Below are positions 1 through 64,000 of a stretch of DNA of 64,000 nucleotides, in pieces. The notes under the pieces are model-generated. The model was not told the origin of the DNA and did not search any database. It worked only from the letters and a program-made list of their open reading frames with translations. The stretch is from Rhizophagus irregularis (taxonomy: Eukaryota > Glomeromycota > Glomeromycetes > Glomerales > Glomeraceae): positions 2,976,001 to 3,040,000 of the forward strand of contig NC_089435.1 in assembly GCF_026210795.1 (NCBI RefSeq), given 5' to 3'. Position 1 is the stretch's first letter. Each line of letters starts with the position of its first letter. The position numbers and the translations under genes are program-made.

Positions 1-1
1 C

Positions 2-1344
2 AGTGATTATGATTGTGATATTACAGAATTCAATTTCAATTTTATTATAAGACCTTGTAATGAAAAAGCGAGGCCAGCAAAGTGGGAATCTTTTAAAGTT
101 TTTACATTTATAGAATTTGAAGACGAAATTTTAGAATTAGTACAAAACCAATTTGATACTTTTATAAAAAAAGATAATTATATCATCATTTATAAAAGTT
201 CAATACACGGAATGGGTATACAACTAATAGATAAAAGATGTTGGAAGAAATTTTTATTAGATTATCAAAAAATTTTATCTAGCAAAAAGGAATTATTTGT
301 TATTGTAGAAATAAAGGAAAAAAGAAATAAAAGATTGAAAAGGTAAAGTATATAACCTAATAATATAAATTATTGTTTAATATTTTTAATATTTTTATAT
401 TTTTATTTGGAATAGCGATGTAGATTTAGAAATTAGTCAACTATCCGATCAAAGAAAAGTATCAAAATCATCTAGTAATATTGTTCCTAAGGAGAGTAAT
501 ATTGATGAAGAGAGTTCAAAAAAAGCCGCTATTATAATGGAATTGACTAAAAAATGGTTTTGTCAAGAATATTCTCGAACTTGTTTTATTGATACAACAA
601 GACATATTCAATTAACTCCCCATCATCTTACTAGTTGGGCTAATGCAATTGTAAGTTTTAAAATTTTAATTTTTATGATTGCAATTAAATTAAACCATAT
701 AATTAAATCTAATTTATTTAAATAAATTTAAGGAAAGAGGATTTGCAAGCGTTGATGACCCTCCAGCTGTACCTTTATTCAATTCAACTAAAAAAAAAGA
801 AATACCATTAACACAATATAATCCTCAAATTTCTCAAAATTCTCAATTTTCTCCTTTTATTAATCCTTTATTATATCAACATTTGTTTAATCAATTTATG
901 CAAACAAATTCTTACTTTTTACCATCATCTAGTAGCGAAAATTCTCATTTTTTGTCTAATAGTAATCTGACACAAATGCAAAATTTTACAAATACAAAAA
1001 TTGCGCAAGAAAATTACGCAAATGGGAACACAAATACAAATATGAACACAAATTTTTTACACGAAGGTAATGCAGGGACAAATACAAATACAAATACAAA
1101 TATCATACAAGATAACTCTGTAAATACGCAATTACAAAAGATAACTATAGAACAATTTTTGGAGGATTTAGATAAAGAGTATGGTGCCAACACGTTTACA
1201 AAATATCTGGATGCTTTTAAAGAACAAGAGGTTGATGTATTAGATATTATCAATTTTAAAGATAATGACTGGATTACATTAGGAATTGAAAAAGTTGGAC
1301 CAAAAAGTAAGATCATTAGAGCGTTAGATAAATATAATAAATAG
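2..1344 (+). CDS. SAM-domain protein, 5' partial, three visible exons
   Basis: Three exons join in one frame: 2-342, 416-650 and 733-1344, 395 codons plus TAA. The introns (343-415, 651-732) are 73 and 82 bp with GTAAAG and GTAAGT donors and TAG/AAG acceptors. The start codon lies outside the window. The N-terminal part is a charged, globular-looking module. The middle is low-complexity, rich in Q, N, S and T, with an N-T-N-T run. The last 65 residues look like a sterile alpha motif, with the pattern FLEDLD...FTKYLDAFKEQEVD...DWITLGIEKVGPKSKII. SAM domains mediate protein-protein oligomerisation, often in signalling or RNA regulation. The family is common in Rhizophagus as I remember it, but the exact function is unknown. 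Confidence 0.75.
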
Positions 1345-1421
1345 TTATAATGTTAACATTGTAATCCATGTTGTAATACAATATAATTTTCAGAATAAAT
1401 TCTAATAAAGTTTTATTATAA

Positions 1422-2604
1422 TCAAAAATAAATTGAAGATTTATAAAAAGCTTTAGCCATATCAGGAGTAATTTGTCCACAAGCTAATAATAAAGCAAAA
1501 TAAGGATCTAAACAAAACTCTATATAATCCTTATTTTTTTTCAACCAACTTTTAATAACTGAAAATGCCAATTCAATTGGATTATAATCTGGCGAATAAG
1601 GAGGTAAAAAAACTACTTTACAACCAACACTTTCAATAATTCTAATTAATTCTGCATTATGATGAATTACTGCATTATCCATAACTAATACACTATTCTT
1701 TTGTGGATATGGATTCATTAACAGTAACTATAAAAAATTAGAGTTATAATTAATAAAATTAATAATCAAATTTACAATTTTCACGTTAAATTTCCTTAAT
1801 TAAAGAAATATACACTTACGACTTGTGATAAAATAAACGTACAAAATCTTTCTTTGTTACAACTGCCTACCATGATATCTACTGCTAAGATACCATCTAA
1901 AGAAAGTGCAGGTAGTATAGTGTATCTTGTTCCTCTTAAAAATACTACTTTTTGAATTGCAGAAGTATTTTTAGGTGAATAGCCATAACGTCTAGATAAA
2001 GTTCTTTCATCTTTTGAGCTTTCATCAAGAAAAATTAATTGTTTTGGATTATAATAAGTTCCTATTGTTAAAACATAATTGGCCCTTAACATCTCTGATC
2101 TTTCCTTCGCAGCTTTTTCTAACTTTAATAATTAAATATTATAAATAATTAATTTAAAAAATTTTAGAACCCATAAATTATTTATCAATATACCTTTTTT
2201 CTCGTAATACCACAATAGTCTAGAGACCGCCACAAAGTTGGAATAGATACAACTTTCGAAGTCCTTTTAGCCATTTCCGCAACCAGTTCATCCAAAAACC
2301 AATCTTTTCTTTCATTTATCAATTGCATCAAAATCTTATATAAAATGTTAGTTATTGTATTACATAACAAAAATGACAGACGAAAAATACTTACATCCAT
2401 ATCATTAGCATTAAACATCTTTTTCCTTCCTTGCTTTCTCCTAAAAGGATTTTTTATGCAGCTCCATAATTGATAGAAATGTAAGATTCTCTTAACTGTT
2501 GCTTCGCTAATATATAGTAATTGTGAAATTTCCTTTGGCTTATAGCTATCAAGCCATAAATAAACAACTCTCCATCTTAAATCTTCACTCAAGTGGTTGG
2601 TCAT
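1422..2604 (-). CDS. DDE (IS630/Tc1-mariner-like, DDE_3) transposase, four exons
   Basis: Exons on the minus strand are 2604-2395, 2334-2194, 2122-1820 and 1727-1422, 960 nt or 319 residues plus stop. All three introns (60, 71 and 92 bp) are phase 0 with GTAAGT or GTATAT donors and AG acceptors. The first 60-bp intron has no stop and could be read through. Residues 1-50 form a helix-turn-helix-like region (KPKEISQLLYISEATVKRIL). The catalytic acids appear in FLDESSKDERT, VMDNAVIHH and SPDYNPIELAF. The product should bind transposon ends and cut DNA by the DDE mechanism. I found no terminal inverted repeats beside it, and the frame is intact. It may be a resident, domesticated or immobilised copy rather than a live transposon. 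Confidence 0.8.
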
Positions 2605-5282
2605 ATTTGAGAAAAAAAGTATTTGAATAATATTGAAAATTACAAGTGTGATCTCTAAAAAAAAAGTGTGATCAAACCGGGTTACAAGGTGTAATCGCGT
2701 AAATAAAGAGAGATAAAGGCATAAAAGTTTATATAAAGTATATACAAAAGTTATTTTACAGCACTTCTAGAGTCTACTTTTAACGTAAACAGAAAAAATT
2801 TTATATTTTAAAAATTGAAAATAGTTAAAATAGTTAACAGTCAGTAAAAAAATTAGTATGTATGTATGGAAATTTTTTATGCAGATCAATTTTTTTGAAA
2901 ACCCCAATAAATAACTCGGTTTCCTCCTTTACCCAGTGGAAGTTACCTGTAGGTAAGTATTGCAACATGGCCCATCAATATAGGTTATTTGCGTCTAAGT
3001 ATAGAATAGATGACTTGGGCTTATCTGTGATCCATTTACCTTCTCCTATATCTGGGTTATTTGCACGAGCATATCGTTTACTTACCATAGAGATTCCACC
3101 ACGTAATCCTTGTTCTACTATCATGTACATACCCTGGTCAGTTATAAGATCCAATCTTTGCCCTGTTATGAAGAATAGTGCATCCCATGCAAAGCCTGGT
3201 GTTGAGTAATACCAGAGAGGATCTAACCCATATTTTTTCAAGGCCATTTCTCGGAAATTCTGAAATATATCAGCTAGTAGGAGGACGTCAGTTTTGAGAT
3301 AAAAGTCATGATAATCTTGCATTGTTTTACATCCTGCTTTTTCCCATACATACTGTGCATATTCGTATTCTTTATCACTAATGTGGGTTTCATTAAGTTT
3401 GCTATAGAATGCTCCTTTAGATGGTAAACTAGTTTTCTCGAACTTTTTCCAGTCATCCATGTATTCATCATACAGGTAGACACCTTTCTTAAGATAAATC
3501 TCGAGTAATTCAGATGGTATTTGACTTCGTGTTATCTTAAAGTTTTTAGGATGTGCAAAGCATCTACCTGCATCAATTCGCCATAAGTGTTGTGGATTAC
3601 TACATTCTTGTGCTCTACATTTTTCTGCGCCTAGGTTGGATGCTAATTTGTCGAGACTTGATTTTATGAATTGTAAGCTGTCTATAAATCGAAGAGAACC
3701 TAACTTGAATGCCATATACTTTTCCATGTTATAAGGGATAGAATCAATATCATAATCACATTCCATTGCACCAATTCCTTGCATAATCATGTGTCCATCA
3801 TATCCTGATAAATTGTGAAAAATTACTGGGATATGCATTTCGCGAGGTTTTATGGATAAGTCAAGATTACATCCTCTATGTGCTGCACCTTAATACCTTC
3901 CTGTAATATGGCAGTGATCTCTTACTTTATTTCCATCTAAAAGGTTACAACATATCCAGCAGTTTATTGCATTATCATAACTTGCTTGCTCTTGGATTGT
4001 TAACAGCATCATTTCCATTGGATTTCTGAATTTGTTACGGATTGCTTCAGCCTCATTTAGCACTTCGATTACAAATTTTTGTGCTGCATTTTCTCCTGTA
4101 AATATTTTCTGTGATTCACTTACTCATATCTTACCTTAATATACAAGTATGAGCAGGGATTTGCTCTTGTACTTTCTTGGTTTTCTTATCTTTATCTGCA
4201 TCTGTGGGTGGTATGTCCATTACTAGGGCTTCAAAGTCTGCAACAAAGTAATATGGGACTTGCATGCGGCATTTCCAGTTCTTGAATTCATATATATCAT
4301 TTCCTTTCTTTACTGATGGCATGCGGTCTGCTTGTGGGGTTTTATTTAATCCTCGACATATTGCTACATATTTGTCATGGATTTCTTGTTGATGTGTGAA
4401 GTGGGAGATACACCATCGGCAGACAAATGTAGCATGTCCATCTTTATACGTTTATTTACTAAGCGACTCATATTCTTAATCCAGCAATAGTGCTGCTTTT
4501 CCCCGTTACTAATAAGTACTAAATCTATTATTTTACAGCCCTCTGCATCATCCCTATCGGTAACATATATTGGGCATAAGCGGTGATCACACCATTCACA
4601 GATGCAGAGGGCAATAGTTGGATTCTGTCACTCAAATCTTTTTAGAATTACCTCATCAGCTTGTACTGGGAACTCGATACTTTCAAAGTTTAACTCATTT
4701 ACATACTCCTTATACTTGGAAATTCTTTTTGCATTCTTTTCTACTGGATGTAATGCTGCTAGGATTGCCCGCTAGAAGCATTTGTCATCATCATTAGCTG
4801 GATTTACTACTCCCTTTTTCGTGGCAAGATCTTTTGGGAGTGGTATGTGTCCTGCTCCTGTAGGTGGTTGGAATTGCAAGATTTCTATGAATATTTTTTC
4901 TACACGATAGCACTAGTCAAAAAAGGACAATTTGACCTAAATTTGACCAGGTCGAATATAGGTTGAATGATGATCTAATCTGTGTCAAATTGAGGTCAAA
5001 TTTTTGGGCACATTTAGGGTGCCAATCGTCTCAAATTTGGACAAATTATTCGACCATTATTCAGGCTTAAATTGACCAATATTCAATATTAAAACTTTAA
5101 GCTGAATTATGTTCTAATAACAACCCATTTATTTATGAATTTATTTTGATTTTTTTTATCAAATTTATTAAATAAATGTATTTATTAATGCTTAAATACT
5201 TTATAATTATATTATTATTATTGCATCTATCTAATTTACAAAAAATATTGCTAATTCAAATACAATTCCACAATTACATGAT

Positions 5283-7238
5283 TCATGTATTCGTATATAC
5301 GAATATTTGATTGTTCTTTAGCAATCCGCCTGAACCTATAAAAAAAAGAAAAGAACGGTTAGTAACCGTTCATAATATTAAAAAAAAATAAGAAAAAAAA
5401 CCAAGATTCGTACTTACTTACGAATCTTTGGTTTTTTCCGTTCTTCAGAAGACACCCGAGACACCTAGGACCTAAAAAGAAAAGAAAAGAACGGTTATTA
5501 GTAACCGTTCATAATAATACTAAAAAAAATAAAAAAAATAAACCAAGATTCGTACTCACGAATCTTGGTTCCACTTTTCTGAAGATAGGAAGCCAACTCG
5601 AAGCTTAAAAAAAAAGAAAGAACGGTTATTAGTAACCGTTCATTAATATTAAAAAAAAAATTAAAAAAATAAACCAAGATTCGTACTTACGAATCTTGGT
5701 TCCACTTTTCCCAAAGGTCAGAAGTCCACCCGATCCTAAAAAAAGAAAGAACGGTTATTAGTAACCGTTCGTAATATTAAAAAAAAAATTAAAAAAAAAA
5801 TAAACCAAGATTCGTACTTACGAATCTTGGTTCTTCTTTTCCCAAAGGTCAGAAGCCCACTCCACCCGATCCTAAAAAAAGAAAGAACGGTTATTAGTAA
5901 CCATTCATTAATATTAAAAAAAAAATTAAAAAAATTAAACCAAGATTCGTACTTACGAATCTTGGTTTTTCCACACAAAAGCCCACCTGAACCTATAAAA
6001 AAAAGAAAGGAACAGTTAGTAAACCGTTCCAAAATGATAAAAAAAAATAAAAAAATATATATATAGAAAGATTCGTACTTACGAATCTTTATCTTTGGAT
6101 TTTCATTCTTTAGAAGTCTATCTGAACCTATAAAAAATAATAAAGAATGGTTAGTAAACCATTCGTAATAATAAAAAATAAAAAAAATTAAAGATTTGTA
6201 CTTACGAATCTTTGGGTTTTCGTTCTTCAGAAGCCCACCTGAACTAACTATAAAAAAAAGAAAGAATGGTTAATAAACCATTCGTAATAATAAAAAATAA
6301 AAAAAATTAAAGATTTGTACTTACGAATCTTTGGGTTTTCATTCTTCGGAAGCCCACCTGAACTAGCTATAAAAAAAAGAAAAGAACAGTTAGTAAACCG
6401 TTCATATATTAAAAAAAAAAACAAAAAAAAGAACCAAGATTCGTACTTACTTACGAATCTTGGTTTTTTGGTTTTCCTTCTTCAGAAGTACCCACCCGAA
6501 ACCTAAAAAATAGAAAAGAATGGTTATTAGTAACCATTTGTAATATTTTTAAAAAAAAAGAAAAAAAAATAAACCAAGATTCGTACTTACTTACGAATCT
6601 TGGTTTTCCATTCGTCAGAAGTCCACCTGAACCTATAAAAAAAGAAAGGAACGGTTAGTAAACCGTTCCATAATAATAAAAAAGAAAAAAAAAATTTAAG
6701 ATTCGTAATATAATACTTACGAATCTTAAAAAAATACTCCTTTTTCCGTTCCCATTCACTTTCATTTTCCCCTTTTGTTTTACCCTTTCCTTTCATTTTC
6801 TCTTTCCCTTTCGTTTTTTCCTTTGTCTTACCCTTTTCCCTTCGTCTTACCTTTCCCTTCGTTTTACTCTTTCTCTTCGTTTTACTTTTTCCCTTCATTT
6901 TACCCTTTCCCCTTCATCTTACCCTTTCCCTTCGTTTTACTCTTTCCCCTTCATCTTACCCTTTTCCCTTCATTTTACCCTTTCCCTTCGTTTTCCTGAA
7001 ACCTATAAAAAAAACACGAACGGTTAGTAACCGTTCCATAATATTAAAAAAAAACTACTAAGATTCTACTTACAAATCTTAGTTTTTTTATTATCACGAA
7101 GCTCGTTTCGTCTGGCAATACCTGCAAGAAAAAGAAAAAAAGAAACGTTAAAACGTTTCTAAAGTAAAAAAATGACTTTCCCTTCCCATTTACCTTATTA
7201 TCCAAAGTCCAGTGCGTAGTTTCAACCGGCATTCCCAT
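5283..7238 (-). CDS. Putative mini-exon gene inside the CACTA element
   Basis: On the minus strand, acceptor/donor pairs delimit these exons: 7121-7074 (48 nt), 7002-6721 (282, K/G-rich low complexity with frame problems), 6632-6595 (38), 6502-6455 (48), 6366-6325 (42), 6247-6206 (42), 6127-6083 (45), 5992-5957 (36), 5871-5822 (50), 5735-5691 (45), 5603-5560 (44), 5471-5422 (50) and a terminal exon 5335-5283 ending in TGA. Six of the ten exons between 6632 and 5422 (48, 42, 42, 45, 36 and 45 nt) are multiples of three and open in phase 1. They encode variants of RSGGLLKNENPKI, and the terminal exon reads RSGGLLKNN...YTNT. The 38-, 44- and 50-nt units break phase. The first exon is uncertain; an ATG at 7238 precedes a GTAAAT donor at 7193. 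The function is unknown, and the array may equally be non-coding. Confidence 0.4.
5335..6720. repeat. Tandem array of ~115-140-bp hairpin units in the CACTA element
   Basis: About eleven units each hold two palindromes. One is the branch-point hairpin (AACGGTTAGTAACCGTT or AACGGTTATTAGTAACCGTT). The other is the donor hairpin (AAGATTCGTACTTACGAATCTT), in which the minus-strand GTAAGT lies in or next to the loop. Between them lie A-runs and the mini-exon. Small compensatory changes occur (for example GAATGGTTAGTAAACCATTC), which suggests that the palindrome is kept. Confidence 0.85.
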
Positions 7239-7892
7239 AGAATTACTACGAAAAGGGAAAGGGCCACATTTAAAATTTAAAAAAAATAAAATAAAATAAT
7301 TTTTTTTTGTTTTTTTCCGCACCTATAGGGCCAAAGGACGAGGAAAAGAAGGAATAAAAGTTTAAAAAAAAATGCATAAGATTCTTTTTTAAACTTTTGA
7401 TATGCGTAACACGTGATGTGGCTATTCGACCAGCATGGTTAGTTATTCGACCAATGTCTAATTGTAGATCATTGCTAATTAAAGTTGAATTTTTAATTTT
7501 AGTCGAATATAGGCCGAATTTTACTAAGACTGAGTGAATATTCCTTTTTCGACTAGTGTAGAATTTCCAACCTGATCCGTAATTTACATAGTCTTCTACT
7601 TTCTGCATGATTCTTGCTAATGCAGAGTTAAATGTACCATTAATATCTGTTGATGGTAGGATTGGCATATTGCGAGTTTTAAATGGTATATTATATCTGT
7701 AGATATACTCTACTCCATCATCTTCACTAAAGTTACAATCTCTGAATAATCTCTCAAGGTAAGAATCTAAACGTCTTATTGTGGCAAATATTCCAATTCT
7801 TACCTTTATTGATTCCAATCGATTTCATTCATCCTGAAGAATATTCTGGATTGTTTGACTGTGTGCTGTAAGAAATGAAGCATAGTCATGCT

Positions 7893-8105
7893 AGGATCCC
7901 GAAATATATATGTAGAGGTCAGGTCCAGAAGTGGTCCAAAATACGCATTCTTTCAGGGCCGGAATTACGATAATTTCAGCCATTATCTAAATTAGGAAAT
8001 ATTATTTTGGCTGGGATTATCCATAAAAGGAATGATCTACATGATTTTTTTGACTCATTATACGCAAACTCTGACCTGACCCTTTTATGTATATTTCGGG
8101 GTCCT
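7893..8105. mobile_element. hAT-type MITE, copy 1 (213 bp)
   Basis: The ends are AGGATCCCGAAATATA and its complement TATATTTCGGGGTCCT, with one mismatch. The 8-bp duplication GTCATGCT flanks it at 7885-7892 and 8106-8113. The element interrupts the polymerase relic. A nearly identical copy lies at 24926-25138. It has no coding capacity. The 8-bp duplication points to the hAT superfamily. Confidence 0.88.
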
Positions 8106-8233
8106 GTCATGCTCTCCAGGTGTTCCTATAGCAATATCGGCCATAAAATTTGAGTCTGTTAACTCCTTTCCTATACGTACCTGATCACAATGTTCAAAGA
8201 CTACCTCATAATGTGAATCTGGGTTGATTTGCA

Positions 8234-8440
8234 TCATGGGGTTATCTCTTTATTAGTTGCCGCCATTTGTACTTCACGGATTTGGCAGATCTCATCCTCA
8301 TATTCCTGCAATTTTACATTTGAGCGTGGATATTGGATGGACTTGACAGATACCTGCTTAAGTTCAGCTAGAACTGATCGGATGACTTATCTGTGTTGGA
8401 CACTTCTTGCTTGATGTGTTGATATCTTGTAAACTTTTTA
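8234..8440 (-). pseudogene. Small ORF directly upstream of the polymerase, decayed
   Basis: The frame reads about 60 charged residues (LAELKQVSVKSIQ...EDEICQIREVQMAAT) and ends in TGA at 8236-8234. That TGA overlaps the polymerase ATG as ATGA. A TAA interrupts the upstream part near 8378, and no ATG is seen after the promoter-like motif at 8448-8470. The peptide looks helical or coiled-coil-like. The tight overlap suggests co-expression with the polymerase in the ancestral element. I do not recognise the family. Confidence 0.45.
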
Positions 8441-8447
8441 GGTTCCT

Positions 8448-8470
8448 CTTTTATTCAATTAGATTTTTTC
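8448..8470 (-). promoter_or_regulatory. Shared upstream motif of the Polinton-like genes (copy B)
   Basis: This matches the motif at 9151-9174 in AATTGAATAAAAG and the preceding A-run. It lies just before the decayed small ORF that ends at 8234. Confidence 0.4.
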
Positions 8471-8547
8471 TGAAATAAAAAATTAATTGTCCGCCTACCC
8501 TATGAAGGTAAAAAAAGAAGGAGACAGATTAGTACTGTCTTCCTAAA

Positions 8548-9111
8548 CTATTTATCACCATCTGAGTCATCATCATCCAAGTCACCGAACACATCCTTAT
8601 CAGGAGTATCCCCATCCTTAAATAACTCGAAGTTGCATATCATTCAGATGTATTCTCCCTTATTAGTTTCTTCTGATATAAAGCTACAATGGAGAATAGT
8701 AGCTTGTTCTATGACTACCATTTCTATGAACCTGGTATACTTTTCTTGAATAACTTTCTCTATTTTATCGGTAAGTTTATCAAGATTTATACCACCATCT
8801 GCACAATCTCACCAGTAAGCCCTTTCAGCTTTGTTACATATATTTGCCACCTGTTTATATGTCTCCTTGACTTGCATGTGCCACTTCCAGAGTATTCGTT
8901 CAGCTTCGGCTCTCCAGATTGGATTGATTTCTAGAAGATGTGGCCTGAAATTGTTACTTGGAATGTATTCCAGGATGTGGCCTACAAGTTCAGGGATTTT
9001 TAACGGGGTTTGCTTTCTGCATTGCTCAAGAAGTATTCTCCTATTGATAGTCATAAGATCGGAGACTGTACAACTGAAGATTGTTGCTAACTTTTTTGCG
9101 GTATATGCCAT
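8548..9111 (-). pseudogene. Polinton-associated hypothetical protein, two in-frame TGA
   Basis: The frame starts MAYTAKKLATIFSC at 9111 and stays open for 100 residues to a TGA near 8811. It continues to a second TGA near 8660 and ends with a D-rich tail (DLDDDDSDGDK) at TAG 8548-8550, about 188 codons in all. Both internal stops can arise from one C-to-T or G-to-A change. The protein is helical and mixed-charge with no catalytic motif that I recognise. Its position upstream of the polymerase on the same strand, with the same upstream motif, suggests that it belonged to the same mobile element. Confidence 0.5.
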
Positions 9112-9150
9112 GTTATGTACTGTTTATCTGTATAGTTACTTAGTACCTAC

Positions 9151-9174
9151 CTTTTATTCAATTACATTTTTTTC
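9151..9174 (-). promoter_or_regulatory. Shared upstream motif of the Polinton-like genes (copy A)
   Basis: On the minus strand the sequence GTAATTGAATAAAAG, preceded by an A-run, lies about 40 bp before the ATG at 9111. Nearly the same sequence (TCTAATTGAATAAAAG) lies at 8448-8470, before the next ORF. Two copies in equivalent positions suggest a core promoter motif of the element. This is inference from position and similarity only. Confidence 0.4.
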
Positions 9175-9289
9175 GGTATAAGAGTAATTGCTTGCCTTGC
9201 TATTCCGCTCTATTGACTCCATGGCTGGTTTTCTGGATGGGTTAATATTTCCTTACCTTTTTTGGCTCTGTTGGTTTTAAAATCCTATT

Positions 9290-9590
9290 TCTTGTTCAGT
9301 TGGGGTAAGTAGATGAAAATATAAATAGGATGAATAAAAAGTAGATAAAATAGGTAATGTAAGGAAATAAGTAGATGAAATAGGTGGTATAAATAGGTAA
9401 AAATGGTGATATAAGTAGGTGAAAATATAAAAAGGTAACCAGGATTGGACCTACAGCCAGTAGGAGAGTAACGGAAATAGCAAGAAAAAGGTGACCAGGA
9501 TTGGACCCACAGCCGGTGGGGGAGCAACGGGGTGGTAGCAAGAAAAAGGTAACCAGGATTGGACTCTGAGGGAAGTGAGCCAGAACTGGA
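9290..9590. repeat. Short direct repeats (GTAGATGAAA type, then GGTAACCAGGATTGGAC type)
   Basis: From 9305 to 9435, short units such as AGTAGATGAAATAGGT recur. From 9435 to 9570, the block GGTRACCAGGATTGGAC recurs three times, preceded by GCAAGAAAAA in two copies, with a spacing of about 55-65 bp. I see no gene here. Confidence 0.6.
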
Positions 9591-9599
9591 ATTTCTATA

Positions 9600-9875
9600 C
9601 TACTCGCAGTATCGTAAAATACAAAATGCTGATTTTTGACATTTCGCTCAATATCTCAACATCTAGTGATCGTAGAAAGACAATCTAACCACCATTTGAC
9701 TCATCGTTATGAGATGATTCCAACAAGCTATGATGGTGCATCTTTCTACGATCATTAGATGCTGAGTTATTATATGAAACGTCAAACGGCACAGTATCGC
9801 AAAATACAAAATACCAATTTTTGACGTTTTGCTTAATATCTTGGCATTCAGTAATCGTAGAAAGACAATCTAAGG
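9600..9875. repeat. Foldback repeat with a partial third copy
   Basis: The arm around 9640-9690 (CAACATCTAGTGATCGTAGAAAGA) is inverted around 9740-9790 (TCTTTCTACGATCATTAGATGCTGAG). Another direct copy follows at about 9820-9873. The loop sequence (CTAACCACCATTTGACTCAT) recurs at 15534-15556 and, diverged, inside the foldback element near 33.9 kb. It is probably a MITE family. Confidence 0.6.
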
Positions 9876-10305
9876 GTTGATCACCCTTTCTCAGTGGTAA
9901 GTGACTAAAACCCTCATTAAGCCTGAGTATAGTGAGGTCGCAGGTTCAATTCCACCGATCACAGAAATTAAACAAATTATACTGCGAATGCTACAACAAA
10001 TAGCGTGAAGGTACAGGGATTAGCGTAGTTAGACTGCATCATTATGAATTAGTGTGTACAGTTAGGCCGCACATTTCAACTAAAGGTCATGGTATCTTTC
10101 TAACGTTCCCTATGAGGCTATTGGCATGTGCGCAGTCCTGTCCTTGAGGTCACTACTATACCTTAGGGGGACTTCCTGTCTGGGTGGTCACTCTACGATA
10201 CCACTTGGGGTCAGTAATGGCTAAATGGTCGTCCTAGATGGTAAAGCTGAGGGTGCAATGTCTTAGTTGTAGTTTGACCTTCTGTTAGGTCTTAGACCAA
10301 CCAAG
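9876..10305 (+). repeat. SINE-like repeat with tRNA-like head, part 1
   Basis: This stretch is GC-richer and full of stops. Near 9942 it has a pol III B-box-like GGTTCAATTCC, and near 9895 an A-box-like CTCAGTGGTAAG. The ends of that 90-bp piece (TTGATC and GATCAC) pair imperfectly, so it is tRNA-like but no functional tRNA. The body contains CTTCCTGTCTGGGTGGTCACT, which recurs with one change near 12614. A hAT-type element interrupts the repeat at 10306. Confidence 0.45.
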
Positions 10306-12486
10306 TAGAGGTATGCTCCGAATCCGGTCAATCCGGATATCCAGTCATCCATCCGAAATTTGACCAGATTTGGATTGATCCGGATGATTCATCGGATTGA
10401 CCGGATGGATCATCGGATATCCGGTCAATACTTGCTCACCAATTTGACTGGATGGTTGACCGGATATCTGAATAATTCAGTCAATCCGGTGAATCCGGTG
10501 AATCTGAATTCAGTTTTTTCTACTTAATACTTTTTATTAATATTAATTAACAATTAGAAATTTTATAATAATAAACATAGTATTTATTTTTACGTTATTA
10601 CAAATGATTTTTAACAAATTAGTTGACACAATATTTATAAAAAGTTTAAGATTTAGAGGTCCAAGAAGGTGTCTCCCTAAAAAAAGAAGCAAAAGGAACG
10701 TTAATTACGTTCCTAAAAACAAAAAAACAAAAATACCTTTCCCCCAACTTACCTTTATAACCATGCCGAAATCCAGGTCCAAGAGGCGTCCTCCTAAAGA
10801 AAGAAGCAAAAGGAACGTTAGTTACGTTCCTAAAGACAAAAAAAACTCAAAAATAACCTCCCCAACTTACCTTTATGAAATCCAAATCTGGGAGGGCGTC
10901 TCCTAAATAAAAGAAGCAAAAGGAACGTTAATGACGTTCCTAAAGACAAAAAAAAAAGATAAAATACCCTCCCCAACTTACTTTAATAGCCCAAGCCGAA
11001 ATCCAGGTCCAGGAAGGGCGTCACCTAAAGAAAAGAAGTAAAAGGAACGTTAATTACGTTCCTAAAGACAAAAAAAACCCAAAAATAACCTCCCCAACTT
11101 ACTTTAATAGCCCAAGCCGAAATTCAGGTTAGGAAGGGCGTCACCTAAAGAAAAGAAGCAAAAGGAACGTTAATGACGTTCCTAAAAAAAAAATAAGCAA
11201 AACACTCTCCCTCAACTTACTTTAATAGCCCAAGCCGAAATCCAGATCCAGGAAGGGCGTTACCTAAAGAAAAGAAGCAAAAGGAATGTTAATTACGTTC
11301 CCAAAGACAAAAAAAAACCCAAAAATAACCTCCCCAACTTACTTTAATAGCCCAAGCTGAAATCCAGGTTAGGAATGGCGTCACCTAAAGAAAAGAAGCA
11401 AAAGGAACGTTAATGACGTTCCTAAAGACAAAAAAAAAACAAAAATTAACTTCCCTAACTTACTTTAATAGCCCAAGCCGAAATCCAGGTCCAGGAAGGG
11501 CGTCACCTAAAGAAAAGAAGCAAAATGAACGTTAATTACGTTCCCAAAGACAAAAAAAAACTCAAAAATAATCTCTCCAACTTACTTTAATAGCCCAAGC
11601 CGAAATCCAGGTTAGGAAGGGCGTCACCTAAAGGAAAGAAGCAAAAGGAACGTTAATGACGTTCCTAAAGACAAAAAAAAAAGATAAAACACCCTCCCCA
11701 ACTTACTTTAATAGCCCAAGCCGAAATCCAGGTCCAGGAAGGGCGTCACCTAAAGAAAAGAAGCAAAAGGAACGTTAATGGCGTTCCTAAAGACAAAAAA
11801 AAAAGATAAAACACCCTCCCCAACTTACTTTAATAGCCCAAGCCGAAATCCAGATCCAGGAAGGGCGTCACCTAAAGAAAAGAAGCAAAAGGAACGTTAA
11901 TTACGTTTCCAAAGACAAAAAAAAACTCAAAAATAACCTCCCCAACTTACTTTAATAGCCCAAGCCAAAATCCAGGTTAGGAAGGGCGTCACCTAAAGAA
12001 AAGAAGCAAAAGGAACGTTAATGACGTTCCCAAAGACAAACAAAAAATCAAAATTACCCTCCCCCAACTTACCTTTATAGCCCAAGCCAAAATTGAGTTC
12101 CAGGCAGGCGTCCCTTAAAGAAATGAAGTAAAGGAACGTTTAGTGACGTTCCCAAGACAAAAGAAAAAGAAATTTACACTTACTTTTCGAAATTCAAGCC
12201 GTCCAAGTCATTCCGAAGTCCAAGTCCAAGTCCGTCCTAAAGAAAAAAAGGTGTTTTTTTTAAAAAAAAAACATTTATGTTAAAAAAAAAAAAAAAAGTT
12301 ATGAATTTGACCAGATTATCTGATCAATCCAGTCAATTCGGTAATCCGTGTAACATCCGATCAATCCGATGTTATCCAACGGATCCATCTGGATTATCCG
12401 CAATCCGTTCATTCTTAATCCGGATGATCCGTTTTTTGATCGGATCGGATGACGGATTGAACGGATTTCACTGGAGCACACCTCTA
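10306..12486 (-). mobile_element. Non-autonomous hAT-type transposon, 2181 bp
   Basis: The left end is TAGAGGTATGCTCC; the right end is GGAGCACACCTCTA, its complement with one mismatch. The 8-bp duplication CAACCAAG flanks it at 10298-10305 and 12487-12494. The TAGAGGTG-like end and 8-bp duplication fit hAT. Both subterminal zones are dense in ATCCGG/ATCCGAT motifs (about 10318-10510 and 12310-12475), the likely transposase binding sites. There is no transposase. The interior (about 10640-12260) is a tandem array of mini-exon-like units on the minus strand. Confidence 0.85.
10640..12260 (-). repeat. Tandem ~120-bp array of splice-module units in the hAT element
   Basis: Thirteen copies of the palindrome GGAACGTTAATKACGTTCC recur about every 120 bp from about 10690 to 12140. 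On the minus strand each unit reads TTAAC-type branch sequence, pyrimidine tract, TTTCTTTAG acceptor, an exon-like core of 32-43 nt (GACGCC...GGATTTCGGCTTGGGCTAT) and a GTAAGT donor. Core lengths of 41, 32, 42 and 43 nt do not keep one reading phase, so coding use is less likely than in the CACTA element. The first minus-strand core, near 12190-12236, is longer and diverged. Confidence 0.8.
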
Positions 12487-12881
12487 CAACCAAGGTGTTT
12501 GTGCACAGAACAGATAGCATGGTTATGGGTTCGATTCCCTACTCTTTGGGTCCTGGTTGGTGATCCCTGGTGGTTGATACCCACCATAAGGGGTGATCCT
12601 GGACAGATGCCTGCTACTTCCTGTCTGAGTGGTCACTACAAAGTATACCACTTGGGGTAAACAACTGTACTATCAGTGCTAGGTAATTGCGGGCTGTAGT
12701 GGCCTTTGAGTGAGACTTAATACCTAAAATGGTGGTATGGAAGGGTACTAGATGGTTGATGTTACCTGTCGAAAGTCCTCCATGAAAGTAGGTGCTCTCT
12801 AAAGGTCATAAAATAAATTGAGTATCAGTATCATGCAATGGATATAGGATGAGTAGGCGGCGTATTCCTAGCTTCAGATCA
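12487..12881 (+). repeat. SINE-like repeat, part 2
   Basis: The sequence resumes after the hAT insertion. It has another B-box-like GGTTCGATTCCC near 12528, and CTTCCTGTCTGAGTGGTCACT near 12614 followed by TATACCACTTGGGGT, which parallels 10165-10210. It is interrupted again at 12882 by a CATCAGG element. I see no gene here. Confidence 0.45.
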
Positions 12882-15358
12882 CATCAGGAGTTATATTCTA
12901 TATGGATTTATATGAAAAAATGTATGTAAAATCTACATACACTATTCTATGTAGTTTTAAAGACCCAACGTGGAATTTATGTGGGTTTGATTTTATGTGT
13001 AAAATAGATTTATATGGAGTCTATATAAATTTTTTGCATTAATTTCAAATAAATTTTATGTATTTTTTGAATAGATAATATAATATTTAATAATGTAAAT
13101 TATAAATTGCAAATTTATTATTGTTTACTTTTAATATTGTACAATAAATTACAAATTTCTTTAGTTATCAACTAAAATTAATTGTAAAACATTTAAACGA
13201 TGCAAAGCCTTCAACCAGCAGGTTTCAGAACTTACCGTTACTATCCATGTTGACAAAGCATCAAATCCGAAGCTGATCCTATAAAAAAATGAAAAATGGT
13301 TAAAAATCATTTCTTAAATAAAGAAAGAAGTTTCAAAATTGAGTAAATTTCGAAACTCACCTTTCACATAACTATATTCACTCCTCCAAAGTGCAAAACC
13401 TACAAATAATTAAAGAAGCAGTTAGTAGTAAACTGTTAACTTTAAAACTTTAAAATTTTCTTTTTTTTTTTAATTAATTAAAGTTTCAAAACTTACATAT
13501 TCATTCATCCTACAGACAAATTTTTATCTGAATCCCACGACAGGTTAGAGGCTTAAAGCTAAGTCCTATAAAAAAAAAATCATTAAAGAAGAACACTTAA
13601 ATTATTTTTAAAATTTTTTGAAATTCATCAAAAATTCACAATTAATTCAAAAATTGGATGTCGAATTTCTACAAAAAATAAAAAAATGTTAAAGTTCTTA
13701 AAAATTATGAATTTACTCAAAGATTTAAAAAGGAAATTTGCATTTTTGTTAAAAGAGTGAATTGAAGCTTACCTCACCCTAGGAATTTGAAATTAGAAAA
13801 AAACATACAAAAAAGAAAGAAATATTTTTAAAGAACATTTTTAAAGGTGGTTGAGCAGTTTTCTATAAGGTAGAAAGAAAGAAGTTACAAATTGACTTTT
13901 GTTTTAAAAAAAGTAATGTTTTCAAAATGAAAACTTGCCCAGGAGTCACCTAAAGAAAGAAAAAAAAAACTGAAAACTATTTGCTGAAATACATAAATTA
14001 ATAAAGAAAAAGTGATAGTACACGTCCAAAGATATCCAAAAGAACCAGAAGAAAGAATAGAACTGCAAGTACAGTTCGTTAAAATAAATAAATTTTAAAG
14101 AAAATAAATACAATAACTGAAATACCAAATTTCCACATGTATATCTAAAAATAAAAAATCAAAAAAAATTTCACTGGATCTTGCGAATTACTACACGTCC
14201 AAAGACCCAAAAAGATAACTGTTTAAAAGAAAGCAAGAAATATAAATCATCATATAAAAATTAAATGATTTAATGAAACCCTAACTGAAATTCTGCACGT
14301 TCATAGACCCAAAATTTCAGCCGCTTAAAGAAAAGAAAAAAGAGCCATTTAGAACTGTTAAAAAAATGAAAACTTACAGAAATATCGTGTTCAGAAGACT
14401 AAAAAAATCCAAAAAAAAAAAATTGAGTTATAAAATATTTTTAACGAGAAAGGGGAAAGAATAAAGGAGAGGTAATGGAAAAATGAGGAAAAGGAAAAGG
14501 GAAGAATGAAAGAAAGGAAAGGAAAAAAATGAGAAGGAAAAGGGGAAGAATGAGAGAAAAGATAATGACAAAAGAGGAAAGAAGACTTCATTGAAAAAAA
14601 AAGTTTAAAAAAAAATTAACTGTTAACTGCAAGTAAATACATTATATCACGTGATACATGTGATGTAGTTTACCTTTTTTGAAGTGGAAAAAGTTGTAAA
14701 GCTATTGAAAACGTGAAGATGAAAAGGAAGAGAAAAAAATTGATAACAAGAAAGAAGATAGTTGAGAAAATATTAAAGAGTTTATAGAAGAAGAACGAAA
14801 AAAGAAAAAAAAGTGATAATTTCACGATTAAGCCTAAAAAAAATTTAGGTCGTACAAAATCATGTAATGTAACTAAATAGTTTATAGTATAACTGTATAA
14901 CCAAACTATAATAGTTTGTTCTAGTTATTTCGAATGAATTTACACTATTAAAAATTAACTTATATAATCCATATAGATTTATATGAAAATTTTAAATAAA
15001 ATGTATATTTGAATTTTATATGTATATAATCAGTATATAAAATGTTTGTATAATATTTATTTGATTTTATATTATACATGGATTTATATTTAAATAGTTC
15101 TGTATTTGTATAATTTTATTTAAAATATTTGCATCATATTTATTTGGCTATAAATTACACATGAATTTATATTTAAATAATTTTATATTTATATGCATAT
15201 TATATAGAATATTTATAATATTTTTACATTTATATAAAAAATAAGTAGATTATTTATATATATTACAGATTTATAAAAATTTATGTAACAAATTTATATT
15301 GGATATATATAAAGTTATAGATATTACATAGAATCTATAAAAAATACAACTCCTGATG
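12882..15358 (-). mobile_element. CATCAGG-family transposon, 2477 bp, non-autonomous
   Basis: The left end CATCAGGAGTTATATTCTAT and the right end (complement CATCAGGAGTTGTATTTTTT) form diverged inverted repeats. A 2-bp duplication CA lies at 12880-12881 and 15359-15360. From about 13230 to 14400 there are mini-exon-like units on the minus strand: 13278-13236 (43 nt), 13399-13361 (39 nt) and 13565-13497 (69 nt), each with a pyrimidine-rich acceptor and a GTAAGT or GTGAGT donor. One intron has a perfect TACTAAC near 13423. Later units are more decayed. From 14890 to 15340 the element is AT-rich with ATATAAAT motifs. No transposase is visible. Confidence 0.72.
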
Positions 15359-15780
15359 CAGCCTTAAAAGTGTCCTGATGGGGGATGTCTTCTGTAGTGG
15401 TGCTGTTACCTGAAAAATTAAGTACTCGGTATAATGGTTGCCCAATGAAGATGATAGGATACTAGCCAGAGAATGCCTCAAAAAGAGGTAGAGGGAGGCT
15501 TGGCTGTAAACACTAGCAAAGTAGAAAGACAATCTAACCACCATTCAACTCATTATTATGAGACGATTCCAATGAGCTATGGTGCATCTTTCTACGATCA
15601 TTGGATGCTGAGTTATTACGTGAAACATAATATTTTAGGTTTCAACAATTTCGACATGTCAAAACTATTTCAGCATTTTGACAAATCAGAGAGCTAATGT
15701 CAAAATGTCGAAATAGTTTTGACAATTTCGACATGCTGAAACTCCCTAATTTTGGCAGGCAACTTTAGGTAGTATACAAT
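15359..15780. repeat. Repeat remainder after the CATCAGG element
   Basis: The GC-richer repeat continues to about 15510. At 15518-15628 it runs into a copy of the GTAGAAAGACAATCTAA...TTTCTACGATCATT block, also present at 9673-9780. From 15640 to 15780 there is a further palindromic stretch (TTTCGACATGTC, AAATGTCGAAATAGTTTTGAC). No gene. Confidence 0.5.
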
Positions 15781-15835
15781 ACATTTACAACCAAGAAATT
15801 TTGTATACATGGCCAATTTCTTATTGATTTGTTGC

Positions 15836-16034
15836 CCTATAAAAAATTTTTATCTGAATATTTCCATTATTTCTCTGTGTCTTCCATAAAAATTCCATGA
15901 AAATGATACATTCATGGATATCCGTATTAGCGAGATGAAAATTTCCATAATTTAAGGCTATAAATTCCATTAAAATGATACATTCACGGAAAAAATATGG
16001 AAAGATAAAACACGGATCAGATTTTTTACAGGGT
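15836..16034. mobile_element. Possible ~200-bp MITE
   Basis: The ends CCCTATAAAAAATTTTTATC and, inverted, CCCTGTAAAAAATCTGATCC resemble each other. A TTG flanks both sides. Inside, AATTCCATKAAAATGATACATTCA occurs twice. There is no coding sequence. The call rests on weak terminal similarity. Confidence 0.35.
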
Positions 16035-16560
16035 TGGTAATTTCAACTAAATCCTATTAAAATGTGCATCATGGAATTTAGTTGTAAACTTGTCCAATTT
16101 CCATGAAGTTTATAGGCCTTTTGAAACTAGCAGATTTCCACTACAATAAATTTAGCTTAAATTGTAATTATCATAAATCTAAGTAAAATTTTGTATATTA
16201 TAAAGAAATAATAATAAAATCTTATTTAAATTTAGTATAATTACAAATAAATGCCTGATTTACACTTTATTTGCTAAATAAAGAATCACAAAAAGTATTG
16301 AATTTACTGTACATTTTCTAATGTGTTCTTCAGTTCAATTATGCCCTGTATAACAAATTTCTGTAATATATTACAGTATTAAAGTAGAATTAAAATTAGT
16401 CTAATTTTTACAAGTTGCATATCTAAAACAAAAAACAACATATTAAACTTACCATTATTAATAATTCCTTACTTTTCTGGTGTGTTTCTCATTGTATATT
16501 ATGAAATTAGTCCACTTTACACATTTGTAGCTGTATTTGACATGTACTTTATCTAAGACT
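16035..16560. other. AT-rich stretch without a gene
   Basis: I see no open frame with coding character and no repeat that I can define. Confidence 0.5.
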
Positions 16561-17519
16561 TACTCAAAGTCCAAAGTTAAAATCAAAACCAAAGTTTAAT
16601 AAGAAAGTTAAGATAAAGTCAAATTTAAATGGGGTTTCTTTATTCATGTCTGGTGTCAGGGATTATAATAGTTTTTATGATCTTCCTTGGATTTCTAAAT
16701 GGAACAGCATAGTTATAGAAAATCTTTAAGAAAGCTAATAACATTATTAAACAACCAATACGAAAAATTTGGAAAGATTTTTAAATTTAAATAGAAATGT
16801 TAAGTATAGAAAATGTGAAATAGATTGGTCAATTTTCTTTAATAATTTTTTGGGAGAAAAACAAAAATTATACACTGATTTCAAAGAATCAAAATTAGAA
16901 GACGCAAAATTCAGTTGATGATTTGAAGAACTTCAGTTCCTTGCACTGAACAAATCAAAAGAACTTTATTTTCATTATATAAAGAGAGGTTTTGTCCTAG
17001 TATGTGTGAAGAGGATGAAGAAGATTTCAATCATATCTAGTTTTGTGAAGTAAGACGAGAGGACATGGATGATTTAATTTTAGGAGTACAAAATTGGCTT
17101 CTTTTAGAAATTAATAAAATGTTAGATCCTATTAATCATATTACTCTTGAACACATTAAAATCAATGATATTTGGAAACTTGAAATTTTGAGGATCACAT
17201 AACTTTCATAGATTTAATTAAAGGTTTCTTTCCTTGTCTGTTAATTAATTTTTTTAAACAATTATTATCTACAAAATCAAAAGTTGAAATTTTGTCATAT
17301 AATTTTAAGAATGAAATTTTGGATAAATGTATGATTTTTTGGAAAATGAGATGTAATAAACTTAATGAAATTGATAGAGGTTTGGGAATTGATAAAAATG
17401 TTAAAAAACAACATTTTGGTAAAGAGCAGTTTATTGACAAAACGCGTAAATCAAAAAATAAGAATTACTCTAATCTACAAAGTCTTCAAAGTCATATTTT
17501 ATTTTGGGTAATACAATAA
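16560..17519 (+). pseudogene. LINE (non-LTR retrotransposon) 3' relic
   Basis: Frame-shifted pieces read in one direction. Near 16960-17070 the segment RTLFSLYKERFCPSMCEEDEEDFNHI, a stop, then FCEVRRED fits the C-x3-C...H-x3-C zinc-knuckle-like pattern found at the C-terminus of fungal LINE reverse transcriptases. Further lysine-rich segments follow (NFKNEILDKCMIFWKMRCNKL near 17300) to a stop near 17519. Several stops and shifts show that it is dead. The reverse transcriptase domain itself is not present. Confidence 0.5.
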
Positions 17520-18333
17520 ATTATGGTAGTGTTTCGTAGTATTGTTTTTATTATTTTTGATGTAGTAGTAGTTGAAGAAGTTGTGGCGGGTTTTTATATA
17601 ACATTACCGAAGTTTATACGAATAGTAGTAGTTATGCGGATAGTTTAGTGAACCTATTTGGGAGCAGGATGGTAGCTAGATAGTTCTTTTGAACATAAAA
17701 TCTTAAATCCCTAATAATATTATAGTATAGTTCGATCGTGTTCTTTACTAAATGTTATATAATGTAGATCATTTCCTTTTTTGTAATTTTTCTTATTTCT
17801 AATTTCTAAATACTGAAAGTAATAATTTGACTTCGTAAAAAAAAAATTATAAAGAACAAAGAAAAGTATCGGTACATGTTACATCGTTTTATTGATCGTG
17901 AAATGGGACATAGAAAATTTATCAGTACAGGCAATTATCAGTATATCGGCCTGACTGTAGATCTTAAACAATATATATTATAACTATTTTATAAGAATTT
18001 TCTTTATAACGATTTTTTTACATATCAAAGATTTGCTAGTAAATTTATTATAAAAAATTAATACCATTTTTCATGAAATCATTCTTAAATGAATATTTTC
18101 ATGTATTTTATTATGGTTTATGATATAACATATTCTACCAGATTTCCTATTACAAACAAATTTTGTAGTGTGGCACAGGTAAATTTTTCTCGAGTTACAC
18201 CGATAGGCACTGGCGCTAGAATGTCACCATAAAAGGTTAAATAGTATGAAAATCACGAATATTTTAATGCAGTACAAGGTAGTTTTATGTTTCAACTGCT
18301 GTTAAAAACTTGACAAAAAATTATTTCAAAGAA
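17520..18333. other. Intergenic, upstream region of the kinase gene
   Basis: AT-rich with no coding signal. It probably includes the kinase promoter, but I can point to no specific element. Confidence 0.5.
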
Positions 18334-21300
18334 ATGGAAGAAACCGGCCTTAAAGAACCAAATTATTATATCAATTGGTTAGAAAAATCGATTGCAGATG
18401 AATATCTCAATTATTATGAATATTCTGAATTTAAAAATTTAAAACCGATAGGAAATGGTTCATTTGGAAGTGTCGTTCGTGCTAATTGGAAAAATGCTGG
18501 AAATTTTTTTGCTTTAAAGACCTTCAAAAATAATTGTAACACAACACTAAAAGAACTTGTTAACGAGGTAACTAATCTCGATTCTTATATTCTAGTTTTT
18601 ACATATTATAAGTATTTTTTTTTTTTTTAGATAAGATTACAAAAAAGAGTTGACTTTCATGAAAACATTATACGGTTTTATGGAATAACGAAAGTAGAAA
18701 ATGGTAAGTTTTAAGTTTGGTATACAGTGTGGGACAAAAAAAATGAGAAAACTAGTCACGTGATATAAAATGATCTACATCGCCAAAAATAGATTGTTTT
18801 TGTACCACCTTAATACATAATAAATAACACGTTTGTGGCGACGTTTGACAACCTTTGTGTTTACCAACACCCTTTACTTAACGAGAAAATTCCCACATAA
18901 AATCTTGCGCAATGACGAAAACTTACGATGAAACTCTATTAAGATTGTGGAATAACGGTATACATGATGCTAAAAAACTACACAAGCTTACGAACATTTC
19001 ACTATCCACAATTTATAGAAAAATCAAAAAAATCAAAAAAAATGGTTTGTTAGAGCATGCTGGAGGGAATGGTAGACCTAAAAAGATTATCGCAAGCGCC
19101 TCCCGTGTACTTAGCCAATATGTAAGGCATGATTCTTCTCTTTCCACAAGGACTTTAGCGAGAAAATTACAAAATATAGGTGTAGAGGCATCATATAGAA
19201 CTGTTGGAAGGCACCTTTCAGGTGTTGGCTATTTAAAAAGACTACCCAAAGCAACACCAATGCTGACCGAAGCACACAAAATAAAACGGGTAGAGTGGGC
19301 AAGACAACATATTAATGACCGATGGAATAAAACTTTGTTTACAGATGAAACAGCATTCCAGCTTTTTAGGAATACTGTAGAACGTTGGTATAAAGGAGAG
19401 AGGCCGGTTCGGCGTATGCCTAAAGATCGTACAAAAATTATGGCGTGGGGCGGTTTCAGCGCAAAGGGGAAAACAAGCTTATTTTGTTTCAAACAAATCA
19501 TGAATGCCGAATTTTATGTGGAAATTCTTCGTAGACATGCTCCTGAGATGTCCCAGATGCTTGGTGATCATTGGCGCTTTCAACAGGACAATGATCCCAA
19601 GCATACGAGTCGTCTTGCAAAGGCCTTCCTCACAGAAAATTTCCCAGTAGTTTTAGAGTGGCCATCCAATAGCCCCGACTTAAACCCCATTGAAAACTTA
19701 TGGTCAATTATTAAGAATAAAGTAGAGAAACGGATGCCAAAAAATCTCGATGATCTGGAGAAATTTATGGTGGAGGAGTGGCAAAATATACCAAATACCG
19801 TTCTAATCAATCTTTCAAAGTCAATGAAACGACGTTGTGAGTTAATTATTGAAAAAAATGGTGAACGTATACCATATTAATTTTTTTTTAATAAAATTGT
19901 CTGGTCTTTGGCTTTAAAATAAAAAAAAATTCACGTGATTTATTATAATAATTGAGCGTGTATGACCTATGTTTTGATTCTCATTTTTTTTGTCCCACAC
20001 TGTATATTACATTATTTAATGAGCTTAATTTTAATATACTCTTTGTATCCAGAAAAATATTCGTTAGTCTTAGAATATGCTAACAATGGTACATTAAAAA
20101 CTTATTTAAATGAGCATTTTAATGAACTCACTTGGGCCGATAAATATCAATTAGCATTTCAACTAGCCACTGCAGTAGAATGTTTACATGATTGTAATAT
20201 TATTCATCGTGATCTGGTAATAATAAATTATTAGCTTTGTAATTTGTTATTTTATTATTTTATTATATTCTTACTAAATAAGATTCTTTATAATAATAGC
20301 ATGCAGATAATATACTTGTACATCAGAAAAATCTAAAACTGACGGATTTTGGTTTATCAAAAAAAATCGCCGAGGTATCAAGCAATGTATCAAAAATACT
20401 TGGCGTAATACCTTTCATTGACCCCAAAAAGTTACATGATCAAGGTTACAAATTAAACAAAAAATCTGATGTATACGGAATAGGAGTTTTAATGTGGCAA
20501 ATTTCAAGTGGCCGTCAACCATTTTTTGATTATAATTATGATGTAAGTTTAATCTTATCCATAGCAAATGGTAAACGAGAAGAAATTATTGATAATACTC
20601 CTAAAGAGTATAGTAATTTGTATACAGGTAATTTAAATTAATAATTTTATAATTTATAAATTTCTTGAAAGAAAGTTTAACAATATTTAAATAACTAGAA
20701 TGTTGGAAATATGAGCCAGATGAACGTCCAAATATACAAAATGTCGTTTCAATCCTTTATGCACTAATATTTCCTAAACAAGATGATATAATTATTGATA
20801 CTGTTAATAAAGAAAAAGAAAACAATCAACTAATAGAATCAATTGGGACCATGGATTTAAATAATGCATTGATGTCAAATACTGGATTAAATTTAATGGA
20901 CACTGAGAAAAATTTATCAAATACAACAATTCAAACAAATTCATCAATATTTCCATATGGGTCGACATTTGATAAGGTAAACAATATAGTTGTTGAAAAT
21001 TTAATTGAAGAAATAAACAGCAAACATGATAGGGAAGGTATTAATTTTCAAGATATTAAGCAATTTATTAATCAACAAGTATTAGAATTAAATCAAAGCT
21101 TGGACGATCTCATTAAATGGCTATCTAAGCAAGTAAATCCACAATATGTTTATTTACTTGGATTACTTTATTATTATAATATTGGTACAGATGAAGGTAG
21201 TACAAAGGCATTTGAACTATTTTTAAAAGCATCTGAAAATAATTATTCATTTGCACAAGTTTATCTTGGAAAATGTTATTATGATGGTGGATATGGAATT

Positions 21301-22998
21301 GAATGTAATCATAATTTAGCATTTAATTGGATTCAAAAATCTGCAGAAAGTGGTAATATTATTGCTCAATTTTACTTAGGGAATTGCTATGAATTTGGTA
21401 TTGGAATTGCACAAAATACTATAAAATCAGTGTATTGGTATCAGAAAGCAGCTAATAATGAAAATACAAATGCAAAATTTTATCTTGCAAATTGTTATCG
21501 ATTCGGAAAAGGGGTTGATAGAAATGAGAAAAAAGCATTCGAATTAATAAAAGATTTAGCTGGAAAAGGTAATGCAGATGCCCAATTTGAGCTTGGATGT
21601 TATTATGATAAAGGAATTGGAACTGAAATTAATAAATCAAAAGCATTTGAATTATATAAAGTAGCAACAGAAAAAGGAAATAATGCAGCACAATATAATT
21701 TAAGTAGATGTTATGAATTAGGAGAAGGAGTTGATAAAGATGAAAAAAAAGCATTTGAGTTAATAAATGATTTAGTTGAAAAGGGTAATGTAAATTCTCA
21801 ATTTGAGCTTGGATATTATTATTCAAACGGAGTTGGAACTGAAATTAATAAATTAAAAGCATTTGAATTATATAAAGTAGCATCAGAAAAAGGAAATAAT
21901 GCAGCACAATATAATTTAAGTAGATGTTATGAATTAGGAGAAGGAGTTGATAAAGATGAGAAAAAAGCATTTGAGTTAATAAATGATTTAGCAGAAAAAG
22001 ATTATTTAAATGCTCAATTTCAACTTGGAAATTATTATAATGAAGGAATTGGAACTGAAATTAATAAATCAAAAGCATTTGAATTATATAAAGTAGCAAC
22101 AGAAAAAGGAAATAATGAAGCACAATATAATTTAAGTTCTTGTTATCGATTAGGAGAAGGAGTTGATAAAGATGAGAAAAAAGCATTTGAATTAATGAAA
22201 GATTTAATTGAAAAAGATTATTTAATAGCACAAGCACAGCTTGGATATTATTATGAATATGGAATTGGAATTGATAGGGATATTAAAAAAGCTTTATACT
22301 GGTACCAAAAAGCAGCAGAAAATGGTGATAGAGTTGCACAGTATAATTTAGGAGAGTGTTACGAATTGGGAAAAGATGTAAATAAGGATGAAATTAAAGC
22401 ATTTGAGCTTTATAAAAAATCGGCTGTAAATGGATATATAGATGCAAAATTTATACTTGGATATTACTACGTAAATGGAATCGGAACTGAAATTAATAAA
22501 GAAAAGGGGTTTGAATTATATAATGAGGCAGCTGGCACTAACATCCAAATTAATCTTATTAAAAATGATGACGAAATAGTAAATGATTTAGACAAAGTCA
22601 ATTATTGGTATCATAAAGCTGCAGAAAATGACAATAAACTTGCATTATATAAATTAGGTGAATTTTATGAATTAGGTAAAGGGGTTGGTGAAAATGAAAC
22701 AAGAGCATTTGAATTCTATAAGAAATCGGCTGATCAAGGATATATAAATGCTCAATATAAAGTTGGGTATATTTATAATTATGGAACTCAAATCATCATT
22801 GATAAAGAAAAAGCATTTAATTATTTTACAATGGCTGCAAAAGGAGGAAATGTTGATGCACAATACAACCTCGCATCTTTATATGAACGAGGAGATGGAA
22901 CCGAAAAAAATGTTGAGAATGCCATTTATTGGTACAAAAAGGCAGCAGAAAATGGATGCCAAGAAGCTGAAAAAGGTTTAAACTTATTATTAAAATAG
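18334..22998 (+). CDS. Protein kinase with C-terminal Sel1 repeats, five exons
   Basis: Exons are 18334-18567, 18631-18703, 20053-20216, 20300-20627 and 20699-22998, joining in frame to 1032 residues plus stop. Kinase residues are present: G-loop GNGSFG at 40-45, Lys62 in FALKTF, HRD at 154-156, Asn161, DFG at 173-175. The activation end reads [11 protein letters not shown] instead of APE, a variant seen in many Rhizophagus kinases. From about residue 440 onward there are some 16 Sel1-like repeats (AQYNLG.CYE.G.G....KAFELY), a helical scaffold for protein binding. Kinase-Sel1 fusions are a large expanded family in these fungi, probably in signalling. I chose the ATG at 18334 because the frame upstream lacks another ATG. 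Intron 2 contains a whole Tc1 transposon on the same strand. Confidence 0.85.
18725..20002 (+). mobile_element. Intact Tc1-type transposon, 1278 bp
   Basis: The ends CAGTGTGGGACAAAAAAAAT...GAGAA and their complement match perfectly over about 25 bp, flanked by TA at 18723-18724 and 20003-20004. It lies entirely inside intron 2 of the kinase gene (18704-20052); without it the intron would be about 69 bp. The ends and the transposase are undamaged, so the insertion is probably young. Confidence 0.93.
18912..19880 (+). CDS. Tc1 transposase, DD34E, intact
   Basis: A single-exon ORF of 322 residues, normal for Tc1. Residues 1-110 hold paired helix-turn-helix DNA-binding modules ([16 protein letters not shown], then [11 protein letters not shown]...[10 protein letters not shown]-like). 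A GRPKK basic hook near residue 55 links them. The catalytic triad is in [18 protein letters not shown] and [11 protein letters not shown]. Counting from QDN to IEN gives 34 residues between the second D and the E. There are no stops or frameshifts. It should cut at the inverted repeats at 18725 and 20002 and insert at TA. A CACGTGAT motif occurs inside both ends (near 18757 and 19933). Confidence 0.93.
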   Translation: MTKTYDETLLRLWNNGIHDAKKLHKLTNISLSTIYRKIKKIKKNGLLEHAGGNGRPKKIIASASRVLSQYVRHDSSLSTRTLARKLQNIGVEASYRTVGRHLSGVGYLKRLPKATPMLTEAHKIKRVEWARQHINDRWNKTLFTDETAFQLFRNTVERWYKGERPVRRMPKDRTKIMAWGGFSAKGKTSLFCFKQIMNAEFYVEILRRHAPEMSQMLGDHWRFQQDNDPKHTSRLAKAFLTENFPVVLEWPSNSPDLNPIENLWSIIKNKVEKRMPKNLDDLEKFMVEEWQNIPNTVLINLSKSMKRRCELIIEKNGERIPY

Positions 22999-24925
22999 AT
23001 AAATAAACATGAATTCTAACCTTAGTTGATTAGACTGATTGCTTTATTATTAAAGAAAATGCAATAAAAAAAGTTTCATTAAATTATTAACAACTTATTA
23101 CTTTATGTCATATTTGAATTATTGTTACTATATCTAATATACTAATATACGTCATTCTAAAAAAAAGAGATTTTGTAAATTGATCCATACATGTGACTAC
23201 AATGTGAAGCACGTAATTAAATAATCTAGTAATTTTACAGCGAATGTGTAGGCTGAATTATTTTAATCGTTTGAAAAGCGCTGATGAAGAATTATTAGTT
23301 AATTTAAATCTTCTCTCCCGGCAATACTTGCCAAATAAGGATTAAGTTTATTTTTTAAACTCCCAAAAAACTTTTTCCTCCTAAAATTATTGACAACTAT
23401 AAACAATTATTTATGTTAATTTGTTATAAAATATGATACAAATATTAAACAAAAAATATTATCAATATAAAATTTTATACGGAATAAAAATAGTAAATAA
23501 GTAGGTTAGATCCATATAACTTACTCTTCATAATTTTACTTTGCTTAGCTATGCAATTTTACAATACAAAATTTTAAAATGTAAAAAGTAAGATAAATGA
23601 CATCATTTCTAACGTTTACAAATATTTCAAATATAATAAATTAAATATTTTGTATTCAGTTCCATTAATTCTATTTCCTATTATCGACTACATGGAATTT
23701 TTTTTTTGATAAATGTAAGACAAAAATAAAATATTTTTATTCTTTCATGGATGTCATAATTTTTCGTAGCATAGTTCGACTCAAAAGTCTGTGGTTCGTA
23801 TCAAAATACAAGATAGGATATAAGTGGCAAAAATACTAGTATTGTTAAAAAATAACAGTAGCTAGCTCAACGTTCTTATCCCAATTTTTCAATTTCACTT
23901 TAAAACACAGTATAAAGCATAAACTTGTTATATGCGACAAAATAATATTTTAAATTCTTTAATAGTTCGGAGAGCGTGAAATAAAAATTTGGCCGTGGCG
24001 CTAAACAAGTTTAATTGTTTAGTTGGTTTTCAATGACTTTTATAGTACTTATTCATTACTTATGGGCAGTGATCACAACAAGAAAAGTTTTGACGAAAAT
24101 TTTCACGACGTTGCAAAGGTTACTCCAACTAGATATCTTCCCATTAAAGCAAATTCATTTTAAAGTATAAAATATAAATTATGCGAAACTTAAAAAATTT
24201 GATTTTACGCCAACTGTTACTTTAATCCAAAACTACTTATAAAAATGTTTAATATTTAAAACCTTTCGTAAAGTAGATATGTTGTCAATGTTATGCCATT
24301 ACTTAATACCATTTTTTTAATATTACTTATATATAAATTCAAGTATCATGTATGTAATTTTATCTTTAAATATACGATTATTAAAAAATACGTATAACGC
24401 AGATAACTTTTTCTTAAGTTATACCGCGTTCATAATAGGATTAAATCGCATGAAATTGGAGCAATAAAATTGGTAACAAGATATCGGCACCCATTTACTA
24501 TTAGCTCTACGCGTCTCTAAAAATTTTATATTCTTATATATAATGTCTAATTTCAATAGTATTATTATTCGTCATTCGCAAAAATTTATATGCCAAATTT
24601 CTTAGAATTAATGAAAAAATCCTGGAAATATTTAAAAAGTGAAAATGAAAAATTATTTCGAAATTGTTTCACATTTATCAGAAGAAACAAGAAATAATTT
24701 AATGTTAAATAAACATCATAAATTTTTAAAAGTTAATATCAAAAGCCTTTATTCGATTATATTAATTTTTGTAAACATTTAAATTTGAAACAATAATTAA
24801 TTTTATTATAGATAAAATTATGAAATTTAATCTTAAAATGAAACTCTTTATTAATCAAAATAAAGAACTTACACACCTTTGTTTAATTGTGTATTTGGTT
24901 ATAAAATACATCTTATTCCTGGAGC
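22999..24925. other. AT-rich gene-free stretch
   Basis: There is no convincing ORF, splice pattern or tandem array. The first few hundred bases are the 3' flank of the kinase gene. The rest reads as diverged AT-rich DNA with short homopolymers. Confidence 0.5.
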
Positions 24926-25138
24926 AGGACCCCGAAATATATATGTAGAGGTCAGGTCCAGAAGTGGTCCAAAATACGCATTCTTTCAGGGCCGGAATTA
25001 CGATAATTTCAGCCATTATCTAAATTAGGCAATATTATTTTGGCTGGGATTATCCATAAAAGGAATGATCTACATGATTTTTTTGACTCATTATACGCAA
25101 ACTCTGACCTGACCCTTTTATGTATATTTCGGGGTCCT
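24926..25138. mobile_element. hAT-type MITE, copy 2 (213 bp)
   Basis: Same length as the copy at 7893-8105 and nearly identical, differing at about two visible positions (GGACCCC for GGATCCC, and AGGCAAT for AGGAAAT). Its own 8-bp duplication CCTGGAGC lies at 24918-24925 and 25139-25146. Confidence 0.9.
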
Positions 25139-25146
25139 CCTGGAGC

Positions 25147-25535
25147 CAAACATTGTTTATCAGGACTTCAATACTTCAATTTCTTCGTTGTCATACTACA
25201 ATAATATGTAAATATATTATAATTATTGGATGAAATAAAAATAACAAAATATCGGTCCACTAATATTTCCTAATAATGTTTAATATCGGACGATGCGATC
25301 AACCGCAGCAGAACGTTATTTTTTTTTAAAAAAAAAACTTTTTTCGGTATCAATTTCCCCCTTTTTTCCTAATTTTTTTTGTTCTCTTACCTTTAGTTCA
25401 TATCAGGTCTATGGTCTATGCGTGCTGCAATAAAAAATATATATATTTTTTTATTTGAATATTATATTTATATGTTTTTTAGTTAGAATAAATATGAATA
25501 TCCAGCCAAAAAAAAAAAGAAAATTATTATTAACT
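25147..25535. other. AT-rich stretch with a poly-T/poly-A hairpin
   Basis: No gene. Near 25319-25345 a T-run and an A-run can pair. Confidence 0.4.
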
Positions 25536-26115
25536 AGGTAACAGGAACTGTTGGAGTGTCCGAAGCGTTATATTCTTCACATGACCATCTAAAAAAATAT
25601 ATCACTAAAAAATGTATCACTAAAAAATGCTTCACTAAAAAATGTATAGTTAAATGTATCACTGAAGTTAAAAAATGTATAGTTGAAAAATTTTTGAATG
25701 CCAAACCATTTGAAGACTGATGCCATATGACAAGAATATCAAGCAATGATTGATTTCAAGGGAGGTGCGTTGCAAACTCTAATACATCTTGTGAAGGAAA
25801 TATACCAAATGATGGGAAATATCTGGATGATTAACATTTCTTCTAATAATTCCTCTGGAACTTCGCCCAGGTCCATATTATATCTGCAGAAACTTTTTCA
25901 ATGTATTGTTTCCTGTATTGTTCACCTTCCTGTTATCACTATGGCAGCATTGACAACATTCTCCTTTTATAAGTTCAACGGATGGAAATCATTTATTACA
26001 TTTAAAGCAAAAAGTATGTTTAAGTTTATTCATCTCTGTTCAAAACTTATACAGAAGTTCTTGATCAGTTTAAAAAGGCTGCTGGTTGTCAGCATCCTGC
26101 TCTGGTTTTCATTCT
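25535..26115 (-). pseudogene. Helitron-type protein N-terminal relic
   Basis: On the minus strand, pieces in shifted frames show a cysteine pattern (HTFCFKCNK, stop, FPSVELIKGECCQCC), then DLGEVPEELLEEMLIIQIFPI, IFPSQDVLEFATHLP and SLLDILVIWHQSSNGLAFKNF in that order. This is the order seen at the N-terminal side of Helitron-like helicase proteins of these fungi (EEMLIAQ...FPQDV.EFAT.LP...LDVLVVRHQS). Stops, at least one frameshift and a deletion between IFPI and FPSQDV show that it is dead. Downstream, at 25590-25680, a short CACTAAAAAATG-type repeat has expanded. Confidence 0.6.
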
Positions 26116-26480
26116 GTCTATTGATGCCCTATAAAAAAAAAATGTCCAGTTTTTGTTCAGAAATTGTCTGCCTATATTTTCCAGACAAAAACAGGATCTA
26201 TAAACATCCAGAATATTGCAATATTCCGGACATTCATAAATAAGGAATTCGTCCGGTTTTTGCCATATATTTGTCCGTCATTTGTCCAAATTTTGATTAT
26301 TCATAAATAAGTAATTTGCTTATATGATTTACTTTATAGTTTTTTTAGCAGTATTATTAGTATTATTTATTTATTCAAATTAAAAGCATAACAATAAAAA
26401 TCATAGACTATTTATTATATTATAAAAACAATAACTTTATTATAAATTAATCAATTAATACGATATGCTCCACTAATATT
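26116..26480. other. AT-rich stretch with TGTCCAGA/TTGTCC-like motifs
   Basis: Near 26140-26290, words such as TGTCCAG, CCAGACA, CCGGACA and TTGTCCGTCATTTGTCC recur. They resemble the words at 43.65-43.95 kb. No gene. Confidence 0.4.
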
Positions 26481-27010
26481 ATAATCTACTTTCATTAAAA
26501 TTAAGATACAAGTAATTTTAACCTTGCTGAATAATTTTACTTAAGCATAAAAGAGTAGTTTCATTTGAATAAAGTGATGAACTTACGTTCTAAAGTTGGA
26601 AAATAGAAAAGTAAAATTCAAAAATTAGTATTCAATTAAAAAATGCAACTTACTCTACGAATATTGTACCTATACTTATGAAAATCTAAACACAAGTAAT
26701 TTCGACCTCATTGAACAACTTTACTTAAGCACAAAAGGGTAATTTCATTTGGTGAAAGTGGTGAAATTACGCTCTGAAGTTTAAAACAGAAAAATAAAAA
26801 TTTTGAAAACCAGTACTATTATAAAAAATTATGATTTCCTCTATAATTATCATACCTATGCATATGAAATAAGTATAATTTAACATTGCTGGACAACTTT
26901 GCTTCATAAAAGATAGCTTCGTTTGGCCAAAGTGGTGAGATTATGCATGAAATTACGCTTCAAAACTAGAAAATAAAAATACAAAAGTAAAAAGAAGAAA
27001 TTAAGGTACT
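26480..27010. repeat. Satellite family A, about three diverged ~170-bp units
   Basis: The recurring core is ACAAGTAATTTYRACCT...TGAAC/TAACTTTACTTAAGCA...AAAGTGGTGAAATTACGCTCTGAAGT. The same unit recurs at 44.6-45.5 kb. Confidence 0.65.
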
Positions 27011-27099
27011 ATATATTATATAAAATATTATAACTTTACAAGAACAAGTAATAAAAACTGAGTTAAAAGAGTTTATTATATGTTAGTTCTTTGCTGAAA

Positions 27100-27506
27100 C
27101 TTGGAGTTTACAATCGATATTGATTAGATATCGCAATGATATCATTACGATATCATTTGCGATATTTTGATAAAAAATAGATTCGACATCGTTAAGTTAG
27201 TCGTAACTGTATTTATTCGATATTGATTAGTTCGATATCTCTGCGATATCGCTGCGATCATTATGCGATGTAAATATTATCATGTAACCACATCGTAGTG
27301 ATGTCGTATTAACATTGAATTAATATTACAAAAATATTTGACATTTATTTGATATCGTAACCACATCGTAGTGATGTCATATTAATATTGAATTAATATT
27401 ACAAAATATTTGACATTTTATTTGATATCGTAACCACATAGTAGTGATATCATATTAACATCAAATTAATATTGCAAAAATATTTTACATCTATTTGATA
27501 TCGTAA
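27100..27506. repeat. GATATC-rich satellite, left part
   Basis: Units of about 80 bp (GATATCGTAACCACATCGTAGTGATGTCATATTAA...) run up to the insertion point of the CATCAGG element at 27507 and resume at 31163. Confidence 0.75.
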
Positions 27507-29535
27507 CATCAGGAAATTATATAGTGCGAAAAGTTGCGCAAGTTTACACATCATAATATTTCGTAAGCTTCCAGACCCGCCACAAGTTTGCGTAAGCGTA
27601 ATATTTCGTAACTTTTTAAAATATTTCGAAATATTACGATATGCAAAGCTTCGTAATTTTACGATTTGTAATATTCCGTAATTTTGCGGTTCGCAATATT
27701 TCGTAATTTTACATAATATTTCGTAAGTTTTCAGACCCGCCGCAAGTTTGCGTAAGCGTAATATTTTGTAACTTTTTAAAATATTTCGAAATATTACTGT
27801 ATGCAAGGCTTCGTAATTTTACGATTCGTAATATTCCGTAATTTTACTGCGTAATACTTCGCAACTTTTTAAAATATTTCGAAATTCTATGATGCGTAAT
27901 GTTCCATAATTTGACGATTCGTAATATTCTGTGATTTTACACAACTTAATATTTCGTAATATTTCAAAATATTTCGATAAATAATACTTCATTTTCTGTA
28001 CTATAAGTTTATATAATGTATGTTTTATTAGATATAATCATAAAAAATTACAAGTATTTATTAATATATACAGAATACATAAAAGTAAAAAAGAGAAAGA
28101 GTAGAGTAACAATATTATTAGACGTAAAAAGAAGAGAAACAGCTATAGTAACGTTAGTATTAGATATAAAGATAAAAGAAATATTGTTATTATTGTTAGT
28201 ATTAAGGTAAAAAGAGTTAAAGAAACAGTAAAAGGAGTAAAAGAAACATGGATATTATCGTTAGTATTAAAGTACAAGTAAAAAGAAATAAAGGAAACGT
28301 AGATAGTATTGTTAGTATTACGACATAAAGTAACAAAGAGGTAAAAAAAAACGCGTTAATATTAAAATAATTAGTATTAATAAATAAATATTTCTATAAC
28401 TGCAAAGTAATTGAACAAAAGAATAAAGAAATAAAGAGAAAGGAAAAAATAAACATGTTGTTAGTATTGTTAGTATCGTTAGTATTAAAGTACAAGTAAA
28501 AAGGAATAAAGGAAACATGGATATTATTGTTAGTATTACGATACAAAATAACAAAGAGGTAAAAAAAAATGAAAATAATTAGTATTAATAAACAAATATT
28601 TCTATACCTGCAAAGCAATAAATTATGAAATATATGTAAATATATTGTATATAATTAAAGAAATAATAGAAAGAAGAGACAAAAAAATTAAAAATATTGA
28701 ACAAAAGAATAAAGAAATAAGAAACAAAAATAAATAAGACAAAAACGCGTGCATGATTAAATGATTAAATGATTAAATCACATGCAAGGATCAGCCTAAT
28801 TTTGATTGGCCAGAAATCATGTACATCGTATAGCGGGTGTGACATAAATAAATTGTGACTGAAATTTGTGTTCAATTTGTGTTCAATTTGTGTTGATAAT
28901 TCTGGTAAAAAATTTGTTAATTTTGGCCAAATTTCATTAAATTTGTTAAATTTGTGTTGAGTTTGTGTTGAATTTGTGTTGCGTAATTTTTTATTTATCA
29001 CAAGGGGATGATATTTAGTAATTGCATGTACGACGTACAAGATTTTTTTTATGATTTTTTTAAGAAATGTACGCAAAATATTTAATCAGAATATAATTGT
29101 TTTATTTTTAAATATGATATATTGATGATTTTTTTTTAAAAATTCAATAGAATGTGCTAATAATAAATTGTTTTATTTTTAAATATAATATATTGATATT
29201 TATATTTAAATAACCAAAACATGTACATGATTTTTAATTATTTTTAATTGAAATCAAACTAAGATTTTTTTTTAAAAAAAATTAAAATAAATTAAGTGAT
29301 TTATATCTATATTTAGAATCATGATATTTATATTTAGATAATCCATATCCGCATGAGATTTAATTAATATGTTTAATGATGAAAAGTCTAATAAATTAAA
29401 TTTTAATTGAAACGAGAAATAAAATCAAACCAAAGAGGTATTGTTCAAATTTTATTTAAAGTGACATTTTACGACTTTCTTTCAAATTTTTACTCATCCC
29501 AAAATCAAATTATAAAAATAAAATCAAATCTAATA

Positions 29536-30176
29536 ATGCCTCGCCAAACACGTCGTCGTTCCTATAACGTCCATTGGAACTGGGCTATGATGGACGAACT
29601 TGTCGACATACGCCGCGACAGAAACCGCGCCTACCATAATATTAATGGTAGAAGCCGCCATGATTTTTGGGACTCTGTTGCCAATAGGTTCATATGACTA
29701 ATATCTATAATTTTCTTTAAGAAAGAATTTAAATTCAAATTAACCAATCCATTTAATTGAATCAGAATAAATAGAATATTTCGAACGAGGGTTTCCGGGC
29801 AACAGTGCAGCCAAAAGTGGAGGAACCTCGTCAGGGATTACCATGTAAGTAAATAAATAAAATTACATTCATTTAAATTAAATGTATTTACCGAATATTC
29901 AAACTGATTTTGATATTTAGAACTATGTCCTTTATCGTAATGGTACCCCTGATCGGCCTGGGCGGCGGCTGTAGACGCGTACCGGCCAAAGATATTATCG
30001 CGAATTTAGAACGAGATTTTGGGAGAGGCCGGGTAATTATACTATAATAAAATTTTATAATTAATATTACATTCTATTTTACGTTCACATTTTAAATTTG
30101 ATAAATTTGATTAATTTTAGATACGCGTGATGATCGTAGGAGAAGGAGAAACTTACCTACGTATCGTAGAAGATAA
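29536..30176 (+). pseudogene. Trihelix/Myb-SANT-like DNA-binding protein, one in-frame stop
   Basis: Four exons join in frame: 29536-29687, 29775-29844, 29921-30032 and 30121-30176. Introns have GTTCAT, GTAAGT and GTAATT donors and TAG acceptors. Exons 1-2 give the trihelix pattern: NVHWNWAMMDELVDIRRDR, HDFWDSVANRI, then SGQQCSQKWRNLVRDY. The C-terminal part is arginine-rich (TRDDRRRRRNLPTYRRR). A TAG at 29972-29974 in exon 3 interrupts the frame. The gene is GC-richer than its surroundings and lies inside the CATCAGG element, so it may be cargo or an element-encoded DNA-binding factor. A relative lies at 37365-37874. Confidence 0.6.
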
Positions 30177-30574
30177 TTATTTTTATTTTTTTATTTATTA
30201 AGTGAGTAGCTAGGCCCAGTCCGTACCAAATATCGGCTGGAGACTCACGTTTTTTTTGGGCTGTGACTGATACTGACGTCCACGCCGTACAGCCTGGGTA
30301 CTATTTTATAAAATAGTAGCGAACAAGTATCAAATGTATATTTTTTTATTAAGTTATAATAAAAATTAGAATTTACTTTAATTTTTAACATAAAAATTGT
30401 AAATAATAAAAAATTCGTAAATAAAAATAAATTTGCTTTCCCAAACTTAAAAAAAAAAGGTGTTTATATAAAAGAAAAGGTGTTTATATTATTTTTGATT
30501 ATTCAATAGTATCACATGCCCCTTGTATACGTTCTACTGCATACGCAGTTTACAATCTCGTAAATTTTCGAAAC

Positions 30575-30965
30575 GGAATATTACGCAGGTTTACAGTCTC
30601 GTAAATTTTCGAAATATTTCAACCGTAATATTACGCAGGTTTACAGTTTCGTAAATTTTCGAAATATTTTAACCGTAATATTACGCAGGTTTACAGTCTC
30701 GTAAATTTTCGAAATATTTCAACCGTAATATTATGCAGGTTTACAGTCTCGTAAATTTTCGAAATATTTTAACCGTAATATTACGCAGATTTACAGTCTC
30801 GTAAATTTTCGAAATATTTCAACCGTAATATTACGCAGGTTTACAGTCTCGTAAATTTTCGAAATATTTCAACCGTAATATTACGCAGGTTTACAGTTTC
30901 GTAAATTTTCGAAATATTTCAACCGTAATATTACGCAGGTTTACAGTTTCGTAAATTTGCAGAAT
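30575..30965. repeat. 50-bp tandem repeat, about eight copies
   Basis: The words GTAATATTACGCAGGTTTAC and AGTCTCGTAAATTTTCGAAA recur every 50 bp (GCAGGT at 30585, 30635, 30685, 30735 and so on), with T/C variants. It lies in the right subterminal part of the CATCAGG element and may hold transposase binding sites. Confidence 0.88.
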
Positions 30966-31162
30966 ATTTTGACCGTAATATTGCGTAAATCTTACGATAT
31001 TGTAAACTTACGTAATATTTTAACCGTAATATCACATAAATCTTACGAAATTGTAAACTTACGTAATATTTTGAAATTTTTCGAAATATTATGCCATAAA
31101 CTTTCATAAACTTACAAAATCGTAAACTTACGCAATTTTTCGCGCTATAAAATTTCCTGATG

Positions 31163-31440
31163 AACCACATCGTAGTGATGTCGTATTAATATTGAATTAA
31201 TATTACAAAATATTTGACATCTGTTTGATATCGTAGCCACATCGTAGTGATGTCATATTAACATTGAATTAATATTACAATTTTATTTGATATCGTAACT
31301 ACATCATAATAATATCATATTAATATCGAATTAATATTACAAAAAATGTTTTACATTTATTTAATATCGTAACTACATCGTAATGATATTATATCAACAC
31401 TGAATTAACATCACAAAAATATTTTTATTGTAATATATGT
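31163..31440. repeat. GATATC-rich satellite, right part
   Basis: Continuation of the array at 27100-27506 (CCACATCGTAGTGATGTC units of about 80 bp) after the inserted element. Confidence 0.75.
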
Positions 31441-32716
31441 TTATTATTTATTATACATTAATAATAATAATTTTTTATTAGTGGATTATTATGGGTGAGT
31501 GGAGTACGTTTCTTTTCTTCCTTTTTTTTTTATTCTTTTCTTCTCTTTTTTATTCTTTTCTTTTCGTATGTGAGTGGATGGATACGTCATTTTCAATTTT
31601 AAAATATATATATATATATATATAAAACAATCATGATTAATAAAATGTATTATTTGTAAAATATATTTAAAATTTAATACATAACCTTGGGATAATAGTT
31701 AGAGCAGGTAATTCCAGGATTTTGTAAAGAATAATAAAAATGATAATATTTTTAAGTTAGTTCTTTCTTTAAATTTTTTTGAGAGTGTTTTGTTTCTTAA
31801 AATCATAATATTGTAAAAAAATGCTGGTTGCTACGACTGACGGACAATGACAAATTGTCAGGCTACCCCCAGACAAAGTAATTGGAAGGCGGAAAATGCC
31901 ATAAATATCCAGCCCTATTTTACAACATTTTCTTCCAGGCTAAAGCAAATATTACAAAAGAAATTGCAAATATATTTAACAAGCAATAGATACATGGCCA
32001 TTGAAAAATATATTCACACTTCATATTGTAATACCACAGTCTAACAAAGAAATTGCAAATATATTTAACAAGCAATAGATACATGGCCGTTGAAAAATAT
32101 ATTCACATTTATACCACAGTCTAACAAAAAAATACTCAACCCACAACATATTGTAAAAAAAATATGAAAAATACGCGTATATCCTATTTTCATACCTTGC
32201 TTAACAGCTCCACTATTTATTTAAAAAATGGCTTTTTTCTCTTTTGTATGTGGTTAAGTGGGTACATTTTTCCTTTCTTTTATTCTTTTCTCTCGTATGT
32301 GAGTGGTGGGTACATTTTCTTTTCTTTATTCTTTTTTTATTCTTGCTTTTCGTATGTGGGTGTTTTACTATGTTGAATATATAAACTAAAGTGTCCCAAA
32401 GTATTGTTAATATTGTAAAAAGATAATTAAAGTATACTTTAAAAAGAGAAAAGAAGAGATGAACAAAATACCGTAAAGTGTTAATATAAAAGACAAGAGA
32501 AAAGTGTATTTTTGAAAATAAACAAAAAAAATCTCATTAATAAACGCGAATTTTAGCTATTTTTAGATATCACATGCATGTAATTAAAGTGATTTTAATT
32601 GGTTAATTTTAATTTATTATTACATCATGCATATGATTTTATTGGTTAATTTTAACCAAAATTTTATACGATACAAATTAAATAATTATTTTATTATATT
32701 TATATAATTAATATAA
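31440..32716. repeat. Gene-free stretch with local duplications
   Basis: A (TA)n run lies near 31607-31622. A segment of about 80 bp (AAAGAAATTGCAAATATATT...) is duplicated at about 31960-32040 and 32046-32125. Segments with CGTATGTGAGTGG...TACATTTTCTTTTC recur near 31500-31580 and 32240-32360. No gene. Confidence 0.5.
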
Positions 32717-35700
32717 TTATATGACTGTAAAATAAAAATTATTTTTTATCCAAATTCTATTTGTAGTATCATGATTTGGTAGTTGGCACCTTTCTGAATT
32801 ACAATTATGAATAAAGTGTACTTTTTGAACATTATCTATTACAGTAATTGGAAAAATACGTCTCCATTTATCTTCTGTTGCTTGAAGACGGTAAAGTGGA
32901 CATTTTAATACTGAATGTTCAACCATAGTATCTTCAAACCAATCTACAACAATAAATGCATAATATTTGTTATTATTACCCTTATGTTGAAAGATACCTT
33001 TGATTATTGCATAAGATTCTTCATGATCTTCTTCATAAATTGTGATAAAATCACCGAGATGTAGGTGAACTTTTGAAAGAATACCATTTTTTTCTTCAAT
33101 TGTATATGATGCTAATTTGTACCAACTAATTGAAGAATTTATAAGTGCCGCCTCAAACTTCATATCCACATAAGATAAAAACAATTCAATTTTAAAATTA
33201 TGCAAAGTCAAGAGAAGTTTATCATGTTCCTGCTTTGACATTCTTTTTTTTAAGGAAATATTGGAAATAAAATTTACTGGTGAAGTAACTAAATTAAAAG
33301 ATTAGTAAATATTATGCATATGTGAAAAAATAAATATGAAGTACTATAATATTTTGCTATCTTACCTTTTACGTCATCATTTTGAATTTGTTCCTCAATT
33401 AAATATTTATCTTCTGTAACATACCAATTCGAAAATAATTGATCAAAATTTGAACTTGTGAACCCAGTACAAGATCTATTTAATCTTGGATCTATACCTC
33501 CATCTGCTAAATGTCGAATTGCAAATAAAGTATTGTAACGTTTTAATAAATCCAGGTCTATAGTTTTGCAATTAGTTTTTGGTACCATTCCTTTAAAGAT
33601 ACGATGAACCATCTCTTTTATACCAACCTGAAAGTTGACAAGTGTACCAAAAGTTTTAGCATGCATCAAAAGATGCATATTAATATGTATATTTGGTAAG
33701 TTAACAAAACTTGCAAAAACCTACATCAGGAAATTTGTTTAGGCGTAATTTAGTGTAATATTTCGAAGGTGGTGTAAAATTTCGAAATATTACACTAAAA
33801 ACGTAATATTACAAAAGTTTACGCTCTTAAATTTAAATAATTATAGTAATTTAAGAATATCTCGCTATCTACTGATCCAATCAAGACGATCTATAGCTCA
33901 TTGGAATCAGCTCATCAAGACGAATCGAATGGTGGTAAAATCGCATCTTTACGTTCGATAGATGGCTTTCTATTAATTTAGAACTTTATTGTATACTATA
34001 GAGCGTTCTATCAACTGTAGAAATGCGATTTTACCACCAATCGATTCGTCTTGATGAGCTGATTCCAATGAGCTATAGATCGTCTTGATTGGATCAGTAG
34101 ATAGCGAGATATTCTTAAATTACTATAATTATTTAAATTTAAGAGCGTAAACTTTTGTAATATTACGTTTTTAGTGTAATATTTCGAAATTTTACACCAC
34201 CTTCGAAATATTACACTAAATTATGTCTAAACAAATTTCCTGATGTATAAAAAAACAAAATATTGTTAATTATTGAATTATTCCATGTTCTGAATTTCAA
34301 ATTTATAATTATACCTTTGGAAGAATTAAAAACTCTTCTTTAAGACATAGCTGTAATTCCTCATAGCTATCTAACGTAAATTCCTTATTAAAAACTGCTT
34401 TCATAGTCTTTGCAACTTGTACCCAACAAGATATAATAGCTTTTAGCACTAAGCTAATTTGAGCCACATCAATCCTTTGTCGAATAGTGGCTGCTTCATT
34501 ATTTTTGAGGCTTGATTCCTTTAAAAATCGATTTAATAAAAATGGCATAATCATAGCTAGTCTAAGAAGATCAGACATCATAAAGCTATTGTAATGACTA
34601 ATTGGATTTGGTAGACGAGACCACTTTTTTGGAATTTCAAAATTTTTCCAAATTTTAACAAAATCATCCTCTCCTTCTTGTGAAAATAATTCACAGGTTA
34701 GTTTTAGTAGCCGCCCAATCTTTCCTGCGGTGGCATGATAAATATCCTGTGGCGTCTGTAAATGTCTCTCACGTTTTAATTTATCCAAAATACTAGGTAA
34801 TGATCTTAAACCATATTCTGTACAAAGTTGTCCTCTTTTTGAACTTACAGATTCTTGAGAAATTTTTGAAATTTCTTCATCTGTGATATGATGATAATGT
34901 AATGTTGTCACACTATCCTGATTATAGGTACTCAATGATTCCTTTTTAGTTATACAAGTACGGCAACCTTTATTTGCATTATGTCTAAATTGATTTTTAA
35001 ATTTAAATCATTTTAATAGTTGTTACGAAAATATATTATTAAGATTAATAATTAAATTGAAAAATACCTCAGTACTCCTGCCATATCATTACCTTGAGGT
35101 AGATCTGCTGTAACAAGGCCCAACCCAGCAATAACCCATGCATCTTGTCCTTGAACAGTCATAATCTTTCCTTTCTCAAATTTTTTTATTTCTGAAACAA
35201 ATGGTACCATAAACTCGTTAAAATTTCCACCAAAAGGAATAAATCCAAGAACAAAATGGTTCTTGATTAGCTTTCTCTGATGCGTTGACATGTTACCAAA
35301 CTGTATATAGATGCCACCTAAGGAATGGTATACATTTCTAAATGTACCAAAATCATCATAGTAAAGATCTAAAAACAGCTTATAAACTGGCATAGACAAC
35401 GGTGGATTTCTGACAGAAATGTAATCTGAAGGATGTTGGTATGAAAGCTTTGCATCACGAACGTGCCAACGGTCATTACATTTATAAATTATTTCAGTAA
35501 TTCGTAATGAACCTTCTGGAATAATTTGGTGTTTATACGTCATCATTATAGTTACTTTCTCTAAAATTTGAGAGGTAATTATGGTTATAAATGGTTCATC
35601 CTGAAACCATACTTCCCCAGTTAGAGAACGACGTTGTCTTGATAGCCCTTTTATATTTCCAGGTAAATCATCATAATTTAAAATTAGTTGAACTCGTAAC

Positions 35701-36824
35701 TCATAGTTTCCATTTTCATCTTTTAAAATTGCTCTCAACCTTCCAAGTTTTTTAAGACCATTATCATGATAGTAGACAAAATCACCAGATTGATATATTA
35801 CTATTTTATTAAAATAAATATTTTAATGTTAACAAATCATAATTATACCAAAGTATATTGTCCTATTACCTTCTGATATTATTATTTCATGTTGTCCAAA
35901 AAGTGGTGATTCTCCCCATAAAGTTCCATGCCAATATTCTGACTTTGTTTCAGAATTAACACTGGGTCCGAAATACATATGCTTCATCAGCATTGGATTG
36001 TTGAGAACATGCCATATAATATCACTAATTGAGAGTTGATATGAAAGCTTCGAATCTCGCGAAGTTGACAGAGTTTTTTTTGGTAAAATTTGAATAGGCT
36101 TTGTTATTATTGGTAGGAGAGGAAGACGTTTTCTCCATGATTGGAATCTACAGATATTTTTTACTACATGAGTAGGTTCGAATTGAGGATTGTGAATGAT
36201 ATCAACAAGGTCTTCATATGCTTTTGTAGAAACATTATGCTTCTGAAGCCAACAAAATAGTGCCGTAGTTGTATAATTATCAAAGTACGGTGCAAATTCA
36301 CCATTGCAGGACGGTATCTTGTCTTTATCCAAAGCTTCAACAATTTGATGTATTTCTTCCTCTTCATTGTCATTACGTTCCTCTTCATCATTGTTACGTT
36401 CCTCTTTCTCTTCATTATTACCTTCCTCTTCCTCCTCTTCATTATTGTCTCCATTATCATCATCTTCCTTCTCATCCCTATTGTATTCATTGTCATTTTC
36501 CTCTTCCTCTTCACTATTGTATTCATTGTCAGTTTCTTTTTCCTCTTCATTATCAAATGATTGATCATCATCTTCCATCTCATCATTGTAATACTGAGGA
36601 CCAATTGATCCATATTCATTATCATCATCATTAATGTCCTGAAAACTTAAATCATTATCTTCGTGATTATACTGAAAGTCCATGTTATCGTCATCATTAT
36701 CAGGTGAACGTATAGGTGAACGTCTCTCACCAGAAGTAGTTGTCTCACCAAGATTGCTGTAAGAAAACCAATTTCGAATTCGAATTGGTTTTATTGGTTT
36801 GGCGTGACTATATCGTCTCCTCAT
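32717..36824 (-). CDS. KDZ/Plavaka-like transposase-family protein, five exons, 1094 residues
   Basis: Exons are 36824-35870, 35800-35068, 34984-34315, 33720-33366 and 33288-32717, in frame throughout. Residues about 45-165 are an acidic low-complexity block (D/E/N). Then come a W-rich segment (FCWLQKHN...FQSWRKRLPLLP), YWHGTLWGESPLFG, a BAH-like stretch (SGDFVYYHDNG, about 324) and LDLYYDDFGTFR (about 463). These are followed by WVIAGLGLVTADLPQGND (about 541-557) with a nearby GCRTC, and a second BAH-like stretch near 980 (LGDFITIYEED). The order D...TADLPQGN...CxxC resembles the catalytic core of KDZ/Plavaka-type transposases. I saw no terminal repeats, so it may be domesticated. Intron 3 (33721-34314) contains a 522-bp foldback element. 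Alternative reading: an uncharacterised BAH-domain family. Confidence 0.6.
33724..34245. mobile_element. CATCAGG-family foldback MITE, 522 bp
   Basis: Two arms of about 205 bp are inverted and nearly perfect, starting CATCAGGAAATTTGTTTAGG. The TA duplication lies at 33722-33723 and 34246-34247. The element sits inside intron 3 of the KDZ-like gene, immediately before the acceptor. The termini match the 3656-bp element at 27507. The inner arm carries ATAGCTCATTGGAATC, also present (inverted) near 15575-15595. Confidence 0.9.
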
Positions 36825-36904
36825 CTTTATAACAATTACAATTTAAATTAATTTAAATTTAACTAGAATTTTATTAATTCAATTAGAACTTTAAATTTAT
36901 TAAG

Positions 36905-37300
36905 CGTGTTGGCAAAAAAAAAAAAAAAAAAATGCAATTGCCAATTAAGTAATCACTTCGGTTAAATTAATGCCGATTTGGCTATTAATGGATACACAAA
37001 ATTTAGGGTCAATTATACTGTATATGGTTAATAACAATTGATTGGTATGACAAATAATATTATCGAATAATGTCATTTATTGAATAAAATAATAAGTATA
37101 TAATAAAATAAAATAAAACATAATAATAAAATAAAATATAACATAATAATAAAATAAAATAAAACATAATAATAAAATAAAATAAAACATAATAATAAAA
37201 TAAAATAAAACATAATAATAAAATAAAATAAAACATAATAATAAAATAAAATAAAACATATAATAAAATAAAATAAAAAATAAAATGAAATAAAAATATT
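36905..37300. repeat. Low-complexity A-run and (AATAAAATAAAATAAAACAT)n minisatellite
   Basis: A poly-A run lies at 36914-36931. From 37084 to 37300 a 20-23-bp unit made of AATAAAA and CAT words recurs about eight times. The minisatellite abuts the 3' end of the trihelix gene. Confidence 0.85.
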
Positions 37301-37364
37301 AATGACGTCGGTGACGATGAGATCGAGAATGAGAGCGCCCGCACTCTCGGTGGTGATAGGGGGA

Positions 37365-37874
37365 TCAGGAGCGAGAGCGCCTAGAGCGCCTGCGCTCTCT
37401 ATACTCGTATGTCCTACGATCCACCCTATTTCTCTGGGAGGACCAGACTAATGCTTAAAACAAAGCAATTATTAATATAAATGCAATGAATTAATGAAAA
37501 AATCAGTTAAATAATAAATACTTACGCTCAACTCTCCAGAACTCGTCTGAGAGTTCTTGGTGGAACCTCTCGTCGTGTAAAGATGGGGTACGAGTAGGGT
37601 AATCATCAGGATTTCTATTGATTAGCCTCTCTAGATTCTCGTACCCCACCTTTAGTGCATTCCACTTCTCTCTGCATTGTTTTCTAGTTGGCCTGAATGT
37701 GTGGTTGTTTCGTATATCACGAGCAATTCCACTCCATAATTGTTTTTGGTCATGTAACCTCGTTGTGGTGAATAAGGGCTGATAGGCCCGATGACGCTGA
37801 ATTAAGGTCAAAGCAGCGTCATCGGGCCATTGAATGTATACTGGAAGATTTGCGTTTAAGTTTAATGCTGCCAT
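37365..37874 (-). CDS. Trihelix/Myb-SANT-like DNA-binding protein, two exons
   Basis: Exon 1 is 37874-37526 and exon 2 is 37447-37365; the phase-1 intron 37525-37448 is 78 bp with GTAAGT and TTAG. The product is 143 residues. The pattern YIQWPDDAALTLIQRHR, QLWSGIARDI, PTRKQCREKWNALKVGYE fits a single trihelix/Myb-SANT DNA-binding domain. The C-terminus is rich in R and S (RERRRSRRSRS). The same frame stays open for 22 more codons after the TGA at 37365-37367, ending TAA at 37299-37301 and still rich in R, S and H. The TGA may therefore be a recent CGA-to-TGA change. The start is the first ATG in frame. Confidence 0.7.
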
Positions 37875-37934
37875 TATTAAATATTATTAGTTTGATGGGG
37901 AAAATGTCAAGAAAAGGCTCTATATTTATAATAA

Positions 37935-38245
37935 ATTTATTATGATTTCTTTGAGTTTATTTTTACGATCTTGTCTAAATTTTTTAGTTCTAATGCAATC
38001 CTTAATTAATTTATTTAACATTGAATACACACATAATTTTTTTTTGATTTCTTTGAGTTTATTTTTACGATCTTGTCTAGTTCTAATGCAATCATCTTTA
38101 ATTAATTTATTTAACATTGAATACACACATATTTTTTTTTGATTTCTTTGAGTTTATTTTTATGATCTTGTCTAAATTTTTTAGTTCTAATGCAATCATC
38201 TTTAATTAATTTATTTAACATTGAATACACACATAATTTTTTGAT
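37935..38245. repeat. Three tandem copies of a ~95-102-bp unit
   Basis: Each unit begins TGATTTCTTTGAGTTTATTT and ends TTTAACATTGAATACACACA. Copies start at about 37943, 38045 and 38140. No gene. Confidence 0.85.
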
Positions 38246-39821
38246 TTATTAATTTATTTTAAAAATATAGTTACAGTAATACTGCATCACGGCGTTAATT
38301 AATATATATAAATAAAAATAAATAAACAAATTCTATTAATAAAAAGTGAGTTAAAAATGTTATTTATAATTATACATTAAAAAAAGCAATAAAGAAGACG
38401 AAAGTAATCTGCAAATTATATTTAAGGTAAAAGAAAATGTAATATTTTAAACCACGCATGTCCTTCCTTGATTATATTTCATATTACACTGCGATGATAT
38501 ATTACAATTATACTGAATTTTAAGCTAACCTTAATCTACACCGTAAGGAACTTAATTCGATCTTAATTTACTCCGTTTTAGAATATTACCGAACAATTAG
38601 ACAAATGATTAGTTGCACATGACTTGCATTATTTGTATAGTTGATACTTTATATACCGATATTTGATTACACCAATATGTATTAAAACTCTTTCCTACAG
38701 TATAAAATATCAATATATCGGTATTTTTCAAATATCGTTGTAAGTTGACTACTGTAGATCCCATCTATCTATTTAAAAAATTCTTTTATGTAATCAATCC
38801 AGGGGCTTACACTAAATAAGGCTTAGATATGGCTTAGTTAGATAGGATCATCACATGGTTCAGTTTAAAAATAATCGATCTTTTTTATTGATTGGTTTTT
38901 TTCCGATCATATTTTATATTTTATCGTCAAGAGTATAATTATTTAAAAATTTAATTTTTCTTGCATGTCATCGTATCACACATAAAAATGGAAATTCAAA
39001 ACGTAATATTCCATTAATTTCTTCTCACTTCTTTTTCTTCTACCGATCATTTTTCTTCTCACCCCTTTCCATTATTTTTCTTCTCATTCCACGTATAGCC
39101 TGAAAATATAATAAAATTTGGAACCGTAAAATCGATTTGAGGTAATCTTCCATATAAAAAAAAATGTCACTGAATGAAATTCGATATTGTAATAATTTAT
39201 TTATATAAACTAAATTTAATTTCCGATCCTCTAGAAATCATAGTTTTTTTCCATCTTTCAACATTTTCAACTGATCCCGCATTCCCCTCAATTTATACGG
39301 TACACAACGATATTGAGATCCTGCATACTTTCCAATTACGTTCTATAATTAAAATTACAGTAACCAAGATTTCATTTATATCGTGACAACCTCGTTTTAT
39401 ATCCCATATTTGATCAAGGGTTATATCGACAATCTCGCTCTTTTGATCAAGGAGATCTCATTTATATCATGACAATCTTGCGAGAAGTTTACTTCACTTT
39501 TTTTCTCGTTTTCTCATTTTCTCTTATTCTCTCATTACGATATTATGACTAAACGTAATAATAAAGAAATAGAAATCGAAACAGGTATATATATAACTCT
39601 TCCGTAAAAGTTTTGCTTATATGTAAGAATAATAACCAAAATATGTATAATAGGATCAAAAAAAAATCAAAGGACCTTACCGAGAAAGAGGAGAGAAATA
39701 AATATTGAAGAAACTAATCAATTATTATTAGGTAAATATTAATTTATATAGGCTTTAGCTCTTTAATATTATTCTATTAATTTTTAATTGAAATAATTGA
39801 AATAATATATTACATACAGAT
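38246..39821. other. AT-rich gene-free stretch
   Basis: From 39010 to 39100 the pyrimidine-rich words TTCTTCTCAC recur. Near 39390-39480, ATATCGTGACAACCTCGTTTTA and ATATCATGACAATCTTGCG-like words repeat. I see no gene. Confidence 0.45.
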
Positions 39822-40880
39822 ATGAATACCAGGCAAAAACATAACGAAAGTGAAAAGGAAGTAATAGTAGAAGAGGATGTAAGGGATAAAAGTGAAGAAG
39901 AAGAGGAGGAAGAAGAAGAAGAAGATGATGATGATAATGACAAGTTAGGCGCGGCTAAAACAATTCCGGATCCGTTTCAGTTTTGTACCAAATTAGACAT
40001 ATGTAACTGGCTTGTAAAAAATCCAGAAATCTTACGATTAGCGAATGAGATGAACGAATCATCTTATGTTGTTAGTTAGAAGAATACTGAAGTTAGTATT
40101 AATACAATATGATAATATTTATTATGTCTAAATCTCAAATAACGTATCTCAATATTTTAGGATAAAATATGACTATGGGATGAGTCGGTAAAGTGCTTAT
40201 TTTTACGAGTGAGGAATCCGAGTAGTGAAGCACTCGACAATTTGGTTGTGAAAATTTTTCAGTTTAAAATTTACACTAGCGAAGCTAGAGGATATCTAGA
40301 TAAAACTCGTAAGTCTTTAACAGACTTCAGGAATAAATTCAACCAAAATATTCTAAATTTAGTGAGGGAATAAAAAGAAATCAGAAAGAGCAGGTATTTG
40401 TTTATTTTATTGTTTTATAGTCAACAAAATAGTGCCATTTGTATAATTATTAATTAATTAATTATAGGGGTACGACTGGAAATCTTTCCCAAAAAGAAAT
40501 TAAAGATTACGTTGACGAAAATGTGGTGCAGAAACTTCTAAACCGTCAACTCGCAGCTGTCAATATTTTGGAATTGACAAATAATGGAGGCATGGATACG
40601 TTAGTTGAGTTTGTTAAGGAAGCCGTCCGCGTTTCTTGGGACGGTAAAAACTTACCTGGTATAAAGGAGTTGGATACCATGACTAAAAATATAATTATCC
40701 CTTCCCGAAGTGGAAGTGATATAGTAAATACCCTAAAACAAGTAAGTTATTTTATTTATTTCGCACATCATGCCTTTGATAATAATATATTAATAAAATT
40801 AAATTATAGATTTAGGTGCGTTCTTATAAAATTATATGACGAAGAAGAATCATTAATAAATGATTTTATAAAATTTTAAT
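39822..40880 (+). pseudogene. Acidic-protein gene, decayed, probably four exons
   Basis: Exon 1 (39822 to about 40075) starts MNTRQKHNESEKEV, has an E/D run (residues 27-40) and then DPFQFCTKLDICNWLVKNPEI. A second coding block, about 40161-40395, reads LWDESVKCLFLRVRNPSSEALDNLVVKIF but contains TGA and TAA in frame. A third block, about 40468-40740 (RQLAAVNILELTNNGGMDTLVEFVKEAVRVSW), ends at a GTAAGT donor. A short last exon follows after 40809. The second-block stops suggest a broken gene unless those parts are spliced out. The product is helical and acidic, and I do not recognise the family. Confidence 0.4.
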
Positions 40881-42520
40881 AAAAAAATAAAATTGAGTTT
40901 TATTGAGTATTTCTTTTTAGTTTATTTAATTATATTCTTTTAATGGTATAGACTTTAATAATAATTAGCTTCAATCGAAAAATCACAAAAAGTTTTAAAA
41001 GTTTTGAATATCTGTTGAGATTCAATCATATTTGAATTTCTTTAACTTGTTGTGTTATTACCATTAAATAATCAATTATCTATATAAACTGTGTAAAGTT
41101 AATTTGGCTCTATTTTGATAATATCCACCTATAAAGAACTCATCTGTGCATTACCTAAACAATTATTGGTTGATCAAGTTCATATAATACCAAATTTATA
41201 AAATTGTCTGATTAAATGATCGCGTAATTAAATGATCGCGTATATTAAATGATCACGTATAAGACCTATTAATTCCTAAAAAGTCAATTCAACCACCATT
41301 TTATTTAACCGCTATTTATTTGTACGTTTTTTTTTTTTTGAAAAAAAAAAACTTTCTTTCTGAAAAGTAGAGTCTTCCTCCTATACCGTTTGCCGTCGTG
41401 CATAGTGTATTATAGGAAAAGGCGGACTTGTTTGATTGATTATATGGGCATAAGCTTATGTTATATAGGCGTAAAACTTATATAATCAGTTTGATAACGC
41501 AACGAAAATCCTTTAATCAAGGGTTAAAATAGGCATGATGGGATATTCTCATATATCATGAGCTCTGTCTGTTCGAAGTGTCGTTTTATATATAATTAAG
41601 TAGGCTTAAGTCATAAGTAACTTTTTTATAACATTGATTATTGGAGAATTAAGTGGCAAAAATAATTTTTAGTTTGTAAGACTTTAACTCCATACCAACT
41701 TGTGTGTGTTTGGGCGTTAATTTATTCCCTAACCCTTAGATCCACTCGTGGGTTGGTAGGTTGCTTTGCACTTCTTGCAGCCTATCTTCTAATGGGTTTT
41801 AGGTCCACGTTTGCCCATTTAAAATTTATTAAACAGGATGTCATTCGTCCAAACACATTGCAACGTTTGTTGATGAAGCTATGGTTGTCTAATAAAAGTT
41901 CGCTTTGCCTGGCAATTTATAGTGGATTCAATGGATCAAATTACAAACAACAATAATTTAGTCATATGAGAATTCCAGGCCAATGAATAAGGGTGCATTG
42001 TCAAAGTTGAGAATATATTTGTATTTTTTTTTTTAAAGCCGTCATTCTCATGAACTTTTTCATTGTATCCCTAAGTTCAATGATTTTGGTAATGATGAAA
42101 CTGCAGTTGTTTATAGGGGTTTCCCGCCAAACTTCTGAGGTGAATTTATGTCTGGTGTTTTCGAATATACTTATCCTTTTTGCAATAGAGTCGTAGCGAG
42201 TCTTCTTAAAGCGTACCTGTGACACCCCATCCAACTTGGGCAGTGTCGCTGAATTTAAAGCAAGGTACCCGGTTAATCCTCAACTTTGGGTTGATGAGTT
42301 ATGATTCTGGAGTATTAAGGCATAATGTTTTGACTTACATCACCAATTTAACTCATAATTCTAATTTATTGAATTAGTTTATTATAGATTTATTGATATT
42401 TTTTTTATCTGTTATATAATATTTAAACTAATGTATACTTTATCTGTAATTAAAATTGTTATTGTAATAAATAACCGGTAACTTAAATCTATTGAAATTA
42501 ACTTTTAAATTAGATTACAA
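40881..42520. other. Gene-free or unrecognised stretch
   Basis: AAATGATCGCGTA-type words repeat near 41215-41255. A T-run and A-run hairpin lies near 41327-41351. A GC-richer segment at 41700-41960 and 42000-42240 has short open frames on either strand, but none with a recognisable motif. It may be a repeat relic. Confidence 0.35.
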
Positions 42521-43370
42521 ATTATTAAAATATTATAAAATTGAATTTAACGATATTTGATTGATTTGATATTTTTATAGATAATATCATTTTGATATTA
42601 TTTTGATACTGAATTAATATTAAAATAATATTATATTGATATTGCATTTATTAAAAAAAATCATTATTGTTATAACAATATCAAAATGATATCGTTTCGT
42701 TATTTGTCAATATCGATTAGATAATTATAAAGTGATATCTTTACGATATCATATTGATATTGAATTAATGTTAGAACGATATCATATTAATATCGTATTT
42801 ACTTTCTATTTTTCATTGTTGTTATAACAATATCGAAATGATATCGATTTGATGTTTCGTCAATATCGTTATGATGTCGATTAGATAATTATAAAGTGAT
42901 ATCTTTACGATATCATATTGATATTGAATTAATGTTGGAACGATATCATATTAATATCGTATTTACTTTCTATTTTTCATTATTGTTATAACAATATCGA
43001 AATATTGATATGATATCGATTTGATGTTTCGTCAATATCGTTATGATGTCGATTAGATAATTATAAAGTGATATCTTTACGATATCATATTGATATTGAA
43101 TTAATGTTGGAACGATATCATATTAATATCGTATTTACTTCCCATTTTTCAAAAAATTCATTGTTGTTATAACAATATCGAAATGATATCGATCTGATAT
43201 TTTTTCAAACAAATATCTTTACGATATCATTTCGATATATTGAATTAATATTGAAATGATATCATTGCGATATCATAATGATATCATTTGCAAATCGATA
43301 TCGCCACGATATTTATTTAACATCATTATTATATCAATTCGGTATTGTTTAAAAATTCAAGGTTTCTGTA
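42520..43370. repeat. GATATC-rich satellite, ~175-185-bp units
   Basis: Three long units share ATCGATTTGATGTTTCGTCA, ATTATAAAGTGATATCTTTA, CGATATCATATTGATATTGA and GTATTTACTTYCYATTTTTC in the same order (starting near 42660, 42830 and 43000), with diverged units on both sides. The word ATATCGATAT-like composition is shared with the satellite at 27.1-27.5 and 31.2-31.4 kb. Confidence 0.8.
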
Positions 43371-43619
43371 AAGTTTGTACTTTTGAAAAAAAAGGGAAAA
43401 AAGGGGAAAAGATTTTTTTTACAGCTATCACGTAAACAATAAACAAATAAACAAAAAGGTAATCACGTGATATTAGTGACGATCATTTGAATTTTGATGT
43501 AAAGCGAAAAAATCAACTGCACGTGATACAGTAATTCTATAAAATTAATTTTTTTATTGTTCAACCATTAATTATTGAATATAATAGAGAAAAAAGTTGT
43601 GAGATATTTTGCTGTAACT

Positions 43620-43985
43620 GTCAGTTATATACACTACATTCTCGTTAAATATGGTGGATGATCAAAAAAATTCTGGATATTTTATGGACGAATTCTGGAC
43701 GATCAAAAATATCAAATTCCAGATGATCAAAATTCCTTGGACATTTTCCAGACATATTCTGTACATTCAAAAAATTCCGGACATTTTTTTTGGGCAAATT
43801 CCAGATGATCAAAAATTCTAGACATTTTTCTAGACAAATTCCGAACAATCAAACATTCAGAAAATTGGTTTTTGTCCTAAATCCTGCAATATCTGGACAA
43901 TTTCCAAACATTTTCTGGATGCACCCAGACATTTTTAGATACAATTTCCAGACATTTCTTTTTTATAGGGACGTGGTTATTATTA
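43620..43985. repeat. TTCCAGACATTTT/TGGACGATCAAAAA word array
   Basis: Words such as TTCTGGA, TCCAGATGATCAAAA, CCAGACATTTT and CCGGACATTTT recur about every 25-30 bp, ending with TTTTTTATAGGGACG. It is related in words to 26.14-26.29 kb. No gene. Confidence 0.55.
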
Positions 43986-44411
43986 TTTTCTAAAACACCT
44001 CTCATTCTTTTACTACGCTTTCATTTATGTTCTCTGCTTAGCCATGCATCAGTCACATCACGCTGATCTGGTGTTTCTGAGCATAGCGGGCTTTCTCATT
44101 TATCATGTTAATTTGCCGATCATTTTCTGATTTTATCATATGATATAAAATGCCGTTACAAGACATTGCATAAAATTCTACATATTAATATGACCTCAAA
44201 TATTGCAAATAAATTTATTGCACTTTAAATTTTAATCATACAAAGTTTTATTCAAATTGAATTATTATTGACCGATTTTTACAAGTAGTAACTTTTAATT
44301 TAATGCATTTTACGTAATTTTTTAATATAAATGACTGGCAGATTTAAAAACTCACATAATAATCGTACTTTAAATCTTGCAAACTAATAAATATTATGGT
44401 GATTTTAATGC
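43986..44411. other. AT-rich gene-free stretch
   Basis: No coding signal and no clear repeat. Confidence 0.4.
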
Positions 44412-45750
44412 TCACCAGTGGTGAAATTCATCCAAGGTAAAGTTCACCTATATTACATAATTTATTAAAATTTAAATTGTTTTGTTTTGAAAAAAATAAT
44501 AATTTTATTAATAAAAATATTTATATAAAATATATAGTTTAAATATAATAATATATTATACAATAATTCATAAGTTAGTATTATTATAAAAAATGAATAA
44601 ATCCTACAATATTAAGTAGATTTTATATTGCTAAACAACTTTCAATTAATAAAGGAAGTAAATTTCATTTGACTGAAGTGGTGAAATTACATTCTAAATT
44701 AGTAAATGGAAAAAAGAAAAATTTGAAAGTTAGTATCGTTATGAAAAATGTAGATTTCTCCATATGTATTATACCTACACCCATGATAATTAATATACAA
44801 GTAGTTTCGACCTTGCTGAACAATTTTCAATTAAGTTAGAAAGTTGATTTCATTTGACTAAAGTGGTGAAATTACGCGCTGAAGTTAATAAACAGAAAAA
44901 AAAAAATTTGAAAGTTAGTACCTTTATGAAAAATGTAGATTTCTCCATATGTATTATATCTACACCCATGAAAATTAATATACAAGTAGTTTCGACCTTG
45001 CTGAACAATTATCAATTAATTTGGAAAGTCGATTTCATTTGACTAAAGTGGTGAAATTACGCGCTGAAGTTAATAAACAGAAAAAAGAAAAATTCGAAAG
45101 TTAGTACCATTATGAAAAATGTTGGTTTCTCCATATATATTATACCTACACCCATGAAAATTAATATACAAGTAGTTTCGACCTTGCTGAACAATTTTCA
45201 ATTAATTTAGAAAGTCGATTTCATTTGACTAAAGTAGTAGTAAAATTACGCTCTGAATTAATAAATGAAAAAACAATTTTGAAAGTTAGTACCATTATGA
45301 AAAATATGGGTTTTTTTATATGTATTATACCTACACTTATAAAAAATAATATACAAGTAGTTTTGGCTCTGTTGAACAACTTTTAATTAATAAAAGAAAT
45401 TGAATTCATTTGACTAAAGTAGTGAAATTACACTCTAAAGTTATTAAATAAAAAATATAAAACTTTAGGAGTTAAACAGTTAGTGGTGTTATAAAAACAC
45501 AAATTTCTCTATAAATTTCATTTCTAATTTATGAAATTGAGTTGTAAGGGTTTAATAGTATGTTTGGAAAAAAAGTTACAGTTTAAAAAAATTCATAAAA
45601 AAATTTTTATTTACGTGTATGAAATTGTAAAACGTAATACAAACAAAATTAATATAAAACTTATAAAACTAAAATTATCATATTACTGGTGAATTTCACC
45701 AGAGGTAAATTCACCACTGGTGAATTAATTTTAAATTAACCACTGGTGAA
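44412..45750. repeat. Satellite family A block between inverted CACCAGTGGTGAA repeats
   Basis: At the left, TCACCAGTGGTGAAATTCA occurs at 44412; at the right, inverted copies (GGTGAATTTCACC...TTCACCACTGGTGAA) occur at 45685-45725 with one more near 45740. Between them, five or six units of about 165-175 bp share ACAAGTAGTTTCGACCTTGC, TGACTAAAGTGGTGAAATTA and AGTTAGTACCATTATGAAAA. The arrangement suggests a transposable element carrying a satellite array, but I could not define a target duplication. Confidence 0.55.
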
Positions 45751-48700
45751 TATAAAATTAATCCTAAATATTAATAAAATATATTTGCAAAAAAAATTTT
45801 ATTAGAATCTGAAATAAATTCAAGAATTTTAATATGTACCTTCCATATAAATTAAAAATCCATTATAATTCCTGTTGCAAAATCATAAATAACTCAACAT
45901 ATATGCATGCTAGAAAAATGAATTTATATTTATTTGAAAGGAGAGAATGAGATCTATCCAAAAAGTTAAAAATCGCATTTATTGAATCATTGGTTCCTTA
46001 ATAAATACACTCAACACATTTACTATCAATTTGACATAAACTCTTGCATTTGAACGTAAATATCTCCTTATCTAATGATTCAATTTGCATGATTTTTGAT
46101 TCCAAAATTAGAGTCCATTTACACCTTTCAAAGGAATATAATATTATTCATTTAGCATATGTGCATGTTGATAAATTAACGATAATGTCATTACAATCAA
46201 AACCTGACACAAAATTTAAATTATAGTTCTTACCAATAATTGTAGCCATAAAACTCCTTTCACTTTATTTAAAGGATGTTGTTTAAGCTTTTAATAGAAT
46301 ATACTGATGAAATTCATAAGTCAACTCCTAAAAAAGAGAAAGAAATAATTAGTTTATTAATAAAGGAAAAAAAATTCTAAAAATCCTATCTGATCCTTTA
46401 AATGGTAAGGAGTTCTATCAATAAAGAATTTTTTTGACACTAAACTTATTTAAAACTTTATAACTTACACTTAAGAAGAACCTGGAGTGTCAAAACATAT
46501 TTTTATTTGATTCCAACTATTTTTTGTCAAAAATTCTTTGTAAAGCCAAATAATATAAATGTACTATACTTATTTTCATTTTATAAGAAGGTTTCAAGTG
46601 TTTATAACTTCTGGATTCCACCTCTAATAGCCAGATTCCTTTGTAATACGTTTAAACAAGACCTGAAGAATCAATTTTTTTATCGTCCTTCGCTATTAAA
46701 TTTTTTGTTGCACAATTAAAATAAATTAGTACAGCTATCACATGTGCAATACATATGATACCCAGCCAATAAAATACATATCTATATACAAACAATTATG
46801 TCAGTGTTACGTTATTTAAAAATTACTAGAAAATGTTATTTATTATGGCGCCATAACAGATAATTTATTAATAAAAAACTAAAAATAATACATATGCTGA
46901 TCATCATGTGATTATTCAAAAATCGAAAAGCCTGCTATGTTGTGTTTCTGGTGACCTTTTCATTTGTTTATTTTCTCAATCTTTTGAATGGCATATTTCA
47001 TGATGTTTAACAGTTTCATTTTCTCTGGATTTACATTTACGAAGTGTTGATAGGTTTGTCATCTGTTCATTTGCTTTTGCTATTTATCGAATTGTTTAAT
47101 TATTTTTTATGGTTTATTTATTAATTTTTTTTTTTGAATGTACAATTTATAGACTGACACTTCAAAAGCAACGGTTATTAGCAAAAGAGATATTTATTTT
47201 CAAATTTTATTATACCAGTTTTTCTACATAAAAATTATAAAAACATTAGTTTAAAAAATTTATTATATATAGTACTATTATACTATATATTAAACTATTT
47301 AAACTATTTTATAATTAATAAATTATTTACGCGTTTATCTGTAACACTGATCCTAAAATTTCATTGGTTATATACGCGGCGTGACAGACAGACATTGCAT
47401 GATATCGAGTTCAAACAGTATAGTCCTATGCTACGCTTTGGACAATTATTCTAATTTATTTTATTTGATATAGTAAAATTTTTATTTTCACTCAAATTAT
47501 AATCCAAATTATAAATCTAAATCAATATTATGTAATAACCAATTTTCCTAAGAAATTTCATCATGATTTAAATTCATTAATCCTGTTGCAACGCAACAGG
47601 TTACAGTTAGTAAATTCTTAAAATTGTTCAGTTCTTAAAAATTTTATAATTATGATAATCAAAAAATAAACAAAATTTTTCATTTATCTTGATTAGCTTA
47701 CTATTTTTTTTTTATTGATATCTGTGCAAGATTATAAAATTGAAACTAGTAAGTCGATCCTTTTAAACTGATAAAACAATTTTTCTGACTTGGCAGCTAA
47801 TGTATGACAATCTAGAAGTGTTAAATTGCATGATTTCTATTAATCTCACTTTTTTAAATTATTTTCATTAATAAAAAATGTACAAGTAACTAATATAATC
47901 ATAAGAAAGATATTATTATGTATTTATATATATATTATATATAATACACAATAATTTTAATAATTTATTTTTTTATTAAATCAAAATTGATAATTTGCTT
48001 AATTACTCTTGCTTACTTTTTCTATTTAACTTGGTTTTACTATTTAGAAAATTAATATATTACAATTTCTATATTAAGTATTTTTTGTATACTATAGAAG
48101 TACTGAAGATATCAGTTCTGATGGGAAAAAGGAAAATTAAAGCACACAAGTGATATTATTTGGATATCATGCAATGATTGCAATGTTATTAGCAATCTGA
48201 TGAGATTTCATAATTGCGATTATTTTTTCTGCGACAATTTTGATTAAATAATCGATTCATTTAAATAAATCATTTAAATCGATTTTGGTAAAATTGATTT
48301 ATAAAAATAATTCGTTATATTTAAGTATTGATATAAAAAATAATTTTGTTTGTGAGTTGTGACGTCTTCTGCCATAAAAATTTAAAATATTTTTATTACT
48401 GTGGATTTATAATGATTCACTGGAATTTATACCAGTTAGAAGAAAAAGTTTGAAATGATTTTGACTTAGTATAAAACACAATGCGCCATGCTTAAAGTAT
48501 CCTCCTGATATCCAGCGGAAAATGTGTGAGGTGTCACAATCGGATCGGATCTCTACAGGGAGCGAGATAACTGTTTCGCTCATATAATAACTTATTTAAT
48601 AAGACTTATTGCAAAAAATATTTTTTTCATTTTATAATCTCCACCATAAAGAGAAGTTTCTACTTCAACATAAATCTCTTTAAAAAACCAAAATAAATAT

Positions 48701-48780
48701 TCTAACTTTATACATATAATTCTTAGATATGTTTGTTGATCATAAACTTGATTTATGTTGCATCAGGTGATTTAAACTTT
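45751..48780. other. AT-rich gene-free stretch
   Basis: I see no open frame with recognisable motifs, no tandem array and no RNA gene. Confidence 0.4.
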
Positions 48781-49570
48781 CATTTAAGTGAATTTTGCGG
48801 TGACGAAAAAAAACTCTTTCCGCAAATTTCCGGTACAATTTTTTTTTTACACAGCTGTTCCCTTCGTCACAGCCCAAGGGTTTTTACACATAAATAAACG
48901 TTTACACAGGGTTTTCACTTTTCATACCTTTCATAAACACTTTATTATATTTTTTCAAATCGAGCTACATTATTACGACTCAAAATAATTTTATATAAAT
49001 TTTATAAACAAATTTTTTCTCGACTCGTTTACCTTGTCCTTTTTATCCTAATAGCAATATTTTTTTTTTCGTTTCTAACTATGAACCCGACTATAACCCC
49101 TAATACACCGACCTACCCACTAAAATGGACCTTAAACTTTATAAACCTATAAAATTTCCCCACTTTCATTCGAGTTTCGCTCAACTTGTCAAGTCGGGCA
49201 CAAGACAGGTGGAGTCTACACATTGTACAACAACAAAATCGCCAGATATTACCTTTTACGCCTAAGACCAAAACTTTTGATTCGTACGATACTCGTTTTA
49301 TGGTGATCACAAACAACGAAGATTTAAAAACGCCACACCTAAAACAGTATTTCTCATCCTAAAAGTAACCAAACATAAATTACATAATTAGTAATTATCT
49401 CAACCATCAATTCCTAAAGCGGCTATAGAAGTAAACATAGAAATTTCAACCAATGGGTGCAGCTATTTGCTGAGCTCAAACTATATCAATTATAAAATAG
49501 ATGAGAAAGTAAAACGATTCCCAAATTCTCAAAATTCTAGAGTTTCAAAGAGACCGCAAAAAATATATAA
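48781..49570 (+). other. Possible decayed coding sequence
   Basis: Composition is less AT-rich than the flanks. From 49081 a frame starts MNPTITPNTPTYPLKW and meets one TAA. It continues open for about 70 codons (FIRVSLNLSSRAQDRW...FDSYDTRFMVITNNEDLK) to about 49355. I do not recognise a family. It could be an exon of a dead gene. Confidence 0.25.
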
Positions 49571-49573
49571 TTA

Positions 49574-49705
49574 CCGTATTTTGCGGTCCCCGAAAATAAG
49601 CACCCTTGCCAGAATTATGGCGATTTTGCCAGAATTATGAGAACCTTGGCCGGCATTAAGCGCAAAAAAGGGTGCTTACTATTGCTTATATACCGAAAAA
49701 TACGG
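49574..49705. mobile_element. Mariner-type MITE, 132 bp
   Basis: The ends CCGTATTTTGCGGT and ACCGAAAAATACGG are nearly complementary, flanked by TA on both sides (49572-49573 and 49706-49707). Inside, AATAAGCACCCTT and AAGGGTGCTTA pair. TA duplication and end sequence fit a Tc1/mariner-derived MITE. Confidence 0.7.
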
Positions 49706-49859
49706 TACATGGAAAGTATTATCAGTCAAAGTTTAATTACCCAACTAGAAATGTAACCGATATAACTGCGAAAATAAAATCGGTTAAATAATCAAACATT
49801 ATCCAAAAAGAGAAAATACGAAGATTCACGATATAGAAGTGGCTGTTCTTAACGTGTCT

Positions 49860-50520
49860 CAATTGCGGAGCTTGAAATTGAGGATGTCAATATATTCGCA
49901 GACATATGTCTGTTAAATCATATTTTGACATTTCGATGCAGAAGAACAAAATCTAAAATTGAGCAAGAAAAAATTGAGGTTATAACCCAAATCTTAGTTA
50001 TTATAGAAACTTGGCGAGATATCTTAAGGACAGCGCATATACTTGATCAACTTGAAAGTAAACATCCGATTCAGTAGAAAGGCGATTCAAGAATCTAATT
50101 AAAATTTGAATAATTAATTAACAAGACCAGCAAAATACTCGATGATTTGGAGGAAATCTTGACTGCTTGTGACGCAAAACTTGATGACGTCACAATACTA
50201 CTATATGATAAGGCATCACTATTTTAAAAGCTTGCTAGTTAATCATAATTTCAAAAAAAAATTCTGGAAAAAACTCCGATAAATGATCATTGGTTTCAGG
50301 AGGTGGAAAAACATCGACAGCATTTGGAATCTCTATACAAAATTGGTCAATATATGTTGATTTTTCTCCTATTGGGGCCGGGAGCTTGAAAAAATCAGAG
50401 CTAGACCACCAAAGTATGACCAAACTGAAGAACAGAGTAAAGTATTTGACATGCTGGTTTCTAGTTTTTATTCCGAAAAAACTCAAACACGTGATAATTT
50501 TTCTGAAAAATTTTTTATAG
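49860..50520 (+). pseudogene. Possible P-loop NTPase gene relic
   Basis: From about 49855 a frame reads IAELEIEDVNIFADICLLNH...IETWRDILRTAHILDQL before a TAG. Near 50297 a frame reads SGGGKTSTAFGISIQNWSIYVDFSP, which resembles a Walker A loop followed by a beta strand, and then meets a frameshift near 50385. The continuation ELEKIRARPPKYDQTEEQSK lies in another frame. Such a P-loop followed by ...YVDFSP resembles the NTPase part of Crinkler-like proteins known in these fungi. This is tentative. Confidence 0.3.
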
Positions 50521-51280
50521 GGTTGTTTATCTGTTAAATTAAAGTCTAGTGTATAGTTTCTATGTAATTTGTACTGTAACTTAGTTCACGTTGAAATAAA
50601 AATAAAAATAAATTATATGATGTTTTCGTTTATTTATACCTTTTGTTGCTATTTTTCGCAAATATAAAACCTTTTTTTTTAACTCGATCAGATTTGTATG
50701 TATTACGTACTATACGATATTTTTACACATTTACGATTAATATTATAATGCGGGCCAAATTTATAAGGGCAAATTGGAACCAGATATAGTAAATTTCCAT
50801 ATTTTAAAAATAAAAGCCTATAATTTTTGATCAATAATCCGATTTTAATTATCTCAGCGTAGTTAGATAAAGTTTATTAAGAAGTATTAATTAACGTTTA
50901 AGATTTTTAAAAATATCATTTCAATATTTTTTTATTAACATTTGAAATCGTCAATTTTATTTGGTATCGCTTACTATACTGTTTATTGACTTTATTCTTT
51001 ATTAAAATATTATTATTATCTCAATTACAATTAAGGTCACATGTCGATTCTATATAAATCACATGACTGCTAATCTTAAATTTTATGTTAACTTTTTCTT
51101 AAATATTTTATTGTTCCAGAACATTAAAAAAAAATTGTAATAGGTTGCAATGTTTGTTTGTTCTCATATTACAAAAATTTTTAAGTTTGAAATAAAATCA
51201 CATAAAAGGCAACTCTCTAATTTGAATACTTTTTTAGAGGTCATCCATTTGTCCAGTCTCTAACTTTAATTTTATTCTTT
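50521..51280. other. AT-rich gene-free stretch
   Basis: No coding signal or array seen. Confidence 0.4.
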
Positions 51281-51282
51281 AG

Positions 51283-51504
51283 GTTTATGGTTGGACTCTT
51301 TAATAACGACGGTAGATATTTTAGGTTTTTAATTTATTTTTTCGTCCAGCCACTAATAACTCTCTTATTTCTAAGACACTTTGAGGAGGCAAGTAAATAT
51401 TTTCATATTTATTATTTTTTTTTTCATTCTCTTTATCATCTCATTCCTTTTGTCTCTTACATTTTATTTCTTTAGGTCTTTTGGCTGATCCTTCGTGATG
51501 ATAG
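51283..51504 (+). other. Mini-exon-like splice modules on the plus strand
   Basis: A pyrimidine-rich acceptor TTTATTCTTTAG ends at 51282, and a GC-type donor (GCAAGT) lies at 51389. Another acceptor, TTTTATTTCTTTAG, ends at 51475, and GTAAGA starts at 51505, leaving a 29-nt core. The form resembles the modules in the three transposons near 5-14 kb but in the opposite orientation. No element ends were found. Confidence 0.3.
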
Positions 51505-52912
51505 GTAAGACATCATTTTCTTATCTAATTTTCGTCTCTAATATCTTATAGGCTTTTCTTTAAATTTTCTTTTTTTTCCTTAAAAAACTTGCCAGTTAAT
51601 AATTCTCCTGTTTTGCTCGCTATTATAATTGGTTAGTACTATTCCAATTTCTATCCTTTGACCAGTATAAAGAAAGTTGTAGATCATGATCTCTTTAAAA
51701 TCATAGATTTTGACAATCGAAACTTATAAAACACAAAAAAAAAACCCCCTTTCTCCTCCTTTTATTACGCGATTAAATACTTATTCACGCGAAAAATAGA
51801 ATTTATAATATTTAATAAACCTTTTTTAAGTAAAAGAGATGATATCGAGGGAATCCATTTTTTTTTAATTATTTTAATCGTTGAATAAAAAGATTATAAA
51901 AGTTAATAAGTTTCTTATTTTAATAAACAATATGCAACATATCTGAAAAATAAAAATTTTATAACACCAACAATCATGTGTTTTTTTTTTTCTGCTAGAT
52001 ATGTTCAAATATTCATTAGAACTGATTATGAACATTTTATTTATTCATTGAGTTTCAAACATACAGTAAATTTATCATTGAAATTGGGCTATGACGTGCA
52101 TATGCGCATGCGCATGCTGATTTCGCGCAGTTTTAATATCAGATATGCGTGAATTCATTGTATAAACCATTTAATTAATTTATCTTTTAATATTTTAAGA
52201 AATGCTTGATATTTGGTAAAGTATTTTTTAAGGCACGTTTGATATAAAAATTTTAATTAAAAATTTAATAAATTTATTTAAGCATAACAGATAATAATTC
52301 ATACAAATTAATTATCTTTAATAATAGCAACTATATCTGATTATCGCAATGTGCAACAAGCGTAACGCCTAATAAGAGACCAAACAAAACTTTGAGTCAT
52401 AATGATTATATTTTGTGTACTAACATTTTTATTTTTTTTTTTACTTTATTTTACATATGTAATATTCCCATTTATTTTACAATAAATGAATATATGCCAC
52501 TTTTAAGTGCAAAACTAAAAAAACTAAAAAAAAAATGAATTTACCGTATTTGGCATATTTATTATTAATACTTCCGGATTGTTTATTCTAAAAAGAAATT
52601 TTAAAAATTCGATGTTACAATATTAAAAAAAAATTTTGTTTTTTATTAGAAGTATTAGATAAAAGTTTTTCATTGGCCGAGCGACCTTTCTTCTGGCGTT
52701 CACAAGGAAGATTACGGGACTTGATATAAGTTTTGGAAGTCTTTATCGTTCAATTTTGTTTGAGCTCAACATAGAATGCGAGTATTTTGGCCATAATTTT
52801 TTTTTTTATTTTATATCTCTTTTTGTCGCAAATTTTTTTCATTTATTAAGAGGTTCATTAGTAAGAACGTGTATGCTAATATGCTATCGTTAATACTTAA
52901 TATGGGGTTATA

Positions 52913-52988
52913 CTAATTTTCGCCCCTAGTTCCATTGATTCCGTCTGGTGAATCGGGTCCGATTGATCAACATCGGGGCGAAAATTAG
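52913..52988. mobile_element. Tiny TA-flanked MITE, 76 bp
   Basis: A perfect 14-bp inverted repeat (CTAATTTTCGCCCC and GGGGCGAAAATTAG) has TA on both sides (52911-52912, 52989-52990). This extends the palindrome to 16 bp. The core contains CCGTCTGGTGAATCGGGTCC. Confidence 0.65.
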
Positions 52989-53319
52989 TATAGCCAATTT
53001 TATAATATCTGATATGCAAATCGTTTAGTAATTACTCTGATAGAAGGGTCTTATTTAAACATTCTAACATGTATAAAAAAAACTTTGATTTATTAAAAGA
53101 ATAATATGGAAAAGTGAGAAAAGGGCTTCAAACTGTTTCTTTTAATAGTTAAATTAAATATTTCTTTTTTTTTGATAAAAAATCATTTATCGTTCCTCCC
53201 TGATTTCACAATTTGATTCCGTGCTTATTCATTATTACTGCTGAAACTACTTAAATAACTAGATAAAAAAAATCTTCAAATTAAATAAGTACTGTACATT
53301 TAGATATAAAAAAGGTATC

Positions 53320-53840
53320 GGGACTTTTCGCCGATATCCATTTCGTTGAAACCCATCTCGTCGAAACCATTTCGTCAAAGGGATTATTTCGCTGAATGAA
53401 TATTTTGCCAAATGAATATTACGCCGAAAAATTATTTATTCCATTTGGTTATTTATTGTTTTTATCCAAAATAGTACATAAAGAAATATCTTCCAGAAAA
53501 TTTTTTGAATTAGATGATTTTTATTAAATTTATTTCGGTATAATACATTAATCTATTTTTTACTTGCTTTTTTCAGTTGTGAATAAATGTTATCAGGAAA
53601 ATAAAGTTATATATTTATTGCTTAATAATAATTAATATCAGTTACTTGAATGTTAAAGTAATAATATCCTGGAAAAAACTAGAAATAATCATTGCGCGAT
53701 GAATATTTTTTATAAAAATGTTAATCGCTACCATTTTCGACGTCGGCGAAATGGAATCCGGTGAAATAGATTCGATAAAATGCACTTTCGGTGATCTGTG
53801 AAACATCTCTTCAGTGAAACATCCCTGTACTGTAACCATA
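53320..53840. repeat. Inverted TTTCGCCGAAAT-type repeat
   Basis: The left part (GGGACTTTTCGCCGATATCC, TTTCGTTGAAACCC, ATTACGCCGAAAAATT) and the right part (CGTCGGCGAAATGG, GGTGAAATAGATTCG, GTGAAACATCCCTGTA) are related as inverted arrays of short palindromes. It may be a MITE or Helitron-like repeat within the larger duplication. Confidence 0.45.
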
Positions 53841-56800
53841 AAAAAAAAATATATTTTTGTAATTTGATAATTTTATTTCATCTTATTTTATTTATTCATT
53901 TTAATCTTTGTTAGTTACAGGACCGAATGATTGAATAAAATTGGCCGCGCCAACCCCGACGCTTTTGATTATGCTATGTTAACGATTGCAGATCTATCAA
54001 TCCGAAGTATTAAAGCTGGCGTTAAACATTATAGCAATAGGAGATGGTCTTTTATGCTATCACAATAAAATACACGTGAAATGACAGAGCTTAGATTGAT
54101 AGTAAACCGAATTTTTGACTCGAAGAGTTCAACATGCGGGCCGAAAACCGATCGTAATTTTACTCGAATGAGATGGAAAATATTATCGGCATATTCATAG
54201 ATTGTGATGATCATACTTTATTACTTTATTCGGAAACTTATTGTTACACACTATTACTGTACATGTTTAAAAAAACAATTTTGTAATTTTTTTCCGCAAG
54301 AAATGTCTAATTACTCCCTAAACCTGTTTATGTTCCAAAGATACTATATTGGGAGATTTTGCCTATTTAAATTTGGAACGATATGATTGAGTTTCGGACA
54401 TACGGCAAATTTATTATTTAATTTGGGATACAACATGCATATGCGCATGCGCATGATTATTTCAATATGCTTGAATTCATTAGTACATAAAAAAATTTGG
54501 TTTTTTTAATCTTTTAAAAAATGTTTGGGCGGACTCGCTTGCTAAATGGTTTGTAAAATTTAATAAATATATTTTGGTATGATAATTTATAAATATAATT
54601 TTTTGTTTTTTTTTTTGTAACTATATCTGATATAATTAAATTTGGTTGAGCAACGTGCAACAATAGTGACGCCTAATGAAACCTGAGTCATACAGATTGT
54701 TTTTTGTGTACTAAAAAAAAAAATTTGATTTACTGTATTTGGCATAATATTATTCTCGGATTTACAATATTCATAAATCCTTTGTTGGTGCTCATGTAAA
54801 GGACTACGATACTTGATAGATAGAACTTTTGTCGCCCAATTATATTTTAGTCCAATATAGAATGGGAGTATTTTGGTTATAATACGTATTATTATCAATT
54901 TTTTTTCATTTATTTAAAAAAATTCATTAGTGAGAACGCGTATGCTAGTATGCATGGTATTGTGAATGCTTTAATATGTAGAAGTTTATTCGTATGAAAT
55001 GATAAAATACAGTATAATACTTTCATTATAAGGAGGAGGGGTTTATTAAACATTCTAACATGTAAACATTATTTACTTTTTTTTTAAATAAATCATTAAC
55101 ATGCGTAATATTTTATGAAAAAATAATAAAAAAATAAAAAAATCTTTTTTTTTTTTTTTTTTTTTGAGAAAAAAAATTATTTTTTTCGTAATTTTTTTTT
55201 TATCAAAGAAATAAGCAAGGGGAAGTTTATATTTCATATACACAAATTCATCGATCTTATATAAAAACGTCAGAACTTAATATTTTAATTTAACTTTTAA
55301 AAGAACAATAAAGTAAAAAAGAATATATATATATTTTTTTTTCACAAAAAAAAAGAAAAAAAATCTTTTATCGTTACTCCCAGAAAAAAAAATTTATTCT
55401 GTAATTTTGATTCCTGTTTATTCCACAATAATATAAATAAATATATTTACTAGTTTAATAATAGTGAATGATTATTATTGTTGAAAGATTATTTTAAAAA
55501 CTCTAAAAAAAAAAATAAGATTAAATCAAATATTTACGACTAAATAAAGAATATATTATGTGTATTTGTATTATTTATTATTTATTTTTATTTTATTGTT
55601 TATTTATTTAAATCTTTGCTTCTTTTTTATTTATTAAAAGTTCTATTTGCATATTTGCATAATAAATGTATGAAGTTGAACAGTCACAGGACCAAATGTT
55701 TGGATGAAATGAGTCACGAAGTGGCCATTTCACCAATCAATACGCTTTTTAATTATTATTCTATATTAATTACAAATTTGTCAATCTGCAATCCGCAATA
55801 AACGCTATATTTTGCAAAATGAAGATGATTTTTTATGCTATCATAATAAAATACTACCTAGAGGACTGAGCCAACCTCGAGTAAAACGAATTTTTTGACC
55901 CAAGTCGAAGCTGAAGTGCGGGACAAAAACCCAATCGTAATTTTTACAGTGCCAGCCGAAGTTGTAATAATCATAAAAATCAAGTTACACGCAGCACAGT
56001 GTGACCTCAAAAAAATATGCATTCGGCTTCTCTATAAAGAACTTTATCCAAATATTTCTCGTTATTTCTCCTCCAAATCATTAGATTTTGATGATCATTG
56101 TCTCACTTCTAAAAATAAAAATTTATAATACATCATTCATTCTAATCAATTGACGCAACCGTCTTGATACACCTCGTTTGTCATAGACCGGTCTAGGCCT
56201 TTCCTTTTTTGGTATAAGTTATATGTAGATCGCTGGCTAAAATATATGTCGCACCTATCACCTTTGGTTGATTCCACAAATTGGCCGATATGCACAAACC
56301 TGTTTATGTCCAAAACCTAACTAGATTAAGACATTTTACCTATTTAAAGTATATCTGATATGATTGAGTTTCGGAAATACAGCAAATGTCATTAGGCGAC
56401 GTTATGGCGGACATGCAAATGCGCATGCGCATGCGCATACTGGTTTTCGCGTTAAGTTTATATGTGTGAAATATAATAAATTTGATTTTTTAAATTTTTT
56501 GAAAAAAAGGGCAAAAGCTTTACAAACGCTTGATAAATAATTTGTAAAAAATAATTTAAAATTAATAATTTATAAATATAGAAAATTTTATTCTTAGTAT
56601 CCGATTGTGTTAAATTTGATTGAGAAACGTGCAACAATCGTGATGCTTATCAAGTGAAAGAGACCAAATAAAACTTGAGTCATATTGATTTTTTTTTTTT
56701 TGCATTCTAAATCGAGTACCTAAACTGAAAAAAAAAAAAAAAAAAAAAGAATTTACTGTATTTGACATATTTAGGCGTAAGGAAATATTATTACTTCTGG

Positions 56801-58900
56801 ATTGTTCATTCAAATTCCTTTTACTTTTTCATTAGGAGTACAAGATAAAGAGTTTTCCATCGGCCGAGTCGTCTCTTTTGAGGAGGAATATGGATGGGGA
56901 TTTGATTAGAAAATTCTAAGCTTTATCGCTTGAGTCTAACATAGAATACGGGTATTTGAATCATATTCTTTATCTCTTATTATTGTCACAATTTTTTTTC
57001 ATTTACGGTATTCCCATTTATTAAAAGAAATTCATTAGCGTGAATTCCAATATGTCACCATGAATATTTTGATATGCAAAGGTCATCTTAAAGTGTGCCT
57101 CTCTTTCGATGATCACAAGAAGGATTACGGACGTGATAAAATCTTTGGACTGTCTTTCTTAGCTTTTATCACGCAATTTAACATATGCGGGTGTTTTAGT
57201 CACAATGTTTTTAAAATTTTCGCAATACAACCATTTCAATGAACAATCTGTATTTATAAGGTACAATGATTTCTCATAGATTAGCTCATCAACATTTAGT
57301 ATTTTTTTTCATTTATTAAGAGATTCATTATTGTTATAAATATTATATTATGAAAAGGTTAATTTGTTTAATTATCTTATAGAAGTGATGAAATTGCGCC
57401 CTCTCTTTCGATGATCACAAGAAAGACTACGGACGTGATAAAATCTTTGGATTGTCTTTCTTATCTTTTATTACGCGATTAGCTTTAATCTAGGGAAATG
57501 TGAGTGTTTTGATCACAATTTTTTATCTTATATATTTTATTATCGCAAAATTTTTTCATTTATTAAAAGAAATTCATTAGCAAGAACGTGAATGCCAATA
57601 TGTCATTATGAATATTATAATATGCAAAGGTTATCTTGTAGAAGTGATGAAAGTGCGCCCTCTCTTTTTCGATGATCACAAGAAAGATTATGGACTGATA
57701 AAATCTTTGGATTGTCTTTCTTAGTTTTTATCACGCAATTTAATATATGCGGGTGTTTTAGTCACAATTTTCAAAATTTTCGCAATACAACCATTTCAAT
57801 TGATTACTGTGAAACGCCCTCGAGCGAACAATCTGTAGTGTAAGGTACAATGACTTCTCATGGATTAGCTCATCAAAATTTACGGTATTTTTTTTTCATT
57901 TATTAAAAGAAATGATTCATTATCGTTATAAATATTATAATATGAAAAGGTTAATTTGTTTAATTATCTTATAGAAGTGATGAAATTGCGCCCTCTCTTT
58001 CGATGATCACAAGAAAGACTACAGACTTGATAAAATCTTTGGATTGTCTTTTCTTAGCTTTTATCACGCAATTTTTTTGAGTTCAGGGAAATGTGGGTGT
58101 TTTGATCACAATTTTTTATCTTATATATTTTATTATCGCAATTTTTTTTTTCATCTATTAAAAGAAGTTCCTTAGCAAGAACGTGAATGCCAATATATCA
58201 CCATGAATATTATAATATGTAAAGGTTATCTTATAAAAGTGATAAAAGTGCGCCAAAGATCATAAGAAAGATTACGGACTTGATAAAATCTTTGGACTAG
58301 CTTTTATCACGCAATTTAACATATGCGGGTGTTTTAGTCACAATTTTTTTAAAATTTTCGCAATACAACCATTTCAATGAAACACCCTCGAACGAACAAT
58401 CTGTATTGTAAGGTACAAATGATCTTATGGATTAGCTGCTGCAGCTTATAATATTTACTGTGTCGTAATTTTTTTTTTTATTTATTAAAAGAAATTCATT
58501 AGAAAAAAAATGTCATCATGAATATTATAATATGCAATCGTTTAATTACTCTAATAGAAGTTAATGTAAATAAAATAATTTCGTAATATATCATTAAGGA
58601 ATTTATTTAAAACATTCCATAACATTTTATTATTATTTTTTAAAAATAAAACATCAATTAACGAATATCATGAAGTTCAGAGAATACAATTTTTATGACA
58701 ACATTTTTTTTAAAAAAATTTTTTATCAAAAAAAAAAAGCAAATCCTTCTAAAGAAATGAGGGCGTCAAAAAAATAATTTAATTTAGCCTTTAAAAGAAC
58801 AATTAAGATAAAAAGAATGTTTTTTTTTTCTCAAAAAAGAAAAAAAGCCCCTATCGTTCCTCCCCATAAAACATTTATTCCGCGACATATTCCGTAAATG

Positions 58901-60725
58901 CAAATTTCATTTACGGAATAATTAATATAAGAAAAAAAATCTTCGAATCGTTATAATGACAAATCTAATTGTGGTATATAATACCATATTTTAAAAAACA
59001 ATAAAAATAATTTAAAGAAATTCAGCCCCATGTTCTAAGTCTAGAATATTTATGAATCAGTTTTATTACAATCAAAAAAAGCAATTATCGAAGATCAACA
59101 AAAAAAAAAAAAAAAATTAATTATGCAGGCTGAAATCACACAACGCTTACTAATGAAATCTTATTATTGTAACAGATAACAGATTACAATATATTTAATA
59201 TATTTTTATGTACGTACATATAAATTTATTTATTAATTGTTACTATAACAAAATTTTTCGAATATTTAATAATTAGATTATCTTTTAAAATCTTCTTTAC
59301 CCAAAGTAGGAATAAACAGCCACAAGCGTATTTATCTAACTAAAATAATTAATTTATTTTTAAAATTTCAAAAGTTTAATTTATTTTTTTTTTGGAATCA
59401 ACCTAAATTAAGCATTTTATAAAAAAATTCAACTAATTTGTTCATATCAGTATCACAGCCATTGTGCTACATGATTATCTCGATCAAAGTTTCATTAAAA
59501 AAAAATGTCCGGTGTTTTTATTACGAAATAATAAAAATAAACAATAAAATAATAATAATAATAACTTGTTATATTTCAATTAAAAAAAATAAAATTTTCT
59601 CATTTTATTCTATAAAGAAAAAAAAAAATAAAATTATTTTTTTTAAAGAAATTAAATTTTTATAACATAATTTTCAAAGAATTTTATATATCATATCACG
59701 ACTTTGCATTGTTCAACGATCATTACACATATTATAATATTATAACACTAATCAGGGGGACGATTCCAAACGTTATTAGGATCGCCTGCATAAAATGTTG
59801 CATAAATAAACAAAGTTCCATTTATGTATGTATTCATTAAAACTATGATGATTGTATTAAGTTTAGTAAATAACGCAATGTCACAATTAATATTTAATTT
59901 AGGATATTTTCCCGATTTTTACTTCATGCCAAGACAAAAACTGTCCATTGGTGATAAATATGTGGAATTATATTTATAGTTTTTCTGTATTGTAATACGA
60001 AATGTCAAAATGGGACATTAGATACTAATATTATATTTTCATTTGGTCCGGATGTTAAACGTAAAGATTACACTTGAATAAGTAACACATGTTGCATTTG
60101 ACCATTATTGGAAATTGTTTTGTTCAAACTTTATCTATCAAAAAATTCTTGTTCGTGGAGAACTTCGGTTACACATACAGTAATTGTTTCAAAAAAATTC
60201 GAATGAACTCAGATAAAAGTTCGATAATATGTATGCATTTTATTTTTGGTTTAAGTCAATAACAATTATTTCTGGGGTATTAACATTTAAATTATTACTA
60301 AAATTTTACTTTACGTACAATAGGAAGAATTATTCCGGTATCTCCTTATAATAAATATTATCTGTTATCGTAACACTAAATTTATCGTAACGCAAAGTAT
60401 CAAGTATCACAAGATTACCGCGTAGATCAACGCTTTGGAAAAACATGACATGATTGACCAAAATTACATTTTTTTTTTTTAAAAAAAAAGGATAAAAAAA
60501 GAATCCAAATTTGTTTAAATGAAAACAAAAAATGATTTGTTTTTTTTTCGTGTCACTAATTATTATATTTAAACACCAGTTCAAAGATTAAGATTTAATT
60601 ATACGTGAATAAATATTTACAAAAATATTTATACACACATATATAAAAGAACTCCTCCTCCTTATTTTTTCACGTAATTTATCTTACATACTCTATCTAT
60701 TTTCATGAATTATAAATAAAAAATT
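58901..60725. other. AT-rich gene-free stretch and 5' flank of the last gene
   Basis: There are several poly-A/T runs and no coding signal that I trust. The last few hundred bases before 60726 presumably hold the promoter of the next gene; I see no defined element. Confidence 0.4.
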
Positions 60726-63700
60726 ATGTCTGAAATAGAGAAAAATGTTGAAACCAAGGTTTCAATAGAATATGAACAACAAACGAGAGAAGCCATCATT
60801 ATTGAAAGTGAAGATAAAACTAATGGTGGAACAATTGATGCAATTAAAAATTATAAAATTGTAAGATCTATTAAAAGTAGAAAATATTCAAGTAAAAGTG
60901 TGTTAAGTCATGATGATGACATCATTATTAAGAAGGAAGATTTTCAGATCGCCATTTCTCAAAGTGGAAGATTCGTTGCTACATTTGACACAGGTAATTA
61001 TTATTTGTGATACATTTGTGATACAATATAAAATGTCAAATATATAATAACGTTATATCATCATAAAATTAGCAAACCTTCGAATTAAAATATTGGAAAA
61101 CACTGATCGTCGTCCGCTCAGTATTCCTAAGGTGGAGGATATGGATTCCAATAAATCTAATATAATTGGCAAGACAATCGTACATTTCAAGATAAGAGAT
61201 GATTTTAATATTGATAAGTTTTACACTGAAGGTTTCACCCCTCCTCTATATAAAGAATCTCGAGAGCAAAAAAATGTAGATATAACAGTGGATTTCAGTA
61301 ATGATAATGATTCTTATAACGATTTTGAAAAAGATGAATTGATCGAGGAAGAAAAATTTAGATGGTCCTTCGATATATCGAATGTGTGCATGAATAATAA
61401 TAAACATTTTATTTTTGTTGCCGTATCTCGTATAGATGATGAAGATTTAAGAGGAACAACAAAAGAAACTGAAAAAAGAGGAACTACTATCATTTATCCC
61501 ATTGAATTGTTAGAAAATGAAAATGAAAATTATACTTTTGTTTATAATCCTAAAGCTAGTCATTATCAAACTCGTGGAATTTCAGGTATATGTAGATTTG
61601 TGGAATCTTCTGATGATAATGAAAGTTCCGATCCAAGAATTTTTGTGACTGATAACAAATGTTTTGTTTTAAAGAAATTCGTAGTATTGAATTTTCATGG
61701 TATACATAATTTTAATTGTACCGATGGTTTTCAATTAAGTAGGAAATTTAATTATCCAAATTGTATCAGACGTGAATTAGATTCATTAGATTCTTCAGAA
61801 ATATCTGATTGTATGGATATACTTCTCTCTTGTGTTTATGATAAATATTTTTTGGTTGAGCAATATAAAAATAATGTACAATTGCTTGAAGGTAATAATC
61901 AAATCTTTTTCAAAAGTTAATCGTCACATTATAAACATTAATTTTTTTTAATCTTTTAGTTTACGGTCTAGCAAAAATGAAATTGGAAACTATCACAAAA
62001 AGAGTCGAAAATAGTCAAGATAAACTTACAAGAAAATATAATAGAAATATTTTCTCAGTTAGTAAGAATAAATTATATCTTTGCTTTACACGAGGAATTC
62101 AATCTGTCAAGTAAGTAGTAATTCACATTCCACGTATTAAGTTTCACGTATTAAATTCCACGTATTAAATTTCACGTTGAAATATTCAATAAACTAAAAC
62201 TTATTATGATTTACTTTCTTAAGGTTATACTTTTTGGAAAATGGTCTTGAATCCATCTCAAAAAAATTTGATGATATTGAAAAAATTTATTCATTAGAAT
62301 TCATTGAAAATGATAGGAAATTACTTGTAATTGGTAGTGGCGCTGAAGATGAGGAAAATTTAAAGATTATAATTTGGGATATGTATAATGTTGGAGAAAC
62401 TGAAATGATAGAATTAGATGATTTTCTTACGACGAAAAATATTAGTACTCGTTTAGCTAGAACTTCAGGAAATCTTTTACAAATTGATGATAAAGGAAAT
62501 ATTACATCAATTCTTAAAAAGGTCGATAAATTATTAGAACAAAAACAATTGGAAGAGGTTGAAAAGTCTTTTCCTCTTCCTCAACCTCCTGATTTGAGCT
62601 TCTTTAATGGTGAAAAACTTGATGGAGGACTGGATAAAAGGCATACTATATATTATGATAAAATTACAAATCCATATTTCAAACCAATAGTTGTTGAGAA
62701 AGAACCATGGGTGTTAGGTGATTATGATAGACAATCTTATTGTCTTTACCAAAATAAAAATGGATCAGTGATAGAAACTATACAACTTATAATTGGTAGA
62801 TCTACTGTCCAAATTTGGCATCAAATCAATTCTGATGATAAAAATATAGACAAAGACGAACTTCCTAATAGGGGTGAACCATTTCTTGAATATATATGGA
62901 CAAATGGTATTCCCGTAATTCAAGAGAATCCTAGAAGAAAATTACGAATTGAAATGTTTGAATATGGACCAAATGATGGAAAAATGAGAGATTTTTATTT
63001 AAAAGTTTATTGGTACGAAAAAGTATCAAATGAATTTGAGAGTGATGTAGATGAAATAACGAAACAAGAGAATGAAGAAAATAAAATGATAGCAGAGGAT
63101 GAAAATAAAATGATAGCAGAGGATGAAAATAAAATGATAGCAGAGGATGAAAATAAAATGATAGCAGAGGATGAAAATAAAATGGTAGCAGAAGATAAAA
63201 AAATAAATGAAAAGAAATGGAATGAGGAAAGGAAAGAAAGAATAATTCGGCGGTATGAAGTTCTTGATAAAGCTAATGCAGTCAAATGCGCATGTAAAGC
63301 ATTGGAATATATCAATAGGCGCACAAAATTTCTTGTAAATTATGTAAAAGAACATCGCGTAAGTGTTTACTGTATATATAATAATTCTTAACGTAAAACA
63401 AGTATATTGATTTTTTTTTTCTTTTCTTCAATAAAGTGTGAGGAAATGGTTGCATATATTAATCGTATAATATGGAGATTTATCAAATACAGGCCTGATG
63501 ATTTTAAATTGCTAGATGTTAGACATAATGTTATGAAGAATTTGATTCTTGGTGATTGTGATCATTTGATAAAGTTTATATTATTTGGAAATGATGATGA
63601 TGATAAAAAAGCCAACAAGTTACACATACCAAGGAATACATTCTGGAAAAAGAGAAAGTATGTAGATGATGACACTGAAAGTGAAGAAATAACGAATGTT

Positions 63701-64000
63701 ATGGAATTGGCAATTTATCATTGCAAAGGTAAATTATTTTGTATTATATTATTGGGGAACATTGATTTATAATACCTTTTTTTATAAACTAGGTCGTGAA
63801 ATTAAAGACACCATTATTGTTGCCTATCTTTTGGAATATTATTCCATGCATGCAACAGATTATGCTGGTTGGATGAGTACCGTTTCTAAGGCGCTTCCTC
63901 TATTATTTAAATATCATTATGGTTCGTTATTTTAATTCTTTTTTTTGATATAATACAGAAAAGATTAAAGACTTATGCACAATTTTTATCTATAACAGAT
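60726..64000 (+). CDS. Large WD40-like/ion-transport-type protein, 3' partial, seven exons
   Basis: Exons are 60726-60993, 61073-61891, 61960-62110, 62224-63358, 63437-63728, 63793-63921 and 63959 to the window end. All join in frame with GTAA-type or GTTCGT donors. The N-terminal half has beta-propeller-like phrases (FQIAISQSGRFVATFDT, then ANLRIKIL; RKLLVIGSGAEDEENLKIIIWDMYN). Exon 4 carries a tandem octapeptide, ENKMIAED, repeated four times with a diverged fifth copy (63078-63200), then a charged helix. Exons 5-6 (MELAIYHCKG, REIKDTIIVAYLLEYYS...WMSTVSKALPLLF) match my memory of a Rhizophagus family in which an ion-channel-type membrane domain follows; that part would lie beyond the window. 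ATG 60726 opens the first exon and follows a stop-rich leader. Confidence 0.7.

Follow-up and report, generated by a model that had tools for sequence, protein, structure and literature searches.

The window analyzed here, 64,000 nucleotides of the Rhizophagus irregularis genome (C7:2976001-3040000), contains a transposon whose body is laid out like a gene of very small exons. This locus raises the question of what such an array is kept for: the peptide that its exons could encode, or the splicing itself. An earlier note on this DNA had favored the peptide and described a CACTA-type element carrying a variable-number array of symmetrical mini-exons. We searched the genome (146.7 Mb, 32 contigs) for related copies and compared the window element with them, with public gene models and with other arrays of similar layout. 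We propose that the arrays are splicing cassettes in tandem, carried by transposons, and that what they conserve is splicing and not a peptide, a reading to which we assign a probability of about 0.5. The answer matters beyond this locus. About 24% of the R. irregularis genome is given as repeat of no known class in the cited part of PMC8647823, and a repeat class made of splice units would explain part of this unclassified fraction. Gene catalogs are also affected: public "uncharacterized" or "hypothetical" proteins of R. irregularis are joined mini-exons of such repeats. Moreover, the many similar introns form a natural system for studying the effect of donor and branch-site hairpins on splicing, and the arrays let one ask whether transposons gain from being spliced.

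The CACTA-type element spans window positions 4911-7558, has the ends CACTAGTC and is flanked by TAG on both sides. Reading the window element together with 20 other loci, we found that the TIRs follow the form CACTAGTC[GA]AAAAAGG at both termini. A script located both ends in 11 of these 21 loci, the window element included, and the 3-bp duplications were identical in all 11, which bears out the assignment to the CACTA type. Of the 20 other loci, 14 carry the 390-bp left end at nearly full length, with 93-97% identity. Genome-wide queries gave at least 309 matches for the array, 42 for the left end and 59 for the right end (40 of 329, 40 of 126 and 40 of 144 candidate places scored, in that order). 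Eight copies with a mutual likeness of 95-99% form a recent group. The element transposes as a unit. In a search for a CACTA transposase, no ORF of at least 200 aa was present inside 4911-7558. Two pairs of ends lying 14.3 and 16.7 kb apart on C12 and C13 were considered as an autonomous parent and rejected, as both turned out to be copies of the present element in which hAT-like and LTR-retrotransposon sequences are nested. These long copies contain hAT-like and LTR-element ORFs, as judged by eye, and their 3-bp flanks match in one (ATT) and differ by one base in the other. Since the element holds no ORF of this length and the two long copies are nested insertions, it is a non-autonomous CACTA-type DNA transposon.

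On the minus strand, the element contains ten mini-exons of 36-50 nt and a terminal exon, with introns of 77-92 nt; two 5' exons and a purine-rich minisatellite exon lie upstream (Table 1). Ahead of each mini-exon, TACTAAC, TACTAAT or, once, TATTAAC is placed within an inverted repeat and is followed by a pyrimidine tract and AG. Behind each mini-exon, GTAAGT (nine cases) or GTGAGT (one case) lies inside a second inverted repeat. The cassette thus runs from the donor GTAAGT in a stem (GATTC followed by GTAAGTACGAATC) through a T-rich stretch, a branch-site stem such as GAACGGTTACTAATAACCGTTC or GAACGGTTTACTAACCGTTC, the pyrimidine tract and AG to the next mini-exon. Parsing of the gene strand placed the element ends, the splice-module layout and the donor in its second hairpin where the earlier note had put them, and it recovered the final exon that begins like a mini-exon and then stops. 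The proposed extent of the gene, 5283-7241, agrees with the public models RIR_jg8231.t2 and.t3, whose ATG is at 7238 and whose stop ends at 5283. The array does vary in number between copies, as had been claimed, with 4-18 parsed modules per locus across the 21 loci (truncated copies included). A module-chain detector returned 28 chains of at least three modules versus none in the same sequences reversed; 26 of these chains were in the fetched loci, most of which had been fetched for holding a CACTA array, and two were in the window.

Table 1. Features of the two array-bearing elements in window coordinates; mini-exons are numbered in gene order, with lengths from parsing of the gene strand.
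Feature	Position	Strand	Basis
Left target-site duplication TAG, 3 bp	4908..4910	.	identical to 7559-7561
Left TIR CACTAGTCAAAAAAGG, 3' end of the minus-strand gene	4911..4926	+	TIR comparison
Terminal exon, mini-exon-like start, then TGA; GTATAT at the donor position of its hairpin	5283..5335	-	end of P0021, P0071; P0074
Mini-exon 10, 50 nt; three gene models take the +4 donor, 54 nt	5422..5471	-	parsing and models
Mini-exon 9, 44 nt, donor GTGAGT; +4 donor in 2 of 3 models	5560..5603	-	parsing and models
Mini-exon 8, 45 nt	5691..5735	-	parsing and models
Mini-exon 7, 50 nt; stop in SGGL frame; cut to 6 nt in P0074	5822..5871	-	parsing and models
Mini-exon 6, 36 nt	5957..5992	-	parsing and models
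Mini-exon 5, 45 nt	6083..6127	-	parsing and models
Mini-exon 4, 42 nt	6206..6247	-	parsing and models
Mini-exon 3, 42 nt	6325..6366	-	parsing and models
Mini-exon 2, 48 nt; whole in P0074; in RIR_jg8231, first 7 nt plus an 8-nt piece spanning its end	6455..6502	-	parsing and models
Mini-exon 1, 38 nt; three gene models take the +4 donor, 42 nt	6595..6632	-	parsing and models
Purine-rich minisatellite exon, periods 12-49 bp; gene models retain pieces only	6721..7002	-	repeat scan and models
RIR_jg8231 exon 2, 48 nt; preceding branch site in GAAACGTTTTAACGTTTC	7074..7121	-	parsing and models
RIR_jg8231 exon 1 with ATG, 45 nt	7194..7238	-	P0021, P0071
Right TIR, reads CACTAGTCGAAAAAGG on the minus strand	7543..7558	-	TIR comparison
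Right target-site duplication TAG, 3 bp	7559..7561	.	identical to 4908-4910
8-bp duplication CAACCAAG of the hAT-like element	10298-10305 and 12487-12494		both flanks
Second element, hAT-like, TIR TAGAGGTRTGCTCC, own array of 41-43-nt mini-exons	10306..12486	- (array)	8-bp duplications

We compared these borders with the gene models of two annotation projects. RIR_jg8231.t2 and.t3 (P0021 and P0071) and OCT59_027435 (P0074) map onto the window element without mismatch, in 16, 16 and 12 exons, respectively. For the CACTA family, 10 of the 11 model-locus pairs tried gave an exact spliced match; the remaining pair, P0005 with L012, gave no spliced match and was left out of the ten models counted. 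These ten models cover five copies and comprise 125 array exons, 119 of which begin at the predicted acceptor. Among 115 donors, 70 were as predicted and 36 were displaced by 2, 4 or 8 nt, mostly to tandem GTs within the same hairpin. The older annotation fed RNA-seq intron hints into AUGUSTUS and comprises 41,572 genes and 43,675 isoforms, as described in the cited part of PMC6123716, and the newer one is described, in the cited part of PMC10234402, as using BRAKER with RNA-seq and later Nanopore RNA. Isoform names run to.t3 at RIR_jg8231 and to.t6 at RIR_jg29739, which suggests, but does not show, that reads backed alternative splicing at these loci. Some model exons of 4, 6, 7 and 8 nt look forced for the sake of frame-keeping, and gene models can follow ab initio scores, which counts against equating models with splicing. 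Overall, RNA-seq-guided gene models, the one source here, lend good support to the view that the array is spliced at the predicted borders. The tandem mini-exon transcription unit that the earlier note had placed inside the transposon is thereby upheld, with models of both projects splicing at the listed borders.

If the array were a mini-exon gene kept for a repeat protein, its length being altered by unequal crossing over, exon lengths and substitutions should respect one frame. Six of the ten internal modules of the window array are multiples of three, as the earlier note had stated. Over 21 elements the figure was 121 of 242 modules (84 of 188 distinct sequences), and it was 5 of 11 for cluster representatives from the eight recent copies. 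Half of the lengths across these elements, and not a third, are thus divisible by three, which leans toward the earlier note, but the phases are mixed. Among related exons of different lineages, 38 of 184 length differences were multiples of three (the module pairs being non-independent), so that length changes mostly break the phase. Counted pairwise, with non-independent pairs, N/S over expectation was 0.93, 0.60 and 0.56 in the three frames, the last being the SGGL frame (frame 2), in which 10 stop changes were seen versus 18.9 expected on the same pairwise count. With each change counted once, the values were 0.85, 0.65 and 0.72, and no frame stood out; this count used 126 of the 188 distinct exons, clusters with fewer than three members being dropped.

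Open reading frames gave a similarly mixed picture. One frame is open throughout the joined arrays of L009 (255 codons), L013 (182), L016 (195) and L017 (202), as a repeat protein would have it, and L026, with its short array, has two open frames. The joined arrays of recent copies, however, are nearly without stops in all three frames, so openness picks out no frame. Across the three frames, 11 representative exons contained 4 stops versus 10.2 in dinucleotide shuffles (P 0.002; the exons are mutually related), an excess of openness for which base composition accounts in part. This scarcity of stops and the lower non-synonymous count of frame 2 in the pairwise comparison are what a coding gene would show. 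By inspection, no single frame is open in the minisatellite exon.

Exon divergence also exceeded intron divergence in 14 of 19 copy pairs and not in the other 5, CpG changes set aside; between L010 and the window element, on the same basis, the divergence was 3.5% in exons and 1.7% in introns. Within the recent group, 18.8% of exon columns were variable versus 6.7% of intron columns. Small indels, clustered in L013, L014 and L016 and often offsetting one another, make up much of this exon variation; they may reflect assembly error of the Nanopore genome, gene conversion or real hypermutation. Because these clusters may be artifact or gene conversion, we rest no conclusion on the threefold variability of exons in recent copies.

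At the protein level, a search for related proteins gave 171 matches at E up to 1, in several assemblies of R. irregularis, which favors the repeat-protein model. Among the 120 matches listed, all carry Rhizophagus irregularis names, with matches outside the array family not separated from the rest. These 120 proteins have many different beginnings and no common start, and a hydrophobic 9-mer lies near the N-terminus in nine of them (hydropathy count only). No Pfam family scored above the cut-off in nine model proteins. We also considered an effector of the SP7 type and rejected it, since the motif Y[KR]Rx[AP]x[AP] was found in none of the 179 proteins fetched for three arrays. Taken together, the phase-breaking length changes, the lack of a distinct frame when each change is counted once, the excess of exon over intron divergence, the differing predicted starts and a second array with stops in every frame (see below) speak against the claim of symmetrical exons that keep a protein frame, and we regard a gene kept for its repeat protein as unlikely.

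The array proteins can be set beside two known systems with small exons or tandem repeats. Like the schistosome MEGs, the arrays have mostly very small exons, and alternative splicing yields many variants in those genes (PMC4350168, PMC10526429). The cited parts of these two sources attribute symmetrical exons, long introns (up to 5 kb) and secreted products to MEGs, whereas the Rhizophagus arrays are of mixed phase, the window introns measure 77-92 nt, the unit is a transposon and no common secreted product was apparent on the hydropathy count. SP7-like effectors come from the same fungus and share tandem hydrophilic repeats with the array proteins; their genes are described, in the cited part of PMC11333574, with a signal peptide and a conserved intron ahead of the first repeat. 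The array proteins differ from them in the absence of the SP7 motif noted above.

We then asked which parts of the cassette are conserved. Between lineages, non-CpG divergence over 339 module pairs was 0.003 for the acceptor, 0.010 for the 3' donor stem, 0.020 for the donor, 0.024 for the branch hairpin, 0.027 for the pyrimidine tract, 0.039 for the linker and 0.057 for exons. The low divergence at parsed sites arises partly by construction, because the parser required an AG, a donor-like end and a branch hairpin and made partial use of the tract. Neither the linker nor the 3' donor stem was a parser requirement, and these two are the sole free comparisons, since the other parts served to find the modules. 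Divergence of the 3' donor stem between lineages is about a quarter of that of the linker and just over a sixth of that of the exons. Donor stems also covary: 52 unique segments gave 31 compensated cells, compared with a mean of 18.5 and a maximum of 28 in 500 shuffles. Branch hairpins of the CACTA family showed no covariation (7 and 6 compensated cells vs. 5.1 and 7.9 in shuffles), and we set aside branch-hairpin covariation as support. The cassette grammar is conserved, and the borders of RNA-seq-guided models agree with it. These results support the conclusion that splicing and the donor-hairpin part are conserved between lineages while exon sequence and phase drift; selection for splicing in the source lineages has support that falls short of proof.

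An array of this kind could also arise passively, if a captured exon-intron unit had been tandem-amplified inside the element and its splicing persisted through youth, without selection. The 95-99% likeness of recent copies is consistent with this, as are the splice sites of the recent group, which are kept no better than the linkers (12.8% variable columns at the acceptor and 7.7% at the donor versus 6.7% in the linker), and the decay of donors via CpG, 26 of 242 modules having AT instead of GT. That splice sites fare no better than linkers in the recent group is, however, expected if single copies are unselected after insertion. The slow change of the 3' donor stem, the covariation in donor stems and the recurrence of the grammar in several families and at 1332 places (see below) are harder to reconcile with passive amplification, which we hold to be possible but doubtful. 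A role of the inverted repeats at the DNA level or as precursors of small RNA, with splicing incidental, is very improbable. Arms of about 6-9 bp are indeed present at CACTA and hAT-like branch sites and at CACTA donors, but this would leave unexplained both the ordered GTAAGT, branch sequence, pyrimidine tract and AG at intron distances and the gene models that use those splice signals. A small, noisy scan of 240,341 bases outside known elements gave 10 hairpin branch sites, of which three or more are remnants of the same arrays.

Conservation of splicing and not of a peptide is the reading to which a second element in the window also speaks. It is hAT-like, lies 2.7 kb from the CACTA-type element and has the same architecture. 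The window copy has identical 8-bp duplications on both sides, those of L030 agree at 7 of 8 bases, and L031 is without a match. In the search for a hAT transposase, no ORF of at least 200 aa was present within 10306-12486, and the element has at least 183 matches genome-wide. Once joined, its array comes to 155 codons, and its three frames hold 11, 8 and 6 stops. The array has branch stems such as GGAACGTAATTAACGTTCC, and no stem is visible by eye at the donor. Recurrence of the same cassette grammar in other repeats, including this element with its stop-filled exons, is therefore supported. Annotated proteins of both R. irregularis and R. diaphanus contain joined hAT-type exons. In P0130 (RIR_jg14822.t1) and P0137 (OCT59_006753), which are gene models from different projects, hAT-type mini-exons follow the same host-like N-terminus. 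This is the structure that exonization would give, and these models are possible cases of it.

In the mechanism that we propose, the element body would be a minus-strand transcription unit of tandem exon-intron cassettes, each consisting of a donor hairpin, a short T-rich intron, a branch hairpin, a pyrimidine tract, AG and an exon mostly of 36-57 nt. The arrays would act as portable splicing cassettes, in that splicing would divide the transcript of the element, or a host transcript running through it, into small exons separated by short introns. Many products would remain open in some frame, owing to tandem donors spaced 4 nt apart and, for the CACTA family, to exons nearly free of stops. 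This could raise the tolerance for insertions in transcribed DNA, allow exonization of the element, or make its RNA resemble ordinary spliced mRNA to RNA silencing. Exonization appears the most likely of the three roles, given the two gene models in which a single host-like stretch runs on into hAT-type mini-exons. A function beyond splicing, whether exonization or escape from silencing, is one that we infer.

Introner elements are repeats that carry splice sites and insert as single introns. The Rhizophagus arrays resemble them as repeats with splice sites and differ in that introns and exons alternate within one element. Another known system is the soybean CACTA transposon Tgm-Express1, which also has internal exons and introns and is spliced in many combinations; in the cited part of PMC1947982 it is described as carrying five unrelated host gene fragments. 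Unlike Tgm-Express1 as described there, the Rhizophagus body consists of tandem, closely related cassettes in many copies, and the grammar is also found in other families. No earlier description of such arrays was found in the literature searched, which lay mostly outside subscription journals.

Further arrays were found in the fetched loci. A third array, at L033:4087-5820, has 29-nt exons, and OCT59_003993 maps to it exactly, 7 of its 12 exons being 29 nt. Inside one exon of this array, a small hAT-like insertion with the ends TAGGGATGGGG and the duplication CTTGGATC was seen by eye. A fourth array, at L019:2567-3058, has exons of 66-67 nt and a donor in a AAACAAGAA/TTCTTGTTT stem, and a further mini-exon-like array lies in a flank at L011:9134-9519. 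With loops of 3-6 allowed, a hairpin script recovered branch hairpins for the CACTA array and likewise for the hAT-like one. It placed a single one at a splice site of the L033 array, and the arrays of L019 and L011 yielded none. The hAT-like, L033 and L019 arrays share weak mutual similarity in the 3' part of the intron, and their recurrence may therefore reflect common descent.

Genome-wide, a module pattern of two GTAAGT donors and a TTTAG acceptor at module distances occurred 1332 times, compared with 97 for its reversed form. The pattern matches listed extend over C1 and over C2 as far as 3.70 Mb, and among them some 17 arrays, belonging to several families, were recognized by eye; three 9.9-kb samples chosen irrespective of arrays contained no array. 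We tentatively suggest that there may be a genome-wide class of mobile splicing cassettes, carried by unrelated DNA transposons, selected for splicing and not for a peptide, and feeding mini-exons of any frame into host transcripts. Equally tentative is the part of this joint reading that places the branch sites, and often the donors, of the class in hairpins. Another large family, with donors like GTAAGTTCATTTC and the branch stem GGGAACGTAATTAACGTTCCC, is also among the matches listed, at C1:3404k, 3662k, 3686k, 4383k and 6224k and at C2:687k, 3328k and 3661k. Elsewhere in the window, positions 21493-22523 hold a tandem repeat of about 108/216 bp within a 715-aa ORF that resembles, by eye, a Sel1-repeat protein.
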